From the NCBI RefSeq assembly GCF_040786275.1, contig NZ_JBFMVT010000002.1:4092001-4156000 (forward strand): a stretch of 64,000 bases of DNA, given 5' to 3'. The translations under genes and the position numbers were made by a program. Shown here one piece after another: positions 1 to 64,000 of this stretch (the first letter of the stretch is position 1; every line of letters begins with the position of its first letter). The notes under the pieces are model-generated. The model saw only the letters and a program-made list of their open reading frames with translations, made no database searches and was not told where the DNA came from. Source of the DNA: Buttiauxella gaviniae. GTDB taxonomy: Bacteria > Pseudomonadota > Gammaproteobacteria > Enterobacterales > Enterobacteriaceae.

Positions 1-2
1 AG

Positions 3-338
3 AAATTGCCACAGCGTTGGTTAGATTCCATCCGTTGGCATCTGGCAAACGGCAGCAAGTTTGATCTGCTGGCGCTCGGTGTGGCGGGCTGGATGCGTTA
101 TGTCGGCGGTGTGGATGAGCAGGGCGCGGCAATTGAAGTGAGCGATCCGCTACTGCCAGCTATTCAGCAAGCCGTTGCCGGGAGCAAAGAAGGGGAAAGT
201 CGCGTTAAAGCCTTGCTTGCGCTGAAAACCATCTTTGGTGAAGACCTGCCTGCGAATGCGAAATTCGTTAATCAGGTGATTGAATCTTACCTGATGTTAC
301 GTGAAAACGGCGCGAAAGCGACAGTCGCCAGGTTCTAA
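3..338 (+). CDS. ydfI: Mannitol dehydrogenase family oxidoreductase (YdfI/RspD-like), 3' part only
   Basis: C-terminal 111 codons of a gene whose beginning lies before the window. The reading frame is open from the first bases and ends in TAA at 336-338. The segment with LDSIRWHLANG and the motif GVAGWMRY is typical of the C-terminal domain of long-chain polyol/sugar-acid dehydrogenases (fructuronate and mannonate reductases, NAD-dependent). Paralogs in this family (UxuB, UxaB, YeiQ, YdfI) look alike at this end. The assignment to YdfI rests on the neighbours: in E. coli, ydfI lies near rspR (ydfH) and ydfG, which follow here on the other strand. Substrate cannot be stated from the fragment. 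Confidence 0.7.
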   Translation, partial: KLPQRWLDSIRWHLANGSKFDLLALGVAGWMRYVGGVDEQGAAIEVSDPLLPAIQQAVAGSKEGESRVKALLALKTIFGEDLPANAKFVNQVIESYLMLRENGAKATVARF

Positions 339-344
339 ATTTGT

Positions 345-450
345 GGTTTCGTAGGGTGGATTAGCGTGAGCGACATCCACCGTTTACGCTGTTGTTACAG
401 ATGAAAATGTCGGATGACGCTGCGCTTATCCGACCTACGAATGCAGGTCG
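345..450. repeat. REP/BIME-like palindromic repeat pair
   Basis: Two GC-rich imperfect palindromes lie back to back in the gap between two convergent genes. The first has the core GTAGGGTGGAT...ACATCCACC, the second GTCGGATGACGCTGCGCTTA followed by TCCGACCTAC. This matches the layout of enterobacterial repetitive extragenic palindromes. Similar units occur at about 10441-10516 and 13236-13275. Confidence 0.7.
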
Positions 451-470
451 CCACGCGCAGTATTTCAAAT

Positions 471-1208
471 TTACTCTTCGCTAAACCAGTCGCTCTTCTC
501 TTTGCGAATCAATAATATTGACTGGCTAATTTCATGCAAATGGCGATACATCGCCTGGTCAACACCGTCTTCATCATGGCGTTTTAACGCTTCAAAAATA
601 TCGTAATGCTGGGAAAGCAACATCTCAGGCGGGGAAACATGATCAAGGCTCATATACCGCACCCGATCCATCGTCGCTTTAATATTCTCTACGGTATCCC
701 ACGCCAGGCGGCAATCGGCAACCAGCGCTAGCTGTTGGTGAAACTCGTCGTCTAACTGGAAAAAATCATCCAGTTGGTTGCGGTCAATCGCCGTACGCTG
801 CTGATTCAGCAATTGCTCCAGCATATAAAAATGTTCATCTGTCGCCATACTTGCTGCGCGTTTCGCCACGGCACGTTCAATCGCTTCGCGAACAAAACAG
901 CCATTTTTCACCTGGCTGACAGAAATCTTATTAACGTAAGTACCGCGCTGCGGACGAATCTGCACCAGCCCCGTTTCCGCCAGTTTAATAAAGGCTTCGC
1001 GTACCGGCTGGCGTGATACCTCAAACCGCATCGACACTTCTTTTTCAGAAAGCGGAGTACCCGGCGGAATCAGGCAGCGAACAATATCTCTACGCAAGAT
1101 ACGGTAGATTTGTTGGTTAACGGGCTGTGTGGGATTGAGCAAAATTGACGGTAGCATTAAATTTTTCTTATCGTGAAAGAACGGTGCAAATTTAACATTT
1201 ATTGGCAT
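471..1208 (-). CDS. rspR: GntR-family (FadR subgroup) transcriptional regulator RspR
   Basis: DNA-binding repressor expected to control nearby sugar-acid/starvation genes (rspAB, ydfI). An N-terminal winged helix-turn-helix ([21 protein letters not shown], cited in part) is followed by an all-helical FCD effector domain, with D/H residues in LDDEFHQQL suited to metal binding. It ends SDWFSEE, as in E. coli YdfH (228 aa). The longest frame is 245 aa from ATG 1208. An internal ATG at 1157 would give 228 aa, the E. coli length, but neither start has a strong ribosome site, so the start is uncertain. It lies 42 bp downstream of ydfG on the same strand and may be cotranscribed with it. Confidence 0.85.
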
Positions 1209-1250
1209 CGTCGCCCATACCTGAAAGCCTTTCGGGTATGGGCAAAGCGG

Positions 1251-2000
1251 TTAACCTTCGCGGTGAACGCTAAGACCCGCAAACGTCTGGCTAACCGGCA
1301 TCATTTCAAGGGTGTTGATGTTGACGTGTTTAGGTAAGGTTGCCACCCACCACACGGCTTCAGTCACATCTTCTGCCGTCAGCGCATTGGCGTTTTCATA
1401 GGTTTTACCGGCTTTATCATCATCGCCTTTGAAACGCACATTGGAAAACTCAGTCCCGCTAACCAGACCAGGTTCAATATCCGTCACGCGAATCGCAGTT
1501 TTATGCAGATCGGTACGCAGATTCAGGCTGAACTGGCGCACGAACGCTTTGGTTGCGCCATACACGTTGCCACCGGCATAAGGCCAGCTACCTGCGGTAG
1601 AGCCGATATTGATGATGTGGCCGCGATTGCGCTCAACCATACCTGGCAATACGGCGCGAGTCATATAGACCAGGCCTTTATTGTTGGTATCGATCATCGT
1701 TTCCCAGTCATCCGGGTCAGCTTTATGAGCCGGTTCCATGCCCAGCGCGAGGCCTGCATTGTTCACCAGCACATCAATATTGCGCCATTCGGTAGGTAGC
1801 TGTTCCATCGCTTGTTCGATAGCCGCGCGGTTACGCACATCGAGTTGCAGCGTAATGATGCTTTCACCCAGCTCATCTTTCAGTTCTTGTAGACGTTCCT
1901 GACGGCGGCCCGTGGCAATCACTTTATGGCCCTGCTGTACGAAACGACGGGTAATGCTCTCACCAAATCCGGCAGTGGCGCCGGTTACCAGAATAATCAT
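1251..2000 (-). CDS. ydfG: NADP-dependent 3-hydroxy acid dehydrogenase / malonic semialdehyde reductase YdfG
   Basis: Short-chain dehydrogenase/reductase, cytoplasmic. It oxidises L-serine, L-allo-threonine and 3-hydroxy acids and reduces malonic semialdehyde, which is formed in the Rut pyrimidine pathway. Visible motifs are TGATAGFGE (nucleotide-binding glycine motif), NNAGLALG, Ser in NIGSTAGSWPY, and the YGATKAF catalytic Tyr-x3-Lys. Length is 249 aa against 248 in E. coli. ATG 2000 is chosen over an upstream in-frame TTG (2015) because GAGG lies 9 nt before the ATG. In E. coli this gene neighbours dcp; here four purine genes intervene. Confidence 0.95.
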   Translation of the reverse strand: MIILVTGATAGFGESITRRFVQQGHKVIATGRRQERLQELKDELGESIITLQLDVRNRAAIEQAMEQLPTEWRNIDVLVNNAGLALGMEPAHKADPDDWETMIDTNNKGLVYMTRAVLPGMVERNRGHIINIGSTAGSWPYAGGNVYGATKAFVRQFSLNLRTDLHKTAIRVTDIEPGLVSGTEFSNVRFKGDDDKAGKTYENANALTAEDVTEAVWWVATLPKHVNINTLEMMPVSQTFAGLSVHREG

Positions 2001-2356
2001 CTCACTGTTCCTCAACGCTTTTTGTGTCGTAATACCTTAGCATGCTAAGGCTGTTAGTGATAATTGAACTTTAGTATGGCAGTCGTTGCGCATCACTGGT
2101 GCAGCAAAAACACAATTATGCGACCTGTTGGTGCAGCCGATTTTTCTCTTTTTAACATTCCCCTGCTGTAAGCCCAAAAGCAACCGATTGCGATACCGGG
2201 CAACCGTTTGCTTGCGAATAAGTTGCGCATTTGTTGCGCAACAATGCGAAATGCCATCTAAGCTACTGTTATAAAACTGATTAAATTCAAATCTCAACAT
2301 GGCATCAACATTGCAATAGTTAACTCATTCTTCACAAACCACTTACAGGTACGGCG
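2001..2356. promoter_or_regulatory. Divergent intergenic region ydfG/guaD with a 12-bp palindrome
   Basis: This 356-bp region separates divergent ydfG and guaD, so it should hold both promoters. The clearest element is the perfect palindrome TGTTGCGCAACA at 2232-2243, set in a wider imperfect dyad (CATTTGTTGCGCAACAATG). An additional TTGCGCAT sits just upstream. This is a plausible operator for an unlinked regulator of the purine operon. I could not assign convincing -35/-10 boxes. No small coding sequence is convincing here. Confidence 0.45.
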
Positions 2357-3688
2357 ATGACAGTTAATTACACGCAGGCGCTACGTGGCCAGTTTTTTGA
2401 TATCACCCGCATCGGAACGAGCCCGGATGAGTTGCTGGCGAATGCCCGTCATCATGAGGATGCGCTGCTATTTCTCAATAATGGGACGATTGTTGCGTTG
2501 TTGCCGTGGGAAGAAGGGCGCAAACATTTACGCGCTGAAAGTGATTATGTCGACTATCGCGGCAAACTGATTATTCCCGGTTTTGTCGATACCCATCTGC
2601 ATTACCCGCAAACCGAGATGATTGGCGCCTACGGCGAGCAACTGCTGGAGTGGCTCCAGACCTACACTTTTCCGGTGGAAAGCCAGTATCAGGACAGCTC
2701 GCACGCCGCCAAAATGTCGGCATTTTTCCTTAGCCAGTTGCTGAGTAATGGCACGACAACCGCGTTGGTTTTCGGCACCGTGCATCCCCAGTCGGTAGAT
2801 GCGCTATTCAGCGCTGCGGAACACCTCTCGATGCGCCTGATCGCCGGAAAAGTCATGATGGACCGCAATGCGCCGGATTACCTTGTCGAAACGCCGGAAC
2901 AAAGTTATCAGCAAACCCGGGAGTTAATTCAACGCTGGCACAAAAAAGGCCGCCTTAACTATGCGCTCACACCACGCTTTGCCCCAACATCTTCGCCGAA
3001 ATTACTGGCGGCGGTGCAAACCCTGCGCGAAGAGTTCCCCGATACCTGGCTGCATACCCATCTGAGTGAAAACAGCGAGGAAGTCGCCTGGGTAAAAAGC
3101 CTGTGGCCGGAGTCTGAAAGTTATCTTGGCGTCTATGATGACTATCACCTGACGGGTAAACGCAGCGTGTTTGCGCACGCCATTCACCTGCAAGAGTGCG
3201 AGTGGGACTGCCTGCAACGCACCGAATCATCCATAGCATTTTGCCCGACCTCAAACCTGTTTCTCGGCAGCGGCCTGTTTAATCTGAAGCAATGTCATGA
3301 GCGGGGGATCCGAATGGGAATTGGCACGGACGTTGGAGCTGGAACCACATTTAATATGCTGCAAACCCTGGCGGAAGCGTACAAAGTTGCGCAGTTGCAA
3401 GGGTACCGTCTGTGCGCAAGCGAAGCGTTTTATCACGCCACGTTGGGCGGGGCGCACGCTCTGGACCTGGACGACAAAATTGGCAATTTCTTGCCAGGCA
3501 AAGAGGCGGATTTCGTGGTGCTGGATCTGGCGGTAACGCCGCTTCAAAAACTGCGTTACACCAATAGCCGGGATATCTTCGAAAAATTGTTCGTGCTGAT
3601 GACGCTCGGCGACGACCGCAACATCTGGCACACCTGGGTTAACGGCAAATGCGTGTGGCAACGCGGCACGCTGGAGGTCGCGGCATGA
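2357..3688 (+). CDS. guaD: Guanine deaminase
   Basis: Converts guanine to xanthine and ammonia, feeding the xanthine dehydrogenase encoded immediately downstream. It belongs to the amidohydrolase superfamily with one catalytic zinc. PGFVDTHLHYPQ carries His80 and His82; further ligands are in LHTHLSE, FAHAIHL and GIGTDVGAGT (metal-binding Asp). Length is 443 aa against 439 for E. coli GuaD. The ATG is preceded by ACAGGTACGGCG, a modest ribosome site. The stop TGA overlaps the start of xdhA (ATGA), indicating translational coupling in a guaD-xdhABC operon. Confidence 0.95.
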   Translation: MTVNYTQALRGQFFDITRIGTSPDELLANARHHEDALLFLNNGTIVALLPWEEGRKHLRAESDYVDYRGKLIIPGFVDTHLHYPQTEMIGAYGEQLLEWLQTYTFPVESQYQDSSHAAKMSAFFLSQLLSNGTTTALVFGTVHPQSVDALFSAAEHLSMRLIAGKVMMDRNAPDYLVETPEQSYQQTRELIQRWHKKGRLNYALTPRFAPTSSPKLLAAVQTLREEFPDTWLHTHLSENSEEVAWVKSLWPESESYLGVYDDYHLTGKRSVFAHAIHLQECEWDCLQRTESSIAFCPTSNLFLGSGLFNLKQCHERGIRMGIGTDVGAGTTFNMLQTLAEAYKVAQLQGYRLCASEAFYHATLGGAHALDLDDKIGNFLPGKEADFVVLDLAVTPLQKLRYTNSRDIFEKLFVLMTLGDDRNIWHTWVNGKCVWQRGTLEVAA

Positions 3689-5142
3689 TTCAATTTTTGC
3701 TCAATCAAACACTGAGAACGCTCGAAGATGTGGACCCGAATACCACCTTGCTGAACTGGCTGCGCGGGAGTGAACAACGCTGCGGGAGCAAAGAAGGCTG
3801 CGCATCGGGCGATTGTGGTGCCTGCACGGTGGTAATCGCCCAGCTAGACGGCGATAAATTACGTTACGACACGGCCAACAGTTGCATCACGCTAATCAGC
3901 CAGCTCGACGGCAAACAACTGCTGACAGTCGAGGATTTGGCAGACGACGACAAACTGCATCCGATTCAGCAGACGATGGCGGATTGCCACGCTTCACAGT
4001 GCGGATTTTGCACACCAGGTTTTGTGATGTCAGGCTTTGCGCTGCAAAAAACGAACAGGGCCGCACAGCGCCATGAGATTGAAATGGGTCTTTCAGGAAA
4101 CCTCTGCCGTTGTACTGGCTATCGGCCGATTATCGAGGCCATGCAGCAAAATAGCGGCGCTGCTCCCGACACCTTTACTCAAAGTGAACCGCAAACCGTA
4201 GCGCGTTTAAAGTTGCTGCAACACTCGGAGCTGGCAGAGTTAACACAGACCAATCGTTGCCTGTTGCCAAAAAATATTGCGCAATTAGCGGCTCTCTACC
4301 AGCAGCATCCGCAGGCTCGCTTGCTGGCAGGCGGCACGGACCTGGCATTAACCATTACCCAGCAATACCAGACTCTGCCGCTGATAATCGGCCTTAATCA
4401 GGTGAGCGAACTCAAAATGATTAACGTCACTGAAAAGCAGATTCGTATTGGTGCGATGGCGACATTAGAGGCTTGCCGGGCGGCTTTGCAAACGCCTATC
4501 CCCGCATTTTCACAAGCCCTTGAACGCTTTGCTTCCCCGCAAATTCGTCACCACGGAACGCTTGGGGGAAACCTCGCTAACGCTTCGCCCATCGGTGATT
4601 GCGCCCCGATGTTACTGGCGTTGGATGCCAATCTCGAGCTGCGCTGTGGCGACGCCGTGCGCATTCTGCCCCTTGAGCAATTCTTCCTGAGCTACCGTAA
4701 AACTGCGTTGCAGCCAGGCGAGTTTATCAGCGCTGTTATTATCGAACGCGACGCTATTTCCCCAACTTTCACCGCCTGGAAAATTTCAAAACGCCGTGAC
4801 GATGATATTTCCACGGTGTTTGGCGCGTTTAATCTGCACATTGACGGAGGGGTTGTGACAACAGCGCGGCTGGCCTTCGGGGGCATGGCGGCAATTCCTT
4901 CCCGGGCAAAAGAGACTGAACAGGCGCTTCTCGGTTCGCTATTTGATTCCCAAATACTGGAGCGTGCCTGTCAGGCGCTGGCGAAGGATTTTCAGCCGCT
5001 AAGTGATTTTCGCGGCTCCGGTCGCTATCGCCTGGCGGTGGCGCAGAATCTCCTCAAACGTTTCTATCTCCAGCAAATCGAACAGCTTAATGAGCTTGAA
5101 GTGCAAACCTATTCGCTGGAGGGCCAAACCCATGTCAACTAA
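3685..5142 (+). CDS. xdhA: Xanthine dehydrogenase small subunit (2x[2Fe-2S] plus FAD)
   Basis: Electron-transfer subunit of the molybdenum hydroxylase that oxidises hypoxanthine and xanthine to urate. The N-terminal half carries two iron-sulfur clusters: Cys39, Cys44, Cys47 and Cys67, then Cys106, Cys109, Cys141 and Cys143. The C-terminal half is a PCMH-type FAD domain (LLAGGTDLALT, HHGTLGGNLANASPIGD). The 485-aa fused FeS-FAD layout matches Rhodobacter-type XdhA rather than the three-subunit E. coli XdhABC, where XdhB is FAD and XdhC is FeS. Start ATG 3685 overlaps the guaD stop; GGAGG lies 9 nt upstream. It overlaps xdhB by 11 bp. Confidence 0.93.
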   Translation: MIQFLLNQTLRTLEDVDPNTTLLNWLRGSEQRCGSKEGCASGDCGACTVVIAQLDGDKLRYDTANSCITLISQLDGKQLLTVEDLADDDKLHPIQQTMADCHASQCGFCTPGFVMSGFALQKTNRAAQRHEIEMGLSGNLCRCTGYRPIIEAMQQNSGAAPDTFTQSEPQTVARLKLLQHSELAELTQTNRCLLPKNIAQLAALYQQHPQARLLAGGTDLALTITQQYQTLPLIIGLNQVSELKMINVTEKQIRIGAMATLEACRAALQTPIPAFSQALERFASPQIRHHGTLGGNLANASPIGDCAPMLLALDANLELRCGDAVRILPLEQFFLSYRKTALQPGEFISAVIIERDAISPTFTAWKISKRRDDDISTVFGAFNLHIDGGVVTTARLAFGGMAAIPSRAKETEQALLGSLFDSQILERACQALAKDFQPLSDFRGSGRYRLAVAQNLLKRFYLQQIEQLNELEVQTYSLEGQTHVN

Positions 5143-7474
5143 TCCAGTGCGCCTGTCTGAACAAGCATTGATCGAGCAATTTTTCCGGGAGATGAACGGC
5201 AGCGCGGGCCAGAGTCGTAAGCATGAAAGCGCGGATAAACACGTCAGCGGCAAAGCGGAATATATTGACGATAAGCTGACGCTGCCGGGAATGTTACATC
5301 TCTGCCCGGTGCTAAGCCAACATGCCCATGCGCGAATCACGAAAATCGACACCTCCGCGTGTTACACCGTGCCTGGCGTAGTGCGTGTTTTTAGCTGGCA
5401 GGATGTGCCGGGCGAGTTGGATATTGGCCCGCTGGCGCCAGGCGACCCGCTCTTTGCTCGCGATTGCGTGGAGTACCACGGCCAGGTTGTGCTCACGATA
5501 GCGGCGCAAACGCCTGAGGCCGCACGTGCGGCAGCGCTCAAGGCCGTCATCGAATATGAAATCCTTGAGCCGGTGCTGGACGTCGAAGAAGCCTTACGGC
5601 GTGAACTTTACGTCCAGGAACCGCATATTCACCAGCGCGGCGATGCTGACTCGGCGCTAGCAACAGCCGCGCATCGCATTCAAGGCCAATTTCACATTGG
5701 CGGTCAGGAGCATTTCTATCTCGAAGGGCAGATTGCCGTTGCGCAGCTAGGGGAAGATGGCTGCGTTTCTGTATGGTCATCGACGCAACATCCTACCGAA
5801 GTGCAAAAGCTGGTGGCCTCGGTGCTGGGTGTGACGATGAATAAAGTCACCGTCGATATGCGCCGGATGGGAGGCGGTTTTGGCGGCAAAGAGACGCAGG
5901 CGGCGGGGATCGCCTGCCATGCTGCGCTGGTTGCCGCATTAACGGGGCGGGCGGCAAAAATGCGTCTCTCGCGCCGCGACGATATGCGTATTACCGGTAA
6001 ACGCCATCCTTTTTTTGTGCGCTATGACGTGGGTTTTACCGACGAGGGAATGTTGAACGGCGTGGTTATCGATCTGGCGGCTAACTGCGGTTATTCACTG
6101 GATCTATCAGGATCGATCTGCGATCGCGCCATGTTTCATGCCGATAATGCCTATTACCTCGGCGACGCGCGGGTGACCGGCTACCGCTGCCGCACCCATC
6201 TGGCATCGAATACGGCTTATCGCGGATTTGGCGGGCCGCAGGGCATGGTCGCCATCGAACAGATAATGGATCACATAGCTCGTGAGTTGGGCCTCGACCC
6301 TCTGGAAGTGCGCAAGCGCAATTACTATGACGACACCGACCGCAATGTCACGCACTACCATCAAACCGTAGAACACAACCTGATGCCGGAAATCACACGG
6401 CAGCTTGAGGCGAGTGCCGACTATCACAATCGCCGTGCCGCAATCAGTGACTTCAACCGCCAAAGCCCGGTGCTGAAACGTGGCCTGGCGCTGACGCCGG
6501 TGAAATTTGGCATCTCTTTTACCTCAAGTTTTCTCAATCAGGCCGGAGCGTTAATCCTGATTTACACCGATGGCACCGTGCAACTTAACCACGGCGGCAC
6601 GGAGATGGGACAGGGGCTGAACACCAAAGTGGCGCAAGTAGTCGCCGGGATTCTGCAAATTCCGCTGGAGCAGATTCAGGTTACCGCGACTAACACCGGC
6701 AAAGTGCCAAATACTTCGCCGACGGCGGCGTCATCCGGTGCAGATCTTAACGGAAAAGCGGCAGAAATCGCGGCGTTAACCATCAAAGAACGGCTGGTGG
6801 AGATGCTCTGCCGTCTACATCATTGTGAGCCCGGGCAGGTGGAGTTTCGTAACGGCGTGGTGAGAGTCCCTGGGCGGCATTTAAGCTTCACGGAGGTCGC
6901 TAACCTGGCGTGGCTGAACCAGGTTCCGCTCTCAGCGACCGGATTCTACAAAGTGCCAGGCATCCATTACGATCGCGCTGCGGGGCGCGGGCAGCCGTTC
7001 TATTATTTCTCATACGGCGCGGCCTGTTCCGAAGTGATTGTCGACACGCTTACCGGCGAGTATCGCCTGCTGCGCACCGACATTCTGCATGATGTCGGTA
7101 ACTCGCTAAATCCGGCGCTGGATATCGGGCAAATAGAGGGCGGATTTGTGCAGGGTGTGGGCTGGCTGACCTGTGAAGAGCTGGTGTGGGATGAAAAAGG
7201 GCGGCTGCTGACCGATAGCCCAATGAGCTATAAAATTCCGGCTATCAGCGATGCCCCGGTCGATTTTCGCGTTAATCTTCTGGAAAACCACGTGAACCCA
7301 CAGCACACCGTTTATCGGTCCAAAGCGGTCGGTGAGCCGCCATTTATGTTGGGGATTTCCGTGTGGTGCGCGTTACAGGATGCGGTGGCAAGCGTAACGA
7401 ATTACCGGACGCATCCACAGCTTGATGCACCCGCAACACCTGAACGTATTTTCTGGGGATGCCAGCATGAATGA
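5132..7474 (+). CDS. xdhB: Xanthine dehydrogenase molybdopterin-binding large subunit
   Basis: Catalytic subunit (780 aa) holding the molybdenum cofactor, where purines are hydroxylated. It contains the MoCo loop GGGFGGKE near residue 250, RGFGGPQG, and HGGTEMGQGLNTK. The C-terminal motif AVGEPPFMLGISV includes the catalytic-type Glu of the xanthine oxidase family. ATG 5132, preceded by GGAGGGCCAAACCC, is the logical start; the frame is open further upstream but that part overlaps the xdhA coding end. It overlaps xdhC by 8 bp. A heterotetramer with XdhA, assembled with help from XdhC, is expected from the family. Confidence 0.93.
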   Translation: MSTNPVRLSEQALIEQFFREMNGSAGQSRKHESADKHVSGKAEYIDDKLTLPGMLHLCPVLSQHAHARITKIDTSACYTVPGVVRVFSWQDVPGELDIGPLAPGDPLFARDCVEYHGQVVLTIAAQTPEAARAAALKAVIEYEILEPVLDVEEALRRELYVQEPHIHQRGDADSALATAAHRIQGQFHIGGQEHFYLEGQIAVAQLGEDGCVSVWSSTQHPTEVQKLVASVLGVTMNKVTVDMRRMGGGFGGKETQAAGIACHAALVAALTGRAAKMRLSRRDDMRITGKRHPFFVRYDVGFTDEGMLNGVVIDLAANCGYSLDLSGSICDRAMFHADNAYYLGDARVTGYRCRTHLASNTAYRGFGGPQGMVAIEQIMDHIARELGLDPLEVRKRNYYDDTDRNVTHYHQTVEHNLMPEITRQLEASADYHNRRAAISDFNRQSPVLKRGLALTPVKFGISFTSSFLNQAGALILIYTDGTVQLNHGGTEMGQGLNTKVAQVVAGILQIPLEQIQVTATNTGKVPNTSPTAASSGADLNGKAAEIAALTIKERLVEMLCRLHHCEPGQVEFRNGVVRVPGRHLSFTEVANLAWLNQVPLSATGFYKVPGIHYDRAAGRGQPFYYFSYGAACSEVIVDTLTGEYRLLRTDILHDVGNSLNPALDIGQIEGGFVQGVGWLTCEELVWDEKGRLLTDSPMSYKIPAISDAPVDFRVNLLENHVNPQHTVYRSKAVGEPPFMLGISVWCALQDAVASVTNYRTHPQLDAPATPERIFWGCQHE

Positions 7475-8255
7475 TGACTGGATTCGCATTCTGATGCAGT
7501 TGCAAGAGCGTCGTGAACCCTGCGTGCTACTTACTCTGCTGGCGGACAAAGGCTCGGTGCCGAGAAACAGCGGCACCAAAATGATTGTTGGCCGTGAAGA
7601 GACTTTTCTTACCATCGGCGGGGGCCATCTTGAGTTCCAGTGTATTGCGATGGCGCGGGCGATGCTGGATCAGCAAACATCTCTCCCGCATACCGAGCAT
7701 TTCAATCTGGGGGCAAGGCTTGGGCAGTGTTGCGGCGGTATGACGACCGTATTGTTTGAACCCCTGATTCAGCCGCAACCGCAGATTATGGTCTTTGGTG
7801 CAGGACATGTAGGGCAAGCGCTAGTGGCGCTGCTCTCGACGTTACCCTGTCACATAACCTGGGTGGATGAGCGACCCGCCATGTTTCTGACTGCGCCAAA
7901 AGGGGTCAAAACCTGGCAGGTGGACGATCCCCTGGATGCCGTCAAAGCGGCGAATCCACAAAGCTACTTTATTGTCATGACCCATCATCATCCCCGCGAT
8001 CTCGAACTCACCGAAGCGATACTGAAACGCGGCGATCATCGCTATCTGGGGCTCATTGGCTCGCATACCAAACGCCAGCGCTTTGAATATCGGCTGGCGG
8101 GAAAGGGGATCACGGCTGAACAACTCAGTACGTTGCGTTGCCCGGTTGGTCTGCCGGATGTAAAAGGTAAACTTCCGGCGGAGATTGCCGTGGCCATTGC
8201 CGCTGAGATTATTTCTGTGTATACCCGTCATACTTCAAGTTGTTGGGGATTATGA
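7467..8255 (+). CDS. xdhC: Xanthine dehydrogenase accessory protein XdhC (molybdenum cofactor insertion)
   Basis: Chaperone of 262 aa that binds the molybdenum cofactor and promotes its sulfuration before insertion into XdhB; it is not part of the mature enzyme. The N-terminal XdhC/CoxI domain contains KGSVPRNSGTKM and GGGHLE, and the Cys pair in LGQCCGG. A Rossmann domain follows (VFGAGHVGQAL, THHHPRDLEL, IGSHTKRQRF). Start ATG 7467 overlaps the xdhB stop. It is the last gene of the purine operon, ending 125 bp before dcp. Confidence 0.92.
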   Translation: MNDDWIRILMQLQERREPCVLLTLLADKGSVPRNSGTKMIVGREETFLTIGGGHLEFQCIAMARAMLDQQTSLPHTEHFNLGARLGQCCGGMTTVLFEPLIQPQPQIMVFGAGHVGQALVALLSTLPCHITWVDERPAMFLTAPKGVKTWQVDDPLDAVKAANPQSYFIVMTHHHPRDLELTEAILKRGDHRYLGLIGSHTKRQRFEYRLAGKGITAEQLSTLRCPVGLPDVKGKLPAEIAVAIAAEIISVYTRHTSSCWGL

Positions 8256-8380
8256 GCCTCGTCCATGAGGCTTACCCTTCGGGCCAGCGCTTGTCGTTTA
8301 CCCACAACGTGAATTATTTAGGGTACAGATGATGGTCTGTTGAGCTATAAATTATCTTTTGCGGTCAGCAGGAGTGCAGC

Positions 8381-10429
8381 ATGCAAACGGAAAACCCGTT
8401 CTATCACGTCAGTTTATTGCCGTATCAGGCCCCTCATTTTGACGATATTCATGACAACCACTACCGCCCGGCGTTTGACCAGGCCAAACAGATTAAACGC
8501 GAAGAGATCGCGGCGATAGCAAATAACCAGGCTGAACCGACCTTCGAGAATACGTTTTTGGCGCTGGAAAACACCGGCCATATGCTCGGGCGCGTCACCC
8601 ACGTTTTTTTCGCGATGACTGCCGCGCATACCAATGATTATTTGCAGCAACTGGATGAAGAATTTGCCGCAGAACTGGCTGAACTGGCCGATGAAATGCG
8701 CCTTAACCCTGTGCTATTTGCGCGCCTGGATAACGTCTATCAGCGCCGGGATACATTAGGCCTGGATGCCGAATCGCTGCGTTTAGTTGAAGTGGTGTGG
8801 CAAAGTTTTACCCTCGCTGGAGCAACGTTGAGCGAAGAGAAGAAAGCGCGCCTCAAAGTGCTCAATAAAGAAGCCGCGCAGCTAAGTAGCCAGTTTAATA
8901 ACCGTCTTCATGCCGCAGATAAGGCCGCAGCTCTGATCGTCGATGATGTGCTGCACCTGGACGGGTTAACGCCTGCTGAAATCGCCGCGGCGGCGCAGCA
9001 CGCCAAAAACAGAGGGCTGGACGGAAAGTATTTACTTCCGCTGCTCAATTTCACTCAACAGCCTGCGCTGCAATCTTTGAGCCATCGCCCGACGCGTGAA
9101 AAACTGTTTAAAGCGGGCTGGGACCGCACTCAGCAAAATGACAGTCACGACACGCGTGCGATTGTCGCTCGTCTGGCTTTGCTTCGCGCAGAGCAGGCGC
9201 AATTGTTAGGGTTTGAAAACTATGCGGCCTGGAAAATTGCCGACCAGATGGCTCAATCGCCGCAGGCTGCCCTGAAATTTATGCGTGACATTGTGCCTGC
9301 CGCCACCGCGCGTGCGCAACGCGAGCTGGCCGATATTCAAAATGTGATTGACGCGCAGCAGGGCGGGTTTAAAGCCGAAGCCTGGGATTGGGCGTTTTAT
9401 GCCGAGCAGGTAAGGCGTGCGAAGTACGACCTCGATGAAGCGCAAATCAAACCCTATTTTGAACTCAATAACGTGTTAGCCAACGGTGTGTTTTGGGCAG
9501 CCAGCCAGTTGTTTGGCCTGAATTTTGTCGAACGCTTTGATATTCCGGTCTATCACGACGATGTGCATGTGTGGGAGATCTTTGATAAAGACGGTCGCGG
9601 CATGGCGCTGTTTTATGGAGACTTCTTCGCCCGCGACAGCAAAGGCGGCGGAGCATGGATGGGCAACTTTGTTGAGCAATCGACGCTCTTTGATAGTGCG
9701 CCGGTGATCTATAACGTCTGCAATTACAACAAACCGGCAGTCGGTGAAGCGGCGCTGATTTCATGGGATGATGTCGTTACGCTGTTCCACGAGTTCGGTC
9801 ATACTTTGCACGGCTTGTTTGCCACTCAGCGTTACGCAACGCTTTCAGGAACCAACACACCGCGTGATTTTGTGGAGTTTCCGTCACAAATTAACGAACA
9901 CTGGGCGCGCCAGCCGCAGGTCTTTGCAAACTACGCTCGCCATTACCAAACCGCCGAACCGATGCCCGACGCGCTGAAAGAAAAGTTATTCCGTGCCGCG
10001 CGCTTTAACAAAGGCTACGACATGACGGAACTGCTTGCCGCAGCCCTTCTGGATATGAACTGGCATAGCTTGCCTGCGGAGAGTGAGATTGACGATGTGG
10101 CGCAGTTTGAAGCGCAGGCGCTCGAAGGGGAACGCATCAACCTTGCTGCGGTACCACCACGCTATCGCAGCAGCTATTTTGCCCATATCTTCGGCGGTGG
10201 CTACGCCGCGGGTTACTACGCCTATATCTGGACGCAAATGCTGGCGGACGATGGGTACCAGTGGTTTGTAGAGCAGGGTGGATTGACAGCGCAAAACGGC
10301 CAGCGTTTCAGGGATGCTATTTTGTCGCGCGGAAACAGCCAGGAGCTTAAAGCGTTATACAATGACTGGCGAGGTCACGATCCTTACAGCGAACCGATGC
10401 TTGAAAATCGCGGTTTAGCGGGGGAGTAA
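8381..10429 (+). CDS. dcp: Peptidyl-dipeptidase Dcp
   Basis: Zinc metallopeptidase of the M3 family, 682 aa (E. coli about 681), that removes C-terminal dipeptides from oligopeptides in peptide turnover. It has the M3 zinc signature HEFGHTLHG (HExxH beginning at residue 470), with the third ligand Glu about 25 residues later in FVEFPSQINEHW. The C-terminal GGGYAAGYYAY motif is also typical. The ATG follows AGGAGTGCAGC, a good ribosome site. It is followed by a REP pair and then by the oppositely oriented yciA. Confidence 0.96.
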   Translation: MQTENPFYHVSLLPYQAPHFDDIHDNHYRPAFDQAKQIKREEIAAIANNQAEPTFENTFLALENTGHMLGRVTHVFFAMTAAHTNDYLQQLDEEFAAELAELADEMRLNPVLFARLDNVYQRRDTLGLDAESLRLVEVVWQSFTLAGATLSEEKKARLKVLNKEAAQLSSQFNNRLHAADKAAALIVDDVLHLDGLTPAEIAAAAQHAKNRGLDGKYLLPLLNFTQQPALQSLSHRPTREKLFKAGWDRTQQNDSHDTRAIVARLALLRAEQAQLLGFENYAAWKIADQMAQSPQAALKFMRDIVPAATARAQRELADIQNVIDAQQGGFKAEAWDWAFYAEQVRRAKYDLDEAQIKPYFELNNVLANGVFWAASQLFGLNFVERFDIPVYHDDVHVWEIFDKDGRGMALFYGDFFARDSKGGGAWMGNFVEQSTLFDSAPVIYNVCNYNKPAVGEAALISWDDVVTLFHEFGHTLHGLFATQRYATLSGTNTPRDFVEFPSQINEHWARQPQVFANYARHYQTAEPMPDALKEKLFRAARFNKGYDMTELLAAALLDMNWHSLPAESEIDDVAQFEAQALEGERINLAAVPPRYRSSYFAHIFGGGYAAGYYAYIWTQMLADDGYQWFVEQGGLTAQNGQRFRDAILSRGNSQELKALYNDWRGHDPYSEPMLENRGLAGE

Positions 10430-10439
10430 TTCACTTCAA

Positions 10440-10516
10440 AATGGCGGATGGCGCTGCGCTTATCCGCCCTACAACCACCTTTCATAGGTCGGGTAAGCGC
10501 AAGCGCCACCCGACAC
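10440..10516. repeat. REP/BIME-like palindromic repeat pair at a synteny junction
   Basis: Two GC-rich palindromic units lie in the gap between convergent dcp and yciA: ATGGCGGATGGCGCTGCGCT...TCCGCCCTAC, then TAGGTCGGGTAAGCGCAAGC...GCCACCCGACA. They match the enterobacterial REP layout. In E. coli, dcp and yciA are far apart, so the repeat sits at a rearrangement junction. Confidence 0.75.
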
Positions 10517-10529
10517 TATGTTGACAAAA

Positions 10530-10919
10530 TTAACGTGGGATAGGCCGCGGTTTACCTTCGTTATCCACGGCGACGTAAATGAAAATAGCTTCCGTCGCTT
10601 TATAACGCTGTCCAATAGGTTCGGAAGAGACTTTCTTCACCCACACTTCAACATTGATGGTGATGGAGCTGTTTCCGCGCTTAACACAATTTGCGTAGCA
10701 GCACACCACATCCCCCACTGCGACAGGTTTGAGGAACGTCATTCCGTCGACACGCACCGTGACGACACGACCATGGGCAATTTCTTTGGCGAGAATCGCG
10801 CCGCCCATATCCATCTGTGCCATCAACCAGCCACCAAAAATATCGCCGTTGGCGTTGGTATCAGCCGGCATTGCCAGCGTCCGCAGTACCAGTTCCCCGG
10901 CCGGTTTGTCCAGACTCAT
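10530..10919 (-). CDS. yciA: Acyl-CoA thioesterase YciA
   Basis: Hot-dog fold thioesterase (129 aa; E. coli 132) that hydrolyses a wide range of short to long acyl-CoAs in the cytoplasm. The segment [18 protein letters not shown] carries the Asn/Asp of the active site, followed by [23 protein letters not shown] 10919 overlaps the stop of yciB (ATGA), so the two are probably translationally coupled in a yciC-yciB-yciA order, as in E. coli. In E. coli, tonB lies beside yciA; it is not here. Confidence 0.94.
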
Positions 10920-11452
10920 TTCTCTTCCTGCGGCATGTGCCGGTAGATGTAGACACCGCTCAGCAGCGTAAACACCAGGGTTGCCGCCGTCAGGCCGAAC
11001 ACTTTAAAGTTGACCCAGACGCTTTGTGGTAGCCAGAACGCCACATAAATATTGAGCGCCCCGCAGATAATGAAGAACAGCGCCCACGCCACGTTCAAAC
11101 GTGACCACACGCTTTGCGGCAGAGAGATCTCTTTACCTAACATGCGCTGAATCAAAGGTTTACCCATCACCAGTTGGCTAATCAGTAAAGCTGCGGCGAA
11201 CAGGCCGTAAATCACGGTGACTTTCCATTTGATAAATTCATCATTGTGGAAGAACAACGTCAGGCCGCCGAAAACGGCCACCATCAGGAAAGTGATGAGT
11301 GCCATTTTCTCCAGCTTGCGGAATTTATACCAACTGTAGATCAGGGCAAAACCGGTCGCGACGATCAATGCGCCGGAAGCCACATAGATGTCATACATTT
11401 TATAAAATGCGAAGAAAACAATCAGGGGCAGGAAGTCGAGAAACTGCTTCAT
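10916..11452 (-). CDS. yciB: Inner membrane-spanning protein YciB (intracellular septation protein A family)
   Basis: Polytopic inner membrane protein of 178 aa (E. coli 179) of the IspZ/YciB family, linked to cell envelope maintenance and division in E. coli. It begins [19 protein letters not shown], the conserved family start, and shows about five hydrophobic segments. A conserved soluble stretch [12 protein letters not shown] sits between helices. It lies between yciC and yciA on the same strand. Confidence 0.94.
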
Positions 11453-11508
11453 AATCTGTTCCGTAAAATGACTCCCGAGCGATACAAATCGCTCAGGAGG
11501 AGTGAATG

Positions 11509-12252
11509 TTATTGGCGAACCAGCATATACAAACGGAATAAATAGATAAGCAACACGGCAGAAATCAGGTTGCTAATCGTATTTGCAATCACCGCGCCAA
11601 CCGCCGGTGAAAGCGCCGCAAATGAAGAGGCAAGCATCAGGAGTGCAGTTTTTGCCAGCAACCAGCTAATTACCGCGGGTGCCACAAGGCGCATATTTCC
11701 CCAGGCCAGACGCATACTGTTACGCATAGACTGGAAAACGCCTGCTCTGTCCTGAACAACCATAACCGGTGCAAATGAAAGCAGAATCGCTAACAGCACG
11801 CCCGGTATCACAATCAGCATGATGCCAATCTGTACCAGGAAGGTGGTCAGGAACATCAAAATAAAGATTTTAGGCAAAACTGGCGCAGAGGTACCAATGG
11901 CGCGAAGCGCACTGACGCGCTGGCCCGCAGAAACCATCTGGATTAATACCAACATGCTACCCGCGAGGATGGCATTGCCAATCAGACCTGAAAACGTCGA
12001 TGCTGCAGAGGCTTTGAGCAGCATTTGCTGTTGCTCAGGTGTCATGTTTTGCACAAGGTCAAATAGCCCAACGCTATTCGATAAATTGTCTCCCTCACTA
12101 AGGATAGACATTTGTTCTTCGCTGGGTGAAAAGGCGTGACCGATCACAACCGAAATAAAGGCACAAAGCAATGCAATCAGTAAAACAGTAACAAACTGAT
12201 TGCGTAGAAAATTCCCCGTGTCACGGTACACAGAACCCGCCGTGATAGACAT
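11509..12252 (-). CDS. yciC: UPF0259 inner membrane protein YciC
   Basis: Predicted inner membrane protein of 247 aa, the same length as E. coli YciC, with about six hydrophobic segments and no known enzymatic motif. It begins [20 protein letters not shown], typical of the UPF0259 family. ATG 12252 is preceded by AGGAGAGTGC. It is divergent from ompW and 56 bp upstream of yciB. Function is unknown. Confidence 0.93.
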
Positions 12253-12529
12253 GCACTCTCCTTGGTATTGCTCGGTTAAAAATCAGCGGCCAATTGTACA
12301 CTGGATGGCGGTGACTAGCACCGACAAGATGTCAGGCGCTGAGTAAGTTAATGTCAGTAAAAAAAACTGATCTGGGTAGTGTTATTACCATTTTAACTAA
12401 AATGCCCAAAAATTAATCCAGATCATTAAATGTTAAATTAGCCAGCGAAGTGTGATCGCGACCAGATCAAATCATACCCATTAATGGTTATATTCTGCCC
12501 GCTTATAAAACCATAACAAGGAGAGGGCT

Positions 12530-13162
12530 ATGAAAAATTTGTCTGTGGCGTTACTCGCATTAACCTGTTTGTCAGGTGAAGCGTTAGCACATCAACAAGG
12601 TGAGTTCTTTATGCGTGCGGGCACGGCAACCGTGCGCCCAACGGAAGGTTCTGACAATGTGTTGGGCATGGGCGGGTTTAGCGTCAGCAACAATACCCAA
12701 CTGGGTCTGACTTTCGACTACATGGTGACGGATAACATCGGTATTGAGCTGCTGGCAGCCACACCGTTCCGTCATCGCGTGGGCTTAGGTGCAACTGGCG
12801 ACCTGGCAACGGTTCGGCAATTGCCACCCACTTTGATGGCACAGTGGTACTTTGGTGATGCAAAAAGTAAAGTGCGTCCGTACATTGGCGCGGGTATCAA
12901 CTACACCACATTCTTTGATGCAGATTTTAATCAGACCGGTAAAGATGCGGGATTAACCGATCTTAGCGTGAAGGATTCGTGGGGAGCGGCGGGTCAGGTG
13001 GGTCTGGATTATATAATCAACGATAACTGGCTGCTGAACATGTCCGTCTGGTACATGGATATCGACACCGAAGTGAAGTTTAAAGCCGGTGGCGAACAGC
13101 AGAATATCAACACACGTATCGATCCTTGGGTGTTTATGTTCTCGGCGGGTTATCGTTTCTGA
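12530..13162 (+). CDS. ompW: Outer membrane protein OmpW
   Basis: Eight-stranded outer membrane beta-barrel (210 aa; E. coli 212) forming a hydrophobic channel; in other enterobacteria it is linked to stress and small hydrophobic solute passage. Residues 1-20 form a signal peptide ending LAHQQ. Conserved features are AGTATVRPTEGSDN, RPYIGAGINYTTF, and the terminal Phe in AGYRF, which is the outer membrane insertion signal. A strong ribosome site AAGGAGAGGGCT precedes the ATG. The 277-bp upstream gap should contain its promoter. Confidence 0.95.
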   Translation: MKNLSVALLALTCLSGEALAHQQGEFFMRAGTATVRPTEGSDNVLGMGGFSVSNNTQLGLTFDYMVTDNIGIELLAATPFRHRVGLGATGDLATVRQLPPTLMAQWYFGDAKSKVRPYIGAGINYTTFFDADFNQTGKDAGLTDLSVKDSWGAAGQVGLDYIINDNWLLNMSVWYMDIDTEVKFKAGGEQQNINTRIDPWVFMFSAGYRF

Positions 13163-13234
13163 TAAAAAAGCTGGAGCGACCAGCCTTACATGAAATGGAT
13201 GATGCTGCCTTTATCCACCCAATGAGACGGGATT

Positions 13235-13276
13235 TTGTAGGTCGGGTAAGCGAAAGCGCCACCCGACATTATATCA
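13235..13276. repeat. REP-like palindrome
   Basis: A single palindromic unit, GTAGGTCGGGTAAGCG with AAGCGCCACCCGACAT, lies between convergent ompW and trpA. It resembles the second unit at 10480-10516 almost base for base. In E. coli, yciGFE lie in this gap; here the gap is only 128 bp. Confidence 0.7.
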
Positions 13277-13290
13277 CTACAAATTTCTCT

Positions 13291-14100
13291 TTAAGCCGCG
13301 CGTGTCGCGGCTTTCATCGCCTGAGCAAAGGCTTTCAGCTCGCTTAACATCACATCGGGTTTATCAAGATTCTTCTCAATAATCTTCACGATAGCTGAAC
13401 CGGAAATCGCTCCGGCCGCACCTGCAGAAATCGCATCTTTAACCTGAGACGGTTCTGAAATACCAAAGCCTTGCAATGACGGCGCGGCGCCGAACTCCGT
13501 CAGTTTTTCCACCAGATGGTGAAGCGGCAATTGCGCGCGCGTTTCTGCACCCGTTACGCCTGCACGTGAAAGCAGGTAAGTGTAGCCTCGGCCATGCGTG
13601 GCAATTTCGCGCAGCAGTGCATCATCGGCGTTCGGTGGGCAGATGAAAATTGGCGCGACATTATGGCGCATTGCGGCCTGGCGGAATGGCGCAGATTCTT
13701 CAATCGGCACGTCCGCAATCAGGACCGAATCGACACCCACTTTGGCGCACAAAGCGTAAAACTCATCAATGCCACGACTAAACACAAGGTTGGCGTACAT
13801 CAGCAGGCCAATCGGAATAGTTGGGTGCTTTTGACGAATTGCTGCCAGCATTTCAAAACACTGCGTTGGCGTTACGCCCGCCGCAAAAGCACGCAGGGCG
13901 GCGTTTTGAATCGTTGGGCCGTCAGCTAGCGGATCGGAGAAGGGAATTCCCAGCTCCAGCGCGTCGGCACCGGCTTCAATCAGCGTGTCGATAATCTTCA
14001 GCGATTGCTCGGGAGAAGGGTCGCCTAACGTGACGAAAGGAACAAAAGCGCCTTCCTTACGAGCCTGAAGTTGTTCAAATGCGTGTTGATAACGTTCCAT
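13291..14100 (-). CDS. trpA: Tryptophan synthase alpha subunit
   Basis: Cleaves indole-3-glycerol phosphate to indole and glyceraldehyde 3-phosphate; indole is channelled to TrpB. It is a 269-aa TIM barrel (E. coli 268). The catalytic Glu is in [12 protein letters not shown]-adjacent [14 protein letters not shown] with catalytic Asp, and the phosphate site is GFGISEPSQ and [13 protein letters not shown] overlaps the trpB stop by one base (TAATG). It is the last gene of the trp operon. Confidence 0.97.
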
Positions 14101-15290
14101 TAAATTTCCCCTCGCGCTTTCAAAATGTCGTGAACGGTGAAGATGTCTTTGTCACCACGGCCAGAGAGGTTCACCACTAATAATTGTTCTTTCTCAGGAT
14201 TCTCGTTCATCATTTTCAACGCGTGGGCTAACGCATGAGAAGATTCCAGGGCCGGAATAATCCCTTCTTTGCGGCATAGCGTTTTGAAGGCTTCCAGCGC
14301 TTCATCATCGGTAATAGAGACGTAATCTGCACGGCCAATGCTGTTGAGATGCGCGTGCTGCGGCCCTACAGACGGGAAGTCCAGACCCGCAGAAATGGAA
14401 TAGGACTCTTCAATCTGGCCTTCGTCGGTTTGCATCATCGGTGATTTCATACCGAAATAGATGCCGACGCGGCCATGTTTGAGTGGCGCACCGTGTTCAC
14501 CGCTTTCGATACCGTGCCCGGCGGGCTCAACGCCAATCAGGCCTACTTTAGGTTCATTGATGAAATCAGCGAACATGCCGATGGCATTAGAGCCACCGCC
14601 CACGCAGGCGATAACGGCATCTGGCAGACGGCCTTCTTTTTCGAGGATCTGCGCTTTTGTCTCTTCCCCAATCATGCGCTGGAATTCGCGCACGATAGTC
14701 GGGAACGGGTGCGGGCCTGCCGCGGTGCCGAGCATATAGTGCGCGGTGTCGTAGCTGCCAGACCAGTCGCGCAGCGCTTCGTTACAGGCATCTTTCAGCG
14801 TGGCGGAACCGCTATGCACTGGGATCACTTCTGCACCCATCAGGCGCATACGGAACACGTTTGGCGACTGGCGCTCAACGTCTTTCGCACCCATATAAAT
14901 ACGGCATTTCAGGCCGAGCAGGGCGCTTGCCAGGGCAGAAGCCACACCGTGCTGACCGGCGCCGGTTTCGGCGATGATTTCGGTTTTGCCCATTTTCTTA
15001 GCAAGCAGCGCCTGGCCGAGTACCTGGTTAGTTTTATGCGCACCGCCGTGCAGCAAATCTTCACGCTTTAAGTAGAGCGTGGTTTTTGTCCCTTCGGTCA
15101 GATTACGGCATTTGGTCAGCGCCGTTGGGCGACCGGCATAATTTTTTAGCAGGTCGTTAAATTCAGCCTGAAACTCCGCATCACTTTGCGCGGCAACAAA
15201 TGCTTCTTCTAACTGACGCAGCGCAGGCATCAGGATTTGCGGCACATACATGCCGCCAAACTCGCCAAAATAGGGATTAAGTAAAGTCAT
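14100..15290 (-). CDS. trpB: Tryptophan synthase beta subunit
   Basis: PLP enzyme of 396 aa (E. coli 397) that condenses indole with serine to give tryptophan. The PLP lysine is in [18 protein letters not shown], the phosphate-binding loop is [12 protein letters not shown], and [10 protein letters not shown] is also conserved. ATG 15290 gives the conserved [13 protein letters not shown] start. A longer open frame extends upstream but overlaps trpC, so it is not used. It is 10 bp after trpC. Confidence 0.97.
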
Positions 15291-15300
15291 GATATTTTCC

Positions 15301-16662
15301 TTAGTAAGCCCGCAGCGTCTGGAAGACGGCTGCCAGCTTGTTAGCATCTTTAATACCCGGTGCGCTTTCGACACCTGAGTTGAAATCTAAACCTACGCAG
15401 CCCGTTTTCGCCGCGTCTACACAGTTGTCCGCGCCCAGTCCGCCAGCCAGAATCACGTTTTCCAGATTCTGACCTGCAAGGAGTGACCAATCGAAACGTT
15501 GGCCGCTGCCGCCCTGGCCATTGTCGAACAGGTATTTGTCGACATGGTTTAAATCGCGGGCAGGCAAGCTGTCTTTCACGCTTAACGCTTTCCAGATTTG
15601 CACGTTAGCCGGAAGTTTGGCGCGTAACCCATCGATATAAATCTGGTTTTCAGTGCCATGAAGTTGGACGGCGCTGAGTGAGAAACGCTCGGCTTTCTCT
15701 ACCACGTCATTAATCGGAGAATCACGGAACACGCCCGCATATTTCAGCGGTGCGCCTGCAATAACGGAGGCGGCAGTTTCATCGCTGACAAAACGTGGTG
15801 ATGCAGGAACAAAAATCAGCCCGCCATAAATGGCTCCCGCTTCAAACGCCGCACGGGCATCTTCAGGGCGAGTCAGGCCGCACACTTTATTTTCACCCAG
15901 CGTGACACGGCGAACGGCTGCGTTTAAATCGTCTTCGCCCATCAAGGCAGAACCTATCAGGAAGCCGTTAGCGAAATGGCTCAACTCACGAATTTGACCG
16001 TAATTGCTGATGCCTGATTCGCTGATAACCGTCACGCCGTGACCCAGACGCGGAGCAAGTTCACGCGTACGGTTCAAATCGATAGATAAATCACGCAGGT
16101 CGCGGTTGTTAATGCCCACCACTTTGGCACCCAGTTCAATGGCACGCTCCAGCTCTTCCTCATTACTGACTTCCGTCAGCACGCCCATATTCAGGCTGTG
16201 GGCGACGGCGGCGAGCTGGCGGTATTGTTCATCATTCAGAACCGAAAGCATCAGCAAACAGGCATCCGCCTGATAGAAACGCGCCAGATGAATCTGATAC
16301 GCGTCGATAATAAAGTCTTTGCACAACACTGGCTGCGTGACGATATCGCTTACGATGCGCAGGAAATCAAAACTTCCCTGAAAATATTTTTCGTCCGTCA
16401 GGACGGAAATGGCGGAAGCGTAGTGCTTATATACGCCCGCAATGCGTGCCGGGTCGAAATCATCACGAATCACGCCTTTTGATGGTGAAGCCTTTTTGCA
16501 CTCGAGAATAAATGCGGTGCGAGCGCCTTGCAGTGCGTGATAAAAGTTACGTGTTGCCGGGACAATATTGTTCTGGAAACTAGCCAGGGGCTGCTGTTGC
16601 TTACGAGCTTCAACCCAAATCGCCTTATCATCGACGATCTTCTTTAATACGGTTTCCTGCAT
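15301..16662 (-). CDS. trpC: Bifunctional indole-3-glycerol phosphate synthase / phosphoribosylanthranilate isomerase
   Basis: Fused TrpC-TrpF enzyme (453 aa; E. coli 452-453), as in enterobacteria. The N-terminal IGPS barrel (to about residue 255) has [12 protein letters not shown] with the catalytic Lys, [12 protein letters not shown] and VSESGISN. The C-terminal PRAI barrel contains [14 protein letters not shown] and the late phosphate loop [10 protein letters not shown]. It starts 3 bp after the trpD stop, consistent with coupled translation. Confidence 0.97.
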
Positions 16663-16665
16663 GAC

Positions 16666-18261
16666 TTATCCTCTTCCTGCCAGGGCTGTGACTCTGTCGT
16701 AGGCCGCGCCGCTACGCAGCACTTCCAGCACATGTTGAGCATTCGCTTTCAAATCTTCTTGCCCATGCAAACGCATGAGCATCGCGACGTTTGCCGCCAC
16801 CGCTGACTCATGAGCGGTTTCACCTTTACCTTGTAACAGGCGCGTGAGAATGTCACGGTTTTCTTCCGGCGTGCCGCCTGCAAGCTGATCCTGGTGATAA
16901 GCCGGTAACCCGAAGTCGGTCGCTTCCAGTTGATAGCTTTTAATTTCACCGTCGTGCAGTTCGGCAACCTGGGTGGTGGCATGAAGGGAAACTTCATCCA
17001 TTCCGCCGCTATGCACCACAGCCGCACGTTTATACCCCAGGACGCGCAGCGTTTCTGCAATCGGTAACACCAGTTCTGCACTGTAAACACCGATCAGCGC
17101 CATTTGCGGATGCGCCGGGTTAATCAGCGGCCCTAGCACGTTAAACAGGGTGCGGGTTTTCAACTGCTGGCGCACAGGCATCGCATGGCGGAAACCGGTG
17201 TGGTATTTCGGGGCAAACAGGAAACAGACCCCCAGTTCATCCAACGCTTTGCGGGATGATTCGGCACTCATTTCCAGATTAATACCAAACGCTGCCAGTA
17301 AATCCGAAGAACCTGATTTGCTCGACACGCTACGGTTACCGTGTTTCGCGACTTTTAGACCCACCGCGGCGGCAACAAAGGCGCTGGCGGTAGAAATATT
17401 GATGCTGTTGCTGCCGTCGCCGCCGGTCCCAACGATATCGGCAAACGGATAATCCGGGCTTGGGAATGGCGCTGCAGCCTCAAGCAGTGCGGTAGCCGCA
17501 CCGGCGATTTCATTCGGATGCTCGCCGCGCACTTTCATACTGACCAGGGCGGCTGCAAGTTGCTCCGGTTTCAGTTCTCCACGCACGATTGCGGCAAACA
17601 GTTGGTGGCTCTCTTCGCGACTCAGGGTTTGCGCCTGATACAGTTTGTCGAGAATCGGTTGCAGGGTGTTGGCCTGTTTTAATTTTAGCAGCGCCCAGTC
17701 GAGGGTTTGCTCAAGTAGACGCGCACCGTGGGTCGTCAGAATAGATTCCGGATGGAACTGGAAACCACACACGCGGTCGGCATCGTGGCGAACCGCCATC
17801 ACCATGCCGTCGAAATGGGCGTTGATGGTCAACCCTGCCGGAATGTTGCTCCCGACCAGTGAGTGGTAACGCGCCACTGGCAGCGGATTAGGCAAACCGG
17901 CAAACATTGCTTCGCCGTCATGAGAAATAATCGATGCTTTACCGTGCAGGATTTCGCCCGCCTGGCCCACATAGCCGCCGTAGGCTTCAACAATCGCCTG
18001 GTGACCCAGACAGATACCGATAATCGGTAATTTGCCGCGCAGACGCGTTAACAATTCAGGCATACAGCCCGCTTCACTAGGCGCGCCAGGGCCTGGAGAG
18101 AGCATCAGTACTGGGTTGTCCATGGTTGCCAGGCGTTCAATTAATGTCTGCGCAGGAACATGGTTACGATAAATGACGACATTGTGTCCGTTCGCACGTA
18201 GCTGATCGGCCAGGTTGTAGGTGAACGAGTCAATGTTATCGAGCAGCAGAATGTCAGCCAT
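16666..18261 (-). CDS. trpD: Bifunctional anthranilate synthase glutaminase / anthranilate phosphoribosyltransferase
   Basis: Fused TrpG-TrpD protein of 531 aa. The N-terminal class I glutamine amidotransferase (about 1-195) has the nucleophile in [15 protein letters not shown] and the His-Glu pair in [10 protein letters not shown]; it supplies ammonia to TrpE. The C-terminal part transfers phosphoribosyl to anthranilate ([31 protein letters not shown]). ATG overlaps the trpE stop (TGATG), the classical trpE-trpD translational coupling. Confidence 0.97.
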
Positions 18262-19823
18262 CAGAAAATCTCCTGTGCGTGGTGCGCGGTGGCGATAGCG
18301 CGCAGTACAGCGCGGGCTTTGTTGCGGGTTTCGTCGGCTTCGGATTGCGGGACGGAGTCCAGCACCACGCCAGCACCGGCCTGAACGGTAGCGATGCCGT
18401 TTTCAACGTAGGCGGAGCGGATCACGATACAGGTGTCTAAATCACCGTGGGCGGTGAAGTAACCGACGGCTCCGCCGTAGCTGCCGCGACGCACGCCTTC
18501 GGCTTTGGCAATCAACTGCATGGCGCGAACTTTTGGTGCGCCGCTCAACGTGCCCATGTTCATACAGGCGCGATAGGCGTGCAGCACATCGAGATCGTTA
18601 CGCAGTTCACCGACAACGCGGGAAACCAGGTGCATCACAAAGGAGTAGCGGTCGACTTTAGTTAAGTCGGCAACATAGCGGCTGCCGGGCGTACAAATTC
18701 TTGCCAGGTCGTTACGCGCCAAATCAACCAGCATCAGATGCTCGGACATCTCTTTATGGTCGGTGCGCATTTCCAGTTCGATACGGCTATCGAGATCGCG
18801 GTCAAGCGAACCGTCTGCGCGGCGACCGCGTGGGCGTGTTCCGGCAATCGGGTAGATTTCAATCTGGCGTGAAGCGGCATCGTATTTCAGCGAGCTTTCC
18901 GGCGATGCGCCAAACAGGGTGAAATCGTTATCCTGCATAAAGAACATGTACGGGCTTGGATTGCTCTTCTTGAGCGTCTGGTAAGCAGCGAGGGGAGAAG
19001 GGCACGGCAGTGAGAAACGGCGTGAAGGAACCACCTGGAAAATCTCACCGATGCGAATCGCTTTTTGCATTTTGCGCACCACATCGCCAAATTCTTCATC
19101 GCTTTGGTTGCACTCAAAGCTCATGCGTTCCACTTTTTGCACTGGCAGCGGCGCAGGTTCCTGCTCCATTTGCTTGCTCAACTGCGCAGCCCGTTGAATC
19201 AGGCGCTGCTTTTCTGAGGCGGATGGCGTGAACAAGCTGGCCTGGATGCGGGTGTTTTTTTTCTGATGGTCGATAACCAGCAGCGTTTCTGCCAGATAGA
19301 AGCAGTAATCAGGGCAGTTGTTGTCTTGTTCAAGCGCAGGCAGCTCTTCGAATCCAGCCACCAGGTCGTAGGCAAATAAACCGCCGAAGAACATGGCCTC
19401 GCGCTCGTTTTCTGGCACGGTGACCAGCTCCTGCATGATGCGGAAAGCATCAAATACGGACAGGGAACACAGGCGCGCATCTTCATCCAGCAGCGAGCTA
19501 ATTGGTGGGAAGCGCAGGACGCGGCCTTGCGGAGAATGTTCATTTTCAACACCGGCAGGCAACGCCGCATCAAGCAGCGGCAGCAGGGACGCGCCATTCT
19601 CGGAAAGTGCGTGAATAGTGACGGTGTCACCTAAAGCGGTAATGCGCAACGCGCTATCAACCAACAGCAGGCTTTTTAAATCGTTTTTGCTGTCAATGTC
19701 AGCGGATTCCAGCAACAGGGTCGCCGGGCGCGCGCCACATAACTGGTGGAAAATGGCGGTAGGGTTGTCGCGGTACGGCGCGTCATTAATCAGTAATTCG
19801 AGCGCTGGTTTTTGTGTTTGCAT
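18261..19823 (-). CDS. trpE: Anthranilate synthase component I
   Basis: Chorismate to anthranilate, first step of tryptophan synthesis; 520 aa, as in E. coli. Near the N-terminus, LLLESADID carries the LLES motif of tryptophan feedback binding. The C-terminal chorismate-binding core has [30 protein letters not shown] and [11 protein letters not shown]. It is the first structural gene after the leader; expression should be controlled by TrpR and attenuation, as both elements are visible upstream. Confidence 0.97.
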
Positions 19824-19846
19824 GTTCTGCTCTCATAATTTTGTTC

Positions 19847-19874
19847 AAAAAAAGGCCCGCTTCATTGGCGGGCC
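19847..19874 (-). terminator. trp attenuator terminator
   Basis: On the minus strand the 7-bp stem GGCCCGC / GCGGGCC with a 7-nt loop (CAATGAA) is followed by a run of seven T. It lies between the leader peptide and trpE, exactly where the trp attenuator belongs. Confidence 0.93.
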
Positions 19875-19919
19875 TGGTATCTGGGCTGATTACAGCCATA
19901 GCGAATACACTGCCCGTTA

Positions 19920-19964
19920 TCAGGTAGTACGCCACCAGCTGTGCATGCGGATTATCGCTTTCAT
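19920..19964 (-). CDS. trpL: trp operon leader peptide
   Basis: A 14-codon open frame encoding MKAIIRMHSWWRTT, with tandem Trp codons (UGG UGG) followed by Arg-Thr-Thr and UGA. Ribosome stalling at the two Trp codons when charged tRNA-Trp is scarce favours the antiterminator and transcription into trpE. The ribosome site AAGGTATCTGAA precedes the ATG. The E. coli leader has the same length and WWRTS ending; the middle of the peptide differs. Confidence 0.95.
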   Translation of the reverse strand: MKAIIRMHSWWRTT

Positions 19965-19992
19965 TTCAGATACCTTTCTCGTGTGAACTTGC

Positions 19993-20026
19993 GTACTAGT
20001 TAACTAGTTCGATGAGTCAAAGTCAA
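19993..20026 (-). promoter_or_regulatory. trp promoter with overlapping TrpR operator
   Basis: The operator reads GTACTAGTTAACTAGTTC at 19993-20010, a near-perfect palindrome matching the TrpR recognition sequence. On the minus strand the -35 box TTGACT (20021-20026) and -10 box TTAACT (19998-20003) are 17 bp apart, and the -10 lies inside the operator, as in E. coli. TrpR with bound tryptophan would block RNA polymerase directly. Confidence 0.95.
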
Positions 20027-20102
20027 TAGCGATTTTTAGTTATCCGCGATTATCGTTATCATGAATGGCGTTTTTCTTTTTATTAACCCATCCGGAGCCA
20101 TT

Positions 20103-20984
20103 TTGAGCGAACCAACACTTGCGGTGATTTACGACTTACATAGCCATACCACCGCGTCAGATGGCCTGCTAACGCCCGAGGCGTTGGTGCAACGTGCTGT
20201 GGAAATGCGTGTTGGTATTCTGGCAATCACAGACCATGACACAGTAGCCGGAATTGCGGCCGCAAGGGAAGCAGTATCACGTCTACAATTGCCTTTGCGT
20301 TTAATCAGCGGGGTTGAGATCTCAACCGTCTGGGAAAACCATGAAATTCATATCGTTGGCTTAGGTGTGGATGAGCATCATCCGGCGTTGCTCACCTTTC
20401 TGGCGCAGCAAAGTGAGCGCCGGGTACAGCGTGCGGCGTTAATCGCAGAGCGACTGGAAAAAGCACATATTCCCGGAGCGCTAATAGGGGCGATGCGCCA
20501 TGCCAACGGTGGAGAAGTGACCCGCGGCCATTTTGCGCGTTTTCTGGTGGAGTGCGGTAAGGCCAACACGATGGCCGATGTGTTTAAGAAATATCTCGCA
20601 AAAGGGAAAACCGGTTACGTTCCGCCACAGTGGTGTACAATAGAACAAGCTATTGATGTGATTCATCATTCTGGTGGGCAAGCGGTTCTGGCACATCCAG
20701 GCCGTTATGACCTGACGGCTAAATGGCTGAAAAGGTTGCTGGCGCAGTTTGCCGAAAGTGGTGGCGATGCCATGGAAGTCGCGCAGTGTCAGCAGGCCCC
20801 AAATGAGCGCACCCAGCTTGCGAGCTATGCGAAGCAATTTAATTTGCTGGCATCGCAGGGTTCAGATTTCCATATGCCGTGTGCGTGGATCGAACTCGGG
20901 CGAAAGCTCTGGTTGCCTGGCGGTGTTGAGCCTGTCTGGCAGAATTGGGGTAGCGGCCACATTGCACAAGAGAGGGCAGTATGA
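20103..20984 (+). CDS. trpH: RNase AM / 5'-3' nucleotidase TrpH (PHP domain)
   Basis: PHP-family metal-dependent phosphoesterase; the E. coli protein (YciV, RNase AM) removes 5' nucleotides from short RNAs and matures 5' ends of rRNA. Metal ligands are visible in DLHSHTTASDG, AITDHDT, GVEISTVWENHEIH, LAHPGRY and QGSDFHMP. The start is TTG 20103, because GGAG lies 8 nt upstream and the resulting 293 aa equals the E. coli length. An ATG at 20061 would add 14 residues lying beside the trp promoter and is less likely. The end overlaps yciO (ATGA). Confidence 0.93.
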   Translation: MSEPTLAVIYDLHSHTTASDGLLTPEALVQRAVEMRVGILAITDHDTVAGIAAAREAVSRLQLPLRLISGVEISTVWENHEIHIVGLGVDEHHPALLTFLAQQSERRVQRAALIAERLEKAHIPGALIGAMRHANGGEVTRGHFARFLVECGKANTMADVFKKYLAKGKTGYVPPQWCTIEQAIDVIHHSGGQAVLAHPGRYDLTAKWLKRLLAQFAESGGDAMEVAQCQQAPNERTQLASYAKQFNLLASQGSDFHMPCAWIELGRKLWLPGGVEPVWQNWGSGHIAQERAV

Positions 20985-21601
20985 GTCAATTTTTTTATAT
21001 TCACCCGGATAACCCGCAGCAGCGTCTGATTAACCAGGCGGTAGAGATTGTTCGCAAAGGTGGCGTTATTGTTTACCCTACCGACTCGGGCTATGCGCTG
21101 GGTTGTAAACTTGAAGATAAATCGGCGATGGAACGCATCTGTCGAATTCGCCAGTTACCGGACGGGCACAACTTTACGTTGATGTGCCGTGATTTGTCGG
21201 AGCTTTCAACTTACGCATTCGTCGATAATGTGGCGTTTCGTTTAATCAAAAATAATACGCCAGGGAATTACACTTTTATTCTTAAAGGTACGAAAGAAGT
21301 CCCGCGCCGTTTACTACAAGAAAAACGTAAAACCATCGGTTTGCGCGTGCCGTCGAATCCGATTGCGCTGGCCCTGCTCGAAGTGCTGGATGAACCGATG
21401 TTGTCGACATCACTGATGCTTCCCGGTAGCGAATTTACCGAATCCGATCCGGAAGAGATTAAAGACCGCCTTGAGAAGGTCGTCGATTTGGTGATTCACG
21501 GCGGCTATCTCGGTCAGCAACCGACGACGGTCGTGGATTTGACCGACGATGCACCAGTGGTTATCCGCGAAGGTGTCGGTGATGCTAAACCTTTCTTATA
21601 A
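20981..21601 (+). CDS. yciO: Sua5/YciO/YrdC family protein YciO
   Basis: 206 aa, the same length as E. coli YciO. It has the YrdC-like fold related to L-threonylcarbamoyl-AMP synthases of tRNA t6A formation (IVYPTDSGYALGC, KNNTPGNYTFILKGT, KTIGLRVPSNPIA, PTTVVDLTDD). Activity of YciO itself is less well established than for TsaC/YrdC. It is translationally coupled to trpH. Its natural downstream neighbour rluB is separated from it here by the integrated element. Confidence 0.93.
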   Translation: MSQFFYIHPDNPQQRLINQAVEIVRKGGVIVYPTDSGYALGCKLEDKSAMERICRIRQLPDGHNFTLMCRDLSELSTYAFVDNVAFRLIKNNTPGNYTFILKGTKEVPRRLLQEKRKTIGLRVPSNPIALALLEVLDEPMLSTSLMLPGSEFTESDPEEIKDRLEKVVDLVIHGGYLGQQPTTVVDLTDDAPVVIREGVGDAKPFL

Positions 21602-21632
21602 ATGCGTCTGCGGCTATACTGTCCGGCCTAAA

Positions 21633-21652
21633 ATGGGGCGGCTATGCCCCAT
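21633..21652. other. Inverted repeat after yciO
   Basis: ATGGGGC and GCCCCAT flank a 6-nt loop, 31 bp after the yciO stop and just outside the left attachment repeat. There is no T-run, so it is at best a weak terminator or a 3' end stabiliser. Confidence 0.35.
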
Positions 21653-21663
21653 GACCCCATTTC

Positions 21664-21680
21664 GACGCCTGTGAAGGCGA
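21664..21680. repeat. Left attachment repeat (attL core)
   Basis: GACGCCTGTGAAGGCGA, identical to the copy at 30659-30675. Its core CGCC-TGTGAA-GGCG is a small dyad, as expected of a tyrosine recombinase crossover site. Joining the sequences outside the two copies restores a short yciO-rluB spacer of roughly 105 bp. Confidence 0.9.
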
Positions 21681-21814
21681 GAAGTGATTTTATTTTTTTC
21701 AATGAAATCAGATGATTGCTTTTCTTCTGGGTAGGTTGTTGGTTCGCTTGTGTGACAGTAGAATATTCACCAAATGACCTGCAATGTTGTACACCATGAG
21801 ACGTTAAAGGCATA

Positions 21815-21846
21815 AAACCCCTGCGGCACAAATGTCGCAGGGGTTT
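21815..21846 (-). terminator. Terminator of the alkyl sulfatase gene
   Basis: A perfect 11-bp stem AAACCCCTGCG / CGCAGGGGTTT around a 10-nt loop, just beyond the stop codon on the minus strand and ending in TTTT. It could act in both directions. Confidence 0.75.
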
Positions 21847-21851
21847 ACACT

Positions 21852-23831
21852 TTACGGTGTAACAATATTGAACCAGAACTCGAACTTATCCATATAGCCC
21901 AACATTTCATCGAGCTTCGCACCGTTACCGGTTACCTTAACTTCGCCTTTATCTTGAGCTTGTTTCAGGGTTTCTTCTTTCAGGATGATTTTATTCAGCG
22001 TGTCACGGTTAAGAGCAATCGTGGCATCAGCGTCTTTCGCTTCGGCATTAGCTGTGTGGTTTAATACGCCATTTTCCAGCTCGAGCTTGTACTTACCGCC
22101 GTCACTGCCAAGATCGATATTAAACACCGCTTTAGCATTACCCGCTTTTTCACCATTGATGTGAACAGCAAGGAAATCAAAGAACATTTCAGGTGTCATC
22201 GCTCGCACGGTATCCGGGCTGGCTGTATTCGGCGTTGGGCCTTTCACCACACCATTACGCAGTTCTTGGGCACCTGTCAGGTAGAAGTTACGCCACGGGC
22301 CAGATTCGGCCTGGTAGCCCAACTGTTCCAAAGCATCTGCTTCAAGATTACGTGCATTCTGGTTATTTGGATCGGCAAACACGACTTTACTCACCACCTG
22401 AGCAACCCAACGGTAATTACCCTGATCAAAGTCAGTTTTGGCTTTTTGAAGAATTGCGTCGGCACCACCCATGTACTCAACAAATTTCTTGGCAGCTTCT
22501 TCTGGCGGCAACTCGTCCAGTGTTGCTGGATTGCCATCAAACCAGCCGAGGTAAAGCACATAAGTTGCTTTTACGTCATGGCTGACAGAACCGTAATAAC
22601 CCCGGTTAGCCCAAGTTTTTGACAGTGAATCTGGCAGCTTGAAATTGGCAGCGATTTCATCTCGAGTCAGGCCCTGGTTCGCCATACGTAGAGTTTGGTC
22701 GTTAATGTAACGATACAAATCCCGCTGGCTTTTCAGCAGGTTAACCACGTTCTCATTGCCCCAAGTCGGCCAGTGGTGTTGAGCCATAATAATTTCAGCT
22801 TTGTCACCCCAACGAACGATTGCTTCGTTGATATATTTTGACCAAGGCAGTGGTTCCCGGATTTTGGCACCACGTAGTGAATAAGTGTTGTGCAGAGTGT
22901 GGGTAACATCTTCTGCGGATTCGATGAGTTTTTTCTCTTCAATAAACCACAACATTTCAGAAGGTGCTTCGGAACCAGGTGCCAACATGAAGTCATAAGT
23001 CAGACCGTCGATGACTTCTTTCTGTCCATCCTTCTCGATTATGTTAGTGGGCGCGATAAGCGTAACCGTGCCTGCTGACGTGGTAGTACCCAGCCCCGCA
23101 CCAACCTGACCTGTTGCATCAGGTTTTAAAAGGTTGCCATACATGTAGCTGGCGCGGCGGCTCATAACGTTGCCAGCCATGATGTTTTCAGCAACGGCAG
23201 CTTCCATGAAACCTGAAGGTGCATAAACTTTTACCTTGCCTGACTTCACATCGGCTTCATCCACAACACCACGCACACCGCCGTAGTGGTCAACATGGCT
23301 GTGAGTGTAAATGATAGCTACGACAGGTTTCTTACCTCTATTTTTGAAGTATAAATCCATACCCACTTTTGCCGTTTCTGCGGAAACGAGTGGGTCAACG
23401 ACAGTAATACCTTCTTTACCCTCAATAATGGTCATGTTGGATAAATCAAGGTTACGGATCTGGTAAACGCCGTCTGTTACTTCGAAAAGACCGCTGATGT
23501 TGATGAGCTGGGACTGACGCCACAGACTCGGGTTTACAGTGTCAGGGGCTTTTTCACCTTCTTTTATAAAAGCGTATTGTTGTGGATTCCAGACCACATT
23601 CCCTTGCTCTCCCTTAATAACTTCCTGAGGCAAAGCGGCGATAAAACCTTTATGGGCGTTCGTGAAGTCGGTGTTATCTGAGAAAGGCAGTTGATTATAA
23701 AGTGCGTCGTTAGCCTGTTTGGTCGAAGCCGTAGCAGGCTTTGTCACTTCCTGTGCAAAGAGTGGTGTCAGTGCCGTTGATGAAAGTAATCCGGCAAGGG
23801 CAAGACTTTTTACTACTAATTTTAGTCTCAT
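21852..23831 (-). CDS. Secreted SdsA/YjcS-type alkyl sulfatase (metallo-beta-lactamase fold)
   Basis: Hydrolyses primary alkyl sulfates such as dodecyl sulfate to an alcohol and sulfate, by family. The 659-aa protein begins with a cleavable signal peptide (residues 1-26, ending LFAQE), so it acts in the periplasm or outside. The binuclear zinc motif THSHVDHYGG is at residues 176-185. PGSEAPSEMLWF, THTLHNTYSLRGAK and QHHWPTWGNENV are typical of the family, and the last about 120 residues form an SCP2-like lipid-binding domain. It resembles E. coli YjcS across its length but is clearly diverged. It is the leftmost gene of the integrated element and its likely cargo. Confidence 0.88.
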   Translation of the reverse strand: MRLKLVVKSLALAGLLSSTALTPLFAQEVTKPATASTKQANDALYNQLPFSDNTDFTNAHKGFIAALPQEVIKGEQGNVVWNPQQYAFIKEGEKAPDTVNPSLWRQSQLINISGLFEVTDGVYQIRNLDLSNMTIIEGKEGITVVDPLVSAETAKVGMDLYFKNRGKKPVVAIIYTHSHVDHYGGVRGVVDEADVKSGKVKVYAPSGFMEAAVAENIMAGNVMSRRASYMYGNLLKPDATGQVGAGLGTTTSAGTVTLIAPTNIIEKDGQKEVIDGLTYDFMLAPGSEAPSEMLWFIEEKKLIESAEDVTHTLHNTYSLRGAKIREPLPWSKYINEAIVRWGDKAEIIMAQHHWPTWGNENVVNLLKSQRDLYRYINDQTLRMANQGLTRDEIAANFKLPDSLSKTWANRGYYGSVSHDVKATYVLYLGWFDGNPATLDELPPEEAAKKFVEYMGGADAILQKAKTDFDQGNYRWVAQVVSKVVFADPNNQNARNLEADALEQLGYQAESGPWRNFYLTGAQELRNGVVKGPTPNTASPDTVRAMTPEMFFDFLAVHINGEKAGNAKAVFNIDLGSDGGKYKLELENGVLNHTANAEAKDADATIALNRDTLNKIILKEETLKQAQDKGEVKVTGNGAKLDEMLGYMDKFEFWFNIVTP

Positions 23832-24205
23832 TACTAATCCTCATTAAAACAAGTCTCATTACTCGGCGTTTACGAATAGTAACCAGAGTGTACGATTAAT
23901 TAACAACCCGTTGATTATTGCAACCTTTTACTATCGTTTTTTAAATATAACCAGAGACTTAGAATTTTCCATTTTTCATCAGAGAATTTTTGACACATAA
24001 ACTTTCGGCGCTCTTAACGGCCTAACCCTGCCTACTTTTTCCAGTACCTGAAAAATCAACACAACGTTTACTTGTAAATCAATTAATCTATTGATTGATC
24101 ATTTTTATCGATCAATAATCCAATTTCAATAGAATTAATCAATCGGTCTAATGAGGTAATTAAGCGACAGGCCGTGAGATATATAATAAAAGTGAGCAAA
24201 TTTTC
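23832..24205. other. AT-rich intergenic region with dyads
   Basis: This 374-bp gap between two divergent genes should hold both promoters. From 24078 to 24147 it is dense in ATTAATC/GATTAAT and TTGATC/GATCAA motifs, including TTGATC-ATTTTTATC-GATCAA. These could form operator sites or a curved, silencer-bound stretch. No gene is visible. Confidence 0.35.
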
Positions 24206-24448
24206 ATGTTTAAAGCCATGTGGTTGATGCTTATTGCATGCGGGGTCTCTACTTGCGTCTCTGCGGCAGAGAATGTTAGTCATGAAAAGGTTGAATCTGA
24301 GATTCGTAGGGCTGGCTATGAATGCGAAAGAGTGGATGGTATGGAGTCTTCTATCTTTGGTAATGAAATTACCGTGACTTGCGACAGAGCGTATAAATTC
24401 CTCATCAGATATGAGCGTGGTGGGACAATTGTTGAGGTCGTTAGTTGA
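24206..24448 (+). CDS. Small secreted protein of unknown function
   Basis: 80 residues. The first about 21 form a signal peptide (MFKAMWLMLIACGVSTCVSA, then AEN). The mature part of about 59 residues has two cysteines (in YECERVD and VTCDRAYK) that could make a disulfide. The pattern HEKVESEIRRAGYECERV with a beta-rich C-terminus resembles small periplasmic domains but matches nothing I can name. The ribosome site is weak. It is divergent from the alkyl sulfatase and lies upstream of the res-like site, inside the integrated element. Confidence 0.6.
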   Translation: MFKAMWLMLIACGVSTCVSAAENVSHEKVESEIRRAGYECERVDGMESSIFGNEITVTCDRAYKFLIRYERGGTIVEVVS

Positions 24449-24623
24449 ACTTTCCCGCCCCGGCTCTAAATCACTGATACCCCATCACGCTATAAACAGG
24501 TCGGCACAAATATCTTGCTGACCATTTTTCCGTTGTCCCATGAGCTGAGGTGCTTAACGATTCACTGGCTGAGTTGACAGTCACTTCGTTCTTCCAGAAA
24601 TATCTGTATGGTAGTCATTATCA
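24449..24623. other. Non-coding spacer before the res-like site
   Basis: 175 bp with no open frame of note and no clear terminator; it leads into the dyad array upstream of the resolvase gene. Confidence 0.3.
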
Positions 24624-24744
24624 CTGGTGTCATTAATCGTTCGTTTTGCGATACCAGACATTATCCCTTCAAACTGGTATCAACAATATAGGGTATTGAC
24701 ATAAAGACACCAGAAAGTAATTATGATACCGTTTTTGATACCAG
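24624..24744 (+). promoter_or_regulatory. res-like recombination site and resolvase promoter
   Basis: Five to six copies of an 8-bp word (GATACCAG or GACACCAG and the reverse CTGGTATC/CTGGTGTC) occur as dyads: 24624-24631 reverse, 24650-24657 forward, 24674-24681 reverse, 24706-24713 forward, 24737-24744 forward, plus GATACC at 24725-24730. Dyads of about 32-40 bp directly upstream of a resolvase gene are the hallmark of res subsites. TTGACA at 24696-24701 with an AT-rich -10 candidate at about 24718 lies within the array, so the resolvase probably represses itself. Confidence 0.7.
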
Positions 24745-24757
24745 TCGAGGGGATGTT

Positions 24758-25342
24758 ATGAGCCGCACTTTTGCATATTGCCGTGTTTCCACCAGCGAGC
24801 AGGCCACAGAAAACCAAATCATTGCGATTCGTCAGGCTGGCTATGATGTGCCTGATAATCGTGTTGTCTCGGAAACCGTATCCGGTGGCGTACAGGCAAT
24901 GAAGCGTAAAGGCTTTGCCAATATGGTTACTCATAAGCTGGAAGCCGGGGATCGGCTGGTGGTGTTGAAGCTGGATCGCCTGGGTCGCGATAATCTCGAT
25001 GTACAGCAAACTATCGCAATGCTGGTGGAGAAGGGAATCGATGTTGTATCGCTGGATCTGCCTGTGCGTAATCTCACCAGCGCAGAAGGAAAGTTGATGT
25101 TGCAAATGTTTTCGGCCTTCGCGGAGTTCGAAAAGTCCCGCATCATTGAGCGTACCAAAGAGGGCCTCGCACGGGCGAAGAAGGAAGGCAAGAAGTTAGG
25201 TCGTCCTGTGGCGACTGATACACTTAAGAGGGTGCAGGAAGCCAAAGCAGGTGGATTGAGTCAGTCAAAGGCTGCGCGTGAATTAGGGTTGAGCCTACCA
25301 ACGATTAAGCGCAACTGGAATACTAAAAAAGGATCACTGTAA
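24758..25342 (+). CDS. Serine site-specific recombinase (resolvase/invertase family)
   Basis: 194 aa. The N-terminal catalytic domain has FAYCRVSTSEQATENQ, with Arg9 and nucleophile Ser11, and later VLKLDRLGRD with active-site Arg. The E-helix region MFSAFAEFEKSRIIERTKEG leads to a C-terminal helix-turn-helix (GLSQSKAARELGLSLPTIKR). By family it cuts both strands at dyad sites and either resolves cointegrates or inverts DNA; the dyad array immediately upstream favours resolution. GAGGGG lies 5 nt before the ATG. The only transposon-type gene seen is this one; no transposase accompanies it. Confidence 0.92.
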   Translation: MSRTFAYCRVSTSEQATENQIIAIRQAGYDVPDNRVVSETVSGGVQAMKRKGFANMVTHKLEAGDRLVVLKLDRLGRDNLDVQQTIAMLVEKGIDVVSLDLPVRNLTSAEGKLMLQMFSAFAEFEKSRIIERTKEGLARAKKEGKKLGRPVATDTLKRVQEAKAGGLSQSKAARELGLSLPTIKRNWNTKKGSL

Positions 25343-25516
25343 GCAACTGAAATAATAGCAATATAGCGTATTGATAAGTGATTTTTCCTTACGCGATTGT
25401 ATCCTTTGCCCAAGTCCGTTCTGCACATAAAAAACATTATTGATCAGATGGGTATTGAGTTGTATATTTGTACAGGCTGGACACTAATACAGGTTACTAA
25501 CAACTAAGGCGGGTCA

Positions 25517-26512
25517 ATGTCTGCAAAGTCTGAGTTTTTTTCCAGTTTCGTCGATATAGAAAAGCGTCCGCGCTTCTCCTCTGAATGTGAAATCAATCCT
25601 GAAAACTTTAAAGCTCTTGTTGGTGAGTACCGATTGGATGAAGATGTGATTTGCCAAGTGAAAGGTCACAAGGGCATTTGCCATCAAAAGCATAGAAGCG
25701 GCTGGTTAGGGGTAACCAATGATGAGCAAGAAGTTCTAATCGGCGGTCACTGTGCCCGTAACTATTTCAAAGCGGATAAATCATTTGCACTCGAACGAAA
25801 GCGTGTTCGAAAAGAAATTGATAGAAAGATTGCCTTGTATAAGCTGGAAGAGTACCGAAAAAATAAAATGAGCATCAATGATGAGTTGTCCTGTTTGCGA
25901 CAAGAAATCATTGATACCAGAGTAAAACTCGACCAAGTTCACAAGCATTTTCCAAATGCGGTCCTTAGCTTTATCGAGAGCGCTCAGAAAACCAAAAACT
26001 GGGAGCTGAAAATCGATGTGCAAGACGGATACGCGGATAATGGCGAAGCTAAATGGGTGTCAGGTTCATTGGGCAAAAGGAAGACGCTGCCCTACAGCTA
26101 TGAAGTCTTTGGGTTGATGAACAATGTGAAAACCCTTTCCGCAACTTTTGACGAGGCATGTCAGGTCAACCCAGACGATATCAAAACACCAAAGCTCAAG
26201 AGAATAATAGAAATTCTTAATGAAAAAGAAGAGTTTAAGAAAACCAGCTCAGATCTACATAGAGATGTTTTTGCCTTCATTGAGTCACAGAATCTGGAAC
26301 CTTTGATCTACACTTGTGATGACTACGAAGAGGAGTACCTCGCAGCTAAAGCAATCATGGCTATCACAGGTGCGAAAGTGTCAAGTGAAGGGCATATCAA
26401 TCTTCGACTGAGGCGGATAAAGGAACGTATAGAGAAACAATTTGACGGCAAACTTGTCAGAAAAAACCAGATTTCCGAAAGATTCCAACGTCGAAACGCA
26501 TTCGTGGGTTAG
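25517..26512 (+). CDS. Unrecognised 331-aa protein with Cys/His N-terminus and coiled coil
   Basis: I do not recognise this family. Residues 40-85 carry Cys46, Cys55, His56 and Cys79 (CQVKGHKGICHQK ... GGHCARNYF), a possible single metal site. Residues about 88-145 are strongly charged and helical, suggesting a coiled coil. The C-terminal region ends with Lys/Arg-rich helices (LRRIKERIEKQF), suited to nucleic acid binding. There is no signal peptide or membrane segment. The ribosome site AAGGCGGGTCA precedes the ATG. Base use is AT-rich compared with flanking core genes. It is followed by a terminator and lies between the resolvase and the replication gene. Confidence 0.65.
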   Translation: MSAKSEFFSSFVDIEKRPRFSSECEINPENFKALVGEYRLDEDVICQVKGHKGICHQKHRSGWLGVTNDEQEVLIGGHCARNYFKADKSFALERKRVRKEIDRKIALYKLEEYRKNKMSINDELSCLRQEIIDTRVKLDQVHKHFPNAVLSFIESAQKTKNWELKIDVQDGYADNGEAKWVSGSLGKRKTLPYSYEVFGLMNNVKTLSATFDEACQVNPDDIKTPKLKRIIEILNEKEEFKKTSSDLHRDVFAFIESQNLEPLIYTCDDYEEEYLAAKAIMAITGAKVSSEGHINLRLRRIKERIEKQFDGKLVRKNQISERFQRRNAFVG

Positions 26513-26537
26513 ACCCTCTCTCTATTTTTTATAAGAG

Positions 26538-26561
26538 CCTCGCCATGTGCGGGGTTTTTTT
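26538..26561 (+). terminator. Rho-independent terminator after the 331-aa gene
   Basis: Stem CCTCGC / GCGGGG (one G-T pair) with loop CATGT, followed by seven T. The remaining sequence to 26813 holds no gene I can support. Confidence 0.75.
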
Positions 26562-26813
26562 GTCTGCATTTCAGCCATTTGATCCGGGAAAACGGGAAAC
26601 CTGTACCAGACTCTGGGGATTGAATAGATTGAAAAATCTCTCGCGGAGATGAGAATAATGGGCTATATTTAAAAGTTAACCTCAGGTGGTTAATGGACGG
26701 TGTTGTTAAACGCAATGAGCGCCATTGTGTGCGCTTTTCGTGGTGGGGGTAATGCGAAGGTACTGCCTTTGATTTTGAATGGCGTGGCGGGCATTACACG
26801 AAGATTTTCGCGA

Positions 26814-27548
26814 TCATGGTTTTTTGTTTCGAAGTTGCGAAGTCGAATGAACCTTGTCGCCTTTGCCCGTTTGGTACTTTCCGCGCTCCTTTGCGAGATA
26901 CGACAACCAGAGGAGAGGCCCTTCAAGGGTTTCCGGTTTCCCTCGTTCGATAACATAGTGTTTCGTGTACTTGTCGCTTGATTTCGGTAGCTCCACCAGC
27001 GTTCGCTCACCTCCTGACAGATTCGCCCAGACTTCGGTGATAGTACCAGCAATGCCACTTGTCGGCGTTCCAAGTCGTTTCACCTGCCGATGCGGAAGGG
27101 CTATCCAGCAATGGTAATGCACCTGTTTTGCCATCTCTTTCTCCCGCACCCAGCCGTAAGCGAAGTTGATGACCGGATTTGCCAGTCCTTCGGGCCTGCG
27201 AAACTTCGATTTCAGGCGCTCGCGTAGTTTCTTGAATAGCTGGCTTATCCATTCGTTAGCAATGTCTACGGGCGTGCCTGCTGGTATGCGGAGATCAAAG
27301 CGGGTGAGGTAAACACGACTGTAAGCGCCCAGCATTGCGTCAAGTTCTGCGGCGATTGGCGCAAGGATATCTAACCGGACGCCGGATCTGTCAGTGGTGT
27401 TGATCGGGTAGGGGGAGCTGTTATGAAAAAACTTGTCGCCCGTGATAACCGGATATCGTCCGTGATCGTGGACAACTGTTCTATAAGGCGTGGTTTGTGG
27501 CTGCTCTGACTGTGCGGTTGTTAATTCTGGTTGCATCTGCTGTAGCAA
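26814..27548 (-). CDS. Inovirus Gp2 / YagK-YfjJ family putative replication protein
   Basis: 244 aa. The pattern LTRFDLRIP, a helical stretch, FAYGWVREKE and then HYHCWIAL (His144 and His146) matches the domain shared by E. coli YagK and YfjJ and the Gp2-like proteins of filamentous phages. The HxH element resembles the metal-binding motif of HUH rolling-circle initiators, so a replication role is inferred, not shown. The start is taken as TTG 27548, because AGGAGG lies about 5 nt upstream; ATG 27536 would lose 4 residues and has worse spacing. It is the last gene of a leftward gene set that starts with the integrase. Confidence 0.75.
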   Translation of the reverse strand: MLQQMQPELTTAQSEQPQTTPYRTVVHDHGRYPVITGDKFFHNSSPYPINTTDRSGVRLDILAPIAAELDAMLGAYSRVYLTRFDLRIPAGTPVDIANEWISQLFKKLRERLKSKFRRPEGLANPVINFAYGWVREKEMAKQVHYHCWIALPHRQVKRLGTPTSGIAGTITEVWANLSGGERTLVELPKSSDKYTKHYVIERGKPETLEGPLLWLSYLAKERGKYQTGKGDKVHSTSQLRNKKP

Positions 27549-27585
27549 AGTCCCTCCTCTGACTGTTTACATGAATACTCTCTCG

Positions 27586-27613
27586 CGTGCGTGTATACGT
27601 GTACGTGCGTATA
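27586..27613. repeat. Hairpin with repeated CGTGCGT, candidate replication origin
   Basis: Just upstream of the putative replication gene, CGTGCGTGTATA (27586-27597) and CGTGCGTATA (27604-27613) form an imperfect direct repeat. TATACG and CGTATA (27594-27599 and 27608-27613) form a hairpin with an 8-nt loop. A hairpin near the initiator gene is what a double-strand origin of rolling-circle replication looks like; no nick site can be proved by reading. Confidence 0.4.
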
Positions 27614-27781
27614 AGTTATTACCATCAGACCACCGCGAAAGGACAGCCACAGGCACGGATAAAGCCCGCGCCATTAAAGGTATCACAGGCAATTCAAGTG
27701 GTGTGGATTTTTTCGAAAGAAGTTTACATGTGGAAATAACCCAAAATTAATCATACGCTCAAATTCGGATAGGTGCAAAAA

Positions 27782-27913
27782 TTATTTTATTCGGCGGTAC
27801 TTCTCTGGTTCTGCATCGGCAAGTTCTTTCGCCTTTTTGATGGCGCGTTTCAACGCCTTTTCGTCGACAACATGAACGAGGCATTCGCCCCCTTTCTTTG
27901 CTGTAGCTGTCAT
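27782..27913 (-). CDS. Small 43-aa basic protein
   Basis: Starts at ATG 27913, overlapping the stop of the upstream 163-aa gene (ATGA). GGAG lies 7 nt before it, which is strong evidence of coupled translation. The product begins MTATAKKGGECLVHVV and continues as a Lys/Glu/Ala-rich helix (ALKRAIKKAKELADAEPEK). No family is recognised. It belongs to the leftward gene set of the integrated element, ahead of the replication gene. Confidence 0.55.
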   Translation of the reverse strand: MTATAKKGGECLVHVVDEKALKRAIKKAKELADAEPEKYRRIK

Positions 27914-28401
27914 GCTTTAGCTCCGTTCAGGAGAGAGCGTAAGCGATCCCGCATTGCTGCTTGCTCTGCCTCTGCTTGTTCTTCGGCCTTCCGTTGTGAG
28001 TCCTCAGCGGCCTGTTGAATAAGTTCATCAATCTCGTGCTCCATAGCTATAAAGATTTCATCGCTGTAATCGTCAGAAGCCTTGGATCGTAGCGCCTTAA
28101 GTTCCGCTTCAACCAGTGACGCAGGCTTTTGCAGAGTAACGGAAATCATTGATGAATTGGCAAGCACCGAGGCAGGCCCAGAAAGATGAAACCGCCAGCC
28201 GTCAAGGATCAGGGTCTGGAGCCTGTCCACCAGCCGCGCCGGGATATCGGCAAAGTTCTGAAACTTGTTATAGCGGGCTTCGGCGTTTTCAATTCGACGC
28301 TGCAAAATTTCTGGATTTGGTTGGTATTTTGCAGCGATCTTATCAATATAATTCTGCAATTCTGGGTCGAACTGGTTCAGTAACTTTTTCTTTGTTGTCA
28401 T
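27910..28401 (-). CDS. Unrecognised 163-aa helical protein
   Basis: Starts at ATG 28401, with GGAG 7 nt upstream; an in-frame TTG at 28425 is less likely. The protein is soluble and mostly helical, with an N-terminal Lys-rich start (MTTKKKLLNQFDPELQ). The C-terminal 40 residues are Glu/Ala/Gln-rich and probably a coiled coil (EEQAEAEQAAMRDRL). There is no cysteine cluster, signal peptide or known catalytic motif. It is coupled to the 43-aa gene by ATGA. A regulatory or replication accessory role is only a guess from position. Confidence 0.6.
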   Translation of the reverse strand: MTTKKKLLNQFDPELQNYIDKIAAKYQPNPEILQRRIENAEARYNKFQNFADIPARLVDRLQTLILDGWRFHLSGPASVLANSSMISVTLQKPASLVEAELKALRSKASDDYSDEIFIAMEHEIDELIQQAAEDSQRKAEEQAEAEQAAMRDRLRSLLNGAKA

Positions 28402-28501
28402 GCTGGGTCTCCGTATCGGTAGCAAATGGGTGTAGTAATTTGCTGGCGCTGGTGGTGTGCGTCAGTCGTTACCGCTGCTTTGCGGTGGTTTTTAGGGTCT
28501 A

Positions 28502-28843
28502 TCAGAAATTGGCGTTAAAAGCCTGATTACAGGCAGGGCAGTAGTTAGCGCGTCCTGTGGTGAGAAGATACCAACGGCAGACACCCGAACGGTCAATGAT
28601 GTAATCGACCAGGCCAAAATCGGCAAATCTGGAAAGATTCCGGTGCGTTGTCGATAAAGGCAAATTAGTCAGCAGTGACAGGTAAGAAGCCGTAAGCGGA
28701 ACCAAAGTTTGTATCAGATAGTGGAGAAGATTGATCCGGGAAGTTGTTAGGGTTAACCCGGACTTCTTGAGGATGCTTACCAGCTTTTTACGCTCGCCAC
28801 TTGATGGTGGATTAAATGCTGGTGGGGGAAGATAGTTACACAA
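28502..28843 (-). CDS. Truncated Fur-family winged-helix regulator
   Basis: 113 aa. Residues about 20-95 match the DNA-binding domain of Fur/Zur proteins: LKKSGLTLTTSRINLLHYL, then PLSTTHRNLSRFADFGLVD (the StvYRtLxxLxexGLV recognition region), then a wing. It stops shortly after YCPACNQAF (Cys102, Cys105), so the usual metal-sensing and dimerisation domain is missing. The start is TTG 28843 with AGAGG 7 nt upstream. A Fur-box-like palindrome lies 58 bp upstream. It probably regulates the element's own genes; whether it senses metal is open. Confidence 0.7.
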   Translation of the reverse strand: MCNYLPPPAFNPPSSGERKKLVSILKKSGLTLTTSRINLLHYLIQTLVPLTASYLSLLTNLPLSTTHRNLSRFADFGLVDYIIDRSGVCRWYLLTTGRANYCPACNQAFNANF

Positions 28844-28891
28844 TATGTCCTCTCGTAAGTTATTTATCTTAAAGCTATTTTATCACGAACC

Positions 28892-28930
28892 AGCTACAAT
28901 TGCAAATGATTCTCATTAGTGATTGTAGCT
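28892..28930. promoter_or_regulatory. Fur-box-like site inside a 9-bp inverted repeat
   Basis: TGCAAATGATTCTCATTAG (28901-28919) matches the core of the Fur consensus (AATGATNNTCATT type). It is framed exactly by AGCTACAAT (28892-28900) and ATTGTAGCT (28922-28930), a perfect 9-bp inverted repeat. It lies between the integrase stop and the Fur-like gene start, so it may be the operator for that gene, the end signal of the integrase transcript, or both. Confidence 0.6.
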
Positions 28931-28962
28931 GTCGAAAAACTGGTTGCTCAATAGATTTTGTT

Positions 28963-30567
28963 CTAACTTTGAAAATCGACAACACATAACAAATCTTTCA
29001 ATGGTGGGCGGTGGGTGTATATGGAGGTCACACCCAAACTTTGGCTTCTTGCGTGTCCGACGACAAATTGTAAAAGTGGTGTAGATACTCCAGCTGCAAG
29101 GCAGTTACTCACGAAGGTATGGCGTAAACTATGAATACGGCGTTTCAGACCGAATTCATCATAATCTGGAATGCTGAGTTCTTTCATTATACTGATCCAT
29201 TCATCGGTAGCTGTGGTGTAATTAGGTAATCCATTGAATATCAGGTCGTTTTCTTTAAGCTGGGCAATCAAGCTATGTATTCCAACCTCTAATGTTCTGT
29301 TTAGAGGGATCTGACGTTGCGCATGGTCGGTTTTGCCTTCTTCAATGAAAATGTACCAACGACCAGTTTCTTCATTTTGGCGAATATCCTTTTTCCTGAT
29401 TGAAGATATTTCACCACGACGAGCACCTGTATAGATTAGCGTGAGGAAGTACCACTTGCGCCAATCGGTATCTACAAGTGAAAACAATTTTGTCTTTAAT
29501 TTTGCGAGTTCACCAGCGCTGTAATGGCCTCTTCGATTTGGCCTCACTTCATATGAAATGCCATCGGTAGGTGATTTTTCCAACAAATCTTTGGTCTCTA
29601 CTAAGTATATCCTGAACAATGAGCGCCAGATTTTTAGATGTTTCTCCACGTGGGCGCTGCTGATGAGGTCTTCTTCTGAAACGTCGTAATTAATGCTTTC
29701 TTCAAGGCTTAACTTTGAAAACGGGAGCTTGTTCCGTGTCGGTAAGTTTTCGGCAACTTTTAGAGCTTCACGTATATCTTGTTTGGTAATCGACTCTATT
29801 GGTTTGTCACCGATGGCGTAAAGTAGTACATCATAGAAGCGTTGATTTTCGTTTGCAGTGGCTCTCCGCCACTTTTGCCCTTTATCTTTAACATACCCAT
29901 CCCAGGCTTTTGAAAGTGATAGTGAAGGCATTTTGGGAGAAGGGGATGATGTTTCTGATGGCGTATTTGTCAGTCGTGTTTTTTCCTTAGCTAAAAGACT
30001 CATTACCTGATCATATCGAGGTGCGTCGCCAGATGATAAAGCGCTGATAGCCTGAAATTGCAGATCATGGTAGTAGACCATTTTTTTAGTATTTTCGAGA
30101 ATTACTGGTTTGAGTTCATCAGGAACAATGTATTCTTTATCTAATCCCCAGAGTTCCAAAGCTCCAGCCTCATCAATTGCCATCATCTTTTGACGCATTG
30201 CTTCTGACATTTTCCGGGCATTGTCGGCCTGTTCTGAAAAAGGTTTTTTTGAGCTGTAGAATCGAGGATTTGCGGATGTGTAATCAGCATCAGCGATATT
30301 GATTTCCAATACATTTAGCAAAAGCTGGTCAAGACCATCTTTTGTTAGCTCACGCATCCCACCCAAGCGTTGTTTGAACTCTTCAACGGTCATGGCACCA
30401 CTTTGTACCAGTGGAATAAATGGACGCACCCGGCTCATCATCACTTCTGCTTGTCGAAAGCTGTCAGTACCTAAAGAAATTCGAATGTAACTTGGTGAAC
30501 CATTTATTCTAAAATTCGTGTAATATGTGCGCCCACGAATCATTGTGTGTGACAGCTTGTGTGACAT
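28963..30567 (-). CDS. Tyrosine-type site-specific integrase
   Basis: About 534 aa. The C-terminal catalytic domain shows TGARRGEISSIRKKDI (first Arg), EEGKTDHAQRQIPL (Lys), HSLRHTFVSNCLAAG (His-x2-Arg), VVGHARSQS (His) and the nucleophile Tyr in TSIYTHRP. A long N-terminal part contains arm- and core-binding regions. ATG 30567 is preferred, with CAGGG 8 nt upstream; an ATG at 30591 adds 8 residues but has no ribosome site. It lies 92 bp from the right attachment repeat and is the likely enzyme for integration at the rluB site. Excisionase is not identified. Confidence 0.92.
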   Translation of the reverse strand: MSHKLSHTMIRGRTYYTNFRINGSPSYIRISLGTDSFRQAEVMMSRVRPFIPLVQSGAMTVEEFKQRLGGMRELTKDGLDQLLLNVLEINIADADYTSANPRFYSSKKPFSEQADNARKMSEAMRQKMMAIDEAGALELWGLDKEYIVPDELKPVILENTKKMVYYHDLQFQAISALSSGDAPRYDQVMSLLAKEKTRLTNTPSETSSPSPKMPSLSLSKAWDGYVKDKGQKWRRATANENQRFYDVLLYAIGDKPIESITKQDIREALKVAENLPTRNKLPFSKLSLEESINYDVSEEDLISSAHVEKHLKIWRSLFRIYLVETKDLLEKSPTDGISYEVRPNRRGHYSAGELAKLKTKLFSLVDTDWRKWYFLTLIYTGARRGEISSIRKKDIRQNEETGRWYIFIEEGKTDHAQRQIPLNRTLEVGIHSLIAQLKENDLIFNGLPNYTTATDEWISIMKELSIPDYDEFGLKRRIHSLRHTFVSNCLAAGVSTPLLQFVVGHARSQSLGVTSIYTHRPPLKDLLCVVDFQS

Positions 30568-30610
30568 GTTGTTTGCCCTGCTGTATATCATGAAATAGTT
30601 ACATATCAGT

Positions 30611-30637
30611 GAGTTAACTTAATCTGGCTGTTAACTC
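30611..30637. repeat. Inverted repeat between int and attR
   Basis: GAGTTAAC and GTTAACTC, perfect 8-bp arms around 11 bp, lie 22 bp inside the right attachment repeat and upstream of the integrase gene. This position suits an integrase arm site or an operator of the int promoter. Confidence 0.5.
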
Positions 30638-30658
30638 GTTGTTTTTGCAAGTATACCA

Positions 30659-30675
30659 GACGCCTGTGAAGGCGA
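30659..30675. repeat. Right attachment repeat (attR core)
   Basis: GACGCCTGTGAAGGCGA, identical to 21664-21680. It ends 5 bp before the rluB ribosome site (GAGGAAG) and 16 bp before its ATG, so the integration target is the 5' untranslated region of rluB rather than a tRNA gene. Confidence 0.9.
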
Positions 30676-30691
30676 CACCCGAGGAAGCTCA

Positions 30692-31570
30692 ATGAGCGAT
30701 AAGAGCGAAAAGTTACAAAAAGTTTTAGCCCGCGCAGGTCATGGTTCACGTCGTGAGATTGAAGCCATTATCTCTGCTGGCCGTGTCAGTGTGGACGGTA
30801 AAATCGCCACATTAGGCGATCGTGTTGAAGTGACCCAGGCCCTGAAAATTCGTATTGATGGTCACCTGATCTCTATTAAAGAATCCGCAGAGCAGATTTG
30901 TCGTGTCCTGGCGTATTACAAACCAGAAGGCGAATTATGCACGCGTAACGACCCGGAAGGGCGTCCAACGGTATTTGACCGTTTACCAAAACTGCGCGGC
31001 GCGCGCTGGATTGCGGTAGGGCGTTTAGATGTAAACACCTGCGGTCTGTTGCTGTTCACAACCGATGGTGAGCTGGCGAACCGCTTGATGCACCCAAGTC
31101 GTGAAGTAGAACGCGAATACGCCGTGCGCGTCTTCGGCCAGGTTGATGATGACAAAGTGAAGCAACTGGCGCGTGGCGTGCAGCTAGAAGATGGTCCAGC
31201 CGCGTTCAAAACCATCAAGTTTACCGGTGGCGAAGGCATCAACCAATGGTACAACGTGACTCTGACCGAAGGCCGCAACCGTGAAGTGCGTCGTCTTTGG
31301 GAAGCCGTCGGTGTGCAGGTGAGCCGTCTTATTCGTGTGCGTTACGGCGACATTCAGTTACCTAAAGGCATACCGCGTGGTGGTTACACTGAGCTCGACC
31401 TGGCCCCAACGAACTACCTGCGTAAACTGGTAGAGTTACCGGAAGAGACAGAAAGCAAAGTGGCGGTTGAAAAAGATCGTCGTCGTGTGAAAGCGAACCA
31501 GATTCGCCGTGCGGTGAAACGCCATACGCAAGTCACTGGCGGTGGTCGCCGCGGTGGACGCAGTAGCTAA
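30692..31570 (+). CDS. rluB: 23S rRNA pseudouridine(2605) synthase RluB
   Basis: Makes pseudouridine 2605 in helix 93 region of 23S rRNA. 292 aa (E. coli 291). It has an N-terminal S4 RNA-binding domain ([20 protein letters not shown]), then the RsuA/RluB catalytic motif [14 protein letters not shown] with the catalytic Asp, and a basic tail ending GGRRGGRSS. The ribosome site GAGGAAGCTCA precedes the ATG. The integrated element ends only 16 bp upstream, so the native promoter must have been displaced and expression now depends on sequences in the element or on readthrough. Confidence 0.96.
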
Positions 31571-31575
31571 ATAAC

Positions 31576-31601
31576 AAACCCCTCAATCGAGGGGTTTTTT
31601 T
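31576..31601. terminator. Bidirectional terminator rluB/btuR
   Basis: Stem AACCCCTC / GAGGGGTT with a 4-nt loop and seven T, between the convergent genes. Confidence 0.9.
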
Positions 31602-32190
31602 AATAATCGATACCGATTTGTGCTTTAACGCCCGCTTCAAAGGCGTGTTTAACCGGTCTTAATTCACTGACCGTATCCGCCACTTCAAGAATATCCCGAT
31701 GACATCCCCGGCCGGTAATGATCGCCGTCTGATTTGCAGGGCGTTGCGCCAGTGCCGTCAGCACTTCATCCAGCGGTAAATAGTCATAGGCAACCATATA
31801 GGTTAATTCGTCGAGGATAACCATATCCAGCGTCTCATCGGCGAGCATACGCTTCGCATGCTGCCATACAGCAAGGCAGGCGGCGGTATCAGTTTCACGA
31901 TTTTGAGTATCCCAGGTGAAACCCGTCGCCATCACCTGAAACTCAACGCCCAACGGCTCAAGTAGGTTACGCTCCCCGTTTGGCCATGTACCTTTAATAA
32001 ACTGGATCACCCCGACTTTTTTACCGTGGCCTACCGCGCGAGTTGCGGTCCCAAAGGCGGCGGTCGTTTTTCCTTTACCGTTTCCGGTAAAAACAATCAA
32101 AATACCGCGCTCTTCTTGCGCTGCCGCGACGCGGGCATCGACTTTTTCTTTCTGACGCTGTTGGCGCTGCTGGTAACGATCTTCACTCAT
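31600..32190 (-). CDS. btuR: Corrinoid adenosyltransferase BtuR/CobA
   Basis: Transfers the adenosyl group of ATP to cob(I)alamin and precursors to give adenosylcobalamin; cytoplasmic. 196 aa, equal to E. coli. The N-terminal basic helix (QRQQRQKEKVDARVAAAQEE, in part) is followed by the unusual P-loop TGNGKGKTTAAFG and by ILDELTYMV. ATG overlaps the yciK stop by 4 bp (ATGA). Confidence 0.96.
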   Translation of the reverse strand: MSEDRYQQRQQRQKEKVDARVAAAQEERGILIVFTGNGKGKTTAAFGTATRAVGHGKKVGVIQFIKGTWPNGERNLLEPLGVEFQVMATGFTWDTQNRETDTAACLAVWQHAKRMLADETLDMVILDELTYMVAYDYLPLDEVLTALAQRPANQTAIITGRGCHRDILEVADTVSELRPVKHAFEAGVKAQIGIDY

Positions 32191-32954
32191 TCGGAAATTC
32201 CTGGTTTACGGTTGGGTTGAGCGTCAAAGCTCATGCCTGTTTTGCGGCGGCTGTCATCGCCCATCAGCCACAGATAGAGCGGCATAAGATCCCGGGGCGT
32301 TTTTAGCTTTTCGGGATCTTCAGTTGGGAATGCGCTGGCGCGCATCGCGGTGCGTGTTCCACCCGGGTTTATGCAATTGACGCGAAGATTATGTTGCTTA
32401 TATTCTTCAGCAAGCACCTGCATCATTCCCTCGGTGGCGAATTTTGATACCGCGTATGCTCCCCAGCCTGTGCGCCCCTGACGGCCAACGCTTGAACTGG
32501 TAAACACCAGCGATCCGGAATCTGATTTCAGTAATAAAGGCAGCAATGCCTGGGTCAAAAAGAAGGTGACGTTAACATTTACCTGCATCACGTTCTGCCA
32601 TGTTTGGGGATCTTGTTCGTCCATAGGACGAATATCGCCGAGAATCCCTGCATTATGTAACACGCCATCTAAGCGCGGAATTAATGCTGAAAGTTTGTGC
32701 GCCAGATGGTGGCAATCCTCAGGTGTTGCGTTGGAGAAATCCAGAGTAAACCAGTGCGGTAGGCTCCCAAAACCGGCGTTTATCTCTTGCGCAACCGCGC
32801 GTAACTTTTCTTCATTACGACCCAGCAGGATGACGTTCGCGCCGTAACGAGCATACGTTATAGCCGCTTCTCGACCGATGCCATCGCTGGCCCCGGTGAC
32901 TAAAATAATGCGATTTTGCAGTAAATCTGTTTTCGGTTGATAGTGCACGTTCAA
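32187..32954 (-). CDS. yciK: Short-chain dehydrogenase YciK
   Basis: SDR oxidoreductase of 255 aa (E. coli 252) with TGASDGIGREAA (cofactor glycines), HNAGILGD, Ser in FTSSSVGRQG, and YAVSKFATEG (Tyr-x3-Lys). Its substrate is not established. It is cotranscribed with btuR, with a 4-bp overlap, as in E. coli. It is separated from sohB by a 245-bp divergent promoter region. Confidence 0.94.
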   Translation of the reverse strand: MNVHYQPKTDLLQNRIILVTGASDGIGREAAITYARYGANVILLGRNEEKLRAVAQEINAGFGSLPHWFTLDFSNATPEDCHHLAHKLSALIPRLDGVLHNAGILGDIRPMDEQDPQTWQNVMQVNVNVTFFLTQALLPLLLKSDSGSLVFTSSSVGRQGRTGWGAYAVSKFATEGMMQVLAEEYKQHNLRVNCINPGGTRTAMRASAFPTEDPEKLKTPRDLMPLYLWLMGDDSRRKTGMSFDAQPNRKPGISE

Positions 32955-33199
32955 CTCCTCGCGCGATGCCGAAGCTCGCGTCTTATTTCATTGCTTTCAG
33001 GCTTTATGCCTTAAAGGGCGCGTTATTTCAATCAGGCAACGGGAGACAATACCGTTGATTAACATTTTGCAAAAGTTTCATTTTATTAAAGACGTTCAGG
33101 AATGCGCCTCGCAGCATTTATAGTTGCTTGCAGACGTGGAATCAGCGCTCGGGTACACTGGCTGATAGATATTTAATGCTCTAAAGGAAGGCGGAAAGC

Positions 33200-34249
33200 G
33201 TGGATCTGATTGCAAATTATGGGCTGTTTCTGGCAAAAATCGTCACCGTTGTTGCGGCGATTGGCATTCTTGTCTCCATTGTTGTGAATGTTGCCGGGCG
33301 TAAAAGACATCAGCGCGGGGAGTTACGGCTCACCAATCTAAGTGAACAATATCAGGAAATGCAGGAAGAGATGCAGGTGGCGAGGCTTGATAGTCACCAG
33401 CAGAAACACTGGCATAAAACCCAAAAGAAAAAGCATAAGCTCGAGGCAAAACAGGCCAAAGCCCGAGCTAAACGCGGTGAAACAGTTATTTCTGATAAAC
33501 CCACGCTTTATGTGCTGGATTTTAAAGGAAGTATGGATGCACATGAAGTCACCTCCCTGCGCGAAGAGATAACGGCGGTGCTGGCGGTTGTGAAATCTGA
33601 AGATGAAGTTTTGCTGCGTCTGGAAAGCCCTGGTGGCGTAGTGCATGGTTACGGACTTGCCGCATCGCAGCTACAGCGTCTGCGTGAGAACAACGTGCGA
33701 CTGACTGTAGCCGTCGATAAAGTCGCAGCCAGCGGCGGCTATATGATGGCTTGTGTGGCGGATAAAATCGTCGCCGCGCCGTTTTCTATTATTGGTTCTA
33801 TTGGCGTGGTGGCACAGGTTCCTAACTTCCACCGCTTGCTTAAAAGAAACGATATAGATGTAGAGCTGCATACCGCCGGGCAGTATAAACGTACGCTGAC
33901 GTTGTTTGGTGAAAACACCGAGCAAGGGCGTGAGAAATTCCGCGAAGATCTCAATGAAACGCATCTGCTGTTTAAGCAGTTTGTACATGATATGCGCCCG
34001 TCGCTGGATATTGATGCTGTAGCAACAGGTGAACACTGGTATGGCACGCAGGCGCTTGAAAAAGGGCTCGTTGATGCCGTAAGTACCAGCGATGATTTAC
34101 TGATTAATCTGATGAAAGATCATGACGTGATTAACGTTCACTACACGCGCCGTAAAAAGATGATGGACAGATTTACCGGCAGTGCGGCAAACAGCCTGGA
34201 TAATTTGCTGTTGCGCTGGTGGCAGCGTGGTGAAAAACCGCTCTTGTAG
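33200..34249 (+). CDS. sohB: Inner membrane S49 family serine peptidase SohB
   Basis: 349 aa (E. coli 349). An N-terminal transmembrane segment (about residues 8-30) is followed by a Lys/Gln-rich helix and an SppA-like periplasmic protease domain: LESPGGVVHGYGLAASQLQ, then catalytic Ser in VAASGGYMMA. Overexpression in E. coli relieves loss of the DegP protease. The start is GTG 33200, aligned with the E. coli start and preceded by AAGGCGGAAAGC. Confidence 0.95.
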   Translation: MDLIANYGLFLAKIVTVVAAIGILVSIVVNVAGRKRHQRGELRLTNLSEQYQEMQEEMQVARLDSHQQKHWHKTQKKKHKLEAKQAKARAKRGETVISDKPTLYVLDFKGSMDAHEVTSLREEITAVLAVVKSEDEVLLRLESPGGVVHGYGLAASQLQRLRENNVRLTVAVDKVAASGGYMMACVADKIVAAPFSIIGSIGVVAQVPNFHRLLKRNDIDVELHTAGQYKRTLTLFGENTEQGREKFREDLNETHLLFKQFVHDMRPSLDIDAVATGEHWYGTQALEKGLVDAVSTSDDLLINLMKDHDVINVHYTRRKKMMDRFTGSAANSLDNLLLRWWQRGEKPLL

Positions 34250-34289
34250 AGTCTGAAGTCAGACGTTACAGGAGTTTTTTATGGCAGAA

Positions 34290-34323
34290 ACAAAAACGAG
34301 GCCGATTGGCCTCGTTTTTGTTT
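34290..34323. terminator. Bidirectional terminator sohB/yciN
   Basis: A 14-bp perfect stem ACAAAAACGAGGCC / GGCCTCGTTTTTGT with a 4-nt GATT loop. The A and T tracts within the stem allow termination in both directions. Confidence 0.9.
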
Positions 34324-34573
34324 AGTCTTGCAGGTGATACTTATCAGCAAACACGTGCGCAAGATGCTTAAACATATTAAATATCGCGGTGCTTTTCCCG
34401 GTTGGTAAGCCTTGCTCATCAAGGAAGTATTCACCTTTGAACACCAGCACCCCGTTTTTTTGCTCCACGTCCGTTGCTTCCATGCCATGCATGAAATCTT
34501 CATGTTCACGGATGACTTTGTTGGCTTCAACGAGTAGCGACTGTTTATCGATAGGTTGAGTGGTTGGTTGCAT
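34322..34573 (-). CDS. yciN: DUF2498 protein YciN
   Basis: 83 aa, the same length as E. coli YciN. A small acidic cytoplasmic protein with [19 protein letters not shown] and [14 protein letters not shown], typical of the family. Function is unknown. A very strong ribosome site (AAAGGAGGAAATC) precedes the ATG. It is divergent from topA, with 401 bp between. Confidence 0.93.
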
Positions 34574-34974
34574 GATTTCCTCCTTTAAAAACTGGCGGTA
34601 GTGTACTTCCGCTATACTGCAAAGGGCAATATTTCCCTGTAAACCTAAAGTGATTTAATCAGTTTACTGTTCTGGCAGGAATCTTATTGGCATGCTAATA
34701 AAGTTGCTTAACTCATTTTATCAGGTAGAGTGTGACGCTTTCGCAAATCTGGCAACGGAATTGCTTGACATTCAACCAAAGTTACGTCGTGCTATGCCAT
34801 CGGTGCGAAAGACTCGTTATCTCAATCACCTGCGAATTTTCGCTTAGTTAGCCGGTGGATGAAAAAAGAGTTGATATCCATTGACGCTGTCGCAATATAG
34901 AAAAGCGCGTCGCCAGTGGAAGGTGTCACTAACGTGCGACGTCCCTGGAAGAATTACATTAGGTAAAGGTGAAT
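34574..34974. promoter_or_regulatory. Intergenic region yciN/topA
   Basis: Expected to contain the multiple topA promoters, which in E. coli are supercoiling- and stress-responsive. I could not assign individual boxes with confidence. It also holds a 51-codon open frame (34692-34847), listed separately. Confidence 0.5.
34692..34847 (+). CDS. Possible 51-aa small protein upstream of topA
   Basis: Open frame MLIKLLNSFYQVECDAF... ending in ...LNHLRIFA and TAG. AGGA lies about 12 nt before the ATG, rather far. The composition is protein-like, with mixed hydrophobic and Arg/Lys-rich parts, but no family is recognised. It overlaps the area where topA promoters are expected, so it may be non-coding. 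Confidence 0.25.
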   Translation: MLIKLLNSFYQVECDAFANLATELLDIQPKLRRAMPSVRKTRYLNHLRIFA

Positions 34975-37572
34975 ATGGGTAAAGCTCTCGTCATCGTTGA
35001 GTCCCCGGCAAAAGCCAAAACGATCAACAAATATCTCGGTAATGACTACGTGGTTAAGTCCAGCGTCGGTCATATCCGCGATTTGCCGACCAGTGGATCA
35101 ACCACCAAGAAGAGCGCAGACTCCGCCTCCACCAAAGGGACCAAAAAGGTCAAAAAGGATGAACGCGGCGCGCTCGTAAATCGTATGGGTGTCGATCCCT
35201 GGCACAACTGGGAAGCGCAGTACGAAGTGCTTCCGGGTAAAGAAAAAGTGGTTTCAGAACTGAAATCACTGGCTGAAAAAGCAGACCATATCTATCTCGC
35301 AACCGACCTTGACCGCGAAGGGGAAGCCATTGCGTGGCACCTGCGGGAAGTTATCGGTGGGGATGACACACGTTACAGTCGCGTTGTGTTTAACGAAATT
35401 ACTAAAAACGCCATTCAGCAGGCGTTCGAAAAGCCGGGCGAATTAAACATCGACCGTGTTAACGCACAACAAGCGCGCCGCTTTATGGACCGCGTTGTGG
35501 GTTACATGGTATCGCCTCTGCTTTGGAAGAAAATTGCCCGCGGTCTGTCTGCCGGCCGCGTACAGTCGGTTGCTGTGCGTCTGGTGGTTGATCGCGAGCG
35601 CGAAATTAAAGCGTTTGTGCCTGAAGAATATTGGGAAGTTGATGCGAATCTGACTACGCCGAAAGGTGACAGTCTGCCGGTTCAGGTCAGCCACCATAAA
35701 GATAAGCCGTTCCGCCCGGTTAATCGCGAACAGGCTATGTCTGCGGTTAGCGAGCTGGAAAAAGCGCGTTATTCGGTACTTGAGCGTGAAGATAAGCCAA
35801 CCAGCAGCAAGCCTGGTGCGCCGTTTATCACCTCAACTTTGCAGCAGGCGGCGAGCACACGTCTTGGTTTCGGTGTGAAGAAAACCATGATGATGGCGCA
35901 GCGCCTGTATGAAGCGGGCCATATCACTTACATGCGTACCGACTCAACGAACTTGAGTCAGGATGCAGTGAGCATGGTACGTGGTTATATCGAAGATAAT
36001 TTCGGTAAGAAATATCTTCCGGCTGCCGCAAACCAGTACTCCAGCAAAGAAAACTCACAAGAAGCGCACGAAGCGATTCGTCCTTCCGATGTGAGCGTGG
36101 TAGCTGAGTCATTAAAAGATATGGAAGCCGACGCGCAAAAACTCTACCAGTTGATCTGGCGTCAGTTTGTGGCGTGTCAGATGACACCGGCTCAATACGA
36201 TTCCACCACCTTAACGGTGCAAGCGGGCGACTTCCGTCTTAAAACGCGTGGTCGTACGCTGCGTTTTGATGGCTGGACTAAAGTGATGCCTGCGTTGCGC
36301 AAAGGTGATGAAGATCGCACTCTGCCTGCGGTAGAGCAAGGCGACGAACTGGCGCTGGTTGAAATTCTGCCTGGTCAGCACTTCACCAAACCACCGGCTC
36401 GTTTTAGCGAAGCATCGCTGGTGAAAGAGCTGGAGAAGCGCGGCATTGGTCGTCCATCTACCTACGCATCAATCATTTCCACGATTCAGGATCGCGGTTA
36501 TGTGCGAGTGGAAAACCGCCGTTTCTACGCTGAAAAAATGGGTGAAATTGTTACCGATCGCCTGGAAGAAAACTTCCGTGAGCTGATGAATTACGATTTT
36601 ACCGCGCAAATGGAAAGTAGCCTCGACCAGGTGGCCAATAATCAGGCCGAGTGGAAAGGGGTGCTGGATAACTTCTTTAGCGATTTCAGTGAGCAGTTGG
36701 GTAAAGCTGAACTCGATCCAGAAGAAGGCGGCATGCGCCCAAACCAAATGGTTCTGACCAGTATCGATTGCCCAACCTGTGGTCGTGAGATGGGGATTCG
36801 TACGGCGAGCACCGGTGTGTTCCTCGGTTGCTCGGGTTATGCACTGCCACCAAAAGAGCGCTGCAAAACCACCATCAATTTGGTGCCGGAAAACGAAGTT
36901 CTCAACGTGCTGGAAGGGGACGACGCAGAAACCAACGCGCTGCGAGCGAAACGTCGTTGTACTAAATGTGGCACGGCGATGGACAGCTATCTCATCGATC
37001 CAAAACGTAAGTTGCACGTTTGTGGTAATAACCCGACCTGCGATGGTTATGAGATTGAAGAGGGTGAATTCCGCATCAAGGGTTACGACGGCCCAATCGT
37101 TGAGTGTGAAAAATGTGGTTCTGAAATGCACCTGAAAATGGGTCGTTTCGGTAAGTACATGGCTTGTACTAATGACGATTGTAAAAATACCCGTAAGATT
37201 CTGCGTAATGGTGAAGTTGCGCCGCCGAAGGAAGATCCTGTTCCATTGCCAGAGCTGCCTTGTGAGAAGTCCGATGCGTTCTTCGTGCTGCGTGATGGCG
37301 CTGCAGGTGTATTCCTGGCAGCAAATACCTTCCCGAAATCGCGTGAAACACGTGCGCCACTGGTTGAAGAACTGTACCGCTTCCGCGACCGTCTGCCAGA
37401 AAAACTGCGTTATCTGGCTGATGCACCGCAACAGGATGCTGACGGTAACAAAGCGGTTGTTCGCTTTAGCCGTAAGACTAAACAGCAGTATGTTTCTTCC
37501 GAAAAAGAGGGTAAAGCGACCGGTTGGTCAGCCTTCTTTGTGGATGGTAAGTGGGTTGAAGGTAAGAAGTAA
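34975..37572 (+). CDS. topA: DNA topoisomerase I
   Basis: Relaxes negative supercoils by single-strand passage; 865 aa, as in E. coli. The N-terminal TOPRIM domain ([31 protein letters not shown]) precedes the catalytic Tyr in [12 protein letters not shown]. The C-terminal part has three four-Cys zinc ribbons ([27 protein letters not shown]) and further ribbon-like domains to the end. ATG 34975 with AAAGG 5 nt upstream is chosen over an in-frame GTG two codons earlier. Confidence 0.98.
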
Positions 37573-37590
37573 CTGACCTTTAACAACGAA

Positions 37591-37617
37591 AGCCGGAGCC
37601 TGTGCTCCGGCTTTTTT
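37591..37617 (+). terminator. topA terminator
   Basis: Stem AGCCGGAGC / GCTCCGGCT with loop CTGT, then TTTTTT. Confidence 0.93.
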
Positions 37618-37694
37618 ATTTCTCCTTATATAACCTGATTATTATTTTTTCTTTCAAACTATACAAAGATGGTATAACTGATATAGTGGCTTAA

Positions 37695-38738
<1,044 letters not shown>

Positions 38739-39070
38739 TATCTGAAGGTATCTTTTCCTCTGGGAAAGATACCTTTTCTCATTTAAATAAAGAATATGAT
38801 TACTCCCTCCCGTATTAAATCCCTCAGTATAATTACCCGCATAGTATAAGTGGGTAATATGTCTCAATTAAGCGACAAACGTAGATAATAAATTCCCTCG
38901 GCGCAAATTTACTCTTTCAATTATTTATTTCAGGTCAAAAGATTAAATCTTTTCCTGGAATGAAGGCGCAATTTCGCTGGCTTTTGTACTAGAGTTTCTT
39001 TAGGATTAATCCCATCAGACGATTAATTATACCGATTGTTTAGGGCTTTATGATAAGTGGTGCCGATTGT
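38739..39070. terminator. cysB terminator and upstream region of ymiA
   Basis: The terminator is the perfect 11-bp stem AAGGTATCTTT / AAAGATACCTT at 38745-38775, ending in TTTT. The remainder to 39070 is AT-rich and should hold the promoter of the ymiA-yciX pair; I see no further gene. Confidence 0.75.
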
Positions 39071-39211
39071 ATGAGGTTAGCAATGCCTTCAGGAAGTGAA
39101 CAACCGCAAAGGGAAGCAGGGCTTAAACGTAAGGCCTGGGTGGCGGTGTTTCTGGTTTCAGGTCTGTTCTGGCTAGTAGTGGCATTGGCAGCCTGGCATT
39201 TTTGGGGGTAA
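39071..39211 (+). CDS. ymiA: Small membrane protein YmiA
   Basis: 46 aa, the same length as E. coli YmiA. It starts MRLAMPSGSEQPQ, then KRKAWVAVF begins one transmembrane helix (about residues 22-44), ending HFWG. Function is unknown. It is followed 2 bp later by yciX, so the two are probably cotranslated. An in-frame ATG at 39050 would add 7 residues and is less likely. Confidence 0.88.
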   Translation: MRLAMPSGSEQPQREAGLKRKAWVAVFLVSGLFWLVVALAAWHFWG

Positions 39212-39213
39212 AC

Positions 39214-39384
39214 ATGACCACCCTGAACCAAATGCAAGTGCCGAAAAAGGGGCACAAGCAAGATGATAAGCCACAACAAGAGGCGAAATCTGGAGAGGTT
39301 CAGGTTCCGGAATCGTGGCAGCTCACTAAACAACAAAAAGAGTTTATCGATCTGTTCTCAACAGACGATCATATAAAACAATAA
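39214..39384 (+). CDS. yciX: Small hydrophilic protein YciX
   Basis: 56 aa, highly charged (MTTLNQMQVPKKGHKQDDKP at the start, ending FSTDDHIKQ), with a C-terminal helix LTKQQKEFIDLFS. It matches the small protein found between cysB and acnA in E. coli. Function is unknown. The stop of ymiA is 2 bp upstream, and the end of the ymiA frame (TGGGGGTAA) serves as its ribosome site. Confidence 0.8.
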   Translation: MTTLNQMQVPKKGHKQDDKPQQEAKSGEVQVPESWQLTKQQKEFIDLFSTDDHIKQ

Positions 39385-39413
39385 AACTTATTTCGTTTAC
39401 CTTTATTTAACTT

Positions 39414-39451
39414 GCTGTTAATCACAATTTTTATTAATTGTGATTAACAGC
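39414..39451. other. Perfect 16-bp stem-loop after yciX
   Basis: GCTGTTAATCACAATT and its exact complement AATTGTGATTAACAGC flank a 6-nt TTTATT loop, 29 bp after the yciX stop. The long stem lacks a full T-run afterwards (CGCACTCTTT), so it may be a terminator, a 3' end protection hairpin or a protein-binding palindrome. Confidence 0.6.
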
Positions 39452-39545
39452 GCACTCTTTAAGTAATCACTACATACAGCAATATTCAATCCGGCTGATT
39501 ATTTATTCAGTCATAGTATTTACTAAAAAATAAAGAGAGTGGCTT

Positions 39546-39644
39546 ATGAATACTCACTGTAGCGTCAAGTACTGGTCGTGGCTTACCGCATTTACTGTTT
39601 CGTTTGCTTTCTGGGCGCAAATGGTTTGGATGCTGGCTCACTAA
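39546..39644 (+). CDS. ymiC: Small membrane protein YmiC
   Basis: 32 aa, MNTHCSVKYWSWLTAF onward, one hydrophobic helix rich in Trp/Phe, ending MLAH. It corresponds in length, place and sequence character to E. coli YmiC (31 aa), upstream of acnA. AGAGAG lies 6 nt before the ATG. Function is unknown. Confidence 0.75.
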   Translation: MNTHCSVKYWSWLTAFTVSFAFWAQMVWMLAH

Positions 39645-39771
39645 ATATTCCCCACACCCTGGTGGCTTACTGGGGTGTAATCCTTTCCCTCCTTGCTGTT
39701 TACACCCGTTGATTTATCAATTTGGGTTGTTATCAAATCGTTACGATATCTTTGTGTTATCTTTAATACTG

Positions 39772-39791
39772 TCCCTGATCTTCATCAGGGA
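39772..39791 (+). promoter_or_regulatory. Inverted repeat in the acnA leader
   Basis: TCCCTGAT-CTTC-ATCAGGGA, a perfect 8-bp stem with a 4-nt loop, 31 bp before the acnA ATG and ahead of its strong ribosome site AAGGAGGAGCT. It may stabilise or regulate the acnA message. Confidence 0.45.
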
Positions 39792-39822
39792 TACCGCTAT
39801 CCTAAGACTTTAAGGAGGAGCT

Positions 39823-42498
39823 ATGTCGTTAACCCTACGCGAGGCCAGTAAGGACACGCTGCAGGCGCTGAATAAAACCTATCACTATTACAGTTTGCCG
39901 CTGGCCGCAAAGGAACTTGGGGATATCAGTCGCTTACCCAAGTCATTAAAAGTTTTACTGGAAAACCTGCTGCGTTGGCAGGATGAAGACTCCGTTACCC
40001 AGGATGATATCCATGCGTTAGCCGGTTGGCTGAAAGATGCGCATGCCGACCGCGAAATTGCCTATCGACCGGCGCGTGTCCTGATGCAAGATTTTACCGG
40101 CGTGCCTGCGGTGGTTGATTTAGCCGCCATGCGCGAAGCCGTAAAACGCCTTGGTGGCGATGTCGCTAAAGTTAATCCACTTTCTCCGGTCGACCTGGTT
40201 ATTGACCACTCGGTCACTGTCGATCACTTTGGTGATGATGACGCTTTTGAAGAAAACGTTCGCCTGGAAATGGAACGCAACCACGAGCGCTATGTTTTTT
40301 TGCGCTGGGGCCAGCAGGCTTTCAGCCGTTTTAGCGTCGTACCGCCGGGGACGGGAATTTGCCACCAGGTAAACCTTGAGTATCTCGGTAAAGCGGTATG
40401 GAGCGAAATGCAGGGCGATGAGCTAGTAGCTTATCCTGACACGCTGGTAGGCACGGATTCCCACACCACGATGATCAACGGCCTTGGTGTTCTGGGCTGG
40501 GGCGTGGGCGGAATCGAAGCGGAAGCGGCCATGTTAGGCCAGCCCGTATCGATGCTGATCCCAGATGTCGTTGGGTTTAAGCTCGATGGCAAACTGCGTG
40601 AAGGCATTACCGCGACAGACCTCGTACTCACCGTCACGCAAATGCTGCGTAAACATGGCGTTGTCGGCAAGTTTGTTGAGTTTTATGGCGATGGCCTGGA
40701 TTCACTGCCTCTTGCCGATCGCGCAACCATTGCCAATATGGCACCGGAGTATGGCGCGACCTGCGGTTTCTTCCCGATTGATGCGGTAACGCTTGATTAT
40801 ATGCGCCTGAGTGGGCGCACCGAAGATCAAGTTGCTCTCGTTGAAGCCTATGCGAAAGCGCAGGGCATGTGGCGCAACACCGGTGACGCCCCCGTATTTA
40901 CCAGCACATTGACGCTGGATATGAATGAGGTTGAAGCGAGCCTGGCCGGGCCAAAACGTCCTCAGGATCGCGTTGCATTAGGTGATGTGCCGAAAGCCTT
41001 TAACGCCAGCAATGAACTGGAAGTGAACACCTCTCATAAAGATCGCGCTCCGGTCGATTACACCATGGGAGGGCTCGAATACCAGTTGCCTGACGGTGCC
41101 GTCGTCATCTCTGCAATTACTTCTTGTACCAATACTTCAAACCCAAGTGTTCTCATGGCCGCAGGTCTGCTGGCTAAAAAAGCGGTGACGCTTGGTCTGA
41201 AACGCCAACCGTGGGTGAAAGCGTCTTTGGCACCCGGTTCAAAAGTGGTGTCGGATTATCTGGCTAAGGCACGATTAACACCGTATCTCGACGAGTTAGG
41301 TTTTAACCTGGTCGGTTATGGTTGTACGACCTGTATTGGTAACTCAGGCCCGCTGCCCGATCCTATCGAACAGGCCATCAAAAAAGGCGATCTGACGGTC
41401 GGGGCAGTGCTCTCGGGTAACCGTAACTTCGAAGGGCGAATACATCCGCTGGTGAAGACCAACTGGCTGGCATCGCCGCCGCTGGTTGTCGCTTATGCTC
41501 TGGCGGGGAATATGAACGTAAATCTGGTTACCGATCCTCTTGGTCACGACCCTAAAGGCGATCCGGTTTATCTGAAAGATATTTGGCCGAGCAACCAAGA
41601 AGTTGCCCGGGCTGTGGCGCAGGTTTCAACGGAGATGTTCCACAAAGAGTACGCTGAAGTCTTTGAAGGGACGCCGGAATGGCGCAGCATCGAAGTCGAT
41701 CGTTCAGATACTTACGGCTGGCAAAGTGACTCCACCTATATCCGCCTGTCGCCATTCTTTGATGATATGGAGGCCACACCTAAACCGGTCCAGGATATTC
41801 ACGGAGCCCGTGTGCTGGCGATGCTGGGCGATTCAGTTACCACGGACCATATCTCTCCGGCAGGGAATATCAAACCTGACAGCCCGGCGGGCCGCTATCT
41901 GCAAAACCATGGCGTGGAGCGCAAAGACTTCAACTCTTATGGTTCGCGCCGTGGTAACCACGAAGTAATGATGCGCGGTACGTTTGCCAATATTCGTATC
42001 CGCAATGAAATGGTGCCGGGTGTAGAAGGCGGCATGACGCGTTTTCTGCCAGGCGATGAAGCCATCTCTATTTATGACGCCGCGATGCGCTATAAAGAGA
42101 AGGGCATTCCGTTGGCGGTCTTTGCCGGGAAAGAGTATGGCTCAGGTTCCAGCCGTGACTGGGCGGCAAAAGGGCCACGTCTGCTTGGGGTACGGGTGGT
42201 TATTGCTGAATCATTCGAACGTATTCACCGCTCAAACCTGATTGGCATGGGCATTTTGCCGCTGGAATTCCCTGAAGGCGTGACCCGCAAGACGCTAGGG
42301 CTGACCGGTGAGGAGTTTATCGATATAAGTGGGCTGAACGACCTTAAACCGGGGGCAACGGTTCCGGTGTCATTGACCTTTGCTGATGGTAGAAAAGAGG
42401 TGGTGGAATGCCGCTGCCGAATTGATACCGGCAATGAGCTGACGTACTTCAAAAATGATGGCATCTTGCATTATGTGATTCGCAACATGCTCAAGTAG
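39823..42498 (+). CDS. acnA: Aconitate hydratase A
   Basis: Stress- and stationary-phase aconitase interconverting citrate and isocitrate through a [4Fe-4S] cluster; the apoprotein binds RNA. 891 aa, as in E. coli. Cluster cysteines are visible in [12 protein letters not shown] and [11 protein letters not shown]. The substrate-binding regions [20 protein letters not shown] and [16 protein letters not shown] are conserved. AAGGAGGAGCT precedes the ATG. Confidence 0.98.
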
Positions 42499-42504
42499 AT
42501 AAAA

Positions 42505-42530
42505 TTCTCCCCCAGAAATGGGGGAGAAAA
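42505..42530. terminator. Bidirectional terminator acnA/ribA
   Basis: TTCTCCCCC and GGGGGAGAA flank a 6-nt AGAAAT loop, between convergent stops. The TTTT tail is better on the ribA strand. Confidence 0.85.
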
Positions 42531-42533
42531 CAT

Positions 42534-43127
42534 TTAATCTTTAGACAGCAAATGCCCCATCTTCGCGGCTTTGGTATCCAGATAATGGGCGTTCTTCGGA
42601 TTGCGCCCCACGATGAGTGGCACGCGCTCAACGATATTAATTCCCGCTTCGCTAAGAATTTCTACTTTGCGCGGGTTATTGGTCAGCAGACGCACGGCGT
42701 CAACGCCCAATAATTTAAACATATCGGCACACAGGGTGAAGTCGCGCTCATCGGCTGCAAACCCAAGCTGATGGTTCGCTTCGACCGTATCGTAGCCCTT
42801 ATCCTGCAATGCATAAGCGCGGATTTTATTGAGCAAACCAATATTGCGGCCTTCCTGGCGGTGATATAACAATACACCGCACCCTTCTTCGGCAATCTGA
42901 GACAGAGCAGCTTCGAGCTGGAAACCACAGTCGCAGCGCAGGCTGAACAGGGCATCGCCCGTTAGACATTCTGAATGAACACGCGCCAAAACAGAATCGC
43001 TTCCGCTAATATCACCAAAAACCAGAGCAACGTGATCTTGCCCGGTTGCCAGTTCTTCAAAGCCCACCATAAGGAAATCGCCCCATGGGGTTGGCAGTTT
43101 GGCTTCTGCCACACGTTTAAGCTGCAT
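42534..43127 (-). CDS. ribA: GTP cyclohydrolase II
   Basis: First step of riboflavin synthesis: opens GTP to the diaminopyrimidine ribosyl phosphate, formate and pyrophosphate. 197 aa (E. coli 196). The zinc cysteines are in [20 protein letters not shown]; the catalytic Tyr region is [13 protein letters not shown]. The ATG is preceded by CTGGAGAATCAC. Confidence 0.97.
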
Positions 43128-43334
43128 GTGATTCTCCAGGTACTGATATTGGCACTGACTGTGCCTGCCACTGTTTGGCTTGTTTAATTACTACTGGCTA
43201 TTTTGCCACAACGCCGGGCACTTCGCCTAATAGACTGGGCGCACTCCTATTTTTACGCGTAGTGTAATTTCACGTTTTCCCTTAGGTGCGTTTTTTCGGG
43301 TATTCTTATTGCTCAAATGGCATAAGGATAAGTG

Positions 43335-44099
43335 ATGCGGACAATAGCAAAGCGAACGACAATGGGGGCGGGAATACTGTTAATCATGCCGCTCTCGGTG
43401 TGGACCTCTGGGTGGCAGTGGGCTCCCGATGGGCACAGTGCCTGGCTTAAAATGATGTATTGGGTGACAGAAACGGTCACTCAACCCTGGGGCATCATTA
43501 CGCATGTTTTGCTGTGTGGCTGGTTTTTGTGGTGCCTGAGGTTTCGCCTGAAAGCCGCATTAATGCTGTTTGCTATTCTCGGCGCGGCTATTCTTATTGG
43601 TCAGGGTGTTAAATCCGTCATTAAAGATAAAGTGCAAGAACCGCGTCCTTTTGTGGTGTGGCTTGAAAAAACGCAACATATTCCGACAGATGAGTTCTAC
43701 AATTTAAAACGTAATCAGAGAAGTGAACTGGTAAAAAGCCAGCTTGAGGCACAACCTACGGTACCAACATGGCTGCGTAAGCACTGGCAGAAAGAGACGG
43801 GCTTTGCATTTCCGTCAGGTCATACCATGTTTGCTGCGAGCTGGGCACTGTTAGGTGTTGGGCTGCTATGGCCACGTCGTCGTACCTGGACAATTGCATT
43901 GTTATTGGTTTGGGCGACGGGAGTGATGGGGAGCCGTCTGCTGCTCGGCATGCACTGGCCACGAGATTTAGTCGTTGCCACTTTGATCTCCTGGATATTG
44001 ATCACGCTGGCAACCTGGCTTGCGCAAAAACTGTGTGGTCCGCTATCGCCACCACCGCAAGAAGCTGAGGAAATAGCCGAACGGGATGCCGAGGCTTGA
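43335..44099 (+). CDS. pgpB: Phosphatidylglycerophosphatase B / undecaprenyl pyrophosphatase
   Basis: PAP2-family membrane phosphatase acting on phosphatidylglycerophosphate and undecaprenyl pyrophosphate at the periplasmic face. 254 aa, as in E. coli, with about six transmembrane helices. The three PAP2 motifs are KDKVQEPRP, PSGHTMFAA and SRLLLGMHWPRD. ATG 43335 is chosen, with AAGGA 6 nt upstream and matching the E. coli MR start, rather than the GTG immediately before it. Confidence 0.96.
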   Translation: MRTIAKRTTMGAGILLIMPLSVWTSGWQWAPDGHSAWLKMMYWVTETVTQPWGIITHVLLCGWFLWCLRFRLKAALMLFAILGAAILIGQGVKSVIKDKVQEPRPFVVWLEKTQHIPTDEFYNLKRNQRSELVKSQLEAQPTVPTWLRKHWQKETGFAFPSGHTMFAASWALLGVGLLWPRRRTWTIALLLVWATGVMGSRLLLGMHWPRDLVVATLISWILITLATWLAQKLCGPLSPPPQEAEEIAERDAEA

Positions 44100-44233
44100 G
44101 ATTATTGATTTAATCCCCATTTCTTATAAATTGGACGTCGCTAATGGATTCCCCGGACACCCGGGAAATGGTAATTTATACCGTTGAGCATTAGGGCAAT
44201 TTAGTCGCGTAAGACCACATGACGGGAAGTAAT

Positions 44234-44539
44234 GTGAAATATTTATTCATTTTCTTACTGGTGCTAGCGATTTTTGTGATTTCTGTCACTCTGGGCGCGC
44301 AAAACGATCAGGTTGTAAATTTCAATTATTTGCTGGCGCAAGGCGAATATCGCGTCTCCACATTATTGGCGACTCTTTTTGCTGCAGGTTTTTTGTTGGG
44401 CTGGCTGATTTGTGGCCTGTTCTGGCTGCGTTTGCGCGTATCCCTTGCGCGCGCGGATCGTAAGATTAAACGCCTGGAACAACAAATCACTACGGGGTCT
44501 GACGCCACCACAGCGGCTGTACCGGCTGTGAAGGAATAA
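44234..44539 (+). CDS. lapA: Lipopolysaccharide assembly protein LapA
   Basis: Inner membrane protein of about 101 aa (E. coli 102) with two transmembrane segments (residues about 3-22 and 40-62) and a cytoplasmic coiled tail (ARADRKIKRLEQQI). With LapB it takes part in control of LPS synthesis through FtsH and LpxC. The start is GTG 44234, matching the E. coli MKYL start; an ATG 5 codons earlier (44219) is possible. lapB starts 6 bp after its stop. Confidence 0.93.
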   Translation: MKYLFIFLLVLAIFVISVTLGAQNDQVVNFNYLLAQGEYRVSTLLATLFAAGFLLGWLICGLFWLRLRVSLARADRKIKRLEQQITTGSDATTAAVPAVKE

Positions 44540-44545
44540 CCTGCC

Positions 44546-45715
44546 ATGCTGGAATTGTTGTTTCTGCTGTTGCCTATTGCCGCCGCTTATGGCTGGTATA
44601 TGGGGCGCAGAAGCGCGTATCAAGATAAGCAACAAGAAGCTAATCGCCTGTCACGTGACTACGTAGCGGGGGTTAACTTCTTGCTTTCTAACCAGCAAGA
44701 TAAAGCCGTCGATTTGTTCCTGGATATGCTCAAAGAGGATACCAGCACCGTCGAGGCGCACCTCACGCTCGGTAACCTGTTCCGCTCTCGCGGTGAAGTT
44801 GACCGCGCAATTCGCATCCATCAATCTTTAATGGAAAGTGCGTCTCTAACCTACGAGCAGCGCCTGCTGGCGGTGCAACAGTTGGGCCGTGACTATATGG
44901 CTGCAGGCTTATACGACCGCGCAGAAGATATGTTCGCGCAGTTGATTGATGAAACTGATTTTCGGATTGGCGCCCTGCAGCAATTGTTGCTCATTCACCA
45001 GGCAACCAGCGACTGGCAGAAAGCCATCGATGTTGCCGAGCGTCTGGTCAAACTTGGCAAAGACAAACAGCGTACTGAGATTGCTCATTTCTACTGTGAA
45101 CAGGCGCTGCAACTCATGGGCAGCGACGATCTCGATCGGGCCATGTCTTTGCTCAAGAAGGGGGCGGCGGCGGATAAAAACTGCGCGCGCGTTTCCATTA
45201 TGATGGGGCGTATCTTCATGGCGCGTAATGAATACGCCAAAGCCGTGGAGTCGCTGCAGCGCGTCATTGATCAAGACAGCGAGCTGGTCAGCGAAACGCT
45301 TGAAATGCTCCAGACCTGTTTTCAGCAGTTGAACAAACCGCAAGAGTGGGAAGCGTTCTTAAAACGCTGTGTTGAAGAGAACACAGGGGCGGGTGCTGAA
45401 CTGATGTTGGCTCAGATCCTTGAGCAAAAAGAGGGCTCTGAGGTCGCGCAGGTTTATATTAATCGCCAGCTTCAACGGCACCCAACGATGCGAGTTTTCC
45501 ACCGTCTGATGGATTATCACTTGCAGGAAGCGGAAGAAGGGCGTGCGAAAGAAAGCCTGATGGTATTGCGAGATATGGTTGGTGAGCAGGTGCGCACTAA
45601 GCCACGCTACCGCTGCCAAAAATGTGGTTTCACCGCGTTTACGCTCTACTGGCATTGTCCATCTTGCCGGGCCTGGTCCACGATTAAACCGATCCGCGGT
45701 TTGGATGGTCAGTAG
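44546..45715 (+). CDS. lapB: Lipopolysaccharide assembly protein LapB (YciM)
   Basis: 389 aa, as in E. coli. An N-terminal membrane anchor (LELLFLLLPIAAAYGWYMG) is followed by tetratricopeptide repeats (about residues 35-350) and a C-terminal rubredoxin-like metal site (CQKCG ... CPSCRAW). It acts as an adaptor that directs FtsH to degrade LpxC and so limits LPS synthesis. It forms an operon with lapA; pyrF follows after about 200 bp. Confidence 0.97.
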   Translation: MLELLFLLLPIAAAYGWYMGRRSAYQDKQQEANRLSRDYVAGVNFLLSNQQDKAVDLFLDMLKEDTSTVEAHLTLGNLFRSRGEVDRAIRIHQSLMESASLTYEQRLLAVQQLGRDYMAAGLYDRAEDMFAQLIDETDFRIGALQQLLLIHQATSDWQKAIDVAERLVKLGKDKQRTEIAHFYCEQALQLMGSDDLDRAMSLLKKGAAADKNCARVSIMMGRIFMARNEYAKAVESLQRVIDQDSELVSETLEMLQTCFQQLNKPQEWEAFLKRCVEENTGAGAELMLAQILEQKEGSEVAQVYINRQLQRHPTMRVFHRLMDYHLQEAEEGRAKESLMVLRDMVGEQVRTKPRYRCQKCGFTAFTLYWHCPSCRAWSTIKPIRGLDGQ

Positions 45716-45919
45716 CGCTTAAAGAGCATCGATTATAAAAAACGGCATACTTTAGTTACAACATACTAAAGATTATTATTCCTCCCCTCACTTCGGCATC
45801 GAGCCGTTTGTGCTCAGCAAGATGCAATGGCAACTGTAATTTTTTGAGCACCGCGAGTAGAATGCTTGCCGTTTATCTCTTCGCGCCACGACGGTGCCCA
45901 ACAGTCAGAAGGTTTAGCC

Positions 45920-46660
45920 ATGAATTCAACTGCATCCTCCTCCTCCCGTGTTGCCACCGATTCTCCGATAGTCGTCGCACTTGATTACGATAATCGTGAT
46001 AAAGCCTTAGCTTTTATCGACCGTATCGACCCGCGTGATTGCCGACTGAAAGTGGGCAAAGAGATGTTCACTTTGTTTGGCCCGCAGCTGGTGCGTGATA
46101 TCCAACAGCGCGGCTTTGACGTGTTCCTTGATCTGAAATTCCACGATATTCCTAATACCACAGCCCGTGCGGTTGCCGCAGCGGCTGAGTTAGGTGTATG
46201 GATGGTGAACGTTCATGCAAGCGGTGGGGCGCGTATGATGAACGCTGCGCGCGAAGCGTTGCAGCCATTTGGCAAAGACGCACCATTGCTGATTGCCGTT
46301 ACCGTGCTGACCAGTATGGAAGCCTGCGATTTGGCTGATTTGGGTGTTACTGTAACCCCTGCAGAGTATGCAGAACGCCTGGCGCGTCTGACGCAAAATT
46401 GCGGTCTGGACGGGGTAGTTTGCTCGGCGCACGAAGCGGTGCGTTTCAAAAGTGAACTGGGCCAGGCATTTAAATTGGTTACACCGGGCATTCGTCCGGC
46501 AGGCAGTGATGCGGGCGATCAGCGTCGCATTATGACACCATTACAGGCGCAAACCGCAGGGGTAGATTTTATGGTAATCGGGCGTCCGATCACCCAATCT
46601 GCAAATCCAGCGGAAACGTTGCGTGAAATTCGTGCGTCATTACTTTCCGTAAATGAATAA
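45920..46660 (+). CDS. pyrF: Orotidine 5'-phosphate decarboxylase
   Basis: Last step of UMP synthesis. 246 aa (E. coli 245). Catalytic residues are in [21 protein letters not shown] and [12 protein letters not shown] (the Asp-x-Lys-x2-Asp motif), with phosphate binding in [20 protein letters not shown] 45920 is preceded by AGAAGGTTTAGCC; an upstream ATG (45866) would add 18 residues not seen in E. coli. yciH follows after 12 bp. Confidence 0.97.
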
Positions 46661-46672
46661 CAGAGGCTTCCT

Positions 46673-46999
46673 ATGAAAGACGATAACAGCCGTTTAGTGT
46701 ATTCAACAGAAAGTGGCCGCATTGATGAACCAAAACTGGCACCGGTTCGCCCGAAAAGGGATGGTGTGGTGCGCATTCAGCGTCAAACCAGCGGGCGCAA
46801 GGGTAAAGGTGTGTGTCTTATCACCGGTATCGATGCTGATGATGCACAATTAACTGCGTTAGCCGCCGAACTCAAAAAAAAATGCGGTTGCGGGGGCTCA
46901 TTAAAAGATGGAGTTATTGAGATTCAGGGCGATAAACGCGATCTCATTAAATCGCTGCTGGAAGCGAAAGGCATGAAAGTAAAATTAGCTGGCGGTTGA
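46673..46999 (+). CDS. yciH: SUI1/eIF1-like translation factor YciH
   Basis: 108 aa, as in E. coli. The C-terminal SUI1 domain has GVCLITGIDADD, KKKCGCGGSLKDGVIEIQG and the typical late GDKRDLIKSLL. It is related to eukaryotic initiation factor 1; the E. coli protein can influence start-site fidelity in vitro, but its role is unsettled. It forms an operon with pyrF. Confidence 0.96.
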   Translation: MKDDNSRLVYSTESGRIDEPKLAPVRPKRDGVVRIQRQTSGRKGKGVCLITGIDADDAQLTALAAELKKKCGCGGSLKDGVIEIQGDKRDLIKSLLEAKGMKVKLAGG

Positions 47000-47026
47000 A
47001 TGCGTTAGTAAATCCCAGAAAGAATC

Positions 47027-47055
47027 AGGCCACGGTAAATCTACCGTGGCCTTTT
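47027..47055 (+). terminator. pyrF-yciH terminator
   Basis: Perfect 10-bp stem with loop AATC (AGGCCACGGTA / TACCGTGGCCT) followed by TTTT. Confidence 0.92.
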
Positions 47056-47136
47056 ATTATGACTGCTGAAAGTCAGACCTGAATAATACAGCTTTTATAA
47101 TTGATCAAGCGATTAACGCTTTTTTGGTATCAGGCT

Positions 47137-47355
47137 TTATTTGCCTACCTGATGGCCGATAACACCACCAACAGCGGCACCGCCTAACGTTCCCAGCGTA
47201 CTACCATCAGTTAATACTGCACCGCCAAGAGCCCCGGCACCAGCACCGATTGCGGTGTTACGGTCTCGTTTAGACCAGTTAGAACACGCGCTCAAAGACG
47301 TTGCAACGGTTAACGCCAGCACAACTGCAGCAATTTTTTTGTTATTTAAGGTCAT
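47137..47355 (-). CDS. osmB: Osmotically inducible lipoprotein OsmB
   Basis: 72 aa, as in E. coli. The lipoprotein signal peptide ends with lipobox LSAC (Cys24), so the mature protein is membrane-anchored. The rest is a glycine-zipper domain (GAGAGALGGAVL, LGGAAVGGVIGHQVG). It is induced in E. coli by osmotic stress and stationary phase. The ribosome site AGGAGAGAGTAAT is strong. Confidence 0.95.
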   Translation of the reverse strand: MTLNNKKIAAVVLALTVATSLSACSNWSKRDRNTAIGAGAGALGGAVLTDGSTLGTLGGAAVGGVIGHQVGK

Positions 47356-47621
47356 ATTACTCTCTCCTGAATGATTGATTCACGGAAATAAGTCTCCTTA
47401 AAAGTATAGTGGCTTTGCGCTAACTTAATGGAAACATCCGTGAAACTGCATGACGATATAAGACCTAAAAGATAACGCCAGTGATTATCACTTCCTGTTA
47501 TATCGCTAATAAATAGTCTAATTTCTACGGCAAATAACAACAGGTAAATAATCTTAAAGGATGGTCAGGATAATTCTGATATGACTATTGCCTGCGGAGG
47601 GCGCAGGCAATAAAAAAGAGT

Positions 47622-48380
47622 TCAGGCTAGCGGAAATTGTTTAACGATATTCAACTGAACACCGCTTTCTTGCAACTGTTGGCTTGCGTTATCGCTAAGA
47701 CCATCGTCAGTGATCACTCGATTAATACTGGAAATGGGGCCAAGCGTGTAAGGATGCATTGCGCCAAATTTAGTGCTGTCGGTCAGAACAATGGTTTCGC
47801 TGCCTTTTTCCAGAACCGTATTGACGACATCAGCGCGCATCATATCGCGGCTGGTAAATCCGGTTTCAGGTAAAAAGCCGTCGATACCGATGAACGCTTT
47901 GCTGAAATGCACTTGCTGGATAAATTGACGCGTCAAAGGGCCAACCATGCTTTCGCTTTTTTTCTGGTAGATGCCGCCCAGTAATACCACTTCGCAGTCG
48001 GTGTCTTTAAGTAGATGAGCAATGTAGCTGCTGACGGTAATCAGCGTGATTTTTTTCTGCTCGGCAAGGGCGCGAGCCAGCAGGGCATTACAACTGCCAT
48101 TTTCGATAAAAATCGTTTCGCCATCATTAACAAGTGTTGCGGCGAAATCAGCCAGATGACGTTTCAGCGAATAGTTGTTCATCATCCGAGTTTCAACATC
48201 TTCGCTGTCTAACGGAACGGCGTAGCCATGAGCACGTTTCAGGTAACTCTTTTTCTCCAGCAGGTTGAGATCCTGGCGAATAGTTACTTCTGAGACACCG
48301 GTTTTTTTAGCGAGATCGGTCACGCTCATGCGGCCCTGATCAATCACCATCTGTAAAATAATTTGTTGTCTGGAGTTCAT
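47622..48380 (-). CDS. yciT: DeoR-family transcriptional regulator YciT
   Basis: 252 aa (E. coli 249). The N-terminal DeoR helix-turn-helix ([21 protein letters not shown]) is followed by a sugar-phosphate isomerase-like sensor domain ([39 protein letters not shown]-type end). ATG 48380 matches the E. coli start; a TTG 3 codons upstream is possible. In E. coli it stands alone, but here it directly follows pflE-pflF on the same strand with a 42-bp gap, suggesting it regulates that cluster. Confidence 0.92.
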
Positions 48381-48422
48381 GTCAGCCAATTTTAGGCGGT
48401 GCGTTTCGCACCGCCATGGTTA

Positions 48423-50855
48423 TCAAAGGGTATGTTCTGTACGGGCTATAATATCATCCTGAGCGTCTGGAGATAAGGCAGTAAAGAAAGCAGAGTAACC
48501 TGCTACACGCACCACCAGATCACGATATTTATCAGGATGTTGTTTGGCATCTAACAACGTTTCACGGGAAACAATGTTGTACTGCACATGCCAGCCTTTA
48601 TGCGCCTCAAAGAAAGTCCGCAGCATAAACATCAGTTTCTCACGGTCGCGTGGGTTATCAAGTGTGGCCGGATTCAGTTTCTGATTCAGTAACACGCCGC
48701 CCAGAATCTTGCTGGTTGGCAATTTACCTACAGAGCTAATCACCGCAGTTGGGCCAAGACGGTCAGTCCCGGAGGCCGGGCTTGCACCTTCTGCCAGCGG
48801 GGTTGTGGCTTTACGTCCGTCCGGCGTTGCCATTGTTGCTGCCCCGAAAGGCACGTTCGCAGAAATGGATGAGGTGCCCGCGTAATAGGTACCGCCGATA
48901 GGGCCACGACCAAAACGAGTATTGTGATATTGCTTCAGCTCATCAATATACGTTTGGTAAGCGCGAGCCAGCAGCAAGTCGACGTCATCTTCATCGTTAC
49001 CATATTTTGGCGCGTTGTTGATCAAACGCTGGCGCAACTGTTCGCCGGTCAAACCATCGAAATCGTTAGCCAGCGCTTCGGCTAATTGCTGTTGGCCGAT
49101 TGCACCTTGCTCAAATACCAGTTTTTTCACCGCCGCCAGGCTGTTGCCGAGGTTTGCGATGCCGACCTGTAGGCCGGAAACCCAATCATATTTTGCGCCG
49201 CCTTGCTTGATGCTCTTCCCGCGTTCAATGCAGTCATCCACCAGTGCAGAGCACAAAATATCGTGGGCATTTTCTTCAAGAACCGTATCCACTACACATT
49301 CAATTTCGATAGATTTTTGCGTGTAGTAGCGAATCTGGGTGTCCCAGGCCTTCATAACATCATCAAACTGCGAGAAATTACCTGCGGACAACGCATGTTT
49401 CTGCGGCAGGAATACTTTTCCGCTGGTCGCATCGCGGCCATGTTCAAGGGCTGCGAGCATGACACGTGCAAAGTTAATGAAGCTCATGCCGGTACAGCGA
49501 TAGCCCCATTTACCGCCAACGGCAGTTTCGATGCAGCCGATAGCCGCGTAGTCATAAGCATCTTCGCGGCTGATACCCAGTTTAATAAACTCGTCGATAA
49601 CGATTTCATCGTTGTTAAATGCTGGCATCCCGAAACCACAGCGGATCACCTGCACGCAAGCATCCAGGAAGTCATTACTCATACCCGCATGGTAACGCAC
49701 GCTCAGATTTGGCTGCGTGGATCGTAGCTGACCGCAAGACTCAAGAATGGCGTAGGAAAGCGGATTCACCGCATCAACGGCTTCGCCATTCACCATCGTT
49801 TGGCCGCCAATTGTCACGTTTTGATATAGCGGGCTACCGGCTGAGGCTTTTGAGTGAGAGCCTGAGCGAATCTTGTTAACTTCCAGTAATTTCAACCAGC
49901 AGCTTTGCAGCAACTCGATAGCCTGTTCGCGGCCAAGAGTTTGCTCGAGTTCAACATCACGGCGATACCAGGGATAGAGATATTGATCGAGGCGACCAAA
50001 GGACACTGAGTGCCCGTTAGATTCAATCTGTAACACTAACTGTACAAAATAGCTTAACTGCAAGGCCTGCCAGAATGAGGTCGGTTTATGGTGGGCAATA
50101 TGCTCGCAGTTCTCAGCCATCGCTAACAACTCGTCACGGCGAGCTACGCGTGTTTCATTGCTCGCCATCTCTTTCGCAAGTGCCGCGTAACGCAGAATAT
50201 GGTCGCTTAACGCCACAAAGGTAATATCGATAGCTTTAAGGAATTGTTCTTTATGCAAATCCTCCCAATCGCTCAGATGCAGACGTGAACGGCGCTCTGC
50301 CACTTTTGCCCGCAGACCATCAAGCCCTAATTCCAGCAGTAAAGGGAAATTAACCGCCAGATGCGCATCGCCAGAGGTCATATTCCCTTCGGCTTTAATA
50401 ATCCCGCTCGCCAGCAGCTCTTTTTGCTCATCAGTGAACATACCGTAGCAACGGTCTTGCACGGTCTGACCACGCCACCACGGGCAGACTTCGTGCATCA
50501 CGGCTTTATCCGCTACTGAAATAGAGAAGCCTGCGCCGGGGCGGTCGCCCAATTCATCGATCTCCGTTTCAATCCAGCCAACGGTATATTCCGGGAAGAA
50601 AGGGGCACCGCGAACGTGGCTGGCCTGGTTACCCACGATCAGCTCATCATGCTTAATCCAGATGGTGCGTTGTGCCAGGTGATGGGCGAGGGCAAGCGCA
50701 CGGCGCACCGGCAACGGCTTATCCTGATGCTGTTGATAAATTGCGGTGTAGTGTTGTGCGCGCTCGGTACACACCGGCGGCTTAACAATATGAATCAACG
50801 CCTCTTTATGATCGTTGATGCGTTGGCTTAACGTGTTCAGATTCAGTTGGGTCAT
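48423..50855 (-). CDS. pflF: Glycyl radical enzyme PflF (YbiW)
   Basis: Oxygen-sensitive enzyme of the pyruvate formate-lyase/glycerol dehydratase superfamily, 810 aa, as in E. coli YbiW, with high similarity throughout. The catalytic Cys lies in AAIGCIETAVGG and the radical-bearing Gly786 in RVAGYSAFF. The single Cys at the active site, not the Cys-Cys of pyruvate formate-lyase, argues for a dehydratase or C-O/C-N lyase; the substrate is unknown. It lies 4 bp after its activase pflE. In E. coli this cluster is elsewhere, near moeA. Confidence 0.93.
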   Translation of the reverse strand: MTQLNLNTLSQRINDHKEALIHIVKPPVCTERAQHYTAIYQQHQDKPLPVRRALALAHHLAQRTIWIKHDELIVGNQASHVRGAPFFPEYTVGWIETEIDELGDRPGAGFSISVADKAVMHEVCPWWRGQTVQDRCYGMFTDEQKELLASGIIKAEGNMTSGDAHLAVNFPLLLELGLDGLRAKVAERRSRLHLSDWEDLHKEQFLKAIDITFVALSDHILRYAALAKEMASNETRVARRDELLAMAENCEHIAHHKPTSFWQALQLSYFVQLVLQIESNGHSVSFGRLDQYLYPWYRRDVELEQTLGREQAIELLQSCWLKLLEVNKIRSGSHSKASAGSPLYQNVTIGGQTMVNGEAVDAVNPLSYAILESCGQLRSTQPNLSVRYHAGMSNDFLDACVQVIRCGFGMPAFNNDEIVIDEFIKLGISREDAYDYAAIGCIETAVGGKWGYRCTGMSFINFARVMLAALEHGRDATSGKVFLPQKHALSAGNFSQFDDVMKAWDTQIRYYTQKSIEIECVVDTVLEENAHDILCSALVDDCIERGKSIKQGGAKYDWVSGLQVGIANLGNSLAAVKKLVFEQGAIGQQQLAEALANDFDGLTGEQLRQRLINNAPKYGNDEDDVDLLLARAYQTYIDELKQYHNTRFGRGPIGGTYYAGTSSISANVPFGAATMATPDGRKATTPLAEGASPASGTDRLGPTAVISSVGKLPTSKILGGVLLNQKLNPATLDNPRDREKLMFMLRTFFEAHKGWHVQYNIVSRETLLDAKQHPDKYRDLVVRVAGYSAFFTALSPDAQDDIIARTEHTL

Positions 50856-50859
50856 CGGT

Positions 50860-51759
50860 CTATCCTCTTATCCAGGCGGTCATCCCTTTTTGGCTTGCAT
50901 ACTGCTCAGCAAATTGCAGCAGTTCTGGCGCATCAAGGGGTTGGTGCGCGGCCAGATAAGGGAGATTCAGGAGTTTGTATTTGTTGATACCTAAGGTGTG
51001 GTAAGGCAGAAAATGAATGGCTTTCACGCCAATTTCGTCGGCGGCAAAATCGCTGATCGCGCGAATGGATTGCTCATCAGCATTAAAATCTGGGATTAGC
51101 GGCACGCGAATCGTCATTTCTACGTTTTTGGCCGCCAGCTTGCGGAAGTTATCCATCACGCGCTCGGCGTTGCCGTCGGTCCATTGTTTGAAACGCTGCG
51201 CATCAACATGCTTTAGATCTGCGAGCAGCAAATCAAGATGATCAATTGACGATTCGATATATTTCCATGGCACATGCAGGCAAGACTCTACGGCAGTGTG
51301 AATGCCGGCATCTTTGCTTTTCCGCAACAGTTGCTCAGCTATCTCTGGCTGCATAAACGGTTCGCCGCCCGAAAGTGTAATGCCGCCGCCGCTGCGGTCG
51401 TAAAAAGGCTTATCACGCAATACCTTTTGCATGATGGCATCCACGCTTTGCGCTTCGCCGCAGACCGTCAAGGCCTGAGTGGGGCAGCATTCTGCTAGCG
51501 CGGCCATGTCGTCAGACACCAATTTTTCACGAGCGATAACCAGGTCGTTATTTATACGGCTAATTGCGTGAGGTGCGGCCTGCGGGCATAGCTCGCAGCC
51601 TGCAAGACATAAGCGCTCATCAAACAGCACATCCTGGCTACGCGCGCGGCTTTCCGGGTTCTGGCACCAGCGGCAACCTAGAGAACACCCTTTAAGGAAC
51701 ACCACGGTACGGATGCCAGGGCCATCATGTGTTGAGTAACGTTGAATATTAAATAGCAT
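50860..51759 (-). CDS. pflE: Glycyl radical enzyme activase PflE (YbiY)
   Basis: Radical SAM enzyme that abstracts hydrogen from the glycine of PflF. 299 aa (E. coli YbiY about 308). The radical SAM cluster is in [14 protein letters not shown] (Cys-x3-Cys-x2-Cys). Extra cysteines in [10 protein letters not shown] and [11 protein letters not shown] form the ferredoxin-like insert with two more Fe-S clusters, typical of non-PFL activases. [12 protein letters not shown] is the SAM-binding GGE motif. It is the first gene of the pflE-pflF-yciT run. Confidence 0.93.
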
Positions 51760-51776
51760 AAGTCCGCCTTAATCTT

Positions 51777-51827
51777 CTTTCGTAAATTAGATTACTTTCG
51801 AATGAAAGTTTTATTGATTTTGATCAG
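51777..51827. promoter_or_regulatory. Divergent pflE/fsaA promoter region with FNR-like site and CTTTCG repeats
   Basis: TTGAT-TTTG-ATCAG (51814-51827) matches 9 of 10 FNR consensus bases. On the minus strand a -10 candidate TCTAAT (51786-51791) puts the FNR centre near -41 for pflE. On the plus strand TATGAT (51849-51854) puts the same site near -41 for fsaA. CTTTCG at 51777-51782 and 51795-51800, the latter in the dyad CTTTC-GAAT-GAAAG, flank the pflE -10, as expected for a DeoR-family operator such as YciT's. Confidence 0.6.
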
Positions 51828-51890
51828 ATAAAGAACAGACAGTGACGTTATGATGACGGCAATGAGATCGAGGATTAATTTGGAGAACTT

Positions 51891-52553
51891 ATGGAACTGT
51901 ATTTAGACACTGCTGACGTTGCCGCAGTTAAGCGCCTGGCGCGTGTTTTACCTTTACAAGGCGTCACCACAAATCCCTCCATCGTGGCAAAAGCGGGTAT
52001 TTCTTTATGGGAAGTTTTGCCCGCTTTGCAGGATGTGTTAGACGGTGAGGGTAAATTATTCGCTCAGGTTATTGCTGCGCAGGCGGATGAAATGGTGAAA
52101 GAGGCAGAACTGTTGGTTAAGCGTGTCCCGGGTCTGGTCGTAAAAGTCCCAACCACTGTTGAAGGCCTGGCGGCTATGAAACAGTTAAAAGTACTGGGTG
52201 TTCCAACGCTCGGTACAGCGGTTTATGGTGCTGCACAAGGTTTATTGGCGGCATTGGCTGGGGCAGAATACGTGGCACCGTATGTAAACCGCCTGGATGC
52301 GCAGGGCGGAGACGGTATTCAAATGGTGCAGGACTTACAGCAATTGCTGACGCTGCATGCGCCGCAATCCAAAGTGCTGGCCGCCAGTTTCCGTACGCCT
52401 CACCAGGCAATGTCATGCCTGTTGGCGGGCTGTGAAGCCATCACTTTACCGGTTGATGTTACCGAACAACTGCTGACTACACCGGCTGTGACCGCAGCCA
52501 TTGCGACCTTTGAGAAAGACTGGCAGGGCGCATTTGGTTCTTTAACGCTGTAA
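51891..52553 (+). CDS. fsaA: Fructose-6-phosphate aldolase 1
   Basis: Class I aldolase of the transaldolase family, cleaving fructose 6-phosphate to dihydroxyacetone and glyceraldehyde 3-phosphate; 220 aa, as in E. coli FsaA. Start [15 protein letters not shown] and [13 protein letters not shown] are typical. The Schiff-base Lys is in LVVKVPTT and the proton-relay Tyr in [16 protein letters not shown]. Its divergent position opposite pflEF with a shared control region suggests a joint anaerobic pathway. GGAG lies 5 nt before the ATG. Confidence 0.96.
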
Positions 52554-52582
52554 AACTGAACCGGTTTTCACCGGTGTCAGAT

Positions 52583-52765
52583 TCAAATCTCCCAGGGCGA
52601 CTTTTTTAAGTCGCCTTTCTTTTCTTCTTCGCTGCTGGCAATGCTCAACAATTCTGCTTTTAAAATTTCCAGATTATTAATGGCTGACGCGTGATCGCCT
52701 CCCACCAGAATATCCAGCACGGTATCAATTCGTTTTGCGAGTTGCAGAGGGTCTACTGAAGGCAT
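52583..52765 (-). CDS. yciZ: UPF0509 protein YciZ
   Basis: 60 aa (E. coli 57). A small helical protein with the conserved core RIDTVLDILVGGDHASAIN and LEILKAELL, ending SPWEI. Function is unknown. It is convergent with fsaA. In E. coli it lies between yciT and pdeR, so it marks the native neighbourhood into which fsaA/pflEF and rpfF fit. Confidence 0.9.
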   Translation of the reverse strand: MPSVDPLQLAKRIDTVLDILVGGDHASAINNLEILKAELLSIASSEEEKKGDLKKSPWEI

Positions 52766-52984
52766 AGCGCATCCTGTTTTTTTTCAAAAAAAGTGATGTT
52801 CATAATGCAAAAAAAGGAGGGGAAAGAGAAGGCGGCGAAGCGAATTTTTAACCTTACGCATCAATCAATTATTGAACAACATATAAGTAATAATTATTAA
52901 ATGCCTCCATACATTCTTCCAATAGCGGTAGTGGATTAGTCTGATCCTGCGTGTAACGCGCTTTCATAACATGAGGATAAGATA

Positions 52985-53854
52985 ATGACAGTAATTAACC
53001 AACAGACCTGCAAATTGTTCACGGATACTACACGATTCACACAACTGTCAGGCTACTACGAGGCAGAACGCCGCACCGTATGGATGATGTTAAGAGCGCA
53101 ACCCCGTCCTTGCTTCAATCACAAACTGATCGAAGAAATTATGAACCTACGGTATCTGGTTCAACAGGAGGGATTTGTGGTTGATTTTTGGGTGACAGGT
53201 TCTCTAGTGCAGGGGATGTATAACACCGGTGGCGATCTGGGCTTTTTCGTGGAATCTATTCAGCAAGGGCGGCGCGAGGCACTTCGCGCCTATGCCCGGG
53301 CGTGTGTAGATTGTGTCCATGCTGCCTCCAGAGGGTTTGATAGCGGCGCAATCAGCCTTGCTATGGTTGAAGGAAGCGCATTAGGTGGGGGCTTTGAAGC
53401 GGCGCTAGCACATCACTTTGTGCTGGCACAGCGCGACGCTCGCATGGGGTTCCCGGAAATCGCGTTTAACCTGTTCCCGGGAATGGGGGCATATTCCCTG
53501 GTGGCTCGCCGTTCAGGCATGAAGCTTGCGGAGGAGTTGATTTACAAAGGAGAGTCACACACTGCAGAGTGGTACGAGCAATTTGGCCTGGTGGATCAGC
53601 TTTTTGAGCCGGGCCAGGGCTACATTGCAACGCGTACCTTCATTGATACCTTACAACCCAAACTCAATGGTGTGAGAGCAATGCTGCGTGCCCGCCAGCG
53701 TGTTCTTCAGTTACCCCGCTCTGAATTAATGGATATTACTGAAGACTGGGTTGATGCAGCTTTTTGCCTTGAAGCTAAGGATATCGCTTACATGGAAAGA
53801 TTAGTGCTTTTACAAAACCGCCACACCGCGACGGCTTTGCGTAAGGCCAGTTAA
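52985..53854 (+). CDS. rpfF: Diffusible signal factor synthase RpfF (crotonase family)
   Basis: Makes cis-2-unsaturated fatty acid signals from 3-hydroxyacyl-ACP by combined dehydratase and thioesterase activity. 289 aa, the family length. The catalytic glutamates are Glu138 in [10 protein letters not shown] and Glu158 in [18 protein letters not shown], corresponding to Glu141 and Glu161 of Xanthomonas RpfF. AGGA lies 7 nt before the ATG. It is absent from E. coli but present beside rpfR in Cronobacter, Burkholderia and relatives. Its stop overlaps the convergent pdeR stop by 4 bp. Confidence 0.92.
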
Positions 53855-55842
53855 CGCGCCGTTCTTGCCTGATAACGTTTTAGCCAACGCTCGAATACGG
53901 CTGCGGGCATTGGTTTAGCAAATAAATAACCCTGCCGTTCGTTGACGCCATTCTTAGTAAGAAAGGCGTCTTCTTTTTGATTTTCAACACCTTCGGCAAT
54001 GACCTGTAAATTCAGCGCTTGCGCAACAGCCACAATGGCCCGTACCAGAGATTGAGAGACCGATTGCTTATGAATATCACGCACGAAACTTTGGTCGAGT
54101 TTAATGGCATCGATTGGGAAGCGAGCGAGTTGTGAAAGCGATGAATATCCGGTCCCGAAGTCATCCAAATGGACTTGTGCACCAAGGCGGCTGAATTGCT
54201 GAATAACGGAAAGGGCGAGCTCCTCGTTTTCAATTAGACAGCTTTCTGTGAGTTCAACGTCAATCGGGCAGTATTCAAAATTGAGATCTTTCAGAGCCTG
54301 CTTGAGATCGCTGAATATTGTTTGGTCGGCCAACTGGCGGGCAGAAACGTTTACCGCAACGCGTAAATTAATTCCTTTGTCGCGCCATTTTGCCACCTGC
54401 TGAACCACGCTTAGCATCACCCAACGACCCAGGGGAACAATCAAACCGGACTCTTCGGCATAAGAGATAAAATCGAGCGGGGGAATCAGACCGCGTTCTG
54501 GAGATTGCCAACGAACCAGCGCCTCGAGGCTTCTGACTTCCCCGCGCCAGGTCATTTTCGGCTGATAGTGAATCACCAGTTGGTCGTTTTCCAGGGCTTT
54601 ACGCAAGTTGGTATCAAGCCAAAGATATTCAAAGACGCGCTGGTTCATTTCCGGGGAGAAGACGCAAAACTTGCCGCGACCGCTCTCTTTTGCGGTATAC
54701 ATCGCGGTATCTGCATTGCGGATTACGCTTTCACGGTCTTCACCGTGCTGTGGAGCCAGCGAAATACCTAATGAACAGCCGGTATAAACTTCAATTAAAC
54801 CGATGCGGAAAGGTTGTTTAAGACGCGTCAAAATTCGTGAAGACATCGCTTCCAGCGTAGCCTGCGAAGTATCCGTCGCTAAAACAATAAACTCATCGCC
54901 GCCAAGACGCGCCAGAATTTGCCCTTCATCCAGACAGCTTAAAATTGCCAGCGACACTGCCTGCAAGAGTTGGTCACCGAACATATGGCCGTAGGCGTCG
55001 TTCACTTTTTTAAAGTTGTCGAGGTCGAGATAGACAATACCAACCTGCGTTTCAGCGCGATTTTCAATCGCCGCAGTAATCAAATCATTGATGGCATTGC
55101 GATTGGGAAGGCCGGTGATGGTATCCGTATTCGCCAGTACGCGCAGGCGCTCCTGAGCGCGGCGTTCCTCGGTAATATCTGTACCAGAACAGATCAGATA
55201 AATTTCGTTTTTACCGCTGCCGCTATGGACGAATTTATTGCGAAAAAGGAATAGACGCTGGCCTTTACGGGTTTTTATCCAGCGTTCGACCTCATAAGAA
55301 TTCCCGTTTCGGAAGAAGCCGCTGATATTGCGTTTTGAGGCCGCCGCTTCACTGCGGCTCATAAACAATTTAAAAACGTTCTGACCAATAACTTCTTGTT
55401 CTTTAAGGCCTGTATACTCTTCGCTGAGACGATTAAAGCGCTGAATATTCCCTAGTCGGTCAAGAATGACGATAACGGAATTCGCCTCAGAAACGACTTG
55501 TTCTGCAAAAGAGAGCCCTTGAACTAAATCTCGCGCTACGGAAGGCGTGTCATTCCAGGCTGATGCCGAACCTGCCCACTCTTTTTTCGATACCTTGCGT
55601 CCCACCAAATGCACTGAAACTTCATTGCCAAACAGTGAAATTGACATGGTTACGCTTGAAGTGATTACCGTCATTTCGCGAATCTGATCGGCCTGGTCCG
55701 GGTTAAGGGCGACAACCTGGCTGGTATCCGAACTTTCGCTAGCTGCAAGTTGCAAAGCGTTACTGTCGCTCGGCAAACGCCAATACGGACTGGTTGTCCC
55801 TAAATAACGGTAGAGCAGATTTTGCTCCAAATCGTCTTTCAT
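53851..55842 (-). CDS. pdeR: RpfR/PdeR: PAS-GGDEF-EAL cyclic di-GMP enzyme and DSF receptor
   Basis: 663 aa (E. coli PdeR/Gmr 661). Residues 1-100 correspond to the RpfF-interaction region of RpfR proteins; PAS about 110-230; GGDEF at 314-318 ([12 protein letters not shown], intact); EAL at 440-442 (SLEALVRW), with later DDFGTGYSS and ESCLIE needed for catalysis. By family it binds cis-2 fatty acids through PAS and lowers cyclic di-GMP. In E. coli, PdeR works without a partner synthase; here rpfF is adjacent. AGGAG lies 5 nt before the ATG. Confidence 0.93.
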
Positions 55843-56143
55843 GCTCTCTCCTGAACCGGGGCGCCGACATAGCGTGTCAGTCTGTTATATATATTAGCAA
55901 CATAACACCGATCTGAAAGCGGCAACGGTGAGTAAAAGACATTGTTTTTGCAGAAGATGTGCGAAATCTGAATCTTCGCAGTTAGATTTGCCGTTTTTCT
56001 GAGGTGTTAGCAAGCAAAAACCGATTTATACCGCTAATCATTTCCATTATGTGATTATTTACTCAAATCAATGGCGCTAAAAAAAGCATAAAAAAAAGCT
56101 GAACTCGGGGTTCAGCTTTTTAATCATCGTTTCAAACTTAACG
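55843..56143 (-). terminator. rnb terminator and pdeR upstream region
   Basis: The terminator is at 56097-56121 on this 301-bp stretch: AGCTGAAC / GTTCAGCT with a 5-nt loop and T/A tracts on both sides. It lies just after the rnb stop on the minus strand, and the strong A-tract gives a T-run in the rnb transcript. The remainder should hold the pdeR promoter; no gene is seen. Confidence 0.8.
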
Positions 56144-58078
56144 TTAGATTGCCGGACGAGCAATAACGCTCCGGGTTTCCATGCGAACTTCCGCGATGGT
56201 CACATCAATCACATCGGTCACTTTGAAGGCCACTTCGCCTTTGATTTGCACGGTACCCAGTTCCTGACTGCAAACCATCTCATCGCGTACTGAGTGAATG
56301 AATGGGGCAGGGATAAAGGCTACTGCGCCGTTATCTACCAGGCGCACACGCATCCCGCCACGGCTTACATCAATGATTTCCGCTGCAAAACGTGTATCTG
56401 TACCCGCTTTATCTTGCAGGAAGCGGGCATACAACCAGTCGCCGACATCGCGTTCAGCCATGCGGTTCAGGCGGCGGCGCTCTGCCATTTGCACGGTGAT
56501 GTCGTCTTGTGGACGAGTTGCGGTTTCACCTTTGATGATCGCTTTAAGCAGACGATGGTTGATCATATCGCCATACTTACGAATTGGCGAAGTCCATGTC
56601 GCATAGGCTTCAAGCCCCAGACCGTAATGCGGGCCCGGTTCGGTGCTAATTTCAGCAAAGGACTGATAACGGCGAATGCGGCTATCGAGGAAACCGGTTG
56701 GCTGGGCATCAAGTTCACGGCGAAGTTTGCAGAAACCGTTTAGAGTCAGCACTTCTTGCGCATTCACATCGAGGCCATGGCCTTGCAGCATGGTCGCCAG
56801 TTGCTCGATATTTGATGGGTCAAAACCGGTATGAACGTTGTAAACGCCGAAGCCCAGTTTTTCACGCAGCACAATCGCCGCGCAGACGTTAGCGGCAATC
56901 ATGGATTCTTCAACGATGCGGTTAGCAATACGGCGTGGTTCTGAAACAATATCCAGCACTTCGCCTTTTTCACCCAGAACAAAGCGATAATCAGGGCGGT
57001 CTTTAAATACCAACGCATGGGTACGACGCCAGTCTGCACGATTCTGGCAAACGCGTTCCAGCAGGCGAATTTGCTTCGCGATAGCTTCGCTCGGTGGCTG
57101 CCAGCCGCCTTTTTCTTCCAGCCAGTCGGATACATCGTCATAGGCCAGTTTGGCTTTTGATTCGATGGTCGCCACAAAGAAGTTAATTTCGTCTTCAATG
57201 CTGCCGTCTTGCGCAATGGTCATCCGACAAGCAACCACCGGGCGCGTGACATTGGGACGCAATGAACACAGGTCATCAGACAGTTCACGCGGCAGCATCG
57301 GGATGTTAAAGCCCGGCAGATAGTTGGTGAAGGCGCGAACTTTGGCGATACCGTCAAGTTTGCTGTCTTGTGCAATCCACGCGGTAGGGTCGGCAATAGC
57401 AACCGTCAGTTGCAGTTTGCCATCGGCAAGCTCTTCAACATACAGCGCATCATCCATATCTTCCGTGCTGGCGCTGTCGATGGTGACGAAATCCAGGGCG
57501 GTTAAATCTTCACGCTCCAGGCCTTCGTCCAACATTTCAGTCGCAACGCCGTCTGGCGCTTCACGCTCAAGATTATGGCGTGACAGTGTCACCCACCACG
57601 GCGCTAAGTGATCGTCGCCAAAAGTGATGAACTGCGTCAGTTCAGCATAGAAAGCCCGGTCGCCTTTCAGCGGATGGCGCTTCATTTCGGCTACTGCCCA
57701 GTCACCGTTCTGGAAATCATGCGTAACATTACGATCGGCACGACACTGAATGGCATCTTTTAATAGCGGGTGATCCGGCACAATAGACAGGCGGTCATCT
57801 TTACGTTGTACACGGCCAACAAACCGGCTGAGGAACGGTTCGATAAGCTCTTCTGGCTCAGCGGTTTCGCGGTCCTTGTCGGTATGAATCACCGCGCTCA
57901 CGCGGTCGCCGTGCATCACTTTTTTCATCTGCGGAGGCGGAATAAAGTAGCTTTTCTGAGAATCCACTTCGAGGAAGCCAAAGCCTTTTTCCGTACCTTT
58001 TACCACGCCTTCAACGCGCGGAGTCTGGGAATGCAGTTGCTGTTTAAGCTGCGCGAGCAGCGGGTTATCCTGGAACAT
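56144..58078 (-). CDS. rnb: Exoribonuclease II
   Basis: Processive 3'-5' hydrolytic RNase, 644 aa, as in E. coli. It has two N-terminal cold-shock domains, the central RNB domain with DDALYVEEL-type and [15 protein letters not shown] acidic catalytic residues, [10 protein letters not shown], and a C-terminal S1 domain (about 560-644). The ATG is preceded by ACTAAAAAAT, a weak ribosome site, as is known for rnb. Confidence 0.96.
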
Positions 58079-58179
58079 ATTTTTTAGTTTTCGTGGCCAA
58101 AAGAGCGGCTGACAGTTTTACGCGAAACGCCCCTTTGCGGCAAGCGCTGTTTGCCGTAAAAACGCGGGCGGGGTCATGT

Positions 58180-59340
58180 TCAGCAGGCATTACCAAGCCC
58201 GATTTTCAGGCGGTTTACCCAACCATTCAGGCCTGCACTGACCAACAAACCCAACGCTTCGTTGGTGCTAAAACCCTGCTCTAATAAGGGTTGAAGCTGG
58301 GCGGCGCTGAAACTGCCGGGCGCACGAGTTAACACGCGGACAGCCTGAATAATTGCTCGTTCCCGAGGGTGATTATGACTCCACGCCTGTAATGCTCTTT
58401 CACCATTGCGAATTGCCTCTGGTAAAGAACTGTCGCCGCGCCAGGCGTGAGCTGCATCGCTGAAACAGCTCACGCTGCCGTTGATGCGAGCGGTTAACAG
58501 ATTTACCAGTAGACTTTCGTCGCTGGCCTGTGCAAGTGGTGGCAGCAAAATATTCGTTAACAGGCTTAAAATCCGCAGCGCATCGGCATCGTGGGCCAGA
58601 ACCCATCCCATCTCGTGCAAAACAGGCTGCTTTTGGCTTTCGTTAAGCACTTCAAGTTGCCACGTGTTGGCGTAGCGTTGTTCAACCGCGGGCAAGCCCG
58701 TTTGCCAGCTTTTATCGCCTTCAAGGAATAACTCCGCGCTGGCGTCTTGCTGCGTATCAAGCCCCGGAAGCCAGCGCACAGGTAACCCCTGTAGCGCCTG
58801 AAAAACGGCGATTACGCGGGCCTGAAAGCCGATAAAACCAATCAGTTGATTGAAGGTGACGATGTCATTGACCGAAAGCGCGACTTCATCAAGCTGCTGG
58901 CGCGAAACATCATCGATTAAAGTCGGTTGGCTCGCCAGTTGGCGGGCGTACTGGGTAATTTGTGTCAGGCGGCGGTTGCTTTCGCGCGAAGAGTCAGGCC
59001 CCGGCTGTGGGGCGAGACGGGCGGCGTAGTGATTGCACAGGCGCTGTACGCCGTAGACTTGCGCAACAGTAAGCGCCGTACTCAAGCGGTCATAGCTGCT
59101 GAGCGTGTGTAACCGCGTCACGGGCGTATTTTCTGGTAATAAAGCGTTACTGGCATCGCGGGCAATACAAAGCCAGGCTGATTCTGTTTTGCGCAGGTCG
59201 GCACTAAGTTCTAAATCGAGTAAAAACCGGTCGTCGAGGAACGCGGCCTCGGGAACTAACGGTAACACTGCGGCTTCACTGCGACTGGATTGGGTTTCGT
59301 GGTACCAGTGGCTTTTGCCAGAAATTCGGCGTTGTTCCAT
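58180..59340 (-). CDS. yciW: CMD-domain protein YciW
   Basis: 386 aa (E. coli about 375-400 depending on start). It resembles carboxymuconolactone decarboxylase/AhpD-type oxidoreductases (IVTFNQLIGFIGFQARV, LVSAGLNGWVNRLKIGLG). In E. coli it is part of the CysB regulon and linked to cysteine metabolism; biochemical activity is unknown. The canonical AhpD Cys-x2-Cys pair is not visible. It lies between rnb and fabI. Confidence 0.9.
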   Translation of the reverse strand: MEQRRISGKSHWYHETQSSRSEAAVLPLVPEAAFLDDRFLLDLELSADLRKTESAWLCIARDASNALLPENTPVTRLHTLSSYDRLSTALTVAQVYGVQRLCNHYAARLAPQPGPDSSRESNRRLTQITQYARQLASQPTLIDDVSRQQLDEVALSVNDIVTFNQLIGFIGFQARVIAVFQALQGLPVRWLPGLDTQQDASAELFLEGDKSWQTGLPAVEQRYANTWQLEVLNESQKQPVLHEMGWVLAHDADALRILSLLTNILLPPLAQASDESLLVNLLTARINGSVSCFSDAAHAWRGDSSLPEAIRNGERALQAWSHNHPRERAIIQAVRVLTRAPGSFSAAQLQPLLEQGFSTNEALGLLVSAGLNGWVNRLKIGLGNAC

Positions 59341-59532
59341 GGTCGTTCCTTGGTCAAAGAGTTTACAAGCCCGGAAGTAACACCTGACGGCCTGGTTCGC
59401 TGCTTTATCCTGGCGTAACCACGAAGGGTGATAAAAGAATGATAGGTGATAATAAATATCTAAAGGGTATATGGGGAGGGAAAACAGAGAGATAACGGGG
59501 CAGGCTGATGCCTACCCACGTTGTGAACTGAA

Positions 59533-60324
59533 TTAGTCTTTCAGTTCCAGTTCGTTCATTGCAGCGATGCTGAAACCGCCATCAACGTGCAGAACTTCAC
59601 CGGAAACACCGGCAGACAGGTCTGAACACAGGAACGCTGCGGAGTTACCCACATCTTCAATGGTCACGGTACGACGAATCGGGGTTACCGCTTCGCAATG
59701 TGAAAGCATTTTACGGAAATCTTTAATGCCAGATGCTGCCAGGGTACGGATTGGACCCGCAGAAATGGCGTTAACACGCACGCCTTCTGGACCCATCGCG
59801 TTCGCCATGTAACGTACGTTAGCTTCCAGAGAGGCTTTAGCCAGACCCATAACGTTGTAGTTAGGGATAGCGCGCTCAGCACCCAGGTAAGAGAGCGTCA
59901 GCAGCGCAGAACCTGGGTTCAGCATTTCGCGGCAAACTTTTGCCATCGCAACAAAGCTGTAAGAGCTGATATCGTGAGCAATTTTGAAGCCTTCACGGGT
60001 AACCGCATTCACGTAGTCGCCGTCTAACTGGTCACCAGGTGCGAAACCGATAGAGTGAACGAAACCGTCAAACTTCGGCCAGGTTTTAGCCAGCTCAGCA
60101 AACATTGCATCGATGCTCGCGTCTTCTGCTACGTCGCAAGGCAGAACCAGGCTTGAACCCAGATCGGCTGCGAAGCCTTCAACACGGCCTTTCAGTTTTT
60201 CATTCTGGTAAGTGAAAGCCAGTTCAGCACCTTCACGGTGCATCGCCTGTGCGATACCGTAGGCAATGGAGAGTTTACTGGCGACGCCAGTGATCAGAAT
60301 GCGTTTACCGGTAAGAAAACCCAT
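59533..60324 (-). CDS. fabI: Enoyl-[acyl-carrier-protein] reductase (NADH)
   Basis: Last reduction in each fatty acid elongation cycle and target of triclosan. 263 aa (E. coli 262). SDR-type fold with [15 protein letters not shown] cofactor loop, [10 protein letters not shown] with the triclosan-contact Gly, and catalytic Tyr-x6-Lys in [13 protein letters not shown] strong upstream region of about 230 bp separates it from sapF. Confidence 0.98.
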
Positions 60325-60558
60325 AGCTTTGAATCCTTATAGTTTCTGCTAATTTTATGACTTGATAATCATTCAGTTACGATTGATTTGTCACAATTTT
60401 TCAACACGAAAGTGAAATTATATCCCACTCCGCGCCTGTTGTGTCACGTTATTTTTCCGGGCGCGTTTGACTGGTTATCACATCGCCAGAGGTCGGAACA
60501 GCTACGCGCCGGAACGCCCGATGAACCGAAGTCGGCGAAGTTTAAAAAACTCGCTTAA

Positions 60559-61365
60559 TTAACGGTCTTTGCGCCACGCATCTGCGGTCAACGCCTCGCC
60601 AAAGTGGCTGGCAATCAATCGCTTAGTGAGATCGTGAAGCGGGGAGGCGAGCACATCCGCCGTACTGCCGCGTTCCACTACCTCGCCCTGATGCATCACC
60701 ATCACCTGATCGCTGATGTGTTTCATCATGCCGATGTGCTGCGTCACATAGATGTAGGAGATACCCTGTTTTTCCTGAAGCTCGAGCATTAAATTAATCA
60801 GTTGCGAGCGCATCGACATATCAAGAGAGGCCAACGCCTCATCGGCGATAATCACTTTTGGCCGCAGGATTAACGCACGTGCCAGGCCCAGACGCTGCTT
60901 TTGCCCGGGCGCAAGCATATGCGGGTAATAGCTTGCGTGATCGGGAAGCAACCCGACCATTCGCAGCGTCTCGACTATCTGCTTTTGCCGTGCTTCCGGC
61001 TCAAGGTCTGTGTTCAGACGCAGCGGGAAATCGAGGATCTGCGAGATGCGTTGGCGAGGATTAAGCGAAGTGCTTGGATCCTGGAAAATCATACGAATGT
61101 GCTGGCTACGGTAGGTATAATCCCCGAAGTGCAGCAAATGGTCGTTAATCACCACATCGCCGGTTGTCGGTTCCACCATCCCCGCCAGCATCTTCGCAAG
61201 CGTTGATTTGCCTGAGCCGTTTTCACCAATAATCGCCAGCGTCTGCTTTTCACGCAGGGTAAAACTCAAAGGCTTTACCGCGTCGACGTGCTGGCGGCGA
61301 AACATGCCGGTTCGGTAGCGAAACGTTTTACTTAAATTACGCACTTCTAGCAACGTTTCGACCAT
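60559..61365 (-). CDS. sapF: Peptide/putrescine ABC transporter ATPase SapF
   Basis: 268 aa, as in E. coli. Walker A GENGSGKSTLA, ABC signature region (LAPGQKQRLGLARAL) and Walker B VIIADEALASLD are visible. It works with SapD on the SapB/SapC permeases; in Salmonella the system is linked to antimicrobial peptide resistance, in E. coli to putrescine export. ATG 61365 overlaps the sapD stop. A longer frame upstream overlaps sapD and is not used. Confidence 0.96.
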   Translation of the reverse strand: MVETLLEVRNLSKTFRYRTGMFRRQHVDAVKPLSFTLREKQTLAIIGENGSGKSTLAKMLAGMVEPTTGDVVINDHLLHFGDYTYRSQHIRMIFQDPSTSLNPRQRISQILDFPLRLNTDLEPEARQKQIVETLRMVGLLPDHASYYPHMLAPGQKQRLGLARALILRPKVIIADEALASLDMSMRSQLINLMLELQEKQGISYIYVTQHIGMMKHISDQVMVMHQGEVVERGSTADVLASPLHDLTKRLIASHFGEALTADAWRKDR

Positions 61366-62357
61366 TACTGACTCTCCATATTCAGCGGGAAGTGGCAGGC
61401 GTAAAGATGGTTTTTTGCCCCGGTCAGGCGCGGCGTTTCGATACATTCCCGCTGCGCGTAAGGGCAGCGCGGCCCGAGTCGGCATCCCATCGGCAACTGT
61501 TCCAGTAATGGAATGGCGCCCGGCATAGTATTCAGGCGGCTTTTATGGGGCATAGGGCTGCCAAAGTCAGGAATAGCGCGGATAAGCGCTTGGGTGTAAG
61601 GGTGGTGCGGCGTGGCGATAAGTTCTTCGCTGGTCGCGCTTTCCACCGTTTGCCCGCAGTACATCACGTTAATTTTATCCGCCCACTGGCTCAACATCTG
61701 CAAGTCGTGGCTGATAAGCAAAATGGTGGTGTTGTTGTACTGATTAAGGCGCGTCAGCAATTTGAAAATTTGTAATTGGGTGGTCGGTTCCATCGCGTTG
61801 GTGGGTTCATCGGCAATCAACAAACGCGGCTGGTTCGCCAGGGCAATGGCGATCATGACTTTCTGGCACTCACCGTCGGTGAGCTCATAAGGGTAACTGC
61901 GCATCGCATCTTTATGATCTTTTATCCCGACGCGGTGAAGCAGTTCAATGGCACGGCGTTTTCGCCAGCCAAAACGCTTCCACCAGCGGCCTTTATAGGT
62001 CCAGCCAGGAATATTTTGCATCAACTGGCGGCCAACACGTTCTGACGGATCAAGACACGACTGCGGTTCCTGGAAAATCATGGAAACGTTATGGCCGACC
62101 AGGCGGCGTCGCTCGCGACTGCTCAAACGGAGCAAATCAATGTCAGCAAAACGCATGCGGTCTGCGGTCACTCGCCAGTTATCTTTGGTGACGCCACAAA
62201 TCGCTTTGGCAATCAGGCTTTTCCCAGAGCCAGACTCGCCCACAAGCCCGCGAATTTCCCCTTCATTCAGAGTCATACTGACGCGATCGACAGCTTTGAC
62301 CCAGCCTTCGGAGGTCATAAACTCGATGGTGAGATTTCGAATATCAAGTAATGGCAT
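61365..62357 (-). CDS. sapD: Peptide/putrescine ABC transporter ATPase SapD
   Basis: 330 aa, as in E. coli. Walker [13 protein letters not shown]-loop in [10 protein letters not shown], signature [13 protein letters not shown] and Walker [13 protein letters not shown]; an oligopeptide-transport C-terminal region with conserved Cys residues ([12 protein letters not shown]) follows. E. coli SapD also supports Trk potassium uptake through ATP binding. ATG 62357 abuts sapC. Upstream in-frame extension overlaps sapC. Confidence 0.96.
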
Positions 62358-63247
62358 TATTGCACCCCCGCGTTGATTGCGCGGCGTAGACCGTCGCCCA
62401 GCAGGTTGACCAGTAATACACTGATCATGATAGCCACTCCGGGCAACATTACTGTCCACGGAGCGACATAAATAAGCTCCAGTGCATCACCCAACATCGC
62501 GCCCCATTCCGGTGACGGAAGCTGCGCGCCTAAATCCAAAAAGCCCAGCGCGGCGATATCCAGAATGGCCATTGATAGCGCTCGCGTTACTTCTGTTATC
62601 AGCGTGGCGGCGGTATTGGGCATGACCGCAAACCACAAAATATTCAGCGTTGAAGCGCCATCCAGCCGGGCGGCAATAACATAATCTTTTTCTAGTTCAT
62701 CGTGCACCGCGCTATAGACCGAACGCACCATGCGCGGTAACAACGCGAGCCATACTGCAAACATGGCGTGAACCAGGTGCGGGCCAACAAACGCCACCAC
62801 GATGATTGCCAGCAAAAGAGAAGGGATAGACAGCAGGGTATCAAGAATATGATTAAGCACCGCCGAGCGTAATCCGTGTGTGGCCCCGGCCATAACGCCC
62901 AGAACCACACCAAACACCGTAGCCGCAAAGGTCACTACAAACGCGCCGCCAACGGTGGGCGCTGCGCCGCTAAGCATGCGGCTTAATACATCGCGCCCCA
63001 GATCGTCCGTTCCCAGGAAGAATGAAACATCGCCGTAGCGCGACCAGGAAGGCGGGAGCAACTGGTAACCCAAGAATTGCTGATCGATACCATAAGGCGC
63101 GAACACGCCGCCAAATACGCACAGCAGCACTAAAGCCCCGCAGCCGTAAAGGCCGATCATTGCCGTTGTATCGCCGTAAAATTTACGCCAGGTCAGGCGC
63201 AGCGTGCTCGGCGGGCGCTTCTCGCGATAGACGCTATCGTAAGGCAT
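62357..63247 (-). CDS. sapC: ABC transporter permease SapC
   Basis: 296 aa, as in E. coli. Dipeptide-type inner membrane permease with six predicted helices and the ABC interaction loop ([20 protein letters not shown]). It starts [13 protein letters not shown] as in E. coli. It overlaps sapB by 14 bp at its start, indicating coupled translation in sapABCDF. Confidence 0.96.
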
Positions 63248-64000
63248 ACCATTCCTTATGTGTCAGTGGGTTTGCCATGGCACCCAAAATATCGGAGATA
63301 ACGTTCACAATGATCACCAGCGAACCGATGACCATTACGCCGGCAGAAATTGCCGTGTAATCTTGTTGACGAATCGCGTTGATAAGCCAACGGCCAAGCC
63401 CAGGCCAACTAAAGACCACTTCTGTAATCATCGCCAGCGTCAGCATGGTGGAAAATTGCAGACCGAGACGTGGAATAACCGGTGGGAGGGCGTTATGTAA
63501 AACATGGCGGTGCAAAATCGTCAGGCGCGATAATCCGCGCGTTGCCGCCGCCTTAATGTAGTTTTGATCAAACACTTCGATAGTGCTGAGACGCATTAAA
63601 CGCACCACTTCGGTGGTGGGGGCGACGGCCAGCGCAACCACCGGTAACACCATATGGCGTACAGCGCTGATGATCATCTCTTCGCGATACGGAGAGTCAG
63701 ATAACCAGGCGTCTACCAGCGCAAAGCCGGTTACTGACTTCACTTCATAGAGCAGATCAAAACGCCCGGATACCGGCAGCCAGCCCAAGGTCAGCGAGAA
63801 AAACATCGTCAGAAGCAGGGCGAACCAGAAAACCGGAATCGAGAAACCGACCAGCGCCAGGGCACTGATCAGCTTATCCTGCCATTTATTGCGCATGATC
63901 CCCGCCAGCATCCCCACAGGAATACCAATCAATAAGGCCAGGCCAAATGCCAGAATGCACAGTTCCATGGTGGCCGGGAAAACCACGCGTAACTGTTCGT
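63234..64000 (-). CDS. sapB: ABC transporter permease SapB, 3' part (cut by window end)
   Basis: C-terminal about 254 residues of the partner permease (E. coli 321 aa); the frame is open to the last base. The ABC loop [20 protein letters not shown] and the family ending [12 protein letters not shown] are present. The N-terminal helix, and sapA which should precede it, lie beyond the window. Confidence 0.95.

Follow-up and report, generated by a model that had tools for sequence, protein, structure and literature searches.

The flk-type flagellin islets, which occupy rnpB in E. coli, include GI10 of ECC-1470 (L066 in our set), an islet with flkA that the consulted part of PMC5422975 links to unilateral phase variation. 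The I55-type intY islands, as far as the available portion of PMC12595487 describes them, combine a tyrosine integrase, direct repeats, an inovirus Gp2-like gene, an HTH gene and defence-type cargo without transfer genes; they target tmRNA, carry alpA and have larger shared regions, and no resolvase is named in that portion. The PICMI satellites are presented in the accessible part of PMC10803314 as small islands with an integrase and a replication gene and without capsid genes, inserted at fis, with int, alpA and primase mandatory. Small plasmids with a Gp2-type Rep (e.g., pRHB38-C24_9, 3.7 kb) are free circles without integrase.

Here we describe a 9,012-bp element located between yciO and rluB in a 64,000-nucleotide stretch of the Buttiauxella gaviniae genome (hereafter, the window; Table 1). 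Its backbone comprises a tyrosine integrase, a winged-helix regulator, an HUH-type Rep and a serine resolvase with a res-like site. A previous sequence-only reading could not place the element in a named family, which has to be amended, since this backbone is common to the flk-type islets and resembles that of the I55-type islands. In L066, the resolvase, Rep, winged-helix gene and integrase follow the same order as here, the resolvase is 85% identical to that of the element and the res-like site is alike, but the integrase belongs to another clade, the site is rnpB instead of the rluB leader and the cargo is flagellin. The element shares with the I55-type islands the integrase, direct repeats, Gp2-like protein, HTH gene and lack of transfer genes, and defence-type cargo is found in its relatives; unlike them, it has no AlpA match, and the window contains no tmRNA. 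It resembles the PICMIs in size, integrase, replication gene and lack of capsid genes, but its site is rluB and no alpA or primase Pfam match was obtained among its 8 ORFs of at least 80 aa.

Table 1. Features of the element, in window coordinates.
Feature	Position	Strand	Basis
Left direct repeat, attL core	21664..21680	+	Repeat searches, empty-site comparison
Putative left-end arm-type site for the integrase, TGTGTGACA	21749..21757	+	
Alkyl sulfatase (SdsA1/YjcS family), cargo	21852..23831	-	
80-aa protein, probably secreted; recurrent in wider group	24206..24448	+	N-terminus read by eye
Res-like site, repeated GGTATC/GATACC motifs, upstream of recombinase	24624..24757	+	
Serine recombinase (resolvase/invertase family), 194 aa	24758..25342	+	
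331-aa phrog_7003 protein, function unknown, probable cargo	25517..26512	+	
YagK/YfjJ (inovirus Gp2-type) HUH Rep	26814..27548	-	
Candidate origin block upstream of rep	27705..27728	-	Inferred
171-aa unknown protein	27910..28425	-	
Winged-helix regulator, 113 aa	28502..28843	-	
Tyrosine integrase, 542 aa	28963..30591	-	
Putative outer arm-type site at right end	30546..30554	+	
Putative inner arm-type site at right end	30558..30566	+	
12-bp inverted repeat at right end, recurrent in relatives	30607..30641	+	
Right direct repeat, attR core; rluB leader hairpin CGCCU-GUGA-AGGCG	30659..30675	+	

The element is bounded by the only two copies of GACGCCTGTGAAGGCGA (17 bp) found in the whole 4.76-Mb genome with at most 2 mismatches, and a scan of the window allowing up to 3 mismatches also found 2 copies vs 0.15 expected. 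The repeat is thus not scattered in this genome. The boundaries drawn by the sequence-only reading were thus recovered, as were the other features that it had reported around them: the integrase gene adjoins the right copy, yciO and rluB are intact on either side, and the right copy lies 5 bases ahead of the GAGGAAG ribosome site of rluB. GC content is 44.9% within the element vs 51.4% in the remaining window. The target of the element is the conserved rluB leader hairpin. In the 11 other Buttiauxella species examined (11/11), the site was empty with a single core copy, and the joined window flanks matched these empty sites in 137-145 of 155-157 columns. With its integrase, its direct repeats and a site that is empty in relatives, the element is a site-specific tyrosine-integrase genomic island.

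Different elements occupy the rluB site in other genera; such elements, together with single-copy empty sites, were what the earlier reading had named as confirmation of its proposal. In the available sequence stretches, yciO or rluB accompanied all 13 named integrase relatives (including L073, where yciO lies at a distance of 7 kb and the stretch does not reach rluB). The flanks of the E. coli A17 and H15 elements are 99.4-99.7% identical vs 87% for the elements themselves over the 7.1 kb aligning; as they are far less alike than their flanks, these elements arrived independently. Rep was present in just 7 of the 13 same-site elements, and is thus dispensable for integration. The recombinase was counted in 11 of 13, a count that omits the helicase-size proteins of L007 (528 aa) and L038 (489 aa), chained into the cluster. 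Integrase fragments, which we consider remnants, were also found at this site (L035, L041, L051, and L077). We found no paper linking rluB, integrase and genomic island, and the literature on rluB with integrase concerned unrelated subjects in the portions retrieved. The rluB leader emerges as a conserved hotspot for integration away from tRNA genes.

We compared putative integrase arm-type sites in 12 elements, 10 of them of the window type. At the left end, an exact TGTGTGACA was present at position 85-86 in 9 of these 10, and a copy with one mismatch at position 87 in the tenth; at the right end, 9 of 10 had two exact copies 12 bp apart. The two others, one from Yersinia and the other the reversed element of Kosakonia, had no copy of the motif. 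At the level of sequence, insertion is precise with a duplicated core, arm spacing is near-fixed, and the site has been occupied repeatedly and independently. We propose that the tyrosine integrase recombines the 16-17-bp core of the element with the core of the rluB leader via these putative arm-type sites; the core being duplicated on integration, rluB would retain its leader hairpin and ribosome site. The right end was also considered as a new rluB promoter. A consensus scan gave no promoter there or in the empty site, and promoter replacement is therefore not claimed.

The 8 element ORFs of at least 80 aa were scanned against Pfam and NCBIfam, and 7 of them against PHROGs and PADLOC. The HUH-type Rep and serine resolvase assignments were upheld, and these ORFs included no recognised capsid or transfer gene, as previously proposed. 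No relaxase or mating-pair gene was matched in the scanned ORFs, which separates the element from integrative mobilizable or conjugative elements. The same ORFs contained neither a recognised Xis nor a recognised AlpA-like protein. The 113-aa regulator had been called Fur-like, a label that we abandoned since its sole Fur-family match has E=0.063; the protein is of the winged-helix class, its IclR- and MarR-type matches both falling below cut-offs. The 171-aa protein has a 40% identical relative adjoining the winged-helix gene in the thiM-site element L065. No tblastn match to the 331-aa protein was obtained in phage records, despite its phrog_7003 match, and Rfam returned just two sub-threshold eukaryotic snoRNA matches on the element.

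The Rep matches PF11726 and its relatives are annotated as inovirus-type Gp2. In two alignments, H-Y-H and one Tyr were invariant (6/6 and 7/7 Reps); H-Y-H with a downstream Tyr is what we take to be the HUH rolling-circle motif. Relatives of the Rep were found on 29 plasmid records, and the four such plasmids that we examined measure 3.7-11.6 kb. The small plasmids have in common with the element the Rep family, a resolvase-family recombinase, just 28-29% identical to that of the element, and the block upstream of rep, which recurs with small differences in three integrated elements and three plasmids. The res-like site was conserved in 11/11 sequences chosen from one plasmid and from elements at rluB, rnpB, and thiM, the alignment omitting L007, L033, L035, and L037, whose recombinases are more divergent. 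A filamentous-phage origin was rejected because no relative of the Rep was found in 50,697 phage records and none was confirmed in viral contigs. The Rep model had no Foldseek match at E<=0.001, its fold matches being weak, and PDB sequences gave nothing relevant. One modular backbone joins flagellin islets and islands that carry defence genes to free small plasmids.

Judged by its sequence, the element is best read as a hitchhiker with no recognised genes for transfer. We consider it probable, at roughly four in five, that it is an integrative, plasmid-like element whose integrase recombines the core with the rluB leader, whose excised circle replicates by its own Rep, and which is borne by a helper, with the sulfatase as cargo. 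After excision, the circle would replicate from the HUH-type Rep, a type used by free small plasmids, while the serine resolvase and res-like site would resolve multimers and the winged-helix protein would regulate the excision/replication cycle. As no transfer or packaging genes were recognised, a helper, either a phage or a conjugative element, most likely moves the element. No junction of a circular form was found in the viral-contig scan.

A phage satellite would be a more specific form of this explanation, possible although we lean against it: a helper phage would trigger excision, the Rep would produce rolling-circle concatemers, and phage heads would carry them. The integrase, regulator and replication gene are satellite-like parts, as is the defence-type cargo of the relatives; the retrieved portion of PMC12595487 reports that I55 elements, which bear defence cargo and an inovirus Gp2-like gene, are transduced by a jumbo phage, and the retrieved portion of PMC10803314 reports rolling-circle replication for PICMIs. 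However, none of the 8 scanned ORFs was matched to AlpA, a primase, a terminase or a capsid protein, and the lack of Rep relatives in the phage records and of confirmed ones in viral contigs also speaks against it. Conjugative mobilisation, in which the HUH Rep would also nick an oriT-like origin, the strand then being moved by a conjugative element resident in the same cell, is unlikely: the Rep has relatives on plasmids, and HUH Reps and relaxases share their chemistry, some relaxase families deriving from Rep proteins (PMC11389934, in the part consulted), but 25 of the 29 plasmids with Rep relatives are typed non-mobilizable and no relaxase family was matched. Still more improbable is an immobile, decaying island resulting from a single arrival, for although remnants are common at the rluB site (the integrase fragments and a yciQ relic) and no sign of excision was found here, the full-length integrase has no stops, the cores are identical, the three arm-type sites are intact, and the empty sites in the rest of the genus indicate a recent arrival.

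Genomic islands usually integrate at tRNA genes. The examined relatives of the integrase occupy RNA genes or mRNA leaders, not tRNA genes, an unusual site preference. In the Enterobacteriaceae genomes sampled, all 31 integrase-family genes or remnants were at three RNA-related sites, namely the rluB leader (9), rnpB (6), and the thiM TPP riboswitch (16), where the four G038 integrase pieces were counted as one, as were the G295 pieces on contigs 15 and 21. Sister elements thus sit at rnpB and at the thiM TPP riboswitch, where the integrase comes after the riboswitch. We tentatively suggest, at less than even odds, that this integrase clan is specialised for DNA encoding structured non-tRNA RNA, the host RNA being rebuilt on insertion; that a host promoter and RNA element would precede the integrase in the thiM elements and in rluB elements of reverse orientation, so that a host signal such as thiamine pyrophosphate might gate mobility; and that the Rep-driven circles would be plasmids docking at RNA loci. 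With RNA-related loci as the only sites found for this clan, and with the integrase behind a riboswitch at one of them, metabolite control of island mobility is directly testable. The literature, in the parts retrieved, held nothing on the thiM riboswitch as an attachment site for island integrases, and no related work on rnpB as a genomic-island integration site.

The alkyl sulfatase is cargo. The cargo of relatives includes SIR2-HerA, Drt8 and flagellin. An alkyl sulfatase gene was present in 68 of 382 genomes of the family (E<=1e-200), and the five copies whose neighbours we inspected had differing surroundings. A cargo shared with the thiM-site element L089 was discarded, as the 83% identical copy lies across the integrase, outside the expected element. 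No paper joining yciQ and genomic island was found in the literature; in E. coli, yciQ appears to sit within a decayed element of the rluB-site kind, which offers a possible origin for this patchy gene.

Both 17-bp copies that the sequence-only reading had claimed at the ends of a 9-kb element are present, and the repeat is not scattered through the genome, since the whole assembly (4,764,459 bases, two contigs) holds only these two end copies at up to two mismatches; within the 64-kb window, there was no further copy within three mismatches. The yciO-rluB neighbourhood is otherwise intact, as had also been proposed, and no tRNA or tmRNA gene was found in the 64-kb window. The GC content was 44.9% within the element versus 51.4% elsewhere in the window. 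Outside the element, a strong AT skew was observed at 11001-12000 (0.25) and 62001-64000 (0.18-0.22). The Fur-like regulator suggested earlier was unsupported: the best matches were to other winged-helix models, and the Fur-family model gave an E-value of only 0.063.

Features of the window, of its element and of related loci (window positions unless a locus is named)
Feature	Location	Strand	Evidence
yciO	20981-21601		intact by Pfam and NCBIfam
Left 17-bp repeat	21664-21680
Gene 1 (leftmost), alkyl sulfatase	element	minus	Pfam Alkyl_sulf_dimr and Alkyl_sulf_C; PDB relatives include SdsA1 and YjcS
Gene 2, 80-aa protein	element	plus
Gene 3, serine recombinase	element	plus	PF00239
Gene 4, 331-aa protein	element	plus	phrog_7003
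Gene 5, YagK/YfjJ-type Rep	element	minus	PF11726 above cut-off; REP_ORF2-G2P below cut-off
Gene 6, 171-aa protein	element	minus	no function assigned
Gene 7, 113-aa winged-helix protein	element	minus	best matches HTH_IclR and MarR_2, both below cut-off
Gene 8 (rightmost), tyrosine integrase	element	minus	PF00589
Right 17-bp repeat	30659-30675
rluB	30692-31570		intact by Pfam and NCBIfam
HerA and SIR2 cargo	L036		strong defence-library match
Drt8 cargo	L079		strong defence-library match
RelA/SpoT-domain cargo like PDC-S33	L003		strong defence-library match
GmrSD-like cargo	L072		strong defence-library match
TPP riboswitches at both ends of a thiM-site element	L065: 4462-4558, 15021-15118
Stretch between yciO and reversed element	L076: 8629-9875		ends in apparent right end of another element
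Element relic beside yciQ	L012: 2835-3010 (E. coli yciQ-rluB gap); L122, L123		right-end resemblance

The empty sites put forward as a check were recovered: all eleven other Buttiauxella species examined had a single core and no insertion between yciO and rluB, and the window flanks, joined at the core by script, agreed with these empty sites in 137-145 of 155-157 columns. The 16-bp core GACGCCTGNGAAGGCG was present in 255 of the 392 genomes of the family (249/379 of good quality), many of those without it being small, reduced genomes. The locus was matched in 5,372 of 5,426 E. coli genomes; at least 80% of the yciQ-rluB leader query was covered at one place in 3,928 and of the yciO-rluB leader query without yciQ in 1,436, leaving at most 8 genomes interrupted if these two sets are disjoint. 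Seven occupied E. coli strains were observed.

Other elements indeed occupy the same site. All 13 named integrase relatives had rluB or yciO in the stretch examined (in L073, yciO was 7 kb away and rluB beyond the stretch), and the core pair formed direct repeats in 12 different rluB-site elements. Most have the integrase adjoining rluB and directed away from it; five loci (L013, L038, L073, L076, and L079) are reversed and carry the integrase at the end towards yciO/yciQ. In the integrase tree, the 17 rluB-site sequences were set apart from 4 rnpB, thiM and G009 ones (support 100/99). Four of the five reversed-element integrases clustered together (100/100), and that of L076, a partial, long-branch row, was placed beside the window's integrase. 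The L076 stretch next to yciO (see table) suggests stacked insertions. The flanks of E. coli strains A17 and H15 were 99.4-99.7% identical but their elements only 87% over 7.1 kb aligned, so independent arrival is seen within E. coli.

Clustering the ORFs of 13 elements recovered the integrase in 13, the serine recombinase in 11, the Rep in seven, the winged-helix gene in six and the 80-aa protein in four. The 5.9-kb Pectobacterium element L074 is close to a minimal gene set (80-aa protein, zinc-ribbon protein, recombinase, Rep, winged-helix protein, and integrase). The orientation of the regulator, Rep and recombinase block relative to the integrase differs between L036, L003, L009 and the window, L074, L066, as if it were inverted or exchanged as one unit.

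Among the matches listed for family genomes, 31 of 31 integrase-family genes or remnants lay at three sites, assigned with the help of Rfam: the rluB leader (9), the RNase P RNA gene rnpB (6) and the thiM TPP riboswitch (16). They comprise 20 matches from 392 genomes (E ≤ 1e-60), the match of genome G009 and ten more from 295 genomes (E ≤ 1e-22), at most the best three or four candidates per genome being scored; for L017 and L018, the rluB assignment was made from L038 and L039, which are longer stretches. Scanning 10 of these 31 loci revealed no tRNA or tmRNA. At the rnpB site, the integrase was downstream of rnpB in the same direction (8/8). The riboswitch was upstream of the integrase, in the same direction, in all 17 thiM-site loci (the 16 plus L065). 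In 15 of these the integrase starts 85-104 nt after the aligned riboswitch ends, whereas in L029 and L136 the integrase alignment starts late. One thiM element was bounded by a 79-bp riboswitch repeat. We infer that the riboswitch may control the integrase. L065, with Drt2 as cargo, has its integrase directly behind a riboswitch. In the part of the literature searched, neither the rluB site nor the thiM riboswitch site nor the three-site pattern turned up in print.

The rluB core itself folds as a hairpin ahead of the start codon. CCTGNGAAGG was found at most 70 nt upstream of rluB in 81 of 84 loci with an rluB start, many being repeats or near-copies; the three others are one Yersinia locus in triplicate, with the core further upstream. 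Standard pairs filled 39 of the 40 stem-pair cells across eight distinct cores, with some wobble forms, a single break and one two-sided change from C-G to U-A. Since the search pattern fixed the inner stem and loop, variation was possible only in the two outer pairs, which leaves the evidence for a functional RNA hairpin modest.

The window has three copies of TGTGTGACA, all near the element ends (0.55 expected). Ten of the 12 elements examined for it are of the window type: counted from the left end, the copy is exact in nine (position 85-86) and carries one mismatch in the tenth (87); near the right end, nine had two exact copies spaced by 12 bp, one of the two being altered in L036. These two mostly lay 117 and 129 from the right end; the distances were 118 and 130 for the window element (end set one base further) and 111 and 123 in L007 (end set short). 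The motif was retained despite a broken integrase in L034, L035 and L077, and was absent from the other two elements, one from Yersinia and a reversed one from Kosakonia. We read the copies as putative arm-type integrase sites.

In E. coli with yciQ, the DNA from yciQ to the core resembles an element right end, including the integrase gene start. Its local alignment score against the A17 element was 196, the maximum of 500 shuffles being 179; G243 (yciQ-bearing) scored 212, G013 (another genus) 299, G163 (no yciQ) 237 and G075 669. None of three congeneric empty sites exceeded its shuffles, and neither did G030 or the E. coli leader lacking yciQ. Against the window element, the E. coli score was reached by one of 1,000 shuffles. 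Seven of 295 family genomes contained homologues of yciQ (E ≤ 1e-60); the closest two, in G243 and G013, are located at the rluB site. On the simplest reading, yciQ is probably old inherited cargo of a decayed rluB-site element.

A defence-library scan of 10 cargo proteins of relatives gave five strong matches, one weak and four without any; Drt2 is encoded in the thiM-site element of E. coli N921. Copies of the window alkyl sulfatase in three congeners share 97% protein identity and about 84% DNA identity with it. Surroundings differ among the copies whose neighbours were listed, and the gene was therefore probably acquired within the genus.

Among described systems, the flk-type flagellin islets of E. 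coli and the I55-type islands (PMC12595487) come nearest, and common features ally the rluB-site element with them. An islet of the first kind, GI10 with flkA, is described in ECC-1470, the strain of rnpB islet L066 (PMC5422975). On the Citrobacter plasmid pCF10-F, a flagellin gene and its repressor accompany a Rep and a recombinase, resembling rnpB islets. A Klebsiella record named as a plasmid (NZ_CP098171.1) contains the chromosomal trp-rluB region, with a DUF4238 gene and an integrase matched only in pieces at the rluB site.
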